A DNA stretch of 64,000 nt from Styela clava. Taxonomy: Eukaryota; Chordata; Ascidiacea; Stolidobranchia; Styelidae. The stretch lies in NCBI RefSeq assembly GCF_964204865.1, contig NC_135255.1:6105135-6169134 (forward strand), given 5' to 3'. This document shows, piece by piece, positions 1 to 64,000 of this stretch. Made by a program: the position numbers and the translations under genes. A model generated the notes under the pieces. That model searched no databases. It was not told the origin of the DNA and saw nothing but the letters and a program-made list of their open reading frames with translations. How positions within the stretch are numbered: position 1 is the stretch's first letter; every line of letters begins with the position of its first letter.

Positions 1-575
1 TAATTATTGATTTTTGTTTTGAATTTAAAATATCCTTGATTTACAAAATAGTTTTTTCAAAAATAAATCCGTTTTTCTATTTTCTTGCTTTCGCTAATGA
101 TTTGCTTCGTTACGTGCGTACGGGTGGTAAACTATTGAGCAGGTCGCCGTTCAACAATTATTTGTCCGTATATTAAAAAATGCCATTTTTTGTGCTATAT
201 TTAATATTTATTTTTTATAACAAACTCCCAACTGACGTCAAAAATTCATTCATTATTTTTTTTTGGGAGAATGTAATTAAATAAATAAAAATTCGATTGA
301 AATAGACGATTATTTGTAGTATGCATTTGATTTGATTTGTTTTATGTAGTATTGCTTCAAAAACCAGACCTGCCGTGTTTTTGGCATGTAATGACCCAAT
401 TCAAATGGAATTGGTACCATATGTTCATTCGACATCATTTAAAAATCATAACATTTTTAATCCAAGTCATAAAGTATAAAAATAATTTATAACATGAGGT
501 ATTTATTTAAACTTCCTTAAAATTACCAATTTAATTCCCTAGTACTTAACACAATCATTTTCTGCCATTTACTAG

Positions 576-655
576 TTAATTAATTCTAATATTACCCTTG
601 CTAAATAATATATATTTAATTAATTCTAATATTACCCTTGCTAAATAATATATAT
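576..655. repeat. Two exact tandem copies of a 40-bp unit
   Basis: Bases 576-615 and 616-655 are identical 40-bp AT-rich units. The stretch from 1 to 1660 holds nothing else I can support: I see no RasGRP-like exon and no other coding signal, so it is taken as intron or upstream sequence of the RasGRP gene. Confidence 0.9.
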
Positions 656-1660
656 ACAACAAACGATGCGAGCTTCTACAGATCACGACCAACCCATCTC
701 GAAAATTCATTTGCCTATAATTTGGGTTATACTTACAATTGTTAATGCAGCATTTGTTATCGTAATATGATCGCACATGCGACGCACAAGATAGTTTTGC
801 ATATAATAGTATAAAAGGGAAAGTTATTTATGCATAAGGCTCCAAAATCCAGCTTCACAGTCTTATCTTACATTATCGTAATGGGGTAGGGAAATTCGGC
901 TAGCATAACTCATTTTCTCATCAGCTTCAGGGTAAACATGTCGCTTGAAATAAGATTCTGGGTAACATTGTTGCGTAACTTTTCGTTGGCCAAGCTTGTC
1001 CCCACATTAAAATGCGCTAAATGGGTAAGAGTTACTTTAATTAATATGAACGACTCCAAAAACATGTTTTAACACGGATATAAACACATCACGTAGAGAC
1101 GTGCCATGTTTTATATATACTCTTGTCTAGTATATACAAATCCATTGCTATTATATTAATATGACAAGGAAGAAATACAAAGTACGTAGAGGCAAGACTC
1201 CTCCATTAACGGCATTGTTCGTTGAGCACAGACCCACTCAAGGTACAAATCCATAAAACAAGCAGAATTTGGCTAAAACTTCTGACTGGGGGGCGTTCAG
1301 AGGAAACTCTGGAAAGTAATATCTTTGTAACAAGATACAATTCAATTTGATTGAATATGATGAAAGATTCAAACCTTTATAAAACAAAATTCTTATTGTG
1401 TTCAAAACAACAGTGAAACGAACCAAGTGTTGCCTAAAATGCAAAATTTTTCTGTGTTTAAAAGATACTACTGTTGCCCACTAGCTTCACTGCCGTATAC
1501 CTTTTAGTGGTAAAAACTTCGAAATAATCTCATATTTCTTCATTTTTTCACAGTTTGAAAAAACGTTAAGGGTGCAATATTTTCCGTATTCCGTTACTTC
1601 CTCTCGTTAATTAAACTAGTTTTTGGTATTAAAATAAATTTTTCATCATTTTTTATTCAG

Positions 1661-4600
1661 GCAAATTCACCGTCAAAAATGAACAACATGGTTTTTGCTG
1701 AATTTACAAGGTTCACATGTCAGCTTGATAACGACACTGTCAAACAACACGTAACAGCCATGGTAGAGGTGTGTATTTCAAATTAAATTTTTTGTGCTTA
1801 ATCTACAATTAAATTGCAATAATTAAATAATTTACGGAATGTTCGTATTCACAATAGAATCGAGAATAAGACCAAAATTTCATTTGCAAAAATTTCACAA
1901 AATTTGTAATATTGATAATTTTATAACCAAAACGTCATCAACAATTCCGTATTATTCTATAAAAAGTATAAATATTTCGGACTAGTTACTTTTTTCACAA
2001 TTATCTAAAAAATGCTCAAAACTCTAGATTTGTGAATTAATACAATATTTTTATTTTCAGTCGGTTTTCAAAGCTTACGACCACGATAATGACGGATTCA
2101 TATCTGAAGAAGAATTCAATAGTTTTACCGATAATTTTCCAATGATGGAATCATTTTCTGCGATGGACGTCGACAGGTACGAGCTTTGCCGCATAAAATT
2201 TGACACAAAAACTAAAATCTTTAAACAAAATAATCCTCAAATATTTAAAATGAAAGTATACGAATCTTTGCTAACTAACACATTGAAAATCTGTAAGAAG
2301 AAAATTTTTTTTTTGGATTGAATAAATACTTTGTGTCATTTGCGCGAATATCTCGACCAAAATTTACCGGAAATACAACATCAGTTTTTGATTACAATCA
2401 ATAACCATATACTCAAGCAATATTCAAATTGCTACGAAAGCAGTCAATCGCGCAAATGATCAATATCGCGCTAATGGTCAACACGTCACACTGAATGTCA
2501 AGTGCTGTAGGACGCAACATTATGGTAGAGATTTTACACTATAAGAAATATAGAAAAATAGAAGTGATAGCTATATTGGGTCGAAATTGCATAATTTTTT
2601 ATCTTGATTATTCCACTTTCGACTAGGTGATGAGAAAATCTGATCTGTCAAATCGGAACGGCGAAAAAGCGTTCTTTAAAGTTTCCGCTTCGTAATTTTC
2701 AAGAACCCTCTTTTAAATTTAGAAACTGATTCAATTACAAATAAACATCAAGAAAACTAGGCAAAAGTTTATAGACATTTGCGTGCTAATTTAAATTCCA
2801 GAGTCACGCAGCGCATTAGCGCATGCGTAGACACGCAATTACGTACCCCAAAATAGCGAGTCTTGATCCCTGACACGTCGTGATACTTAGCGAAGGAAAA
2901 TAAACTTTCACTTTTAGTAGTGCTTCTTATTTTATATTCCGATAGATAAGCGATTTGAAAAATTTCCATCTTGTGTCTTCGTCTTGAGGGAATTTAAAGG
3001 ATAAAAGAGGCTTAAATAACGAGATAGCTGTATCAGGATTTTCGCCTTTTGACCCCTACCGTCAAATTTAGTGTACCCTTCAATTACACAACAGACAACA
3101 ACAAACCGATACAAAAATATCGGTATTTTTGCGAGGCGTGGTCTTCAAAACTAACACTGGAACGCGCACCTATGTATTAATGATTTGTATAGGCCACTTC
3201 CTACCTCACTTTTTAACATCCGTGAATTGATAGTAAATGTGCAACTAAATACCTTGTATTTTTGTGTTGTGAACGATTTCACAATTTTTCAACTAAACGT
3301 TGAGATCTACTTTTATAATGCAGTGAAACCTTGCTTCACATTCATAGCTTGATATGTTCTATTGCATGATGGAGACCCATATCCCATCCCATTGAACAAT
3401 TCACAAAACAAATGCTTATGAAATTTTTGATAATTGAATTTTTTTTCTTATATATTCAGAGACGGACTTATTAGTCGATCAGAAATGTGTGATTACTTCA
3501 TGAAAGCAAGCGCCGTTCGAAGAAACGATTTTTGTCAAAATTTCACCCACGAATTCACGGAAAGTACTTATTTTCACCCAACGTTTTGTGAAGAATGTGA
3601 AAAATTGGTGAGAATCTTAATTCATTGTTTTAATTTATAGAAAAGAAAATAGACTTTGTACATAGTTAAAAATAGAGATGTACATGTAGTCGTAATCGCC
3701 ATCGACCCCGCACGTTATTGATTGCGGATTTATGGCAGCTGCAAAAGATGTGCGCTGCCAATAAAGTGCAGTGTTAAACGAAAAGCCTTTATATTCTCCT
3801 AATGATTTCAAATATATATTCTATTACAAATGGGCATTGATTGTTTTTAAATTCATATCTGTTATTCTAGATTAGAATCTAGACAGAACAATGAAAGATG
3901 TTTATTTTAATCCAGTAAGAAGTAGGGATGGATATATGGTGCCAATCGCCATTTGAGTGTTCTTTTCCGTATTCGGCTACCATTTGACAACTGATTAATT
4001 TTGAGGGTAGCCACACGAGGGTTGCATATTACGTACGACGAAAAATGGTATTCATCTAAACATAGACATGGCTAGGAAAATTATATCTAGACGAGGTGGT
4101 CTTTTTACATCTCATTCCTGCTATGCAGAATATGATTTGTTCCATAACCTGTCACAAGCAATATGTTGTACACATTCTACGGTCTAATAGAAATCCTAAA
4201 TTAAAATTCACTTTTTTATATTTTCAGTTATGGGGTCTTGTAAAGCAAGGATGGAAATGCAAAGGTCAGTATAATGCTTTTGTGAATTCGTATTGAATTG
4301 AATTTTTTCTACTTTTGCCAACTCATTCGAATTTTGAATACAGAATTATATTAATTGATGGACATATATTCAGTTATTGAACAAGTTTACGTTTCTCTGA
4401 TAGATTCTTGAGGCTTAGCTGTTTTCCAATATTGACAGTTGGGATATTCGTAAATTTTCAAAATTCACAATTACGTTGTTTTTCAGTATTAATCTTTGTG
4501 TTTTTTTAATAATAGTTCCTCCATTAAAATACTTTTATCCTAAATTGACACGATCATTTTGACGGTTGAATTTCGGACTTGGATTCCCGTCAATCAAATT

Positions 4601-7600
4601 GAGCTATTTATACACATCATGATTAAACTATAAATATATAAATGTATTTTGTTGATTTTGGAATCTATCCTAATTGGTTTTGCTATTGTTTGCACGCAAA
4701 CCTGTAATTGTATTAAATCCTAAATAATATACATTTGCATGCGTTCTGATTATATTATACTGTTAAAATTAAGGTAATATTTACTAGTTTACATTGTGTT
4801 TATGCTATGTGAGGACCGATATCAACTCGTATTTAGTGGTGTGAAATGTTTGCTAGTATTGGAAAATTTTTAGACTAATTTTATCTTTTCCTGTTTCATG
4901 TCCTCATTACTCCGAAATATCAGTTAAAATAGCGTATTTTCTCAGTTGTCTAATAACCAATCATGGTCTATAGAATCCCCTTTTAGGTTAAAAAACAAAT
5001 AGACAAAATAGCAAATTGCGAGAAAAAATATTTTAGCGAATACGTGTTCCGACTATTACAGTTACTGTTATAACGCTAGGATGACTAATGACACTAATAC
5101 AGCAATTATGATGGCTAGTACGAGTTCCCCAACGTTAGTTAGTCTATTTGTCAGAATATGGTTCGAATGGTATTTTGTTGTATGACGAATTCAGCATAAT
5201 ATTATTGAATAATTCTGTCGAAATCGGTATGCACCAAGTGTATAATTCATTCGCTTCGAATAAGGCACTATTCAAGCGATAAGCTGATCTATTCGTATAA
5301 ACCCTATTAGTTGTATAGTTTGAAATAGACTCATTCTGAATAAAATAGGGTGGCGAAAATAGATAAGCTTTGGAGGCCTATTTAAACTCATGTGCCATAT
5401 AGTTCAGGCCAAAGTTACGCCATTTGTAATGAAGTAAAGAACAATAGATACAGCATGTAAATTCCCCTCACAGATAAAATAGCAGTATTGCAAATAGCAC
5501 CGAAAACGCTTAGTTTATCATTTTCATTGTGTGATTATATTTGATACATTTTAACGCAATACAACAATAAAAATATGAATAGTATTTGGAGAAATATTTT
5601 CTATATTGTCTGACAAAACATGTTAGCGAAACAAATATTGTTTGCAAAAAAATACGGGGAATTCAATCCAATTTATGATATGCGGCAATGCCAATCATTT
5701 GGCTTTTTTGTTGGAGTCTCAACGTTTGATTTAGACTTTTTATATTTATTTATTTTAGGTAACAAAATTGTAATTTACCGGGTGATTAGACTAGTTATAT
5801 TTTATTATAAAAAAATGTTGCTCTTACGACATCAAATATAAGTTATAACTGTTAACATTATTAAATCGATTTGTCTGTATAATTAAAATCAGGAACGTTT
5901 CAAAATATTATTAACGTCGGAATATTAGTAGATCTGACTTATTTTTTAAAGATTAGTAATAGCAAAAGTTTGTATTATTGGGAAACCACGTATAAGTTCA
6001 TTACGTCTGGCTCATACATGTTTAAGCTTGGTTAAAATATTTGCAAAGTTGACGTTTAGTACATGGGATTTTTTGTACTTTGACTCTGTCGCGTCAAATG
6101 TTGGTGTTTTCCCAGTTATCAACAGGTCATTAGTGAGTGATGTCTATGTCTAGTATCAATAGAAAAATAATAGTATGGAAATTCGTCAACTTACCGTAGT
6201 TTAGAAAGTGAATGGCGTATCTGACTACGCCGTTCTTTTTAAAAACAATCCGATCTGATGTCTTTGCATATTTACGGTTAGGATAAGACAAGTTAGAAAA
6301 AGGTAGGAGTATTCTAATCTAACACAGCTTATTCCAATCTAACCTAAAAAAAAAGTAAAAATAGCAGATCATAAAATGAGTAGTGAGAAAATAACATAAT
6401 AGTACATTTAGCCTTAGGTCTCTTGTTTTTTGGAGTAGTAATTTAGTTGGTAATGAAGCGAACCTGGGTTTATTCAGAGGATCGTTACAGCGATTTAACC
6501 GCCAATATTTTTGAGTGTATGATATGGTTTCATTATCCGGTAGTCCCATAGCGCGTGGTACCAGGTTAGGGTTAGGCCATAATTTTATTCTCTTTTTCCT
6601 TATTTTAGCTCTATTACGAGTTCGGAGAATGTTTGTGTTAGCCAAGTGAATATACCTTCTGCCCATAGGTTTCAATCCCGTTACACAACTTGATTTAAAG
6701 TAGACGAACAAAATTAGTTACCTCCACATCGGTACACACACTTCTGGAACGTCCATTATTCATCCTTCCATATTTATTAGGTAATGCACATTTGTCGGAT
6801 TGTCAAATAAGCTATACAACTTTCATTTTATTTCATCTGGTAAGCGAGTTAGTGTAAAATGTTGACATAGCTAGATGAGGACATCGTGTTCGCACTTTGT
6901 TGTTTATCTCACACTACATGTAATTCCACTCATAAATCTGTACTGAGCTAAAAAACTTTTCAGTTTTTTTTCACATTTCATTTGCATACTTATAAGACTG
7001 GTTATATTGGACAATCTTCGAACATGTAACCCCAAAAATTGTTACTAATATTGTTTGTAGTATTCCGACGGAAAATGTAATACCTACATATATATATAAT
7101 CTTGTTAGCACAGAAATGAGTAAAATTATGCGGATTCGTGGCTTATCAACATTTTAATTTAGAATTTAATGAAACGAATTCCAATATATTTGTCCAATTA
7201 GAAATATCGCTTACATGAATTTATGATATTTAGTATTCAAGCTTGATACGTTTATAAGTTGCTGTATTAATGCGCAAAATATCCACACCCCAAGCTTAAA
7301 CAAGTACTTATTCAAACAGACTAAGCATATTTGGAGAAACAAATGAAATATACGTGCGTATGTGACGTCACATGAGTCCAATTTAAAAGTATAACGATCA
7401 TAACGAACCGAGACCAGACTACAATAAGGATGTTTATTATCGCTAGGTTAATTGTGTCTTTCGGTTTAGTAAGAGCGTGTTAGATAGTCTATGCACTGGT
7501 TTTACGCAAATGACCTTAGCATACAGGCCGAATGATGTCGTAAATAATTTTGCTTGTTAAACTTTTCTCGCCCTCTGCGTGTGTGTCCCCATGGATGGTT

Positions 7601-10600
7601 TAACTAAGAGATTTGAATCAGGGTATATTGATAGAAAAGAAAGTTTAGACGCGAAGAGACGATCCTACTTTGAAGATAGATAGTTTATTTTGAAAACTCC
7701 ATAATACACACAAATTAAAAATGTAGAATTCTGGAGAGCAAACCTTTAAAAAAATTTATAACATGAAAAATATCATGTGTCATCATGACAGAGCGCTAAT
7801 AAATTACTTGCAGCTTGCAGGCGACCACATTACAGAGAAGTTTTATTGAATTGTTTATTAAAGCAGGGAGTACGCCAACGAAATATAATATGAACTTCAG
7901 TAACTTTGGCCAAGATTGGTTTATATTCGTTTAATCATGATCATGTATAATTTTTTTTCCTTGCATTTGTCTTTTTTTCGATGTAGTTACAAATTTGAAT
8001 ATGGATTTTCAGTATTAATATATCAGATATTAAAATAGGCCATTTTTATTGAATGTATCATATATGCCTTTTTCTCTCACACAGGTTGTGGTATAAATTG
8101 TCATAAGCATTGTAAAGACCGTATAGTTCAAGAATGCCGTCCTAAGCAGCAGCAACACTCAAATAATAGTGAACTCCCTGTAAAACGTAACGGCAGAAGA
8201 GACAAATCGTCTGTATCGTCAGAGTCGGACCTTTCAGCTAACGGAGGTAAGCCTGGATATTTTAAAACTATGAGACTCATATAATAAATTTATATTAGAA
8301 ATTACACACCAAAACAGGGACACGTATTCCAACATAATCAATCAAATAGCATCAATCTATTTGTATAATTATTGATATTAAAACTAATTAAAGATCTGTG
8401 AGTGTGTACAGTGGACTGACTATCTTGCGTTTTCTAAACTCAACCGAAATTATATACTGTGGCATTGACCACCTATTTAGCGGTACTTTGTTGAGAAAAC
8501 ACTGCTTTGTTGGGGGGACAGATGTAACAATATTAATAAATTACGACACAATGAAAACATAGACATAATCGATAATTTAAATTAGGTAATATTACTGATG
8601 CATTACTTGTACCACAATAAGCCTAAACGACCTTAATTGGTTGCGATTAAGTAATAAAAATTGAACTAAAATTTATCGTTTTTCATGTGTTGCCCGCGTG
8701 GTTTTGTCGCCATGGGTTTTCATTTAAAGCACATATGAGGTTTATTATCAACAACAAATTGTTAACTTGAATTTAACAAATTATTTTTTATATAGTATGA
8801 CGACATCATATGTATCTTTTTCGTTAACATTATTAATATTGATATAGTGTATCATATTACTATTGATTACACCATGTCTTTTTATCAGTCCATGTAGTTG
8901 CATTTTATTTTGCCTGTTACATTTCAACCAGTGTATGTTAGTTGTTATATAGTTTGGAATCAAGAGTTCTAATCTTAAAGCTTTCACGAACAGTCAGTCT
9001 ACAACTGAACGACTCGGTTATAATTTCGCGATAGTGCTATTCCCAATACATCGCTTCTACTATCCTACGCATTCAGTTTCAGTTTCGTTGGATCTTTGCT
9101 CCATTATCAACGTTGCATTGTTTCTACTTACTACAAAAATTTCCAATTCCCATAGTATGCCAATTCAACGAATTATTATGGCGTTCAACGGTGCTTTTAT
9201 CTGTTTCAGCGCTCACTCACACAAAATTTTGAGAATAAGAATGACCATCGACCTTCATGTGCTTGTGGTACCTTGTGAAAGTTACGATTGAATGCGAGCA
9301 AACTTATTTGACATTACCAATATAAGTAGTGATATGGTTATCGTGCAAGAGTATAATATTAATAAATATAAACATTCCGGTACAGATGGTCAATCTTTAC
9401 CGAAATAACGCGCACGTATTACTGTCAAAATGGTGTTTATATTTTACAATTATTACCGGGAACTTCTTCGTGTTAATTCCATTTGATTAGGATTGATTCC
9501 CGGTAGTAACTTCTCTCTAGTCATAACGTATAAATATCTACCAAATTCACAGCTTTTTCCATTAGATAGCATTATTATAATGACCTGTTTTGTGTTCCCG
9601 CAGTTCCTAGTTAGACTATTTTATTCTATATAGAGATTGTCCGAAATTATACTTGGAATTTTAGTTCATAAAAGTGAAGTGACGCACTTCCTTGTGTGGA
9701 CGTATAGTACGTTTCGTGTGGTACAAGTCTGAACGATGAATGTTGTTCTGGGTTTGGGTTTCAGATATAAGAATGTCAGTAGCGCTGACGCAAATTTCTT
9801 TCGGGCACTGATTGAAAATTGTGTCTAGTGATATTTATGCCAATGGTATCCACTTTAAAAACCAACAATTTATGAAATTTTTTGTTATTTCAGATACTAT
9901 TACCATACTTTCCAACACTACTACAATTTCCGCAGACGACGAAGCATTTGACAGTCCAGGGGAACTTGTATCAACATATCAATCGTCTCCGTCAACCATG
10001 CGTCGTTCTACGTCCCTTGCGTCGGCCGACGTCACGTCACGTAATCTTTTGCGTCAAATACAACATTCCAAGACCCCACCTCCCGTGCGTAAAAGTTCAT
10101 CAGCTGATTCAGGTGGACGAAGCGGCAGGCGGTCACTGATGCAAAAAATCATTCCAAAACTCAACTCGCATAAATCAAGATCGGTTATAGACGCAACAAC
10201 ACAAACACCACCACAGTCCCCTTCTAGGGTCGATGTACAACTAACCGGTACTGTGATGAAATCGTTTCTATATCCCGCTACATCTAGCCCAAGACATATT
10301 GTCGTTAACGGCAATTTACCTAACGGCAGATTGGGCAGTACTGGCGAAGACATTGACGAAATCCCCCTAACTCACGTGCATCAAACTGCGAACAACAATC
10401 ACGCCATCAATCGCGTGACGACACACCAGGTCAATGACCTCACTAAATCGACGAACGATCTCAATATAAAAGATGAAAGAAAAATGCCTTCTCGGCAATA
10501 CTCAATAGAACCATTAAACATTTCAGCCATTCACGAAGTGGTATCGCCAACAGAAAACACCCCGGTGAACCAGAATCCCGGTTACAGTGTATTCGCAAGA

Positions 10601-11318
10601 AGAGACAGCGGTCTAAGTGGTTGTTCCTCATTTACCTTTTCCGATCGGTCGTTCCCGGCCACGCCAATTCTGTTGTCAGAATTGCAGACACAACACGGTT
10701 CCTTACATCCACCTCTATTGGGCAAAAATCTAAGCAACAGTGCAACTGCTTTCAAGTTTCCGTCAAATTTTGTGGACGAGGAGAATGCGGCTAAAAATTC
10801 ACTCATTCGTGACAATGACGTAAGTTTTTATCATATTGCATTGAAAATTGATATAGTCACCAAACCTGGTGGTTTATAGTGGTTCTAATTGGCCCATGTG
10901 GGTCAGTTAATGGTATTTGTTGTTTCCGAGTCCGTAATTCCGATTTTCAAGTATGTAGGACGATTTTGCGTTCGAATCCACGGTAGTCTAGCGATCATCC
11001 CACGACATATAAAAGATAAGTTGTTAAACCAAAAATGGGTAGTTTAGACCAAAATATAGTTACCTTTTAAATGTAATTCACTTTTATATTAGATGAGCCA
11101 TTGAAAAAATAATAGTAATCGTAAAATTTCTTTTTCAGGCCGTCACACACTTAGTTCAAGAAAACGCTCGACTATGTGAAGCAAATGCTGTTTTGCAAGG
11201 TCAATTAGAAGAGATGAAGAATTATGTTAAAATATTAGAAGATAAATTAAAACAATCGGGTATTTCTCTGTCTGATAATGACAGGAAAGAATTATTTAAA
11301 AAGCAACCAACTACGTAA
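1661..11318 (+). CDS. RASGRP: RAS guanyl-releasing protein (RasGRP), 3' exons only
   Basis: RasGRPs are diacylglycerol- and calcium-responsive exchange factors that activate Ras or Rap at membranes. Exons by splice consensus: 1661-1768, 2061-2176, 3460-3607, 4228-4264, 8085-8246, 9894-10819 and 11139-11318; together they give 558 codons plus stop in one frame. Two canonical EF-hand loops are present (DHDNDGFISEEE, and DVDRDGLISRSE across the 2176/3460 junction). They are followed by a full C1 zinc finger with the H-x12-C-x2-C-x13-C-x2-C-x4-H-x2-C-x7-C spacing and the core LLWGLVKQGWKC. The 926-bp exon encodes a Ser/Thr-rich disordered region, and the last exon a short coiled coil, as in RasGRP1/3. 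The REM and CDC25 catalytic domains are missing because they would lie left of base 1. Introns carry repeats; the 3.8-kb one splits the C1 domain. Assignment to RasGRP is firm; which paralogue is not. Confidence 0.93.
6539..6752 (-). mobile_element. MITE, copy 1 of a four-copy family
   Basis: This ~210-bp element lies in a RasGRP intron. It shares a conserved interior with copies near 20.34, 51.66 and 57.29 kb, including a run reading CTTGGCTAACACAGACAGTC in the best copies. Its ends form imperfect inverted repeats related to CTCCAGAAGTGTGTGTACC. A reading frame crosses it but is not conserved as a protein in all copies, so I do not call it a gene. Confidence 0.75.
7693..7781 (+). repeat. Dispersed repeat, copy 1
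   Basis: About 85 bp here resembles 42567-42651: both run from AAACTCCATAA through CTGGAG(A/G)GCAA to ATCTCATGTG or its variant. It sits in a RasGRP intron. The family type is unknown to me. Confidence 0.6.
10895..10990 (+). repeat. Possible tRNA-derived SINE head (degenerate)
   Basis: A box-A-like TGGGTCAGTTAATGG at 10899-10913 is followed about 55 bp later by a box-B-like GCGTTCGAATCC at 10968-10979. It does not fold into an obvious full tRNA and lies in the last RasGRP intron, so a SINE fragment is likelier than a tRNA gene. Weak call. Confidence 0.35.
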
Positions 11319-11854
11319 TTTAACTGTAGCGAAAAGTTTTATTGAATCGCTGTAGCAAAATGGGAAAATTCAAATGAAGCCAGTATCCTGAAGTTTGTAT
11401 TTGGACTGCGTGTGACTGAATCGATTGGAAAACTCATAACTTCCACGTCAAAAGAAACTTTATTCGGCATGGTGAAGCAAAGTTTAATAATGAACTCCAC
11501 GACAATTATTTTCTTAAAATATTTATGTCTATTTTGTACAAAAATTCAAATTCAACATGTGCGTTTTCTGTCCAGTTATTATGAGATATATCTTTTCTCT
11601 GTCATTTTGTTCTTTTTTATATAAAAAATAATATTGCAGCAAAAGTCTGTTCTTGCCTGTTTATGAGCTGAGATTTTTCGTCCGTACTTCTTTTTTTTTA
11701 AGTATATTTACAATGTTGATAAAAAAATGGCGCCTTTTCTTTTTCTTTAGAAGTTTAAATTTTTGACAATGCTTGCGATTTCAATATCATCACCAATAAT
11801 GGTTTCGTCAGAATCCTATCTATAGCGCATAGTCCTAAAAGGTGTAGAGCTTTT

Positions 11855-11860
11855 AATAAA
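11855..11860 (+). terminator. Candidate polyadenylation signal for RasGRP
   Basis: This is the first AATAAA I find downstream of the RasGRP stop, about 540 bases away. It implies a 3' UTR of roughly 550 bases. Confidence 0.5.
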
Positions 11861-12706
11861 ATGAACAAATTTTGTAGGGTATATTCGATTCGAAATATTG
11901 ATAATCAGGCTTTCAGTGGAACTTGAATTTGCAATCTGCAAACATTGGCTGTTCGTGAAGATTTGTCGTACTATTTTTTTTGATAAAAATTATCTTTTGA
12001 TACAAATTAGGTAATTTTCTTATTTCAAATTCATTTATTGAATTCATCTAGTTTCATTTTTGCAAAACTATCAATTTTTTCATTTGGAATTCAAAAAACA
12101 TGTTTGTTCTGTAAAAAACTAAAAAATAATATATAAATTCAAAGATATATTTTCCCGAAATTGTCTTTTAAAGAAATTTATATCTTTTTTCGTTTATCTT
12201 TATAAGCTTGGGCTCCTGTCCGTGTCTATGTCGTTTCAGCATTACTGATCAAGATGATACTTTTGAAGTGTCGTTAATAAATGATATTAAAAATATATTG
12301 TTGCCAATGGTTATAAGTTGAGGAGTAAGAGATTTTGCTTTGCCTGGTATTTCGATGTCTCGATCTTCTATTCTGAGCAACGATATTTAGATGATAAGCT
12401 ATCTATGCAATAATATGTTTTATTAATATGTTTATCGCGGTCAACGGATTCTTGAGCACATATTACAGTGAGTTGTTGGGCAGGAGAGTTTTTCGGGTTT
12501 TGGTAGCGCAACTATTCCATAATACAGACTTTCTAGCTTGCTCATTGCAAAATAAAAACGACTTTCTGGATCTTGAAGGCAGAAGAAATATCTCAATCCA
12601 GACAGAAAAGCCATTTGCGACATAAATCAACATCATCTTACATCAAGCAGATCATTCAAGCATGGGTTCGTTCGTAAGTATTGATCAGTTCTAGGCAATT
12701 TTAAGC
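11861..12706. other. Intergenic DNA, no gene seen
   Basis: AT-rich sequence between the RasGRP 3' end and the first hAT insertion. A second AATAAA lies near 12.27 kb. No coding or RNA gene is recognisable. Confidence 0.5.
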
Positions 12707-12714
12707 ATATAGAA

Positions 12715-13115
12715 CAGGGATGTCACGTTTGGCACGCAAGCACGGCTATCCGGCACGCGAGTAAGGCCTCGGAAACAAGATTTTCTCCCTTCCGATAAAA
12801 AGTATCGTTTTCGTTTGCTAGCAATCCGGTATTTAATTAAACTCGCTCGTCCTTTTGTGGCACATGGCTACGAAGAAATGTGTTATGACGTAACAAATAG
12901 ACGAGTTCTCGAGCTTCCAGTTGGTCACCCAGTTAGGGTTTTCATTGTATTATACACGAGACGGCATTATTTGCAAAAGGACGTTTTGTCATTTCTTGAA
13001 GGATCTTCGTATATTCCTCTAAAAATGTCAGTAGTATGTTCTCACTAATTGAAGAGTTTTGTCATTGGATTTGGCCGATTTTGGCACGCGAATCGAAAAA
13101 GGTTGCCCACCCCTG
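12715..13115. mobile_element. Non-autonomous hAT element (401 bp)
   Basis: The ends are CAGGGATG... and ...GGTTGCCCACCCCTG, typical hAT-type CAGGGG-like termini. The 8-bp flanks are ATATAGAA (12707-12714) and ATCTAGAA (13116-13123), a target duplication with one mismatch. A fragment of the same right end recurs at 29837-29874. Confidence 0.75.
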
Positions 13116-13565
13116 ATCTAGAATAATGCAACAGGTGCAATATATACATGCCTACGTACGACGTAAAAGAAATATAGTATAATGAATATTGAATATGCAT
13201 ACTGGGCTGATATTCTTCAAGACCGCAACAGTCAGTAGCAAATGATACGCATTTTGTTATGAAATTGTCATTACAGTATATCAATAATACCTGGCCTGAT
13301 TTGAAATGCAACATGTCTCTCTAGTTTTACCTTTACAAGTTACGAAATGTACAATGTGGATACAAATGTTCGATTCTGCAAAATAATTTTATTTTCGTGG
13401 TAGTATACGAGAAGATGGGCTCTGTTTTACTCGTCTTTTATTCCTCTTTTTATTTAATGTACTTAGCGAAATAATGGAGCACTCGCAGTCTCTTTTTTCC
13501 CTCAGAAATCGACCGTGTGTTTCTTAAGCCAGTGCGCCAAATGTATGGATCAAGTAATGACTTTT

Positions 13566-14685
13566 TGCATACACTTAAAACCAGTACCGGTACAAGGGTT
13601 GCTAACTTTGTGTTGAACCATTCCGGGACATTTTAATGTCTGGAATTTGAAAATTGATGCAACAGAAGCTTGTGAAACACGAAGCACGTCTAAAGCAACA
13701 GTGCGCGCTGCGCGTGGTGCAGCGTTATTTGCCCATACTGTGATAATCAAAGTAACTTGTGAAATGTGGACGCATAAATGCAAAAAATACCTAAAACAGT
13801 GGAAATTTACAATTTGTGCTAAGTAAATTTAATTATTTAACAAAAAACACAATAAACTACTCTTTCTGGTATTTAAATTTGTATTTTTATTGTGATTTCG
13901 CCGCTATACAAAGATCTTTGTGAGTTTTCACAAAGTTTATGTTAAAATTTGTAATCATTACGGAAATATAATAATTAATGAACTCTCGCTAAGACAAGAA
14001 CTGTCAGCAAGCCGTCCTAAAATAGACGGTTATGCAAGCCTGAAAGCTGATTGAATAATGCAATCATGCTCATAAAAGAGCCACACACTAACAGTGCATT
14101 ATCAACTTAAAATAGGAAACACAAAATATTGTTACGTGCCGCAACTTTATTGACTGAATTTTTCAACAAATCTCACTGGATTAAGTATTTGATCTTCTCA
14201 AATTAAGGTTACTACTGTATATAATGTTATCATCCATTTTGCATATTTAGTGTTATATCATCAGGAGGTCACGGTTGACGAAACATGTCTTATCCACAAA
14301 TTTCAACTCACTCCTATTTGAATAAACCATACAGATGTAATCATTTTTATTAAAAATATATATAGGGGTGAATTACATCCGTTTTCAGTTTTGAACAAAG
14401 CCGACACGCTTAAGAATGGACTTCTATTTAAGAACGCCTTGGTTGTCGTTAAATTCTGGGACAACCGTAGCCCACTCCAGGACACGGGACGCAATACGTC
14501 AATTCCGGGACTGTGCCGGCCATTCCAGGACGGTTGGTAGCCCTAACCGGTACTGTTGTTTTATAAACAAACCACCGTTTTACCAATAAACTATGGTAAA
14601 ATTATTGCATACACTCGAAACCAATACCGATACTATTGTTTTATAAACATACCACCGTCTTACGCAATAGACTATGGTAGAGGCA
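13566..14685. repeat. ~80-bp tandem duplication split by a hAT insertion
   Basis: The unit starts at TGCATACACT (13566), is interrupted by the element at 13594-14545, and resumes at 14546. A second diverged unit begins at 14606 with the same TGCATACACTC start and a shared TTGTTTTATAAAC core. Confidence 0.65.
13594..14545. mobile_element. Non-autonomous hAT element (952 bp) with exact 8-bp duplication
   Basis: The flanks ACCGGTAC at 13586-13593 and 14546-14553 are identical. The ends, AAGGGTTGCTAAC and the complement of GTTGGTAGCCCTA, are imperfect inverted repeats. No transposase is visible inside. Confidence 0.75.
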
Positions 14686-16726
14686 ATTTAAATGAGCTTT
14701 ATAGCAACTGCGATCAGTGGCTCAGTCAGAATTTTTATCGGAGGAAGGTAACACTGGAATCAAAACTCAAAACAGTGTTCTAAAAGTGCAAAGTGCGACA
14801 CGGTAAGGCGTTTGAAGAAAGAAAATACAGATTGTGGGGCGAAAAGATGACCTAGCGCAATTTTAGCATACTACCGTATTTGGTATCAAAGGGGTAATTG
14901 AGCCTTTGGTAATTCGATTTTCGGGTAACAGCAGTTTAGGACTGCTGCGTTATAATAGGATAACATACATTAAATAACGAAAATATACAACTAAATTAAT
15001 ATATACAAACAATACACAAGACTGAGAGATATGGCAGAACGAAGATATGATATAATAGTCAATTTGTGACACCCCCATTTCCCAGGTTACGATGTGAAGT
15101 GATGGAAGTAGGGGATTAATTGAATATTGATATTTTTTTTGCAATGAATATTACGAAACACGTAAAATTTTTGTTCGGGACATAAACTTGCCAGAACAAA
15201 CGTGTCGGCGGAACTACGACATGATCCGGTACCAAAAGGTGATCGCATACTAACGTAATCATTTTTCAAAAATAGGACTGAATTGGTTTAATACATATCT
15301 GTTTCATATTAAGAAAAAACGGATTACATTCCACAAATGCACATATGCATTTTTGCTAATTCAGCAATCGTTATCAAGGATTTTCGTCAGTCGAAGAATA
15401 AATATCTTTATGTTGCACATTTTTACACCACGTTATTTCGAATCTGCCACATTTGACAATTCTTTTGATAAACTACGCATTTCAAATTATTTTGTTTATT
15501 ACTTGATTCCGAACCTTGTGTCGTCGATTGTCAATAAGCATTTACAAAAGGATAAGATACATATCTTATTTATCACGGAGATAAACTTCATCATCATCAT
15601 CGCTAACTAAAAGAGATAACATATCGTAAAGGCAATTAATTAAAAGTCTGGTAGTGTTGTTGGGCTGACACGATAGCCGCGCGAAATAACATATTTTTAT
15701 CCGCGTAACGGCGGCGAGTTGTAATTTGATACTTCCTAAAGTCCGTTTCGTCTTATAGCCCAATGCCCTTCATGTAGCCTATGCACAAAAAACAAATTCA
15801 ACCAATTTATTAACAGTGGGCCTCATAAATCGTCGAGCTTCATAGTCTGTAAAATACAGTAATATATACACTTACACTATAATACAAATTTACAGTTGAA
15901 ATTCAAGTTACGTAAGGTAGCGGGTAGCAAGGAATACATGAAATTTTTCTTTTTTCAAATCTCCCGAAGGTCAAAAATGTGTCTTCAATCTTATCGCCAC
16001 GCAGCGGCACTGCATAGAAGCTTGCTGCGGATAAATCAATATCAAGGTAACGGACCAGAATAGCCGAGTTTAAATATATTCAATATAAAAATAACACAAT
16101 ATAAATATTAGTAAAACCCACAGTAATCATTCCAAATTTGCTACAATAGCAAATTCAAAATGTCGTGATGGAAGGAAAGCATAGGATAGGTACTCATTTC
16201 TATAGAGTCGTTATATCCCATCAGTATCACCTTCATTTCTTGCATTTCATGCATTCAATTTACAGTCAGGCCGTCCCAAGAGATATATGTTATGTTAATT
16301 GTACAAATTGAATTAAGTTTGACACTTAGTTGAGTTCATTCAATAGTAGACTGTACATAGAAAATAGCATAATATAAGTTAACACGACTCGTGTATGTGA
16401 TCTATTAACCGCCCCACCTTGAGCTGTTTCGCAGCTGATCGCATGGAACGATGTCAAGCGATGAGTAATGCCCGTGTAGTATTTTAAACCACACAATCGC
16501 TTTAAGTTGTAAGTAACAGCAATACGTGCAAGGTGGAACACATTGAGCTATTTAGTTTCGAGTTCTAATACCTTAATAATATCCAGGATGCCAGGTATGA
16601 CATTATTTTTTGAAATAAAATGGATTACGTTTCGTATTATGGCTAAAAATAAGCATCTTTTGTCGAAAACCCTCTCCTCAATAGAAAAAAAAGTGATTAT
16701 GCAGTTGGGGTTAGAAATACAGATTG
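14686..16726. other. Intergenic DNA, no gene seen
   Basis: About 2 kb without a recognisable gene. Short frames occur on both strands but show no family motif, splice structure or start context worth calling. Confidence 0.45.
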
Positions 16727-16734
16727 TCCTAGAG

Positions 16735-19041
16735 CAGTGTTTCCCAACCCGAGTCCGCGGAGCGTTTGAATGAGTCCGCAACGAGTTTACTTGGGGCCGC
16801 AAACGTTTTTGCGAAACTTAACTATCAGCCAAGTTACGATTTTCGTTAGAATTTACATAAAACACATCGTCACGCTAACAACCGAATTGCGTAAGTCATT
16901 TTTAGCAGTTTTGAGAAAAACGTAAAAAACTTCCTAATGATATTGCTATGCCATTGAGAGTCAATAATTTGCCATAGTTCAATTTTTCGATCGTAGTAAG
17001 GATTCAAGTTAATTTGTATGACGCAGTCATGTGACGTCATAATGGCGCACTGTGACTTAGGCAGAAATGTGTCTATGACTAGGGGACATACGCAATTTTG
17101 CAACTTGACTATATGTACCAGTTCTGAAAACAAAACAGTCCAAAAACGAATGAAATTCTTAGTATATACGATGTCTAATCCCCAAAATAGCTAATCTGTT
17201 TTAATTACATTATTTTTCATGTTTAAAAATATATATTTCATCAAAATAACACGCTCTGCACAAAACAGCAATGTACCCTTATATAAAAGCCAACCAAGGT
17301 GAATTGGATTCAGACAGTGAATATCACAAGTGCACGCCTTCCTATACTGTAGTTTAAATTGAAATTTATAAGCGCTAAGCTAGAATCTGAGATGCAAAAA
17401 CTCGAAATCCTTCGCCGAGGTCATTTTGCCTTTGTGACGTCACAATAGTCCTGCGTTAACAATGATAATTCATTATGACGAAACAATTGAACAAATTTGC
17501 ATATCATACAAAATCTCTATTTTTATGGGTTTCGGAATTCTCAAAATAAAATCTGAGTTAACAGACAGGTGCGCAGCATTACATAAATACCTATTTTATG
17601 AAAAACTCAAAACCGCCAAAAATGACTTACGCAATTCGGTTATTAGCGTGACGACATAACATTAATCGAGTCAATAATTACTGGATACTGAGTAGGACGG
17701 GGTATATATTTGAATATTCAGCTATTAGAATAGCAATTTACTATTCGAAAATTTGGTAACAGGTGACGCGACAGGTCACTTGAATTAAACGATTGTTTTT
17801 CCGACGAAAACACGAGTCGGCACACGCGTGAATAGAGGAGATACCTAAGTGGTGTTTCTCGCGAGCTCGAACAACAAGGAAGAATTTTTCTTCTGGTAGG
17901 TGGTGTCAATGGTGGCAACCTAAATTTCCTAAATTGAAAAGCGGCAATACAAAATACTAAAAATAAACCGGAGAACACCAAAGTTTTGTTTTATGATGGT
18001 CCGCGACCGATTAAACACGCTTTTCAGACATTGCAAATCGCAAATTTTCTGGTGCTACCGCAGTATACGTATCAGGGCATTTTCCAGGCTTTTCCATAGG
18101 GAACTGCGTGTGCAAAGACAAGCGAAACGACAAAATTTATTGACTCTGTTAACTTTAAAAATTTAGAACTATTTCATGGGAAATACAAAAGTGTGCTGTA
18201 CTATCTCATTGAATTTCCATGGACAAGCCTGGCATTTTCCTTAGGATTCTTTGCTTTACTGCCTCCACATTGGTACGTACAGTACTGGAGCGCCGTAAGT
18301 GTGGCATGAACAGCTCAGATTTGTCGTATTCACAAAAATACGAATCAAAACAAAATATAATCGGACACTATACCACGCATTTTTGTGTCCACGGATTGTC
18401 ATGATATTTTCTGAGAAGTAATGCTTTTATTTCGTCAACACAACCACATATTAAAATGATCACAAATAAATTAATATTGAAAAAAGGCCATGAATATTTT
18501 TTTTGATTCACGAATATACTTTAAATATATTTTTAATAAATAAGTACTAAATCATGTTTTACTTTCTGGAAATTTATAGCAGATAGTAAGATTTTTCTAA
18601 CGGCGATAACAAATTCGCAGGATCGCAAAAAATATGTATCAAAACTAAATATAATCGGGCAATACATTCTCACATTAATATGTTTGCAGATTGCCGTGGC
18701 ATTTTCAAGATGTACTGCATTCATCTTGTCATAAGTCGCCGCAACCGCGAGTGACCATGAACACAATTAAATTAAAATGGAACAACATTTTAAATTCTCG
18801 TCGTTGTCATAGATTGAATATTGTGCGACAGAAAAGGCCATTTATACACTAAAAAAGTCGGCTTTCTTAACAAACGCGTAATTGCGTCGAACTGCCGATT
18901 TTGAAAGTCGTTAAAATTCTGTTGTGTTAAGTTTTGAAACTTCTTCACACATAGTACGGTTGCAATAAACACACATTGAGTCCGCAAAGGTTTTCGCCAG
19001 TGAGAAAATAGTCCGCGAACAAAAAAGGTTGGGAAACGCTG
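16735..19041. mobile_element. Degenerate hAT element (2.3 kb) with internal inverted repeat
   Basis: The 15-bp terminal inverted repeats are CAGTGTTTCCCAACC at the left and the complement of GGTTGGGAAACGCTG at the right. The flanks are TCCTAGAG (16727-16734) and TGCTAGAG (19042-19049), an 8-bp duplication with one mismatch. Inside, ~16862-17150 and ~17395-17660 are inverted copies, best matched at their outer ends (both contain CCGAATTGCGTAAGTCATTT). A second, direct similarity links ~18320-18400 and ~18620-18710. No transposase is recognisable. Confidence 0.8.
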
Positions 19042-19340
19042 TGCTAGAGATTCAAAATTTCAAATCATTGCCAACCCGAACCCTAACTGAACAATTACTA
19101 TTTTTTCATTTTGAAACTTCGCAAATCTCACATTTTTGCATTAGTGGTCTTTCTACAAATAATCATAAAATAATTATGATTTGAAATTATATAGGAGGCG
19201 TCAAGATCATTAACTGCGACATTGATGTTAACTAATTTGTTGATTAGCCTGATTATACCAGCCATTTCCAGCAGATTTAATATTTGGTATTGTATTTCGG
19301 AGTAGTTGCTTTATACATTATCAGTCTTTTTCATTTCTAG

Positions 19341-22300
19341 CGAGGATTAAAAAACCAACATGCGAGGGTGTCAAAAAATGGATGCGAGCGAATCTACTGC
19401 TTATCGCCACGATTATCGGGTCCTTCCTCGGAATTGCTTTAGGACTAATACTTCGTCCATTTAAGCTACCAAAGCGAACATTGGAAATCGTTGCCCTACC
19501 AGGAGACCTTTTTATGAGAGCTTTGTACTTGATGGTTGGTCCTCTGTTACTTTCTAGTATCATTAGTGGTCTGACTGGAGTAGAAAGCGAAAATGTGGGA
19601 GCTGCTGGAGCCCTGGTTACTGTATATTACCTTGCGACGACTGTATTTGCGTCGGGTCTTGGTAAGTCTATAAAATTTCAGACAATTATAATAATATCTG
19701 TATGATATTGTACAGCTCCGACCCAGACGGCATTTTTTTCTGTAAGGCTTTTAGCCTTCTCAATATCGCGTCATAAAAAAGGCGTTGCCACTTTCTGTGT
19801 GGAATGTTCACTTCCTTTTTAAAAGTTTGTAACTTCAGTGTGCAGTAGTTGATATCTATATCATGAAATCCCTAACTAAAAATGTAGAAACAAATAAAAT
19901 ATTTTGAATTTGGATGTTATAGACGTGGACTCTATTCTTTATTTTTAAAAGTTAATTGTTGAGTTACAAACAACATGTATGTAGGCAAATATTTTTATTA
20001 AGAATTACTACGTTTGTTGCCAGGTGTTACTCTTGGGCTTATTGGTCTAGGAAATGATGGCGACAATAATTCAAGTAGAAGTAGCATGAGTGATACACGA
20101 AAAGTTTCTACCACAATGGGAGATGTTGTCGTCGACATATTTAGGTGAGCCCAGGAATGGCTACTAGAAATATCAGGATATTTATTTATTGTACATAAAA
20201 AATAACATTAATCTGTTCATTTTATAATGGTTTTATAAAATTGAAATAAGAAAATATTCCTTTGATACAAAATGAAAGTAAATTATAGTGTATTTATTGC
20301 AAGCGCAGTAGGTACACCGATTATAGCAACTATTTCGGTACTCCTGTCGTGTGTGTATCAGGTTAGGATTATGCCATAATTTTATTCTGATTTTCCTTAT
20401 TTTAGTTCTATTACGAGTTCGGTGACTGTCTGTGTTAGCCAAGTGAATAAACCCGCTGTCCATTGGCTTCATTCCTTTTACACAACTTGATGTAACAAAT
20501 GTGAACAAAATTAGTTACCTCCATACTGGTACACACACTTCTGGAGCGCCACTATTTTACCCGTATTTATTTGAGAAATTGCAGTACAAAAATTTAATTT
20601 GGCTCGGTATGAACACGTAATCGAATTCGGCTATTGGTCGTCCGAGCAATTTTTTTTTAATAAAACAATGGTGTCGAATTGCATTTCCAGAAATCTTGTC
20701 CCAGACAACATAGTTAGAGCTTTTATGCAGACAGAGAATACGAAATATAGAGTTCCAAACTCGGGTGAGTTCGCCTACTTCTTTTGTTGTAATGAATTTA
20801 TGTTACAAGCAAATGTGACAAATTATTCTGTAATTTCTAGATAATATTCAGGTGAATACTAATCAAACTGACATTGCTGAATTTGAAAGATATATCGCGT
20901 ATTCTGACAGCGTAAATTTTATTGGAATTATAAGCTTCAGTGTTTTATTCGGAGTTGCTTTGGGAACGATTGGAAAGCAGGTAAAGCAGTGGTGTTACAA
21001 CATTTTACATATTACAGAAACGAATTAGACTTTTAAATGAAATTAATTCATATTTTTGAAAAATAAAACTGCGGTGACTAATTCAGTTTAGATTTTGAGG
21101 GCAGGTTTCCATGCGCACTATAGTTAAGGATTTTCATTTTATCAAACTATTCTCTCTATATAAAAAAATTAACATTTCTATTTTGATGAACAATTTTTGA
21201 TTTTATTTTAGGGAGAAATACTGAAAAGGAGCATCAATGGATTAAATCACGTCGTAATGAAAATGATAACTTATATTATGTATACATCACCCATAGGCGT
21301 TCTATTCTTGATTGCTGGCAATATTGCAATGGCTGAAAAGTTGGAAGAATCAATTAAAAAAGTAAGACATAGCATTTATTGTTACGTATATATATGTATG
21401 AATGGAAAAACGAATCAACGCCAGGATCTTATTTAATGTAAATGCGACAATCACTTACTGCTTAATTGATCCCTATCAATGGTATTGGGTGATGCTTGCT
21501 GGTAACGGCGTTTGGGACCATAATATAACTACATCTAAACGTAACTAACGTCACAATGAAGAAAAAGCAGTACTTAAACCACTAGATTAGACCAGCGGTT
21601 CCCAAAAGGTGCGCCGCGGCAAAATAATCATAAATTTATTATAACCTGCTCACGGATGTTTGTCGTAACAATGGCTGTTGTACGTTTGTTTTGTGGTAAG
21701 CACAAGCGTCAGATACATCAGTTGTACACATACGTATTTGTAATTAACATAAAATAGAACTTAAAATAGGCGGGTGAGTCATAATTTGAAGTTCAAGGTG
21801 GCAACCGTTTATAGGCAAAATTTAATGTGGCCGCACGCAACTTTCAGTGTGCATATTTGGCCCAGTAGTACATAAAGTTTGCCGACTATTGATGCAAGAA
21901 CTAAAACAATAAATTCACTCACAACTTTGCTAAGTATGGACTTGTCATCCCATCAATGTTATCAGTGCATTTCAGTATCGTTACCACGGCCTCATACGAC
22001 CGCAGAGCGCCAAAAGGTGGTCGCAGGGGTCGGCCATGGGGGCGGTGGCCCCCGGCGGTACGCGTTGTAGGGCGCAACAGATCCGAGCTGTAGACTTCGA
22101 GGTATTACATTTTATATATGTGAGTTTGTTGCTAAGTTCAATGATTTCATTGATAATAGAAAACATTTTACTCTTACTTACCTCAAATTCATGCATTCTC
22201 AGGTATAACATCATCTATTTGTTTATCCCCTTAATTACTTTTGAATTCAAGTATAAGGGGCATCATTATCAGAAACTCTCCCTGGGCAGCAGAAAAGTTT

Positions 22301-23918
22301 GGCACGCCACTGGGTGCGTCCCACACTACGCGTCATCATGCGAAGCATGTAAAATTTGACACTGTAGCATTATTTTGCGGAACTGACTCTGTATTTATTT
22401 TTTTAGCTCGCGTTACTCAGTGTGCTAGCATTGACTGGTGTTTTTATACATACAATATTTGTTTCTCTACTCTACTTTGCCATTTTGAGGCGAAATCCTC
22501 TACGTTTGATCGCTAAAACAAAAGAAGCATTGGTGATGGCTTGGGCAACTGCCTCTAGGTAAATAATGAATGGTATATATTGAATAAAAAAAAATTAAAT
22601 GAGCATTTTACATGAAGTAAGTCATGAAAGTCTAAACTTTGCTCACTGCTCTCAAAGATCAGCACTTGTTATATTATAATATACAGTTACGCAGCGTTGC
22701 CTGTAACAATTCACTGCTTGGAGGAAAACGTGAAAATTAGCAAAGAAATAACAAGACTTGTTCTACCCATCGGGGCAACTGTTAATATGGATGCGGGAGC
22801 AATACATATGAGTTTATTCATCATCTATGTTTCTCGATTATATAACGTTACCTTGGGATTTGGTAAGTCTTTTATACTTTCTTCATATATATGTAACGAG
22901 GTGCCGTAAACAAAGCTTGAGTCTACTATCCAACCCAGCGGTTTCAATATTAATTTTCTTCATTTGTATCATGGTACCAGAAATTTCTATTTAACAGGTC
23001 AAGTTATGAAAATCGTACTATATTCTGCCTTTGCAAGTATTGGATCTGCAGCAATTCCACAGTCGTTTTTAACTGCTGCATTGATCGTTCTAAAATCGTT
23101 GGAACTGCCTACTCGAGAACTTGGATTGTTGTTCACGATTGAATGGTTCATGTAAGTTTATCACAATTAAATAGAATGACATCTATGCGTCAGTCTTTTC
23201 CGATTTGTTTTTGTGATTTAATCAATATGGTTCTGAAACGTCTTGGCGTAAATTTTAGAAATAAAATAGTGTCCGTTATAGTAAGAAAAGGTTCTATAAT
23301 ACGCTCAAAAAGTTCACAAACCCCAGGTCGATATAGCTAGTCTATTAAACAAGGTATTCTACCATCGGTTATGTTAACATATTCGCGGCGACCAGCAGTT
23401 GAGAAGGGACTCAATTCTCATGATGATGTAATGATGGGCATGCGCTTTTTGATTTTCTCGCCTTCGCGGGGTGGTTAACGCAATTTTTGATTCCTCCCTC
23501 AGCCGGCTTCCGTAACCGGCATAGAGCGGTAGCTGGTATTTCACAATATAATTGAGCCGTTTTTTATTATAGCATTTTACTAGGATAAATATAAAAAATT
23601 CTGCTTCATGCTGAAGGAAATACGCGTTTTGTCTAACAACAGTATTTATGTCCGGGAAGTGCAGCTTGTCATTTTCTGTTAACCACACAATACCAATTTG
23701 GTGGACACAGGTTTCAAGTATTAATATCGCTATGCTTTTGCAGCGATCGCTTCAAAACAGCTCTAAACGTTTATGGAGATTGCGTGGGAACGTGTATGGT
23801 AAACCACTGGCGAAACAAAAAGTATACAAATGATGGAGATAAGACACACAAAAGGTCCTCAAATAACACAGTGCAAGTTGAAGAAGGCGACACCAAAGTA
23901 CAGGAAGAAACTGTTTAA
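19341..23918 (+). CDS. SLC1A: SLC1-family transporter (EAAT-like), divergent pocket
   Basis: SLC1 proteins are trimeric sodium-coupled carriers of acidic or neutral amino acids in the plasma membrane. Exons: 19341-19661, 20024-20144, 20691-20764, 20841-20980, 21212-21361, 22407-22558, 22687-22862, 22998-23151 and 23744-23918. From the first in-frame ATG (19382) they give 473 residues in one frame. Fold landmarks in order are TM1, the ALPGDLFMRALYLMVGPLLL segment, a TM4 loop with N-glycosylation sequons, HP1 (TASSYAALPVTIHCLEEN), TM7 (NMDAGA), HP2 (SIGSAAIPQ) and TM8 (IDRFKTALNV). Pocket changes are notable: TM7 NMDGTA has become NMDAGA, and the TM8 arginine that binds the acidic side chain is lysine. 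The N-terminus before TM1 is short. A good acceptor (TTTCATTTCTAG) ends at 19340, 41 bases before the ATG, so an upstream exon or a trans-spliced leader is likely. Substrate cannot be assigned. Confidence 0.93.
20336..20550 (-). mobile_element. MITE, copy 2 of the four-copy family
   Basis: This copy in an SLC1 intron shows both ends best: CTCCTGTCGTGTGTGTATCAGG at the left and ...GGTACACACACTTCTGGAGCGCC at the right. The flanking AACTATTT and CACTATTT suggest an 8-bp duplication with one mismatch. Confidence 0.8.
21596..22070. mobile_element. hAT-like remnant in SLC1 intron 5
   Basis: The sequence opens with CAGCGGTTCCCAAAAGGTGC, a typical hAT-type end, and runs into unusually GC-rich sequence near 22000-22080. 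I could not find the opposite terminus or a target duplication, so the extent is uncertain. Confidence 0.4.
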
Positions 23919-24647
23919 AAAAACTGTTGCGCATAACGTAATAGATGTGTGAAAGGGTATCAAGATTCTAAAAAAGGATTTCAGGTTTAGACTAAGTTCC
24001 TCATCATCTGCCGTCTGTAAATAGGAATCCTTCTTAGTGTAGCGAAACATGATTTGAAGATGAATTATACGATCTTTCAACCTCCGGGTAAAAAAGTATG
24101 TGCTCATTACACGCAAAACAACTACAGGGCAGCCTAATTTCAACAGTGTGAGATTGATCACGTGATTTCTTCGCACGAATTATCGCCAGCGCCTAAACGT
24201 CATTGCCACTAAATTCTGGATACTATTTCGTATGCATGTATTAACGTTATAATTTGTTTAATTCATCTGTTACTGAAAACGATTAAAGCCGCATGTGCCT
24301 TTACTCTACAGTCTACAATATATGGATGGAGATTTATATCTGATATTGAGTGCCTATATATCGACCTCTAGTGGTGATGGTTTGCAGGAGGGCTGAGGTG
24401 TTGAATTGGGCATGTTCTTATTGCTGTCGAAGCCATATTGAAACTCTCTGGAGTTAATGTATAAATTTTTAATCCCCACCCCCACCTACTGTCTAAAACT
24501 GAGCAATTTCTCAAAACTTGGCGGGGGTGTTTTTCTCTCAAATCTAACATTTTTCTCAATCTCCCAAATTACGGTCAATCTCTCAATCATACGGGAGTTA
24601 TCCTAGAATCAACAGCCTTAAAATGGTGCGGAACGAACAGACACTCT
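23919..24647. other. SLC1 downstream DNA, no gene seen
   Basis: It presumably holds the SLC1 3' UTR. No further gene is recognisable before the hAT MITE. Confidence 0.45.
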
Positions 24648-24655
24648 AGTCCAGG

Positions 24656-24926
24656 CAGTGATGTATTTAGGGTGTGGCAACAATGGCTCGTGCCATGGAC
24701 GCCGTTTGAACAGGGGCGCGGAAACGGCGAAAAGTATAAATCATAAAAAGTCAATTTTTCAATTAAATAATTCCAGTTGGGAATACCTAAAACTCGTATT
24801 TTTACTCAAATAATAACGTACAAGTATCTCAATTCAATAATAGTCATTATAAATTGTCAAACAACTATCAAGGGGGCGCATTTTTAGACTTTGCCATGAG
24901 CGCCATTTTACGTAGATACGCCTCTG
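24656..24926. mobile_element. hAT MITE (271 bp)
   Basis: The ends CAGTGATGTATTTA and the complement of TAGATACGCCTCTG form an imperfect inverted repeat. The flanks AGTCCAGG (24648-24655) and AGTCCATG (24927-24934) are an 8-bp duplication with one mismatch. Confidence 0.75.
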
Positions 24927-25752
24927 AGTCCATGGGTGGGTGACCGAATTTCAAGGTATCAAAATTTTATCGACCTCAGAGTTGAGTTAGTAAATATTGA
25001 AAAATACAAGGGAATACAAGAGAGAAGTTCAGAAAACGAACTATTGTGGGCTTGGAATGCCATTGCTGAAAATTTCATTACTCACCATGCTTTCATCTAC
25101 ATGTTTGTGATTCTCTGTTCTCAGCTATGAGTTTTATTACATAAGTCTCTTAATAGGCGTAGCCTGACTGATGAAAATATCCATTCGTGTATTTCTCTGT
25201 CGGTTAAACAATATAAACCTTACGAAAATCCAGTGGCGGCGCGTCAATAGGGCAATTGTTTTTTCGGTTTAATAAAAAATATTCGAAAAATACTTCAATA
25301 TCGGTTGCACAGACTGTCTACACTAGCCATATTCTCCCGACATGGTTCATTTTTCGCTCGCAAAGCCTTCGCCGAACGTCGACGGGGCGACGCCGATTTT
25401 TCCCCGGTTGCTCATTGTATATCGTATTCTCTCTTTTATCTTCCACTCGCCGCGTTTGTCTCGTTTGTTTTCTGTTTCTTTTACTAAATCATCGGGGCCG
25501 ATCGGGGCTAGCCCCGAAATTATGACGACACAATGCCGACGTTTCTTACAACAACGTGTTGACATATACACGCATTCCTTCTCGTTCGTTGGTTGCTTGA
25601 AGAGTTGATAGTTTCCTCGTCTTCGTTTTTGTCGCTTGTTTCGCTATTTGAATCAGTTATAGACCTTTAGTCCATTTGCTTTCGATTTTCCACATTCCTT
25701 TTGAGCTCCTCACTTTTTTCCGGCTTCGCGTTTCTTAGCCTTAGACCTCATA

Positions 25753-28700
25753 ATGAATAAGGTTTATGCACTACTTCGCACTCCGTTTTCGCAGCTGCCG
25801 CTGGAACAAAAATTAGAGGTACAACGTCTTGGGCCTTATCAACCAAAAAATTGTTCACTGGAACAATCCCATGACGGAGGAAAGCGTCGGCGTACATTCT
25901 GCGCAGAAACTTGGTATAAAAAACCCGAATGGTTGTGTTACAGCGAGGACAAAAATGCACTTTTTTGTTTTTATTGCCTACTTTTTGCTACCGCCCGTGA
26001 CTCACGTTGGTGTAAATTTAGTTTTAGAGATCTTAAACATCTTTCCGAGCGTGCCAGGGATCATCAATCTTCTATGGAGCATCTGGACAATGCATTAAAA
26101 TACCGAACATTCGGAAATGTTAATATTGCAGCACAGTTGGATGAAGGACGCGCGGTTTCTATTCGTCGGCACAACCAAAACGTCGAGAAAAACCGCCATG
26201 TTCTCGGTCGATTGATAGATGTTTTGAAGTTTATTGGTTGTCACGAGCTGTCCCTCCGTGGGCACGATGAACGGGCTGGCTCTTCTAATAGAGGGGTATT
26301 TTTGGATATGGTGGAATACACCGCATCCCCAGATACAGTATTGAGAGATCATCTTGATGCCGCAACTGTTTCGAAAGGGACATCTAAGGATATCCAAAAT
26401 GATTTGCTCGACTCAATGTATAAAATTTATTTACAACATTTGGCTCTGGAAATTGAGAATTGCCAGTTCCTTTCGATTCAGTCTGACGAGACAACTGACA
26501 TCACGTGCGTTTCCCAACTGGCTGTGATTTTTCGGTTTGTGAAAGATGGTAAACCTACCGAGAGATTTCACAGCTTTGTACCAATCGTTGATCGCACGGC
26601 TTGCGGGATATCGGCTGTACTGAAAGAAGTGTTACAGCCTTACAACGCGAAGTCAAAATTGATAGCTCAAACTTATGACGGCGCGGCAGTCATGAGTGGG
26701 TCGAAACATGGTGTTCAAGTTTATATAAAAGAAGATTTTCCTCATGCGCATTTTTACATTGTTGTGCACACCAATTTAACCTCGCTATTAAAAATATGTG
26801 TCTTGATACCCCTCTCGTCCGTATATTTTTTGCAAATGTTTCGGGGTTTCCTTCATTTTTTTCCGTTTCGCCGAAGCGCTTTGACCTCCTTCGCCAGATA
26901 TGTAGCCGCCGTCTCCCAGCTTGTGCACCAACACGTTGGAACTTCCAATCACGCGTGGTGCAGGGCGTGTCCGAAATTAGGTCTGAGCTCATTGAGTGTT
27001 TCAATAGCATTCAGAGCTCTCCGGTTTGGGACGAACGCTCTGTGAGGGAGGCGGCAGGTCTAAAGCGTCTGCTAGATTGCTAGAAGATGGTGAGTTTTCA
27101 TTTTTTCTCGCTTTTTTCTCCACAATATTCTATCACGTGGATGTATTATACGGCGCATTGCAGTCAAGGCTAATGGATGGAGCGTCTGTGCAGTCGTGTA
27201 TTTCAGACTTCTGCGATGCTGCATCTCGTATCCGGGAAACAATAAAATACGACGACACATGGAGTGCTTCTTTACGCCGCGGGCAAACAACGCAGCGTTT
27301 GATTTTGTCTACAAAGGAATGCTGTGACATTCTGGTGAATCAAATAGGCCATAGGTTCTCAAAGTGCTCCGTACGGAGCCCCAGGGCTCCGCGAGAGGAA
27401 CCCAAGGGCTCCGCGAGCTATTCGATTACTTTTCAAAATACTGGCTAATTTTGTAACTGTTCAAAGAAGCAAGAACAGCTTTGATAAAATTTGACAATAA
27501 TATAGCCTTGAAATATGGTAAAGATGCGGAATTAAAAATGACGTTATTTATGAGCTGGAGCGCAGTCAGGATTCATTAGCAATTGAAAAAAAACGGATAA
27601 CGAGATTTCTGTTGCGTAAAATATTCATTGCATGACCGATGCGAGTATTTCAAGTGTCTTGTCGTAATAATTTAATTCTGCTCATCTTTACTCACGTTTC
27701 ATTCGAAATTACTATTAGGATTGCTAAAGGGAAAGAATACTATTCTAAAATAACATAAAATACGTGATAAACTGCCAACTATGAATAAATTGGAGTTGTA
27801 TTTTTGCCATTTGTCAAACTTGATTTGTTTTTTTGCACTCGAGATTATTTTTAAGCAAGATAAGATCGCTGTTTGAAAAATCACAAGATCTGGGCAAAAT
27901 ACGAATGATTGAAATTTATTTTATTGCATGCGGCTCCGTTGGTAGTTTCAGAATGAAAAAAGGTACACCATGCGTACAATTGACTGTGTTTCAATTTCGC
28001 AGTTACTACGATGAATAACCAATAAAAAACTAACAAAACATCAAATTTTGTGATTTACAATGCCTATAAAAGCATTTTTAATCTGACGTGAGTCTGCTGA
28101 AACCAAACTTATAGTGTAATTTTCCATTTCAAGTTTTAATATTTTAGAATGCCGTTTTTCAATCAAGAAATTTGAGCTGCGGATTTACCTCTTTAATAAT
28201 TATTATTTTTAGCATTTCGTCGCAGATGACTATAATACGGTAACATGTTTTTCACATTGAACTCATAATTCCCCACGAGAACAAATAAGCAATTATCGTC
28301 GTCATTGTAGAACAATACATGTATATATATGCCGAAGGAAATTTTTGATTTAGGGAGAATAAACACTGACGTGAAGATGTTTAAAAACACGCCATGCTGA
28401 CGAAAACAATCGGCGATTGTAACAAAATGCAATCGCGCACATTATTAGTGGCCTTTCAAGTCCTCCGAAAATGTCAAAAAGTAAAAGATTCGACCACCCA
28501 ATTTATTAATATGTTTGTCAAGTGTCAAATTTACAGCTTTAGTATATTTAATTTATTTTTGAAATTGACATTTATATATGACTTGTATTAAACCTATTAA
28601 AAAAGTTTAGCATTTAAGTTAGGTAAAGTACGTTTAACTTACTCAGGAATATTAATCGGAAAGTAACAATTTAAACATTTATTTTTGGGCTCCGTGAATG

Positions 28701-29256
28701 ATAGTCAACTTTTCAAGGGCTCCGCAACACCAAAAGTTTGAGAACCCCTGAAATAGGCGATCGTCTGCGCGCTGAACACCTTGCCGCGTTCTCTTTGATG
28801 AACCCCAAAATTTTTTCAAAATTTGCACGTCAATTTCCCATCCATTTGTTGGCTACTGTCTCCAAATTTTACCCCATGATAAACGTGGGTAAATTGGAAA
28901 ATGAATTGCGATGTATATACACCAATCAAACTTTTTTGAACATCACATCAACTTGCGCGCTCTATGGGTTCCTCATAGATAACACTCTAGTAACTACCTT
29001 TGCGGCGTCTGCAAAATTTCTGGACATCATTTTGACGACGCCTATTTCTTCCGCCGACGCAGAGCGAACATTCAGCACGCTGAAGCGTATTAAAACGTAT
29101 CTCAGAAACACAATGAAGCAAGATAGATTAAATTCCTTGGCTGTTTTATCCATTCACAGAGACGTTATTTCTGGGATGCATGACTTTAATCAGCGCGTTA
29201 TTGAGCATTTTGCTTCCAAGAAACCGCGGCGTGTTGCATATATGTTCAAGCAGTAG
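25753..29256 (+). pseudogene. hAT transposase, TTF-zinc-finger/ZMYM type, disrupted
   Basis: The product would cut and paste hAT DNA. The N-terminal part shows a TTF-type zinc-binding region (WLCYSEDKNALFCFYC), then the catalytic region with LSIQSDETTD, then HCCAHQFNL in a second frame, and at the far end the hAT dimerisation motif SSADAERTFSTLKRIK. Three breaks are visible. One is a frame shift at the T-run 26751-26755, where one base appears missing. Another is a shift near 27065-27085 next to a TAG. The third is the insertion of a 1401-bp element plus 8-bp duplication after 27349. The coding frame before the insertion matches the frame after it once 1409 bp are discounted, so the insertion entered a readable frame. 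An upstream exon is possible but not seen. Not functional as it stands. Confidence 0.9.
27350..28750. mobile_element. Second hAT element nested in the transposase
   Basis: The flanks AAATAGGC at 27342-27349 and 28751-28758 are identical. The ends CATAGGTTCTCAAA and the complement of TTTGAGAACCCCTG are inverted repeats. The subterminal regions repeat GGGCTCCG motifs at both ends. No transposase is seen, so it is non-autonomous. Confidence 0.92.
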
Positions 29257-29836
29257 AAGTCTAGCAGCATATATATCTATGAGTGAGCGACGCATGTCCT
29301 TATCTTTGCATTAGCTTTCCTTTCTTCATAGTAACGTTTTAAACCTTATTTTAGGTTTTGTCTGCTTTTTCGAAGTTTCTGTTAATATGTCATTGTATTT
29401 ATCTGGGTAAATATTGCCTTTCCTTTTGAAAGAGGTTTCAAAATAAACTATGTCTATATTTAATAATCCCTTGACTTGGACCGGTTTTAAGGACACTTTC
29501 TTATCGTTAAAAATTGTCGCTTTTGCCGATTGGTTGTTACCGATGGAATGGTTTTTATACTCATAAAATGATGGGAGAACTTACAGCGCTCATCCTGTCC
29601 CCGTAGATAGGGGTGAGACTTGGTCCCGCAGTAGCTTGCCCCGGTTGTGAAAATGACCACGCGCCGCCACTGCGAAAATCTCTGTTGGAGGTAATGCAGT
29701 GGCGGAAATCTCACCGATGGAAAATAGGAAAAGTAACATATAATATCTTTTTGTCGGTCTGATATTTTCTTGAAAATTACTTCAATACTGTACACGTTTT
29801 AAAGTTTTACACGTGTACAGTTTACAGAATTTTTTT

Positions 29837-29874
29837 GATTTTGGCACAAGAACAGAAAAGGTTGCCCACTCCTG
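29837..29874. repeat. Fragment of hAT right end
   Basis: Thirty-eight bases matching the right terminus of the 12715-13115 element: GATTTTGGCAC..., then AAAAGGTTGCCCACTCCTG. No left end was found. Confidence 0.6.
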
Positions 29875-31626
29875 CTCTAGTCATAATGGAGCGTCGGCAA
29901 AATGTAATTCTTGCCCGGCACATCCCCTTCAACAAATTCCGATAAAAGGACCTTCGTACCAAGGTACATTAATTAACACCTACAAACATTTGCACATTAC
30001 CGACTATACTCTTACTCATCTAATCGTATGCGTTCAGCAACTCGCAATTATACTTCCAATGCAGGATACATAAACAACTCACCATTACGTTCTAAAAAGT
30101 ACATGATTTGCTATTATCCTGGTCATTTATTTCAGTTTTAAAAAAGATCCACGGCATAATAAAGTAATATCCTGGGACTGCTTATGTCATGTGTTAAATG
30201 CATGAAAGCAGTTATACGAAAAATGTCATCGGCATACTCTTATATGATAAATCCTGTGACGACTGACGAGTCAAGACTAATCCTAAAATAGTAATTATAA
30301 GCACAAGCAACAAGAAAACGGTCTAATATGTACGTTTATAGATCATTACCACGATCATTATTATAATGTTATTGCAAGGGAAGATGATATTTTTCCTTGA
30401 AACTATTTTTGTTTGTTGTGTGGCTGCCAATAAAAAATAACCGTTTTGTGCTGTGAGCAAGAAGAAATGTGAAATTGTGATTCATATGGGTATTTTACGC
30501 AACTGAAAAGTATAGACATAAATAAAGAAATAATAGCAGCAAAAAATTGAGCTATTGATTGAGGACAGCATACTAAAAATACAAGGATTATGACATAAAC
30601 TTGAATTCCCGCCACTTTTAAAACACAGAAAATATGAATATGAATAAAATAATTTTCTAACATTGCTAATGCTAAATGAATAGCATATGATGTTTTAAAA
30701 ATTCAAATTCCTATTGAAAACATAACCTATTTAAATTCTCAATAATATCAGACTGAGAGGTTTGTTGATCTTAGTAAGTATTTTTGGTCAGCAATAAATT
30801 CTTGTAAATTCCTTCAAACATTATTCCGTGCACTGCATAGAAAGAATACACATAGACAAATATAAGTGAAATTTGAGTGAGACGTGAAGAGAGACATATT
30901 AATTACATGTTGCTAGAAATGCAAAAAAATATTTTAAAATTTCCACCGTATGAAAAAACGTTGTGAACGAATGAAAGTATGCAAATAATGGTCATAGATT
31001 TGTGTATAATTAAATTGTTGTACAAAGAAAAAATAAGTCGCCTTTTCGGTATTACTGGATGCCGAATTTCCTTTTTGAAATTTACTATTAGCAACTTCCA
31101 ATAAATGTTGCCTCAAATGTAATTTTTTTTTTAATTTCTGATATCACAGTTTAAACTTAAACAGTAGTACGGCAAGGCAAATCATCAACCAATAAAATGA
31201 GCATGAAACAAGTAACAGCAGAAGTATAAAGAAAAATGGAGCAGCCAAGACTATAAAATTTTTTTGTTAAAATCGCTTGAAAAAAAAAATTAGAAAATAT
31301 AAAATTAGATCAATAGGAGTATTACAAGGATGAAAAGACCTTCTTAATCTGAACAATGTGTACCAATTGAGAATCAAATCGATTTATTTAGTAACTTGGT
31401 GACATTAATCATTCATTGGCACACATGATACTAATTGAAAATAAAACAAAACAGTGCTCTATAAATAAGTAAAATCCAGCACAATAATCTCACAGCTACG
31501 CAAAATTATTCAATTATCTAAAAACAGCATTATACATTCCAATACATTCTTGATATAGTTTGTGTTTCATGTTTTTGGTAAAGGAGTGATTATATTTGTA
31601 CATCAAGTCATCATGTTTCCATTATA
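29875..31626. other. Intergenic DNA, no gene seen
   Basis: About 1.75 kb of AT-rich DNA between the hAT region and the NEK2 3' end. No coding, RNA or mobile feature is supported. Confidence 0.5.
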
Positions 31627-31632
31627 TTTATT
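31627..31632 (-). terminator. Candidate polyadenylation signal of NEK2
   Basis: AATAAA on the minus strand, 18 bases beyond the NEK2 stop codon. The 3' UTR would be very short. Confidence 0.5.
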
Positions 31633-31650
31633 ATCAAATATCGGAACAAT

Positions 31651-33096
31651 TTATCTCATTCCTAGCAGATGCCTGTTTTTGATATTGTTTTCATATCTCA
31701 TATTTGCCTGGTTTTGTAATCTCAAATCTCGAAGTTTATGTCTGTAATCTCCAAGATGTTTATCACTTATTGGTCCAACTCCGCTGAGTTTTCGGTATCT
31801 ATAATCATCATGATATCCAGGATTATTTTCTTTTGACTCCATTGCAAAGTGAACTTGTTTCTTGCTTGGTAAAATACCAAGGCGTTCATATTTTTCGTGC
31901 AATGCTTCTGTTGACAATCCAGCTCTTGATAAAAGATCTTGTTTTTCAGCTTTCATCTCTCTGTATTGCTTGATAAGTGTTTCTGCATTTGTCATTTTTT
32001 CTTCTGCCATTCTTTCTCTCTCTTCAAGAAGTTTTTCTCTCCTTTTCAGCTCTCTCTCTTTTTTCTCAATTTCTCTCAAACGTAATTCAAGCCCTTCTTC
32101 TTTTGTTTTACCTTCAGGTTCTGGTGATTCTCTCTTCTCACTTTCACTACTATCACTAGATGATGATGACTTTCTTCTTTCCATTTTCTTATCCTCTATA
32201 ACCTCTATTCCTACTTGAGGTTTTAATGCAGCTGGGCTAACTGGAGGTGTGAGCCCACATTTTTCCAGAGTATCTTGCAGTAAATCCATTTTCAAGATTT
32301 CATCAATGGTTGGTCTTCTTGCTGCAGAAGTTTTTAGCATCAGTGAAATGCAGTCTTGCAATTCATCACTATATTTAGATGGTATACGACGGAATTTACC
32401 CTCCTTGATTTTAACAGCTAATAACCTTTGATTCGCTGCAGTGAAAGGAGGCAAAAGTGCACAAAGCTCGTAAATTAAACATCCAAGTGACCAAATATCA
32501 GATTTTTCATTATAAGACAATTTATTCATCTGTTCTGGTGACATATAATACGGCGTTCCAACGAAAGTTTTTGCGAAACTTGTGTCGTGGTTCAGCACTC
32601 GTGCCAGACCGAAATCTCCAAGTTTCACATCATTAGATGAATCTAAAAATACATTGGCTGGTTTCAAATCACGATGAAGAATTTTTCCTTGGCCTAACTT
32701 CTTTCTTTGACTGTGACATTCCTGTAATGCAAGTACAAGTTGAGCAAAAACCCTCAAAATAAAGTTCTCCTCCATGAATGATCGTTCCTTCCGCTTCTTC
32801 GATATTATACTTGCCAGATCTCCACCGCTACAGTATTCCATAACAAGATACAGGCGACTACTGGTTCTGTCAATAATTCGATCGTAATATCTCACTATGT
32901 ATTTGTGTTTTAATTCTCTCAGAAGATTGACCTCTGACACCAACTGCTGTTTTTCCGGCTCTGTCATAGAACCATAATCCATTTCCTTCCAAACCAGTGT
33001 CTTTCCATCACTTTTCCGTCTGATTTTCAGACATTTTCCATATGAACCAGAACCGATGGTATATAGAATATCGTAATCGCATAACTTGGATGGCAT
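31651..33096 (-). CDS. NEK2: Serine/threonine kinase NEK2, intronless
   Basis: NEK2 is a centrosomal NIMA-family kinase that drives centrosome separation at mitotic entry. The 481-residue frame is uninterrupted. Kinase landmarks are the glycine loop GSGSYG, the catalytic lysine in VWKEMDYG, HRDLKPAN, DFGLARVL and GTPYYMSPEQM. A charged coiled coil follows at about residues 325-380. A KEN box lies at residues 422-424 (ESKENNPG), and the protein ends in LLGMR. In human NEK2A the KEN box and the C-terminal Met-Arg tail direct degradation by the APC/C, so cell-cycle destruction is probably conserved. Human NEK2 is 445 residues and multi-exonic. The intact frame and tail argue against a dead retrocopy. 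A good acceptor-like site lies 44 bases upstream of the ATG. Next gene upstream on the same strand is PPP2R3C, 982 bp away. Confidence 0.95.
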   Translation of the reverse strand: MPSKLCDYDILYTIGSGSYGKCLKIRRKSDGKTLVWKEMDYGSMTEPEKQQLVSEVNLLRELKHKYIVRYYDRIIDRTSSRLYLVMEYCSGGDLASIISKKRKERSFMEENFILRVFAQLVLALQECHSQRKKLGQGKILHRDLKPANVFLDSSNDVKLGDFGLARVLNHDTSFAKTFVGTPYYMSPEQMNKLSYNEKSDIWSLGCLIYELCALLPPFTAANQRLLAVKIKEGKFRRIPSKYSDELQDCISLMLKTSAARRPTIDEILKMDLLQDTLEKCGLTPPVSPAALKPQVGIEVIEDKKMERRKSSSSSDSSESEKRESPEPEGKTKEEGLELRLREIEKKERELKRREKLLEERERMAEEKMTNAETLIKQYREMKAEKQDLLSRAGLSTEALHEKYERLGILPSKKQVHFAMESKENNPGYHDDYRYRKLSGVGPISDKHLGDYRHKLRDLRLQNQANMRYENNIKNRHLLGMR

Positions 33097-33139
33097 TTTG
33101 TTGATGGAGTTAACAACTAATGTAGGGTAATGTTACAAC

Positions 33140-33141
33140 CT
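33140..33141 (-). other. Splice-acceptor-like AG upstream of NEK2
   Basis: On the minus strand a pyrimidine-rich run ends in CTCATATTTCTAG, placing the next base (33139) 43 bases before the NEK2 ATG. It may be a 5' UTR intron acceptor or a trans-splice site. Confidence 0.5.
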
Positions 33142-34078
33142 AGAAATATGAGAAATCAAAAAATATGTGTTAAAAAAGTTAAAAAAAGAGTTCATAACAC
33201 AAATAGAGGATCCTGCGGCTATGGCAGGGAATGGCCCTGTTTTATTAATGGTAATCACAATATAATATGATCAGTTAGGTTGGGAACAGAATTGCAGAAC
33301 TGGAACATTGGTTTCTAAATTGATCGCAGATTGATTGCTAGACAGGGTTGGTATAAATAATAAAAACAAAGTAAGCAGATGTATGGCTATGATACTGTAG
33401 ATTGGTGGATTCATATTAAAATTATTTGGTAATCCAAAACTCTGCTCTGCAAATCATTTCTGAGTTTCAACCATTCATAATGATGAATGATGATGATATT
33501 TGAAATTCAGAGATAGCAATTGAATGAAATAGAAATATTGGAAAAATAGAAATTTAGTCAAAAACTCTAAGAAATTCCAGTTTATACAATATAGAAAATT
33601 ATGAAATGTGTTATTTCTAAAAACAACCTTTCACAACTCTTGAAAGCCAAGTTGAAATTTTTATGAATCCAAAATTTTAATTCGAATACATAAAGTACTT
33701 CGAACAAAGTTCATGAAGATACCTAGGCCTATCTTCTAAATTTCAAGATCACCCAAGATATAATTATATCATAATATCACAAAATCATCAAATTTACATC
33801 TCCAAAATTCCAACTACACCAACTATGGCAAGGTGATTGGCATAAGTCAATTACTGTATAAACCAAGTCTCGCAAACCAAATGTCTTTCTTGTGTATTCA
33901 TCAGCATTTTGTTTATATTTGCATACTCCCATTCCAAACAAGGCTCTCCACAATCATCTAATGATATGTAAATCATGTAAGCCCCACACAACGCATAACA
34001 ACATTTTTTCATATCCGATTATTAAGATGCCTTGTGAAGAAATTGCAAACGTAACACAGTAGATAATACTACTAATTG
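33142..34078. other. Spacer between NEK2 and PPP2R3C
   Basis: It should contain the PPP2R3C 3' UTR and perhaps the NEK2 5' region. I see no coding sequence and no clear AATAAA near the PPP2R3C stop. Confidence 0.4.
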
Positions 34079-35428
34079 TCAGACATCGTCATCTGCTGCA
34101 GAATCTACAACAAGAACTTCTCTGTTTTCATAGGTCCAGAATCCATTAAGATCAATCAAGATATTTGTTACAGTTTCACCTTGGCCACTGCTGATTAAAT
34201 CTTGCAATGTTATTTTCAATGGGTCGTTAGGTTTCACCATATCAAAAATTTCATCTTTCACATCAGCAAATGATACTGGGTCCTGTCCATGCAATTTCAT
34301 CATTTCCTGAATAGCTCTGAAGAAGTAATTTAAAGAAAATACATTCAGATACGCTCTGTTTTGTACATCAAGTAATTTGAATAGATATTGTAGCGCAGCA
34401 GGTTCTTTTCTATTTTCCATAGCAAGAACAAAATCGAGATAAGTTTTATAATCCATTTCACCGTCGTATGTTAAACACTCTTGAAAGACTCGATCAAGAA
34501 ACACTTTAGTTAATGTCCCTGTTCCATATCTCGCCAGCTCTTCTTTGCTTAACATTCCGTTATGATCTTTATCAAGATTCAAATATTGTCCATAAACACG
34601 TAAAGCGGAAGGTGCAGAAAACCAGTTAGATTCTTGAACTTCTTTCGATAATTCTTCATCTCTGAGTTCTAATAAATCATCTAGAAATCCACAAGCAAGT
34701 ATATCCTGAATTTTAATTCTACCCGTTCTCATCGGGTCCAGGAAGAAAAAAAATTTTCGAACCCCTGTACAGACGTAAAATGAATAGAATGATCTCTCAA
34801 GCCCATCAAGTTGAGGTAGAGTAGGAATGAGTTCTAGTATGTAATTCTCCAAATCTGCTTCTCTCAAATATCCTTGTCCGGCCACATCATATAAACTTAA
34901 ACCAATTCTTGTTTGATGAAGCCACACTTTTCTCATAACATAATTAAAAAATTGTAAAATTGAAATTCTTCCCATATAATCTTTTTGATTTAACTTTGAA
35001 AAAATTATCGCTGTAAAAAATTGTTTGCATTTCTCTCCTGCTTTCTTCCCAACTTCCAGAAAATCTTCATAATTGATCATTTGTTCTTCATTTGTAGTAG
35101 GGGGTGTATGATGTTTATCAAGAAGATACCAAAGATTCTGTAACTCATCATTATCAAGCAATTCTCTGCTTCTTCGTTGAAGAAAAACAGCTCTGGATTC
35201 TTCTCTTAATTTTTGCAATAAAATTTCATCCTCAGCAGGAAGCCTGTAATAAAATCGTGGAATGGTTTTGTATGTTTCACATTTGCTGGTTGAACTGCCT
35301 CTCCATTTTGTATATAATTCAGTAAATTGATTCAACTCTTTTGCTGTTTTTTCCTCTTCTGTTTCAGCCGAAGTACTTGATGTAGCTTGTGACTGCAAAG
35401 CATTTTTCAATTTGGATTTCCAGTCCAT
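34079..35428 (-). CDS. PPP2R3C: Protein phosphatase 2A regulatory subunit B'' gamma, intronless
   Basis: This is the calcium-binding B'' gamma (G5PR) regulatory subunit of PP2A. The product has 449 residues, against 453 in human, and is very close to vertebrate PPP2R3C along its whole length. Landmarks are TIPRFYYRLPAEDE, QFFNYVMRKVWLHQTRIGLS and FFFFLDPMRTG. It also has a canonical EF-hand loop, DKDHNGMLSKEE, and a C-terminal DLNGFWTYENRE. The ATG at 35428 begins MDWK as in human; the frame remains open upstream only to a TTG at 35443, which I do not use. The gene has no introns here. A strong acceptor-like site lies 92 bases upstream. NEK2 follows on the same strand. Confidence 0.97.
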   Translation of the reverse strand: MDWKSKLKNALQSQATSSTSAETEEEKTAKELNQFTELYTKWRGSSTSKCETYKTIPRFYYRLPAEDEILLQKLREESRAVFLQRRSRELLDNDELQNLWYLLDKHHTPPTTNEEQMINYEDFLEVGKKAGEKCKQFFTAIIFSKLNQKDYMGRISILQFFNYVMRKVWLHQTRIGLSLYDVAGQGYLREADLENYILELIPTLPQLDGLERSFYSFYVCTGVRKFFFFLDPMRTGRIKIQDILACGFLDDLLELRDEELSKEVQESNWFSAPSALRVYGQYLNLDKDHNGMLSKEELARYGTGTLTKVFLDRVFQECLTYDGEMDYKTYLDFVLAMENRKEPAALQYLFKLLDVQNRAYLNVFSLNYFFRAIQEMMKLHGQDPVSFADVKDEIFDMVKPNDPLKITLQDLISSGQGETVTNILIDLNGFWTYENREVLVVDSAADDDV

Positions 35429-35519
35429 GTCACTTTTTTTCAAATCCTTCCCAGAATATGTATGTATACAGGTAATTAAATAATGGAACAGACTTTTCCA
35501 CTATCAAACTATAGGTTAC

Positions 35520-35522
35520 CTG
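35520..35522 (-). other. Splice-acceptor-like CAG upstream of PPP2R3C
   Basis: The minus strand reads ATTTTTTAACTGATATTTCAG, ending 92 bases before the PPP2R3C ATG. No upstream exon is recognised. Confidence 0.45.
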
Positions 35523-36355
35523 AAATATCAGTTAAAAAATTAAGTTATTAAAAATAAGAGTTAGTGAAGCTGGAGAATAAAATGCAATTAGTAGAAACAT
35601 CAAATTCTCAATTTTATTTACAGATACCATGAAAATGTGAATACCCAACAGCAGACTGCATTATATTAACTAGTTATATACTACTAGTTATATCAACTTA
35701 TATCAGGAGCCTGGAACTTTTTTGGTCAAAAGAGCCTTGAAAGGTACGTATATTCAATGACATTTCGGTGCGAGCCATATAACATTTTTTCACCACTTTA
35801 TCATGTCTTGAATTTCTACTCAACAATTAGAACAAACAATATCAATATACAATTAATAATATGTCGCTGAGGGGCTTGAAGGACTGCTCACATTCAGCAC
35901 AAGCTGAAATCCACGATACTCATCACCTTTCTTTCTTTTGGGCATCTCAGTATTGTAGTGCTTTAAAAATTAGCTTTGTCCAATCTAAATATTACAAATA
36001 AACAATACAAGCGGACAAAATACTTTAATTCCTTTATTGTTCCACGACTCTAACGCTTCGTGATATCACAAAATATGTTCCAGAATCCTAGATTCCGAGT
36101 TTTGTCACATTGCTAGTCTGGCAATTTCCTCGTATAACATTGACATTCGCTGAAGCGCTCGTTCTCAAACGTATTGGCAAATTTTCAGCCAAATTTGTCT
36201 ATAAAAGAGGAACCTGTTCACAGTAGTAAGCTTAGCCTTAGAATATTGGATTTTTGTGGCAGCAATATGTTGTCACCAAAAGAGACATAAATGGCTCGCG
36301 AGCCATGGGTTCCCGACCTATGACTGTATGACTCACGGTACAGCGGTACAGGTGT
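35523..36355. other. Region upstream of PPP2R3C, no gene seen
   Basis: It should include the PPP2R3C promoter. I find no clear TATA box at a supported distance and no coding sequence. Confidence 0.4.
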
Positions 36356-37376
36356 ATCATGATTAGGGATGTAAGTTTCAGAATTTCGAATCCAAGCGAT
36401 TCGAATCAAACTTAATTCGAATCGATTTGAAGCAATTTAAGAAAAAACGGCTTGATTCTATTTAAAAAAAAATGATAATTTAGATACCACGCAGCGATTG
36501 CACAATGCAGGGACGAGTCTCAACATCGACCAAAAGCGTTTGTTCTCCTTGCGTTTAAAGCGTTCCCAGGTCGTAACACTCGGGGGTTGTTATATTCCAT
36601 CTCATCATTGACCAAAAGCGTTTATTTTCCCTATGTTTACAGCGTTCCCGAGTTGGAACACTAGGAGTATTTTACATGGGTCACAGCTTTAGAGAAAACA
36701 ATGTTTTTTAGACTATTTAAAATGTTAAGAAGTTTTACAAATCCTACATTATATAAACGTTTCTATTAATTACCTATGTAATGTCATTATAATAACAGCA
36801 TTATTCCTCATTTAAAACAAAGGTCTGCGATTTCTTCCCTTGGTATCATTTGATTTCCTCTAAAAATACGGCGCAAACGGTACTAACACATGTCTCACTG
36901 GCGTTTATCATTTGGATGAATATTGAAAGTTAATTTCAGAAGAAACGATCACTATACAAACTACACAAAACTTCTCTAATATATTAGTACCGGTACTAGG
37001 TAGTTGATGCAACCATTCAATGGGTTTTTCTACTAACTATACTCATTCTTCAAGTTCATCATTGATATCTCATCACACTTTATGCTATAGTTCTTCCAAA
37101 TTTAAAGAAAGTTAACGATAATATCATGTTATACTAAATAGAATCAGATTCGGAAATATTCGAATCAGAACATTCCGATTCGGAATTCGATTCGAAAATA
37201 AAATATTCGAAACTTACCGTATTTATTCGATTATAACGCGCAAAATTTTGAACTGAATTTTAGGCAAAAATCAATGCTGCGCGTTATACACGAGGTCTGA
37301 GAAATGCGGTATTGAAAATGTGGTTTTAAACATCTGAAACGTGCGTGCGCTCGCGCATGGACATTCCAATGCAGGA

Positions 37377-37488
37377 CGATTTCGTGCAAGCACACGCACA
37401 TGCGACAGCTCAGCGTGCGCTTGATATTCGTGCAAGCGTTCGATTTCGTGCAAGCACACGCACATGCGACAGCTCAGCATGCGTTTGA
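37377..37488. repeat. 64-bp tandem repeat within the nested element
   Basis: The segment beginning CGATTTCGTGCAAGCACACG at 37377 recurs at 37441, with few differences over about 45 bp. Confidence 0.8.
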
Positions 37489-37570
37489 CATTCCCGCTGT
37501 GTTGAGAATATTTATTTGCCATTATCGTACTGTACTGTAGATACCCATTATATATTACCCATTATCTATT

Positions 37571-37755
37571 ATGGCAAGACAAAAACGTTCTGCATATAGG
37601 GCTGCATTCAAACTGGAGGTTGTTGATTATGCGGAAACTCATGGAAATAGAAAAGCTTCTAGAGAATTCAATCCCCAAAAAAAAAACCCATGAACAGAAA
37701 TCGAACAGTTGTTTGGTGAATCAGAGACTGAATCCGATTTTGAAGAGTTTTGAAT
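37571..37755 (+). pseudogene. Remnant of pogo-family transposase (both termini, middle lost)
   Basis: An ATG opens a helix-turn-helix-like start (KRSAYRAAFKLEVVDYAE) of the pogo/jerky DNA-binding type. It ends at a TGA after an A-run near 37676-37690. The downstream 60 bases read FGESETESDFEEF and stop, which resembles the acidic tail of such transposases. The catalytic domain is absent, consistent with an internal deletion. Confidence 0.7.
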
Positions 37756-38858
37756 TACTGTGTGCTTTTAATAAATTTTTGTTCATGCTGTGAGTTGTTA
37801 CCTTATGTGCTTACCAGTAGGCTAGTTAGTAGAGAAAAAATAAAAAAAATTTTATACCAATTTTCATTCAAAATTTAAAGGTGCGCGTTATACACGAGTG
37901 CGCGTTATAATTGAATAAATACGGTATATCCCTAATCATGATATCACAAATATAAATATGATGAGAATGCATTCAATACATATAGCAGTATAGGGTGGCT
38001 TACCCACTTTGCGGACACGACCTATTTGCGGCCATCAACTTCATCGATTTAATTAATGCCGAAAAAATTAACGGACCGCGACGATATTTCTCACACGCTA
38101 TCGCCCACTTATCCCTCGTAGCTCTGCGAAATTACACTAAAATGCGGCCACACACAAAAAAGTTACGACCGAAAAACCGACCGAAGAAAAAAAACGGACT
38201 ATTTTTTCATGTTGCCAACTACCCATCGTCCCTTTGGAATAGCTTGAAAATCTATAGAAATATGATAGATAAAAACATGAAAATTGGCAGGTGAGTGGAG
38301 TTGTGGTTTATTTAACCATCTTCAAAATTTCACGTTTCTACATCAAAAGGGGGGGGGAATGGGGGGGTGCGCATTCCCAATAAGTCGATAATATATTCGG
38401 CAGCCAATTTGCGACCACCATGTTTTTGTGTGTTTGACTGCTGCCATGCGGTGCTTCGTTTGTAATTTGACGGGTTATGTCCTAAAAGGTTGAGTTAACA
38501 GTTCGTCCTTTAACTTATTAGAATCAACGCGTAGAAGTTTAATTGTCAGAATATTCCTGGCCTAAGCAACATTTATTGATAAATTGACACGAGGTGAGTA
38601 TGACTGAATTAGTGCAGCGGGCCAGGTAGATATACATGCATGGTTGTAAACATTGCCTCGCTTTCGTAGTTATGCGTGCTATTCAAAGAGAGAGATTTTT
38701 ATTTGTCAGTTTTTAGTAGTGCTTCCAAAAATTAAAGAGAATTTTTATGGGGTCAAGGGTCACGGAAACATCCATCCTGTTGGCCGAAATGAAAAAAAAA
38801 ATGAAATTTTATGAACTTTGTTAGTTTTTTTTCCGTACAGATATATTAAATTAAAAAA

Positions 38859-41320
38859 ATGCCTGGACACATTACAAAACGTAAAATAAAGTACACGAAG
38901 GAAAATTTGAAAAAAGCTTTAAAAGCCATTACTGAAAAAAAAATGTCTCATCGCGAAGCAGCAGAGCGTTACGGAATCCCCAAATCTACTTTGACCGATC
39001 GTATAACAGGTATGTATATTTTTTTTATTACAAATCATTCCAATTTATCATAGTAACGGCGTCATATCTTACATTTTCAAGGAAAAAGGTCATTGGATGT
39101 AATGCCTAAACGTGGGCCCCCCACTGCTTTATCATCCGAAGAGGAAGAGTCGCTGAAAACATTTTTGAAGGACATGGCCAAGCGTGGACTCGGGATGGGC
39201 AAGAGAGACGTGAGACATATCCTAATCTACACCAAATCTGAGTGATAGCATTTTTTCAAATAATTACCTTTTTTCAGGTGCTTCAAACGGTAAAAAACAT
39301 GCTAGATTTGTCGGGAAAGCGTGTGCGGTATTTCAGGAATAATCTCCCAAGTGACTCCTGGTGGTGCGGATTCTTGTCGCGGAACCCGGACCTGAAAACC
39401 ATGACAACGGAAAAATTGGAGGTGGCGCGAGCCATGGCTTGTTCGGAAAAAAAGGTGAGCAGTTGGATGGAAAAGTACACGGCAATGTTAGAGGAAAACA
39501 ACATCACGAACGGAAGTAGTATATACAACTGCGACGAAACCGGATTTTCTTTTCAAACGAAAGCCGGTAAAAAAGTCGTGGCTGGCAGGGGGATGAAAAC
39601 CTGCTATAACATCACCAGCAGCAATAAAACTCAAATCACGGTGCTGATTTGCATCAGCGCCAGCGGTAACATCCTTCCGCCCTACATACTTTTCCCCGGC
39701 AAGCGTATGAATCCGTCTCATGCACTGGATTTTCCCGATGGCAGCAGATGTCATGTGACTGATAAGGGCTGGATGACTAAAGATTCATTCTATGACTGGA
39801 TGGAACAACTATTCATACCTAATTTACCTAACAAGTCAACAAGGGGGGCCGTCGTACTTCTTCTTGATGGTCACACGTCCCACAAAGATTTTCGCACAAG
39901 CACGTTAGCCCGAGAAAATAATATCATTCTCTACTGTTTGCCTGCCCACACTACACATATTCTGCAGCCACTGGACAAAGGATTTTATGGCCCTTTCAAA
40001 GGAAATTGGAGTCGCTGTTGTGATTCTTTTTTTGGAAAAGAGCAGTGTGTGGTTGATAAGTACACCTTTGGTCGAGTTTTTACCCAGGCGTACTTACGAA
40101 CCTCACGCTTGGATGTGATAGTAAATTCATTTAAATCATGTGGCGTCTGGCCTCCAAATATTGGAGCTGTGGATTTGGAAAAAGCATTACCGTCCACCAT
40201 ATTTGTTGACGATGAACCATCAATGTCAAAATCCCCAAAGCCCTCGGCCCACGCTAATTCTCAACAACAGATATGGGAAGCGAATGGCTCTGCGATTACT
40301 GACGTAGAACCTGTCTTCGATAATCTCGACATGGCCCCAATGTCGCTTGCTGACCCAAAGTTTATTGAAGGTGGAAATATAGAATTCCCGACTAAAAGCA
40401 TGTTGGCGTCGAATGAACTAGATCATGATGTGTCGTACTTGGATTTACTTTTATTTGACGACGAACAGCCTGAAGACGCACTTATCACTTTGAATATGTC
40501 TGATATATTGGATGACCAGCCATCTACATCTCGATCACCCGATCCTGGTTGTAATACAACAGATGTTGTTGAGCTAAATCTAAATGATCAGAGTACAAGT
40601 GCTTTAGCATCCCCGGCTTCCAAAATGTACGAGAGTCTGTCACCAATTGATTCTAAGGGCAGGAGAGCTTTAGAGGCGTTGGAAAGGGGTATGAATAGAG
40701 ATGAAAAGACACTGTTTGAAAAGAAGTTAGAGTGTGGAGACATAGAAGGCAGTGGGGTATATATCGCATGGAGACACCTGAAGTTGGAGACTTTGAAAGA
40801 ACTAGAAAATAGAAAAAGAGAAATAAGAAGTTTTTGTGTTAATACGGATTCGACAAATTTGGCTAGAAAAGAGTTGTTTAAAATACCAGAAAAGAAAAGG
40901 CCCGTGAAAAATTACAAAAATATGCCACTATATAATTTGTCATCTGATCGAGCTGTAACGGAGTTGAAAGATTCAATCGAGAAAAAAAGGCTAGCTGAGG
41001 AACAAAAAAGGAAAAGGGCAGACAGAAAAGAGATAAGCAAAATTCAAAGATCAGAAAAACAGAAAAATATGAGTTTAGAGAAGGTCAAACCTCTGAAAAG
41101 GAGACGAAATTTGTCTATAAAACAAAAAGAAAAAAAGAAGGAAGATTGCAATGTATGTAAGGTGCAGTTCAATGGTGGGCCTGATGAACCACGCTGGATT
41201 GCGTGCGATCAGTGCGATAAGTGGTTCCATCTGCACTGCACAGAGCTGAATCCGCATTTAAGCGCATCAGCAGTAGAGGGACTTCGTTGGTTTTGCTGCA
41301 AATGTATTTCTGCCATATAG
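38859..41320 (+). CDS. Pogo-like DDE transposase with C-terminal PHD finger
   Basis: Exons 38859-39009, 39082-39209 and 39278-41320 join in frame to 773 residues with no break. An N-terminal psq/CENP-B-like helix-turn-helix (SHREAAERYGIPKSTLTDRI) should bind the element's ends. The DDE domain shows YNCDETGF, LLLDGHTSH and ILQPLDKGFYGPFK, with 35 residues between the second and third aspartates. A lysine-rich region follows. The C-terminus is a PHD-type zinc finger beginning CNVCKVQF, then CDQCDKWFHLHC and a final FCCKC. A PHD finger usually reads histone tails; its role in a transposase is not established here. AATAAA lies at 41346-41351. An acceptor-like TTTTTTCCGTACAG sits 19 bases before the ATG. 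Confidence 0.9.
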
Positions 41321-41345
41321 AATATTTTACTGCGACTATGTGAGT

Positions 41346-41351
41346 AATAAA
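41346..41351 (+). terminator. Polyadenylation signal of the pogo transposase
   Basis: AATAAA 25 bases after the stop codon and inside the element. Confidence 0.6.
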
Positions 41352-42566
41352 AAATTCTTGTTGGAATTGATTGTGTGTCTTATATTCTCTAAGCAACATT
41401 TTATCTACAAGTACACAAAAATATGGTCATAGTTTAAATCAAAACATAGTCTTTAAAAATTGCCAGTGATGTACGAAATACGCAAAAGGGTAATGTTTCT
41501 AACATATAAGGCAGAAACTTGAAAATATCACATATAACTTTTGATGAGAAGTGAACACAATGGCAATTTTGTTGAAAATATCAGGTAAAAATTGCTGTTT
41601 GCGTCGAAAGCAACAAACTCATTTAGTAAAATTTTATTGTTTCAAGGACGGTTAAGGGTTATGCTATTTTATTGTTTTGATGCCACTATTGAAGGCTAAA
41701 TCGCGGCACGTATATTCAAAAACATGTGGGTTTTCGAAATAACCGTGTTGTTAAAATATATGACGGTCAAAAATGCAATTAAAAGTCCAGTTTTTCCACG
41801 CATGACTGCATATGTTGTAGTCTCGACGCAGCCGAAACGATGTTTAAGGCTCGAAATCCGTGGTCGCACGCTGGTCGTTCGGTCGCAATTTCGTCTTCTG
41901 AGTGTCGTACTTTGGTGGTTTGTATAGCTTTAACCCCTGGTCGTAGAAAGTTAATTCGAGTTGTAGCGTGTAGAATAAATGCCAATGAACATACGGTGAA
42001 AAAATTACCGGGTTAGAAATATTGGTTTTTATTTTATAGCGGTTTGAATGAAATCGTCCGCAAACTGGCTGCACCACCCTAGTACGGTAGGTAATATCCT
42101 ACAAACCAACATTGATGACTACACTTAACTGGTAACTGCTGATCTTTACCGGTACCGTATGACATTACTGATTTACCATTCGAAACTTTTATTTTCATTT
42201 GATTGAAGTCGATATTAGAACAACGTATAAAAACAATAGGTCGGTATTTAAAATTAATAGTCAACTCCCAATACTCAAGACAAGATCCAGCAATACATAT
42301 TTACCTTAAGCTGTCCTTCTCTGCAAATAATATAATGGCTACTAGGCCTATATCTGATTGCTCGGAATTGTGCCATCACTTCGACAAATGTGTAACGTTT
42401 AAATCCCTTTTGTTTTGAGTATTCCAACGGTCGCAATGCGTCTGCAGTAACGGCGTCAGCCATCAACTGAAATTTGTTTCAAAACAAATCCAACGTCATA
42501 AGCGTTCAATTTCCGTGATGATTTTTTTTGTGGCGCTAAAGAGGCCAGAATCGAGAAATATCTCGC

Positions 42567-42651
42567 AAACTCCATAACAAACATACATTAAAAATAGAGA
42601 ATCCTGGAGGGCAAGCAAAACCTATAAAACATGAGAAGTATCTCATGTGCC
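42567..42651 (+). repeat. Dispersed repeat, copy 2
   Basis: Similar to 7693-7781 over about 85 bp with small insertions; see that entry. Confidence 0.6.
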
Positions 42652-43410
42652 TGCCCACCAGCACGCACGCAAAAACACAAGCCCAATTAAATGAGGCTTG
42701 GGCCAAACTAAATAAACGATAGTATTAAACTTCCGGGCTGTTGTTCCCTTTAACAATTACGTTGATAATGACCAATTCCCACAACCTCATCCAAAGATAA
42801 TGTGGGGAGTGGAATGTAATAAATTTGCGACGAAAGTCATACTCATGAAGCCATGAAAGCTTTAGGAAAAACCAAGCCATGAAAAACTACACTGATTGCT
42901 AGATTGGGCATTGCGGAAAATAGGTAGGTTGATAGGTAGGTTTAATATACAAACAAACGCAAGAAGAATGTTTGGACCAAAAAAAATTAAGAATCGGGAA
43001 AGTGAACAATACTTTGAGATTTAAACGTATACGACAAGATTTTTTCCTAAATAATAAACCAGAAAATTTCAAATTTTCAGTGCTTCTATAATAAAATAAG
43101 CCGCTAGGTTATTATTTTATATTTGAATATTTTTTGAAGCAGACAGGGCCCAATATTTTACACAAATTTTGCAATTTTATTTCAAATCACGAAACACTGC
43201 TTTGACAGTGAACTTGGTGTCCATATATTTGAGCGTTAGTTGCTTCCTGGAAATAAAAATAATTTTCGAATGTTTCCAATTCCAAATTGTTATAACTCCC
43301 GCCTGAGGCTTTCATCTTACAAGATATACTTAAACAAAATAATTGATAACAATGGGAACATTAGGAGTTACATATTTGTCACAGGGAGATGAAATTCGAT
43401 ACGACTTAAT

Positions 43411-43665
43411 CCTATGGCTAACCGCGACCTCTCGCCCGGCAAACAGTCCATGTCCGTGTGGGATTAGCTAGTCAATTATTTGTTTTCAATCGATAGGATT
43501 CACATACTCATCCCGGATGCATTAACTTAATGATGGAGGAACCACACTGCGGCGATGAGGAGTCCAGCAATCTTCTCGCACATAGTTATCCCGCACGAGA
43601 TTCGCAACTGCGCAATCCTTTTCATAACGCTTAGATGCCTTAGAACGATGCGCCACAACGCCGCA
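43411..43665 (-). mobile_element. tRNA-derived SINE, copy 1
   Basis: Read on the minus strand it begins GTTGTGGCGCATCGTTCTAA (box-A-like) and has GCAGTTGCGAATCTCGTGCG (box-B-like). The body contains AGATTGCTGGACTCCTC and a downstream GCTAATCCCA shared with the copy near 46.7-47.0 kb. Borders are approximate and no target duplication was resolved. Confidence 0.6.
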
Positions 43666-44611
43666 AGAGTACCGGTACATTAGGAAACTCAACACTGAAT
43701 TGGCTCTTCCGCAAATAAAAATATGCAATACTGCTTTCAATGATAATTTTTATATAATACTCAGAATGCGTTACAAATTACTGAGCAGTGATAAGGTAAC
43801 ATACCGTTTGCAAAATTGCACCTCAAATTTGGCGGTAAATTCACACCAGAAAGTTTAACAAAATTTCCTTTTTGACATACCTCGCAAATAATAACTTTAT
43901 GGGGAATATAATGTAGCCTTATCACTGCTTGTAGATGGACCAATATATATAATAATAAAAAACGGAAAAATATGCATAAGATATTGCACATGTGACATGA
44001 ATATATAACAAATACTGCACCATGGAATCATAGGAAAACTAGGTTTTTAGAGAAAACAAGCTAATGATCTCTAATAAGATATTAAAGGGGTGATATGGCC
44101 CGTACTGAAATTATAGTCAAAATCTTAATGTTAAGGAATTCCTGAAAAAATCGGGATAATTTGAACCATGAGCTAAAGTTCCCCCGAAAAGAAAACTTTG
44201 CATCCAGAGAGATTACATTTTCGAAAAGTTAAATCAAGCCTAGTCTACTAGTGATTCATCTTTAATGATTGTAACTAATTATATGAAAATCAATGCATAT
44301 GAACACTAGGAGAGTAAATGGCAATATGAATCAATATATACGGTAATAGTATGGGTTCTGCAACAAAGCGATAAGCATCCATAGAATACATATAATAAAA
44401 AATTTGGCACCAAAATTTACAGAATTTGAGTAGTGATTTTAATTATAGATATAGAACATTGACCAATACTCGGACCTATAACGGTGGCAAATGCAGAATA
44501 ATATTACTACACTTTGCCAATTTGAATAACCACATTTGAGCATGGAGTAGAGTAACCAGAAAAATATATATAATAAAAATCAAATGGAACTTTTTGATAG
44601 AGTAAGTGGGA

Positions 44612-47600
44612 TTAAATCTTGACAAAAAACTTGATCTTGTAGCAATAGTAAGCTATGATGACCCAGTAGGCAGTTCCCAGCATATTCATTGCGAGTAATT
44701 CAGCATGAGTTGACGTAGAACCAGCACCCCAACTAAATGGAAGATATCCCGTAAACACCTCATGTCCGACATATATGAAGATACTATTCATTCCTGCAAA
44801 AATTCAAAAAAGTTTGAAAGTCATACTTAGACAGAGAACTATTTTTTAATCGGAAGGTGAATATAAGGCGATGTACAACTCGGAAAATATAGAAAAATCA
44901 ATTGAATAGCCTTTTACTGACTTGATGTAGTAAAAATTTGAAATTGAATAATCTGGTAGTTGTTCAGACTCACTTTGTGTTTCATAAGTATAATGAAACA
45001 CCTAAACTGTATATGTTTGTATTACTCACCAACAAAATAGAATGGAGCACCAGTCCACAATTTTTTGATATCAATAATGTAATACATCGTAGGTAGTATG
45101 AAGAATGCAAAACATGAAAGAGTTGTCACAAATGATGTAGACCTAAAAATACAAAAAGCAATCCTCCAAATTACAAAATAAACTAAATCTGGTGAAAAAT
45201 AAAAATTCATGACCAATTACTGAAATCAAAACAAACAATTTTATATGGATTAATTAAACTTCCAAAGAGAAATTTTGAGATTACGTACTTATGACACTTT
45301 GTTGGAGTAAAACTGCAACTTTGCAGCAAAAATGAAGATTTATGCTAAATTTTATTGATAAAAATCAAGACTTTTATCATGATTTTATAGATCACCAACA
45401 AATTAATCAAAAGTATTTAAATTTGAAATGATCACCTATATGATGTAAAATATAAAACTACCTCAAAACATCCCTCTTTGCGAAGTGAATTATTAAAATA
45501 TCTACTTCAGAATTTGGTCCAAGTTTGGATCTGATGATTTAGTTCAAAGTAGTAAATTTACCAGAAAGTTAAGAATGAATATCTAAATCGCCTTTGTTAA
45601 TATTTATCCAACACAGTGGTTTCGATGCTGTGCATTTTAATTTCAAGTGTGTAGCAAAATATCATTTTATAAACATTATTTCCCATGTTTCCACATTTAG
45701 ACTTGATATATAATGATTTGAGTACAGGAATGAACAGTCAACTATATTTACCATAAATTTTTATTTACTGGAATCCAACCGTCATACTGAGAAAATTTAG
45801 TCAGGACTGCAGATATAACACCAAGAAGTAATGACCAACAATACCATCGGATAATTCTCTGTTTTGGTTCCTTGTAGTACAAATAGATCTTACCAGCCTG
45901 TTTTAAATAATCTTGTGTTAAATTTTTTCGTTACTATCCAATACTGTTGAAAAAATCATATAAAATACACACAATATAAGATACGACCAAATAAGTTGGA
46001 AAAAAGCTCAAATTTTTAGATGTTTTACAATAAAAAATGTATCAAATCTACTGTTTTTTCAAATAAATTGAATACTGTATCATTATGGACATAAACAAAG
46101 TGTTGGAATTAAACAATTAATTTTTTGGCTGTAAAGTACATTTATGAATCGCTTTGCAAAATTGCTGTTTCAAAATTTCCCAACACAGGGAAAGTCGCTG
46201 GAATGCTTACCTAAATATCTGTTCATATTTTAAATGAATCTTATGGCTATTGCTGAATTTTGCTATCTTTTATAAGTACTGAGTACACCTTCATATGACT
46301 TCGGTATGTTTGTTTATGACATTCAGTTATCTACTTCAACATTGGATTATTATTTGCTAAAATAACGGTGCCAACAATTTTGGCCTACCATGTAAATATA
46401 AATTTGAGCATTTCTCTCTTGATATATAAATACCATAAATTTAACAAGGATACCTCATCTCTTTACCCTTTCGGATTTACGATTCTACATATTTATCCCC
46501 GGGGAGAGGAAAGAAATGGCGAATTGATGGTATGGCTGATTAGTCCTTGGGATTAGTTAGCCAGCCCTTCTCCGATACACCGATATATCGGGCCGATATT
46601 GCGTGTTTGCCGATATATCATATCGGCCCAATCGGTCGATATATCTGGCCGATATATATCAGCGTTAGTCGCTTTTCCACGTTCTAAAAAAGAGTATTTT
46701 TCCCCGGGGAGAGGAAAGAAATGGCGAATTGATGGTATGGCTGATTAGTCCTTGGGATTAGTTAGCCAGCCCTTCTCAGAAGCATGATCTTGATGGTGGA
46801 GGAAGACGTAACCAACCAGCGATAACATGAACCACCTTACAGCAGCGAGGAGTCCAGCAATCTAATTATCACCAACAAGATTCAAACATGCAAACCCACG
46901 AAGGGTAATCAGAGGTGTGGTGGAGAGCGTAATCCTAACGCTTAGCATGATGTGCCACACCATTGAGCAAAAATACATTTTCTCCCAGTTATACCAGTTT
47001 AATACAGTTAGGTAGTATTCAGATTATGGGTTACTTGGGTAAGCAATGATGGAAACCTACCTGCAATCCTAAAAATACTATCAAGATGCTGTGAATTGAT
47101 CCAAGAAGTCCTTCTGGGTCAAAAGGAATAGTTTCATCAAAATCAGGGGGGAAATACACTTTCTGAAATAAAATAAGCAATGAATTTTTTTTTGATAAAA
47201 CACTGAGTGATATGTAACGATGGAAATTTTCATTTGAAACGTCTTTTAACAACTTCAACAATGCCGACCTAATTATTTTGCCTTCTGGATGAGGTGGAGG
47301 TCATGAAATTTAAACCCAATGTGTAATTTGCGATGTCAAGGCTGTTAAATTAGACGCTTTCTATACTAAGCGCTCAAGCTGCACTAAAACTTTGATAATC
47401 CATGAAAAACTAAGTTAATAGAAAATGAGGGAGTATATGGTATGTACATATGCTCCTTAGAAAAAAGCATTGAAGTCTGACATGAAAATGCATTTTTTTT
47501 CGTTCAAAATGCGACTGTTTAAATATCAATCGTGATTTTAAACAATGTGAAAAAAAGTTAGCATTGTCGGAGAATTCATAAAAGTGGCAAAAACAAAAAG

Positions 47601-50600
47601 TTTGATTTATGGCATCAATCGATATCATCACAATGCCAAAAAAGGAGAATATTTGGGTAAAATGAAAAACAAGTTTGCTAGAACAAAATTTCCATATGCA
47701 ACCTGTAAAGATTTTACAGCAGTAGCCTATTTGTGACACAATATGATTAAACTCAATATAAAGGTTTATTTACTTTAGCAGTTGTGCTACCATACAAGTG
47801 TTTTACTCCAAATACTTTTCTGTCAATATAAGCAGCAGCACCACCAGTACAATTGAAATTTTTACCATGATCTGCTAAGCCACCAGGTCCAATATATCCA
47901 CTGAAAAGTACAAAAACAACTAAAAATAAATATACCAGCAATGCAAACATGTCCAAATGAATTCAATTTAATAAAGTTTCAAATAATTGTTGCTCAGAGT
48001 GTAGAGCTTTTTTTACTTCTAAGTGTGTGCTGTGAGCATGATTAAAATCGAAGAATGAAACAATGAACAAATTTTTTTGTACCAAGTTATACATCTAAGT
48101 TATAAATCATAATTATATGCCAAAAACATATCAAATCCTAAAAGTGGAAACTACATTAAGTTAAAAAGCAAATTTCCACAAGTAGATAAAACATAACTTC
48201 TTCACGAGCTTTGAACAAACCCAGTGGAGAATAAATAAAATATAGGATCAATTATTGAGCAAAAAAACAAACGATTCCTAAGCATACTTTCCTCATGAAA
48301 TAGCTACGATGGAAGAAATTTTAAATTCATTGGAAAGAATTTCATGCATTGGACTAAAAGTGCTAATTGAAATCAAAATTAAGAAAGGCAAATTTTGTCA
48401 GCCGAACCACACACAGCCATGATTTTAACTAATAAGCAGTGGACAAAGCTTGGACAAATCTAAAATTGCTTTTTCGGAATAGCACAAAGCAACAAAACTT
48501 TTAGGAAAATCACTTACGTTGGACAACCATTGTCGAGAGGTAACAGAAACGTAAGACAATGCCATAACACTTCAAAACAAGCAATAATAATCCATTGCAA
48601 CCAATAAACTTTGATATCACGAATTAGATACCACCATGGATTACTTCCATCTTCTGGAAAAAGAAGTTAATTAATTAGCACAACAGTGTATAGAGCAGGG
48701 ATGGGCAAGTTTTCTTGACCAGGGGCCAAAACTTCTGCCCATCTAAACTGACGAGCTGCATAAGTGTGATGTAAAATATTACATTTCATGAGCAGTATTT
48801 ACAGTCTTACATAAGCAAATGCGGAAAACAATAAGCCTCATGCCAAAACTAAATCACAATCTCGGCAAATTTTGTGAGCTATTTTTTAGGTAAAACATAG
48901 AAATTTTTAGTTTGGTTGTGGCAGCATCAGGCGGGCAGGATTAAATTACTCAATGGGCCATATTTGGCCCGTGGGCCATAGTTTGTCCATGTCGGTTATA
49001 GAGTAACTAATTCAGAAATTTCCAAAATGAATCAAATGTTCAAAATTCTGAATTCTTGAGATCAGGAGTAATTTCAATCAATGTCCCTATAAAAAATTTC
49101 ATGTGAAACAAGTTGAACCTCACAGTAAAAAATACGGTATTTTTTAAAGTTTTAAAACCGTCAATTGACTTCTAAGTTTGGCCAGCCATGAATAGTAGTA
49201 GCCTATACATTGATATTGGATATCAGTGAAATTTTTAATACTAAAATTTGAATTGAAATCGGAAGTACGGTATATAGGGTACCGTAAGTACCGTATACCA
49301 TCGCATATAAGCCGAGTTTAAAACTCAAAAAGAAGTTGCCAAACTAATGGATCGGCTTATATGTGAGCATAACTCTGATCACACTCAAACGAAATGACAT
49401 TATGCTAACTTAATTCCAGCAGCTACAACTCGAACCAAGCTAAGTTCTCACGATAAGAGCGTACGATTTGTAGGGTCAGCTTATATGCAAAATTGCATAA
49501 ATTCACCATTTTTGGGAGGTCAGCTTATATGTGAGAATATACGGTATATGGATTTCACCAAAACTAATAGATATTGATGCAGTATAATCAAATGGTTTTT
49601 CCTATGCAAGAGAAATCTGCTTATGCTTTAATATACGAATGTTTAGTGATGCTGATGATGAAAAAAGTGTAAATGTTACCTGAAGTAGCATTAACTACCA
49701 TGGTTGAAATATCAGAAACTGATTTATGGAATCCCCAATGTAGTAACGTTACAATGCAATATGCAACTGCAAATCTCTGTAGAACTCCTGGTATTCTCAT
49801 GTTGACAAAATCAGCTGTAAAAATATTTGCTCTTATATTTACTATTCTACATGAATATAATAAAAAGCAAAATAGTTAACTATTCAGAAAGTTCAAATTT
49901 CCAATATTCAAATAGAATCACATGGTGGTAAAATTCAAAAATGTGCTAATTTACTTTGAAAAAGAGTAATGTTGATCTTGATCATTGAATTCTTTAAATA
50001 GAGAATAGATACAGAATAATGAGAATGAAACTAGTCTTATTTTAACTGCATGACAAAACTATGAATAGGTATGTTCATAAAAAAATCCTATCGGTACAAC
50101 AAATTTTGACACAACATTCAAAAGTGTGTTGCTTTGATTAGGGATGTAAGTTCCAGAATTTCGAATCGAAGCGATTCGAATCAACATCAATTCGAAGCAA
50201 TTTAGGAAAAAATGGCTTGATTTAATTTAAAAAGAATTTTATAGATATCACAAGGCACAAATGCCTGACACAGCGGCGATGCTTTGAAATCGACCAAAAG
50301 CGTTTGTTTTCAGCTTTACAAAGCCGTGACACTCCCACAGTCGTTATTTTTTTATTTTGGTAGCAGCTTTCGAGGGACCAATGGTTTTGCACAATTTTGG
50401 TCAACTACTCAAATTTTTACAAAGTTTTGCAAACATTTTAATATATAAACGTTTCTTCAAATTATCTACATAATATGATTATAATAAAACATCATTGCTT
50501 TACTCTTTATAAACATGACTGCGATGCTTCCAACGTTACCATTGCTTTTTTTAAATCATGGCGCATACGGTACTAACTAGCGTTTATCATTCGGATGAAT

Positions 50601-53600
50601 ATACGATATTTCTTCCCAATTTGAAGATAGTTAACGATGATATGATGATATACTAAATAGAATCAGATTCGGAAATATTCGAATCGGAACTTTGTGATTC
50701 GAAATTCGATTCAAAAAAATTTATATTCGAAACTTACATCCCTAGCTTTGATACTAATTATACAATACTCACTGTGATTGCAGTCACAAAACGAAAACAA
50801 AAGTGTAATACAAAATCGCTCCATACTACCGGTAATACTTAATACAATTAAAATTTGCACAGACAAAAACAATTGCATTCCCCAAAAAGCATCCTAAAGT
50901 CGCGACCTCATAACGAAGAACTAAAAACAATTTAATTTCGGAATTCAAACAATGTACCAAAATTTTCTAAAATATTGTTATCAAACAAATAAAACTTTGG
51001 TGATATACAAAAAAATATTTCGATGAGTGTCTCGTCTCTCTGAACAAGACTTCTTTGGGCAGCAGCACAGTTCCAAGACACCACCTCATTAAAAGATTTC
51101 CGGGCGACTAGAAATTTCAAGTTTAACATGCACCAACTAAATTGGTGGCATAGAATGGTAACTGGTTCAACCAAGAATCAAACCCAAGACCTTTAAACAG
51201 TGATGCTAGCTAAGTGTTCAGCAAAAACATTTACAACCAGGACTGGGAAGCCAATGAAAATTTACACCAGGCTCTGACTCCACAACTACTAGCTAACAAA
51301 AATTAAAAGAAATTTGAACTCTGACCCCAGCTGCAAAAGAAAATATTTTAAAAAAAAACTTTGGCCTTTTCACTTACTGTTATGGTTGATGATACACAAG
51401 CCAAGAAAGAATAAAATCGCAGTTCTTCTCAAGATCTTATAAGCAATTTCCCATTTTGGTGTTGCTTTTCTTTCTAAACTATCAATCGACAACACAATAT
51501 TTATCCCCATAATAAACATGAACCATGGAAACACCAGATCAGCAACAGTTAATCCTGAAAAAGTATAAATGAAATAGGTCAATATTCAATAAAATTATAT
51601 ATAGAAAAATGAATGAGAAGAGAGAATGTAAGAGAAAACGGTATAGAACTAATCATCGTTATGGCGCTCCAGAAATAGCCTACTGGTATATATGGAGCTA
51701 ACTAAATTTGTTCGCCTATTTTACATCAAGTTGTGTAAAGGGACTGAAACCTATGGGCAGAGGGTATATTTACTTGGCTAACACAGACAGTCCCCGAACT
51801 CGTAATAGAACAAAATGAGGAAAATCGGAATAAAATTATGGCCTAATCCTAACCTGGTACACACACTACAGGAGAACAACAATGCATCATAGACTAATAA
51901 AATTAAATATTTATAAGATACTTGATGAATATCCTTTATAGTGAAAATAAATCTAAAATAGGTTCAAAAATTGTTTCATTTGGTCATCGGTTAATAGCTT
52001 ATAATAAGAGCTTATCATATTATTTTATTCTGTCTGTGTGGAATTAAATTGCTCTCTAAGATTGAGAATCAGTAAGAACTCATTCAGCGAATTCACCAGC
52101 AAAGATTTTAAGTGAGATTCATAAATATAAAAGATTAATTTTGCTTCTTTCGAGTTATCACTATAGAATCAACATTTTCACAACGCTGAAAGAGGCTGAA
52201 AAATTCACAAGAGAATCATTAGTTACAACTTACAAGAGCTACCAGAATATCAAATTTAATCGAATTTGATTGATATTTTAATAGAATCAACCTTGGGCCA
52301 CTGAAGGCTACAAAAAATTATTTGTTAAGTTGTAACATTGCCACAGTGTGCATAAAGCAAATATCGCAAACTGCATACCAACAAAAACATTGTTTGATTA
52401 TTGAATAGTTTTAATTAAAGTTTATTGTAGAATTTATACTATCAAATAATCATGTAATATTCAATCATATCACATGCATTTTTTGACTTTTTGAAATGAA
52501 TAAATAAATAAGGCAAATATCCAAATATTGGTATTAGAGAATTCTTTCATAAATTTGAAAACATTTAACAATCACATTATTAATCTATAGAATTATATAT
52601 GGCAAATTTGTAACGTACACAATAGCAAAAATTGTTATACAGTTATATAGAATATAAGTGTTTAAATTAATTTTTTTTGCGTTTTAAATCAATTTTCATG
52701 TGTCCGGCAAGTGAATTAACATCATTGAATAATTTTCATACCAAATAAAAATATTCAAAATACATTTTTCAATATAAAAAAGGTATCTCAACAAATGATA
52801 ATTTTTCGAAGAAATACAATCAATAGAACCCACATGATTCTGGGTTTAAAAAACGGATTGCACAAAAAATCATTCTGAATAATTAATTTATTCAAATTTT
52901 CGAATCAAATTTATTGAATCATATGCATGGCACACACTGGTTTACCATTCCAAGCAACATGGGCGAAAAACCAATAAGAGCCTCCTCCATAGTTGACAAA
53001 TATCATGATCACGATACACATTCTAAAGTATATGAAGACTCAGTTAATAAATATAAAAGTATCAGTGGACGTACCATGCCATGGTGAATGATGAAAGAAC
53101 CAATACCATCCACCTTTATAATTGACAAATACCATGATCACAATGCAGATGCTGTAAAAATCATATTATATAAAAAATATTTCTTTGTTATGTTTCAGTA
53201 GGCTAGTTCGCCATAGAAGATTTCATGTCATAAATTTGATCGTCTGTGTACTAAAATATTTAATCAAACAGTTAAAAAGTTAAAAATATTTCATCTCGGT
53301 ATATAAGTGTGAGCATCTGCCAGCCTAGTTTGAAATGCAAAAGCAAATATAGCACATAAATAACATTTTCAAGATAATTTGTTAAATGCATGGTTATGTG
53401 TACTCACTCAGAAGTAAAAGAAAGGTAATGGGCGACCTCTGAAATATCAAGATGAATTTTTCGAACAGTTTGTTGAGAGGTTACAAGTCATGTATTGATG
53501 TACAATCACTAGAGCTTGGAATGTTAATCGGTAAACCATTTTTAGATGGTAAATGGTTACGACTTATTTTATTTAATCGTTAACTGACATCTCGGCTACA

Positions 53601-56600
53601 AATCACCTTTATACTGTATAATTTCTTCAAAAATGATTAGTCCATCGCAAATATATCTGCTGTGGCGTTGAATTGAAAAAAAGTCCCACTAACTGTATTT
53701 GTGAGAACCCAAAAATTAAAAAAAACAAAGCTTTGGAACCATTTGGACATCTCAAATTAAAGCTTATTACGTCAAACATCACACTGCGTTTATTTGGTTA
53801 TTCAGTTAATTCACCCGATTAACTGTTAATAAAGTTATTTCCCTTGAATTCTCAGCTATAATAATCACTTCACAACTCTAATAATAACTAAACCTATCCA
53901 CTTTTGACAGAGATAGTATTTAAAACGTAAAAATATTTTTCAATCATAAATTTGTTGAATAATTGAAAAACATAATAACTCACCCTCTGAAAGAATCTAC
54001 GGACTTCATACGTTCTCTGGCAGGCCTTGGTTCTGGAACCATGGTTTCATCCATTGTGGTAGTACTTCCAAGATCCTAAAATATATTGTAATATTCATAA
54101 AAAATTCTGCCATGAAACATCTCAATAATGTACATAAATAATAATTCACTGGATGAAAAATCCACCAATAAACAACCACCCCAGTGATGAAGATGCAATA
54201 ATTATTCTTGATTGCTGAAATGATTAATTACAAAGATTTGTTTACATGAGATATACTTTTATGGAACAGCAAAACCTGGCTATCAGTAAAGGTGCACATT
54301 GCCAAGTTCACATGTGACTACAGTCAAGATACTTTTTTCATCATTAAGTAAATAGCCTACTTAATAAAAAGCATTTGGTTCTTCTATGAGTACGGAATGA
54401 CCAAGCCATTTGGAAGATATCCGAGAACATAACTTTTGTGCAAATGATCCTGGATTACTAAAACTTTTGTGTGCAATCATACACAAACAGGAGTTAAATA
54501 AATTTTCTACATTTTCATAGAATTAAGAAATTTATGAGTTCTGTTTTTGGATCAGCCTGTATATTGGGGAAAACTCTCTATCTATCAACCTATTTTTTAC
54601 TTCAGTCACGTTTATTATTCGATTTTCAAGAGCATGGCTTTTGTCTGTATTTCTAAGGAAAACACAACATAATTTAGTATGTTCAAATTGTACATTTTTA
54701 TTACAAGTCATGATCATATTATTATAATTATAAACATTGTATCAAAACAGACAATATCGGATAACTTGTCTGAATGTCTTTAATTCAACTCAGTGTTGAC
54801 TAAATAGACTAAACAGAGTAAAATGAATTTAAAAAAAAGCAGCGTAAGTTTATGTGAAATTTGACATTATACAACAATAGAAAAATTACCCTTCTTAGAA
54901 ATACTAAAACAATTCAAAAATCATGAGTATGCCAATCATGTTCAAGCATGGCGAAACTTTTATGCTCACATTGTAATTTTCTGCAGAGAAAGAAGTAATA
55001 ACAGTTTCTTTCAATGTTTTAAGACGAACATCCTTTGAAAAAAATGATGAAGATTGCAAATGACTATTGCACGATGGCTTTTTCATAATACGTACGATCA
55101 CATATTTATAAAGTTTTAGGAAAATTTGACTTAACAGTGGCCTGGAGTATAGAATGTTGGGCAAAGTTGACATTGCAAATTAAAGACGTGCCTCAAGTGC
55201 CTTAAATAAAAAACATAAACAACAACAAAAATTTACACCTATATTTGAGATGTTCTATAAATTTAAAAAAATAGAAATTTGTGGCATAGGATACCCATAC
55301 ATGCATACTTACTGAATTGATAAATCTGTCCACTGATTCAGATCTATTCAACAATCTTCGACTATAAAATGTATCAACAATGGAGTATACAATTGCAAGG
55401 CCAAGAAGAATGCAAAATGCCACAAGGATAGCTGGGAATATAAAAACATAGAATTATAATTAGATGTAACATTATTATAAAAATATTGAGAGATTTCAAT
55501 GGATTCTTGTGTAGTAGCTGCTTTTATGGTGGCGAACCTATGGTTTGACTTTGCTATATTGTGGCTGTTGTTGTTCTCATTAGAGCTGTGAAAAAATCAC
55601 TTTTCTCCGCGACCAATGGACCAATCCAATTCAAATTTCAAGTTCTTGAAGATGGACAAAATCGCTAAAAGGCTGTTTTTTTATTATTTTTCTAAATATA
55701 CCCAAATTTTGTTGGTTTTATATATCATGGGCACACCTTTATATGACATTCGGTATTTTTCTTTCAACATTAGGCCGGAATTTTGCTGACGCAGACAAAG
55801 AGCAACTACTAATTAGTGACATTTTTGAAGCAGAGAATAAAAAAGAAAACTAAAAAAAAATCAGAAATTATTATAAAATACCAACTAAAAACTCAACTTC
55901 AAAAATTTGAATTTAACCTAAAACAAAACGTAAAAACTTGAAACTAAGAAATTAGTTACCAAGATTCATAAATTGCACGATCTTGCGAGTAAAAAAACAA
56001 ATAAAAAACAGATACTTACGTAAGTATGAGTTCCATGGTTTTGTGACAACTGTAATTCCATTGGATGAACAACTTGCATTGGTTGTTGTATCTCGTATTT
56101 CTATTTGCCAGGTATATTCCCCTCTCTCACCAAAATGATATGATACATTCTCGCTATGAAAATAATACAAACAATGAGAAACATAGATTATTAATAATCA
56201 CCAGCACATGAAGGACCTTTTTAATGCGCATTTACCTTGAACGTTTCTAGTTAATTAAGCACCGCAGGCATTTATACAGCGCGCGCCACTTTTGTAGCGG
56301 TAGCTTAGCTTGGGGACACATACACGGAAAATCCATACTTCATTACAACAATCCCTCTAATAAAATAAAAAATTTTGGCAATCACCTTATATTTAGCTAA
56401 CAACAGCGAGAGAAAAGAAAGAACATTGGGTGTATCTTATCTTAGAAAAGTGAAAAGTAAGTTCAGATCATTGATTCTTAACAGTGCCTTATAAAACTGT
56501 GTTCCCTTTTTCAATAATAGTCTGGTCTAGACTGAAAAGGGTGAAAAACACTATACAAATGATCCAGTACCTGCACGATATGTTAGATTTACTGAGGTTG

Positions 56601-58135
56601 GACATGAACATGACATTTGAATTCCACTTTGAATCTACAAGAAATGTCGTTGTATAGTGCTTATGAATCCCTGTTATATTCGTCACATAGTAGTACGAAC
56701 ACTGAAAGCAAACAAAAATCAATCAGAGGTATGTGGTTTGAGAGTATGGTTGAACACTAATTTTTTTTCAATTAGTGTTATAATTGATATGTAGATAGAG
56801 CTGCAATCTCATTCATAAACCACAGTGCAATAAACTCAGGTGGGCAATGGTGAATAAAATGAATCCTCTCTTGAAAATCTAGCGTTTCTTGTCCAAAGTC
56901 ATATTGAAGACAATGATATGAAAAATCTCATACGATGTTATTATAAATAAGGTAAACAGAATTTCTGAGATCAGTAGAACATTTATTGTAGATCAAATAA
57001 ATTACTGATCCGAAACAAACCTCGTTTTAAAGAGAGATATTAGTTTATGATAAAAACAGAAGAAATGATTTTTGGGCAGTTAAATATGATATTTATGTAT
57101 TATCATTTACGAATAATTCACCCAAACTCGGTCTAGTACCCGCACTGTCACAAGCAATTTAAGCCAGTTTCAAATATTTTTACCGGTAGTTGTTTTTGTG
57201 CAGTAAAATAGCATTGTGCGATAACAATCGTTGAATATACTTCATTATGATTGTATATACTAGAAATGGAACAGTTTTCAATTAAAATTTACGGCGCTCC
57301 AGAAGTATGTGTCCCAATATGGAGATACCCAGTAACTAATTTTGTTCGTCTACTTCACATCAAGTTGTGTAAAGGGACTGAAACCTATGGGCAGAGGGTA
57401 TATTCACTTGGCTAACACAGACAGTCCCCGAACTCATATTGGAACTGAAAAAAGGAAAATCTGAATATGATTATGACATTATAACACCTTATTCACTAAC
57501 TAAAAGAATACATTTCAGAAACAAGGTGAATTCAAAACATAATCATATATTCAAAACAAAATATCATGAAACGTTGAGATCTCTATTTGCCCATGCGAAC
57601 GTGAACAGTAATAACATCGATGCAATCACTACTCACATTATGACAATAATCAGAAAGAAAGTATATCTGCACAGGATATGATAAATTGTTTTTGTTGTCA
57701 TCAATTAGAGCGTGAACAAAAACTGTCAGTTTCGCAGTGTCAACTTTGAACTTTAGAGACTTTGAATCGACCAATGGGTGAGCAGACTTCTTTTGAATAA
57801 AAGCTTCTCCGACTTCTTTTGGATGAAACTCTTGAGCCTTTGCTGCTTAAAGAATTGATAATAAACGAAGATGTTGATTTTTCGGTTCAAACTGAAGCAG
57901 TACATAACCTCTGAGATTTATTCATATTATTGCAATATAGACATTATTTTGCAGATTACACAAGGTGAACAGTTGATAATAATTACTACATAACAACAAG
58001 TAATGACACAATCACCACAAGTGTGTGATAAAGTAATCAGACCAAAACATTCATAATATACATAGCCTACATACCTGCGATCATAGCCAGCACCAAAATA
58101 ACAATAGATGTCGATCTAGCGACTGAACTAGACAT
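44612..58135 (-). CDS. HGSNAT: Heparan-alpha-glucosaminide N-acetyltransferase, 15 exons
   Basis: HGSNAT sits in the lysosomal membrane and moves acetyl from cytosolic acetyl-CoA to the terminal glucosamine of heparan sulfate. Exons in gene order (complement): 58075-58135, 57637-57845, 56571-56701, 56020-56153, 55313-55431, 53984-54075, then 53075-53151 or 52946-53022, 51378-51554, 49680-49814, 48518-48653, 47774-47900, 47061-47162, 45752-45897, 45030-45142 and 44612-44793. They total 1941 bp, or 646 residues, close to the human 635/663. Exon 1 encodes a signal peptide ([11 protein letters not shown]). A cysteine-containing lumenal part follows, then the conserved membrane core: [73 protein letters not shown] and [20 protein letters not shown]. 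Exon 7 exists in two versions. Introns hold several mobile elements. Confidence 0.96.
46496..46777. repeat. Identical 77-bp direct repeats 205 bp apart
   Basis: Bases 46496-46572 and 46701-46777 are identical. The 128-bp spacer (46573-46700) is full of short palindromes such as CGATATATCGG and GGCCGATAT. The second copy is continuous with the SINE tail; the first is a stand-alone duplicate. Confidence 0.9.
46693..46967 (-). mobile_element. tRNA-derived SINE, copy 2, in an HGSNAT intron
   Basis: The minus strand reads GTGTGGCACATCATGCTAAG, then a box-B-like TGTTTGAATCTTG, and the AGATTGCTGGACTCCTCGC body shared with the copy at 43.4-43.7 kb. The 3' boundary near the CCCCGGGG is approximate. 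Confidence 0.6.
48696..48995. mobile_element. hAT MITE (300 bp) in an HGSNAT intron
   Basis: The left end is CAGGGATGGGCAAG; the right end TTGTCCATGTCGG is a weak inverted match. The flanks GTATAGAG (48688-48695) and TTATAGAG (48996-49003) form an 8-bp duplication with one mismatch. Confidence 0.65.
49291..49544. mobile_element. Pogo/Tigger-like MITE (254 bp) in an HGSNAT intron
   Basis: The ends CCGTATACCATCGCATATAA and the complement of TTATATGTGAGAATATACGG are inverted repeats flanked by TA (49289-49290 and 49545-49546). The CCGTAT end motif is shared with 37217-37924 and 58935-59523. Confidence 0.8.
50139..50744. mobile_element. Non-autonomous hAT element, second copy of the TAGGGATGTAAG family
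   Basis: The perfect 8-bp duplication GCTTTGAT lies at 50131-50138 and 50745-50752. The inverted ends are TAGGGATGTAAGTTCC and the complement of GAAACTTACATCCCTA. It lies in an HGSNAT intron and matches the outer element at 36364-37934 at both ends. Confidence 0.92.
51663..51874 (+). mobile_element. MITE, copy 3 of the four-copy family
   Basis: Left end GGCGCTCCAGAA and right end GGTACACACACTACAGGAG, with the conserved interior CTTGGCTAACACAGACAGTC. It lies in an HGSNAT intron; no clear target duplication. Confidence 0.8.
52946..53022 (-). CDS. HGSNAT: HGSNAT alternative exon 7b
   Basis: Seventy-seven bases with acceptor CATATACTTTAG and donor GTAAAC. It encodes the [20 protein letters not shown] segment followed by HVAWNG. 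It occupies the same place in the protein as exon 7a, and its length and phase are identical. It keeps the asparagine and histidine that correspond to human N258 and catalytic H269, and the asparagine matching N273. Confidence 0.88.
53075..53151 (-). CDS. HGSNAT: HGSNAT alternative exon 7a
   Basis: Seventy-seven bases after the acceptor ATTTTTACAG, with donor GTACGT. It encodes [20 protein letters not shown] followed by HSPWHG. The residues matching human N258 and H269 are kept, but the position of N273 is histidine. The 52-bp gap to exon 7b is very short for an intron, which would hinder joining 7a to 7b. Confidence 0.88.
57293..57485 (+). mobile_element. MITE, copy 4, right end lost
   Basis: It starts GGCGCTCCAGAAGTATGTGT and follows the family through the GGAAAATC(T/G)GAATA region, then diverges near 57485. 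It lies in HGSNAT intron 2. Confidence 0.75.
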
Positions 58136-58934
58136 TGTTTCGTTCTCTTGACTTCTAATAATGGATTTTACCATGAAGAACTATGAACATAAGTAAATCG
58201 ACTACAGTGTTGTAAATTACATTATAAATAAGTCTAAATTAGAAATTAATGACACATTATTGCAAAGGAGTTTTTTTTTTATCAAGGTCTAATTTTGAAA
58301 GATGTCATTCATGACTGCACTCGTATCAGAGAAAGTTGACATAAATTAACGAATAACAGCAATTTTTAGGAATACTACTTATACTTGCACAATTTTCAAC
58401 AGAAAAAACAATCGATAGGGGTGGGCATTATAAATAAGTTTCAATCAAGTTGAACAACAAGTTAATGCACAAAATTAAAGAATTTCTACTAGGACTATTT
58501 GAACACAGATGTCTTGTGTCAAAAGAATGATCAGCACAATAATGAATTAATTGATGTTGTCAGCTGGGAAATGACAGGATTTTTACATAGGAAAAATGAG
58601 GCCAATGATTTAGATTTCCAGCAATTGTAGCATTAGATACCAATCTGAGGCAAATTATATCGAATATGAGAAAGTTTATTTGATGATATAAAATATCTAT
58701 TCAATTGATTTGAATATTATCAAGTTTAGTAACATTCAAAACGCTCACTCATAATAACATACTGAATCTGAAATTGAGCATGCTGCTTATTTTGTATGAA
58801 ACTGCCAAATACAAACCCTCTTTTATTCTCAATCCAAGTCAGAGAGCCATGAAAATTCTGCATAAATCACAACCTTGCACCAGCATGAGCTTATAAAATT
58901 CAAAACCCTAAGAAGATATTTTTTATTGTACATA
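58136..58934. other. HGSNAT upstream region, no gene seen
   Basis: It should include the HGSNAT promoter. A weak acceptor-like ATTATTAG lies about 20 bases before the ATG. Nothing else is supported. Confidence 0.4.
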
Positions 58935-59523
58935 ACGTATATGCTTGTTTTACCGCCCGATCTTGATTAAGGACCTGTTTGAATAGCCGCCCGCCCGTGT
59001 GAACAGAACATAAAAATAAATAAGGGCCAGTGCTTGAATACCCGCCCGATGTAAAAGCTGATTTTTCAGTGGTAGAGAACAATAGGAAATAAGAAGCGCT
59101 TTTGTCACAACGCTGTGGAATTTTAAGCGCTGGTAGATAACACTCACGCCTTCGCGTCCAATTACATAACAGATAGCATTGATTATGTAACACCGTGGTT
59201 CTCAAACTGGGCGCCGCGACGCCCAAGTGCGTCGTTTCAATATTAATAGGGCGTCGCAAAACTTTTTTTCTTTTGTGGATTTGTACCCGCGGTGCGTAGA
59301 AAAAGTTAAAATTTTCGTTTAAATCATACTTGAGAACTGGAAATGACAATATATTAATTATTGTAACGATCGATCTTGTTTATTTTTATATATTTTTGTG
59401 TATAATTTTACTTTAAAAATAACAAGCGCCCGTGCTTGAATAAAGGCCAGTTTGAATGAGGGCCCGGTTAGTGAGTTTGGTTAAAAAAATATATGCCCGG
59501 GCTACAAAACCTAGCAAATACGG
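58935..59523. mobile_element. Pogo/Tigger-like non-autonomous element (589 bp)
   Basis: The ends ACGTATATGCTTGTTTTACC and the complement of TACAAAACCTAGCAAATACG plus G are imperfect inverted repeats, flanked by TA at 58933-58934 and 59524-59525. A hAT-like segment (CCGTGGTTCTCAAACTGGGC at 59193 to TGAGAACTGG at 59340) appears nested inside, without a clear duplication. Confidence 0.65.
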
Positions 59524-60037
59524 TACCCTAATTAAATTTAAACATAAATCTATATCTTACAAATGTTGTGGAACTCAATACCCAAACTGAATTTTGATGT
59601 GTATTGTGTATCATGGAAAAGAATTATCAAAATAATCATACAGACATACACATACCACAGATGACAATTATTAAAATACCCCTGGATTTGAAAAATTAAG
59701 AAAAAAACGCAAAGAACCACAATTAGGAAATAGAAATTATGCTCAATAATTACAATAAAAGTCCAGGATTCAATGTCTTTCAAATTGAATTGACGACATT
59801 GAAAGGGACAACTTGAAAATAATTGTTATCAGTTGAGATTGTCGAAAACTTATTTTGCTGCAAAATGACTCTGTTATTGGTAAAAACACAAACCAATCAT
59901 AAACCTCAATATACAGCACATTTCTAATACTCGTTCATCTTCATTAATAATAGTATTTTCCTTAATAATTTTGCCTTCAAATGTCTTCCTCGACCTCCAA
60001 ACACATCTTTGATTTGACTTCAATTCATGAAAATATA

Positions 60038-60718
60038 TCATGAAGACTCCTTCGCAAGACCTTCATATAGTTGTAATGATAGTGTAGCAATCACGGACGT
60101 AAATACAGCTCTCAACAACAGTGAAACCCATGGTGAAAAACCTGCTGCAATAGAAATAACTTCAACAATAAAATTCCGGAACACAGACATGGTGAGAAGA
60201 GCTGTGACAACAGGTACAAGGTTCTTGTTTAGGTCCGTACGTAAATATGCCCATACAAGGGCCGAAACTGCCATAACATGAACGAGAGTGATGTTAGCAT
60301 CGAGTGACATTCTCATGAATTTCCAATCAAATTCTAAGCCTCTCGCTCCGACCCAGAAAGGAATTAGATTGGTGAAAACGACTTCTGCACCTGACCATCC
60401 CATTCCAGCGATTAGTACTTTCAATTCGGGTTTTCCAATGGTTCGATTGATGATGAAATAAATTCCGACAAGATCAATAAAATCAACGAGAGTTTTTAAA
60501 AATTCTGCCATCACATTAAAATCGCTTCCCGTATTTTCCATAGTAGGAAAGAACGTAGCAAGTAACATCATTTTTCCAAGTTGAGTCACCATATAAATAA
60601 ATCCAGCGAAAACGACACGGCTTAGAGCATTATACTCTGATAAAATAGACGTCTTATAGGCAACAACGTATGGTGCATAAGCCAGAGCCATACAATTGAG
60701 AAAGTGAACGAAAGTCAT
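60038..60718 (-). CDS. TMEM147: Transmembrane protein 147, intronless
   Basis: TMEM147 is a multi-pass ER membrane protein of the Nicalin-NOMO (BOS) complex that assists multipass translocon function. The 226-residue product, against 224 in human, aligns along its length: NCMALAYAPYVVAYK, ATFFPT, GMGWSGAEVV, PFWVGARGLEFDWKFM and SLDANITLVH. Seven or so hydrophobic segments are visible. The ATG at 60718 matches the vertebrate start. The frame is open 29 codons further, but a strong splice acceptor (TTTCTAGATTATTTACAG) falls in that stretch, so the longer form is unlikely. HGSNAT lies downstream on the same strand, 1.9 kb away. Confidence 0.95.
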   Translation of the reverse strand: MTFVHFLNCMALAYAPYVVAYKTSILSEYNALSRVVFAGFIYMVTQLGKMMLLATFFPTMENTGSDFNVMAEFLKTLVDFIDLVGIYFIINRTIGKPELKVLIAGMGWSGAEVVFTNLIPFWVGARGLEFDWKFMRMSLDANITLVHVMAVSALVWAYLRTDLNKNLVPVVTALLTMSVFRNFIVEVISIAAGFSPWVSLLLRAVFTSVIATLSLQLYEGLAKESS

Positions 60719-60742
60719 GTTCAATTTGAGCTTTGCTGAAAC

Positions 60743-60745
60743 CTG
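60743..60745 (-). other. Splice acceptor 24 bases upstream of the TMEM147 start
   Basis: The minus strand reads CTTTCTTTCTAGATTATTTACAG before base 60742. This is a good pyrimidine tract and CAG with no upstream coding exon, so it is either a 5' UTR intron or a trans-splice site. Confidence 0.6.
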
Positions 60746-60805
60746 TAAATAATCTAGAAAGAAAGAAAAAAACAGAATTGCTTGAAATGAAATAGATGAC
60801 AACAT

Positions 60806-61329
60806 AATGTAAATAAATAAAGTTTGGACGCAGTAGCCATCATCTCTACTACGAAAATCGGAATCACATTACAAAATATATCTCAATAAAAATGAAATCA
60901 TGAAAAATAGGTATATTGAAATAAGTATTGAAGGTGTATATTTCTAGGTGATGTGTTAACAAACGAAAGCCAAATCACTATCTCACTCCAAAAACGAAAC
61001 TATTTGGCAGTGATGGAATGTCTTCAAGTAGCAGACTTGCCATACAATTCATGTGAAAGACGGACGGTTGGTGCCTGATGAAAAAAAAATGATGTGAATA
61101 CATTTCAAATTTATTCACTTATAATCATATATTTTGATTTACACACATTTCAAAGAGAACATAGTAAATTCTTCTCAACTCTCAGCACCAAAAAGCGAAA
61201 AATAAAAAAATGAATATAGGAACGAAACATTGTGATCTCCATAAGATATTCGAATTATTAGGTAGCAAAAATATTCTATTTTATTTGAATTGATAAAATA
61301 GTTGAATATGATGAAAGTGATCTGATTAT

Positions 61330-61364
<35 letters not shown>

Positions 61365-62358
61365 GAGTCCAACCGTCATTACTTAAATATACCAAATACC
61401 TTCCATAGCAATGACAATTGACAATGACGATTGAATCAATATCAAATTAAATAGGTTCATCACATATAGAGTCAGAGAATAGAAGAAACCTTTAGAAGCA
61501 AATAAGCTAAGTGAACATGATTCTCATAAATAAACCGACAATCAAAAAAAATCAAAATGATTGTACAAAATTAGTACCAAGGTTCTGTGACGTTTTTTAA
61601 AAAAATCCTTTCCAAAAAATAGTAATAAAATAAATAAATAAATGCACTCATACTCATTTTAGCATTCTGAATTACGGTAATCACAATCACAACTCATTGA
61701 TTGTACAATTAGCAAGGTCTGGACATATTCAAGTACATCATGTGACTCATGTCATCTTTTTTAGTCTTGTGAAGAAATACGCATTTTTATGAGAATAGTT
61801 CAGTTTATAGGTTTATATGTTATGTGGTACAGCATAACGTTTTTCCAAATCTGAATGAGTTTTCTGAATATCATGCCTGTCGGGCTGTAACATCTTATGC
61901 CTGAACCAGGAATTAATTTTATCAACTCCGAAATATATGAACGGATTTAAATCAAAGTAGAATTTCAAGTTTCTTTGGCATTTTTAATAGAAGTATAAGA
62001 ATATTGGATCAGAAAATCAAAAATTACAATTCTGATATCAAATCCCATAAGTGTTTGCTAGGGTAGATAATCACAAAGACATATCACCAAAAAAAAAATA
62101 TAGTAGTATTATGAGAAATACAATGCTTTGCAAATTGCAATAAACAAAAAGAACAGCTAACACATATGAGCAGGAAAAGTAAATAGAGAAAGCTTAAGCG
62201 GCATTTTTACAACATATTTTTAACTGCACAAAAATGTACGGTCATCTATAATTCAAACAAGAGCAATGTATGGACTTGAGACAATTACGAATGATGGCAT
62301 CTGAATCCATGACCATAGTTAGACCAAAATCTACGACTATAAATAAATTTACATTAAG
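60806..62358. other. Intergenic DNA between TMEM147 and the polyhomeotic-like gene
   Basis: No gene is recognisable. It contains a (TA)16 microsatellite and should include the 3' UTR of the gene to the right. Confidence 0.45.
61332..61363. repeat. (TA)16 microsatellite
   Basis: Thirty-two bases of uninterrupted TA dinucleotide. Confidence 0.95.
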
Positions 62359-63165
62359 TCATTCTTGCAACTTATTAATATGCGAACACAATTTCAACGC
62401 AGGTCCCAGTTTTATATTCAAACTTCCGATTAAATGATCTTCTTTAATCAAAAGCAGAGCAGAACCATCAATTTCTTGATTTCTAAAATCTTTTGCAAAA
62501 CTCTCTGAATCTGGCAAAGACGAAATGTAATCACAAACATTATCTACTGTCCACTTGCTCGGACTAAGAGTGACCATTTGACCATCCTCATCTTTCACGT
62601 GTGGTAAGTAGGGAATAACGGGGGAAAGAGGTGGAGTGCTAAAACGATGATTTTTTTGTCTCGGTATTTCAATGGATTCCTCATTAGAATCTTTATCAAT
62701 TTTATTTGCCTTGGTTCGAAATCTTCTCGCAACAGCAATATTATAACGACGACAACAAAGTAGAGTACAAAAACGAGACGAGCGATGACCTTTTCCACGT
62801 TTACCGCAATATTCGCATCTATGTACTGTATCTAACAATGCTTCATTCGTTTCCTCAGGTAAAATAGACTTTCTATCTAGCTTGCGTTCTTCTTCACGAT
62901 CTTTAGCGATAAGTTCCTGCTGTTTCCTCCAGATATCTTGGAGTTGTTGTTTTGTGAGTAAAGAACCCGTGTCTAATGTAAATGGAGTGTCTGCTTCTTC
63001 AATAACAAAACCATCGATGAAATGATATAACACATTTGTATCTTTTTTCTTTCTGTTACGTCCATCAACTAATATTGAAGTTTTTCTGTTATTTTCTATA
63101 TCTCCATTCGTAAAATTTGATTCATCAATGTCCATAAGTTGGTTTTCATACTCTATTCCTTTCAT
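62359..63165 (-). CDS. PHC: Compact polyhomeotic-like Polycomb protein, intronless
   Basis: Polyhomeotic proteins are PRC1 subunits whose SAM domains polymerise and help compact chromatin. The 268-residue product has three family parts. An HD1-like segment lies at residues 48-63 (HFIDGFVIEEADTPF). An FCS zinc finger lies at about 117-141 (CEYCGKRGKGHRSSRFC then CCRRYN). A C-terminal SAM domain lies at about 205-267 (SKWTVDNVCDYISSLP, NQEIDGSALLLIKEDHL, NIKLGPALKLC). An in-frame TGA lies two codons before the ATG with no acceptor between, so the start is real. Human PHC proteins are much longer, with a glutamine-rich N-terminal half that is absent here. Other FCS-SAM proteins (L3MBTL, SFMBT) lack the HD1-like segment, which favours PHC. 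Confidence 0.9.
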   Translation of the reverse strand: MKGIEYENQLMDIDESNFTNGDIENNRKTSILVDGRNRKKKDTNVLYHFIDGFVIEEADTPFTLDTGSLLTKQQLQDIWRKQQELIAKDREEERKLDRKSILPEETNEALLDTVHRCEYCGKRGKGHRSSRFCTLLCCRRYNIAVARRFRTKANKIDKDSNEESIEIPRQKNHRFSTPPLSPVIPYLPHVKDEDGQMVTLSPSKWTVDNVCDYISSLPDSESFAKDFRNQEIDGSALLLIKEDHLIGSLNIKLGPALKLCSHINKLQE

Positions 63166-64000
63166 ATTTCAATTTTGCTTCTTTTATTGGAATACTAATT
63201 AGCAGACTCTGATTAATATAAAAAAACATAAATGCACATTGGTTAATTAGAAATATTGTCCAACAAATATCAAATTGAAACTACCCAATATCACTTATAA
63301 ATGCTACTACTATACGTTTACAAATGGAAATTACAACCAAACCAATACACAATTTTAAATATATTATTCAACAAATAATAATTTTCACCTCCCAAAAGCA
63401 TAGCTGATCATTGTTAGTTGAAAGATCATAATCATAAAGCAAAAAAAAATGCAGCCCTTCTTGTATTTGTCAAGTTACTAATATGCTCGAGAAACAGATT
63501 GTTGTCACTTGAGGATTATATTCGGCCAAGCCATGTAAATATAATCGCTAATGGTGTGTCATAAGTAAAATAGACCCAGGCTGGTTACACAATCCATCAT
63601 TAAACAATTTGCTTTGTTGATAATTTGCATTACAGATAAATTTTGAAAATGCACAATTTTAAAGTTGCCACAAAAAATTTACAATGAAAAACGACATTGT
63701 TCAATCATCAATGAATTAATCAGCTAGTTTCAATGAAAAAAGAAATAAGAGCAAGAACGATTGTTTATCACATAATTAATGAATACAGTATATCATGGAA
63801 TAATATCATTATTACCATTTAATAGTAGAATATGAATTTGATATCCAATAATAAATTTCCCAACTTTTTTCCAACTAATTGAATTTAATATAACAGCAAA
63901 ACAAGATTTTGAATGTAACTATTGTAATGCAGTCATAGATGTTACATGGGTGATGTTTCCCTAATCAACATGGAAAACAGGGGTTTTAGTACCTGAAAAA
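63166..64000. other. Right-edge DNA, no gene seen
   Basis: Upstream of the polyhomeotic-like gene on the minus strand. An acceptor-like TTTTTCAG on the minus strand at the very edge is followed by no sustained reading frame. Confidence 0.35.

Follow-up and report, generated by a model that had tools for sequence, protein, structure and literature searches.

Two tandem, probably mutually exclusive exons across the catalytic site of HGSNAT in the tunicate Styela clava

Mutually exclusive duplicated exons are already known, and the closest described counterparts of the pair reported here come from enzymes, namely, an oyster alternative oxidase, OGDH, and the kinase KHK. In the oyster Crassostrea virginica, tandem duplication of exon 10 of the alternative oxidase gene has produced two exons that are used alternatively and encode variants of equal size, the first being changed around key functional sites and the second more conserved (PMC5589949). 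The choice there falls on the last exon (10 of 10) and has been shown on mRNA (PMC5589949). OGDH, a vertebrate metabolic enzyme, carries mutually exclusive exons 4a and 4b whose switch concerns calcium sensitivity and whose branch points have been mapped experimentally to distances of 25–41 nt (PMC7969005). In human KHK, which belongs to another enzyme family and for which a solved structure is cited, the alternative segment contains the catalytic Arg108, kept in both isoforms (PMC9741552).

HGSNAT is a lysosomal enzyme of heparan-sulfate breakdown that is affected in mucopolysaccharidosis IIIC. As described for the human enzyme, Asn258 binds the acetyl group of acetyl-CoA and His269 is catalytic and paired with an Asp (PMC11199644, PMC11357348), while luminal loop 1 (LL1) sits at the luminal entrance and touches the luminal domain (PMC11357348). 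The solved human chains (PDB 8vkj, 8jkv, 8tu9) display one version of this segment, whereas the HGSNAT gene of Styela clava, with the same Asn, His, and Asp, holds two. Like the oyster exons, the two arose by tandem duplication in an invertebrate enzyme; unlike them, they are internal, are known from the genome alone, and stand equally far from the human sequence. They share with OGDH the setting of a metabolic enzyme, though not the calcium switch, and with KHK the retention of the catalytic residue, here a His, in both forms. Our search of the open-licence literature on HGSNAT and mutually exclusive exons returned no report of an alternative active-site exon pair in this gene, open-licence papers on Ciona yielded no report of HGSNAT, and HGSNAT goes unnamed in the main text of a survey of human mutually exclusive exons (PMC5740500). 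Within the literature searched, the HGSNAT pair is new and unusually placed, lying as it does across the catalytic site.

The gene occupies the minus strand of the window, by which we mean the whole 64,000-nucleotide stretch of DNA analyzed (contig NC_135255.1, positions 6,105,135 to 6,169,134). Its luminal-domain exons appear among the open frames at about 58–55 kb of the window, and its 3′ end, a stop codon, lies at 44612. A common upstream exon (53984..54075) ends in SVDSFR and then GG, the first two letters of the codon that A or B completes. Exon A, the first of the pair in the transcript, occupies 53075..53151 (acceptor TTTTTACAG, donor ATG/GTACGT), and exon B, the second, occupies 52946..53022 (acceptor TACTTTAG, donor ATG/GTAAAC); each encodes 27 residues including its split codons, and a gap of only 52 nt (53023..53074) separates them. 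The common downstream exon (51378..51554) supplies the Asp equivalent to human D307 (D279), the partner of the catalytic His. The remaining exons, on the same strand, are 49814–49680, 48653–48518, 47900–47774, 47162–47061, 45897–45752, 45142–45030, and 44793–44612, the last ending in the stop. With either A or B, the gene reads as a single open frame of 428 aa from 54075 to the stop at 44612, and a purpose-written spliced aligner gives the two isoforms all other exons in common.

The identity of the gene is clear from comparison with human HGSNAT: in the PDB, nothing but its chains, one a GFP fusion, matches at an E value of 0.001 or lower. Against the human protein, phmmer returns E values of 3.9e-30 for the fragment with A and 1.2e-31 for the fragment with B (107 and 112 bits, respectively), and Pfam DUF5009 is matched at 34.5 bits with A and 30.6 bits with B, above a cut-off of 25. 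An earlier note on this DNA had described an HGSNAT gene with two tandem 77-nt exons of equal phase, each with its own AG and GT ends and each joining in frame to 54075–53984 and 51554–51378, and had held that including both or neither breaks the frame; sequence, coordinates, and translation bear out this description throughout.

The window contains several other features. Just downstream of HGSNAT on the plus strand, a 692-aa open frame (39242–41320) combines a DDE_1 endonuclease domain with a PHD finger at the C-terminus, and is one that we take to be Tigger/pogo-like. Open-frame pieces at 25705–29256, also on the plus strand, appear to form a broken element, presumably hAT-like, with DUF4371 at 25705–27042 and further pieces at 27008 and 28705. 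Long unbroken frames on the minus strand encode a protein kinase (31651–33132), an EF-hand protein (34079–35500), and a DUF2053 protein (60038–60868), which we assume to be NEK-like, PPP2R3C-like, and TMEM147, respectively. An Rfam scan of the window found nothing at gathering score.

The phase of the paired exons constrains how they can be combined. Each is 77 nt long and relies on the upstream exon for two bases of its first codon and on the downstream exon for two bases of its last. Joining A to B brings a stop codon within six codons of the junction, as does skipping both exons. A composite exon of A, the 52-nt gap, and B has an in-frame length of 206 nt, and is ruled out by a TGA inside the gap. 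Given stops in all of these arrangements, A alone and B alone are the only combinations predicted to yield enzyme.

That A and B are related to each other is evident from a search of the 376.6-Mb genome (379 contigs) with the A peptide, which matched B at E = 1.6e-6 and thus precludes chance resemblance; no further match, and so no third copy of the exon, was found in the genome at E up to 10. The two DNA sequences are 72% identical across 82 nt, comprising the exon plus two and three flanking bases. Beyond them, identity between the flanking sequences amounts to 13 of 40 positions and 19 of 50, roughly the level that we would expect of AT-rich sequences with no common origin; as far as this alignment can tell, the homology is confined to about the exon and stops at its ends. 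An assembly artefact derived from two haplotypes is ruled out by the 72% identity together with the unrelated flanks. A second HGSNAT gene as the source of an exon is likewise ruled out, as a genome search with the 428-aa isoform found no second copy: all 11 matches fall inside the HGSNAT gene itself. The same genome carries, on contig C9, a cellulose-synthase-like GT2 exon (PF13632, PF03552) about 1.8 kb upstream of a GH6 exon (PF01341) on the same strand; cellulose synthase is reported from every tunicate genome sequenced and as missing from the rest of the metazoan genomes surveyed (PMC6523144), which makes a tunicate host very probable. Searches of the assembly for mitochondrial COX1 and for an exact spliced-leader pattern of the Ciona type both came back empty.

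At the protein level, 19 of the 27 residues are the same in A and B; human HGSNAT shares 16 of the 27 with A and likewise 16 with B, so that neither is simply the old copy or the novel one. A and B specify the same residue in 18 codons, 8 of which differ silently. By the NG86 method dN is 0.21 and dS is not computable, the silent sites being saturated. The dN/dS comparison of the two exons that the earlier note had called for rejects omega = 1 in a codon model of 26 codons (2ΔlnL 14.1); the best omega is 0.06, a poorly bounded value, given that the fit at omega = 0.2 is poorer by just 1.1 lnL units. Saturated silent sites combined with limited amino-acid change argue that both copies are kept by purifying selection, to the extent that 26 codons can speak to it.

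Where the two exons differ is as informative as how much. Together with its two split codons, the exon corresponds to human residues 248–274 (short numbering, set from N258; in short/long numbering the key residues are Asn258/286, His269/297, and Asp279/307). The note's view that the exons encode versions of the same membrane segment holds for N258, which lies in TM2 of the human structures, and needs amending for the remainder, as the exon continues through H269 of luminal loop 1. Its further points, that both exons keep the counterparts of N258 and catalytic H269 and that the surroundings of the active site differ, agree with the alignment, the latter at the level of sequence. Asn258/286 and His269/297 are present in both exons and Asp279/307 in the common downstream exon, and we therefore expect both forms to be capable of catalysis. 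Y264, W265, F267, and W272 are also common to A and B. Over the first 11 positions only two differ, both conservatively, compared with six of the next 16, most of them radical: 260 K/G, 263 W/S, 268 H/A, 270 S/V, 271 P/A, and 273 H/N (A/B). The changes thus cluster in luminal loop 1, where A gains the basic residues Lys260, His268, and His273 and B has only the catalytic His. Within the exon-encoded stretch fall the reported mucopolysaccharidosis IIIC mutations G262R and N273K (G290R and N301K in long numbering); G262 is retained in both exons, and position 273 is His in A.

Bacterial relatives offer a measure of what the loop can accommodate. Among 11 such sequences (10 of 23 plasmid matches plus one further locus), four have WHG and two have Pro at 271, as in A, and none has the Lys260 of A. 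Taken with the DUF5009 and human scores of both forms, the bacterial WHG and Pro271 place most of the changes in A within the apparent tolerance of the family. At two of the plasmid loci (L029, L030), the bacterial HGSNAT-like gene and the gene upstream of it overlap by several bases; the latter is annotated as alpha-N-acetylglucosaminidase, which catalyses the step following that of HGSNAT in heparan breakdown.

A key question for any mutually exclusive pair is what prevents the two exons from being joined, and here the 52-nt gap, short for an intron in the words of the earlier note, is central. Spliced alignment of 19 myosin loci, related copies of one gene family, provided 234 distinct introns, none of which is 52 nt or shorter. 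Two are no longer than 60 nt (56 nt in L017 and 59 nt in L020), both doubtful on account of weak donors and low-scoring alignments, and 97 measure 61–99 nt. The 100 introns shorter than 200 nt, look-alikes merged, peak in density near 80 nt and, with the two doubtful ones set aside, begin at 69 nt; the gap is thus to be compared with a shortest well-supported intron of 69 nt. Several still shorter candidates were discarded. Two 41-nt introns from a first pass of 36, in the near-identical paralogues L010 and L012, had alignment scores below zero and were absent with a new query; the same query removed a 33-nt intron from each of eight loci (L005–L012), that of L008 being in frame, free of stops, and taken as coding, and a 44-nt intron from L015.

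The myosin loci are themselves diverse. One (L004, C6:13082844–13084853) is an intronless single-frame myosin head with a 1032-aa open frame, possibly a retrocopy. L005–L012 (C16 12.60–12.71 Mb; C13 8.46 Mb) are compact genes, seven of them clustered on C16, with many very uniform introns of about 70–95 nt, and L016–L023 have mostly long introns.

Branch-point and splice-site features of the pair were compared with the same introns. The best branch-point candidate in the gap, a TTAAC identified by motif only, lies 30 nt after the A donor and 21 nt before the B acceptor; other, weaker matches lie 12, 20, 26, and 41 nt from the donor. A steric limit of about 50 nt between donor and branch point has been described (PMC5740500, PMC7969005), and the motif-based 30 nt falls within the experimentally mapped OGDH range. 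A gap shorter than the surveyed introns and a branch-point match so near the A donor together favor steric mutual exclusion. When the short myosin introns were scanned in a similar way, a candidate was found in 49 of 97, three of these 49 being at most 35 nt from the donor, which makes the branch-point argument on its own weaker than that from length. A splice-site model based on 206 of the 234 introns, with those under 60 nt and those of loci L019–L022 set aside, ranks the A acceptor at the 88th and the A donor at the 56th percentile, strong to average, and the B acceptor and donor at the 22nd and 17th, weak and still within range. This disparity suggests that A may be the default form and B the regulated one. 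Local RNA folding around the exons is ordinary (z 0.08 over 301 nt), which speaks against strong local structure as the exclusion device.

We consider it likely that tandem exon duplication has given this gene two interchangeable catalytic exons, of which each mature HGSNAT mRNA carries one, a splicing choice that we infer from sequence. By this account, the exon would have been duplicated long enough ago to saturate its silent sites, leaving A and B as interchangeable sources of the last part of TM2 and the greater part of luminal loop 1. Cells would choose between them, the 52-nt gap would be too short to splice, so that A would never be joined to B owing to steric hindrance, and nonsense-mediated decay would clear any mRNAs containing both exons or neither. 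In this way the gene probably has the means to produce two forms of the enzyme whose active-site entrances differ. We would expect the forms to differ in acceptor use, through the way the luminal mouth binds heparan sulfate at its glucosamine end, or else in pH response or in how this mouth touches the luminal domain.

The retention of two such exons might alternatively reflect history, in that just one is used now and the other was silenced recently, its intact look being inherited from a functional past. The weak splice sites of B would fit such a course, and recent silencing would leave an identical signal of selection. Against it, neither frame is broken, the four splice dinucleotides are all in place, the Asn and the His persist in both exons, and letting one copy evolve neutrally worsens the fit of the codon model, relative to constraint on both, by 3.2 lnL units if A is the free copy and by 3.6 if B is. 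Decay was also simulated in 20,000 runs, scoring those that kept the frame, the splice dinucleotides, at least 18 of 26 identities, and both key residues. At 0.33 substitutions per site, the level estimated by the one-copy-neutral model and equal to about one per codon, such an exon survives in 0.3% of runs starting from B and 0.2% from A; at 0.5 per site the figures are 0 and 0.005%, and at 0.15 they rise to 14% and 12%, so the force of the argument depends on the duplication being old. The codon models, the simulation, and the confinement of homology to the exon rule out exon A as plain debris, and we regard silencing of a once functional copy as quite improbable.

A different possibility is that the pair regulates quantity: mRNAs that include or skip both exons would carry a stop and so serve to reduce the amount of HGSNAT made, the difference in protein being secondary. 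The early stops in both arrangements are in keeping with this, but the double form would require an intron shorter than all 234 surveyed, and the scheme requires no protein-level selection on both copies, yet the pair bears its signature; we give it very little credence. It is also conceivable, if rather unlikely in our estimation, that the gap can be spliced after all, or that exclusion depends on a regulator or RNA pairing as opposed to steric hindrance, with the two isoforms still real. Such an arrangement is compatible with interchangeable catalytic exons in everything except the steric step. Splicing of very short introns does occur in some animals, and our intron survey spans one gene family; on the other side are the ordinary local folding and the position of the TTAAC, the most convincing branch-point match, whose 30 nt to the donor fall short of the published limit of about 50 nt (PMC7969005, PMC5740500).

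An exon pair that takes in both the catalytic His and the Asn binding acetyl-CoA is unusual. A tentative extension is that tunicates possess a switchable HGSNAT, in which the basic, His-rich mouth of A and the neutral mouth of B are tuned to different acceptors or to different compartment acidity. As one speculative example of such tuning, one form might suit ordinary lysosomes and the other the heparin-storing granules in blood cells and oocyte accessory cells of ascidians. Heparan sulfate or heparin of unusual structure has been reported in tunicate granules (PMC6627333). A natural second version of the loop, with His at position 273, provides a ready-made test of which loop positions govern activity, pH response, and the choice of acceptor. 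For tunicates, the exon pair hints at a regulated breakdown of heparan sulfate.
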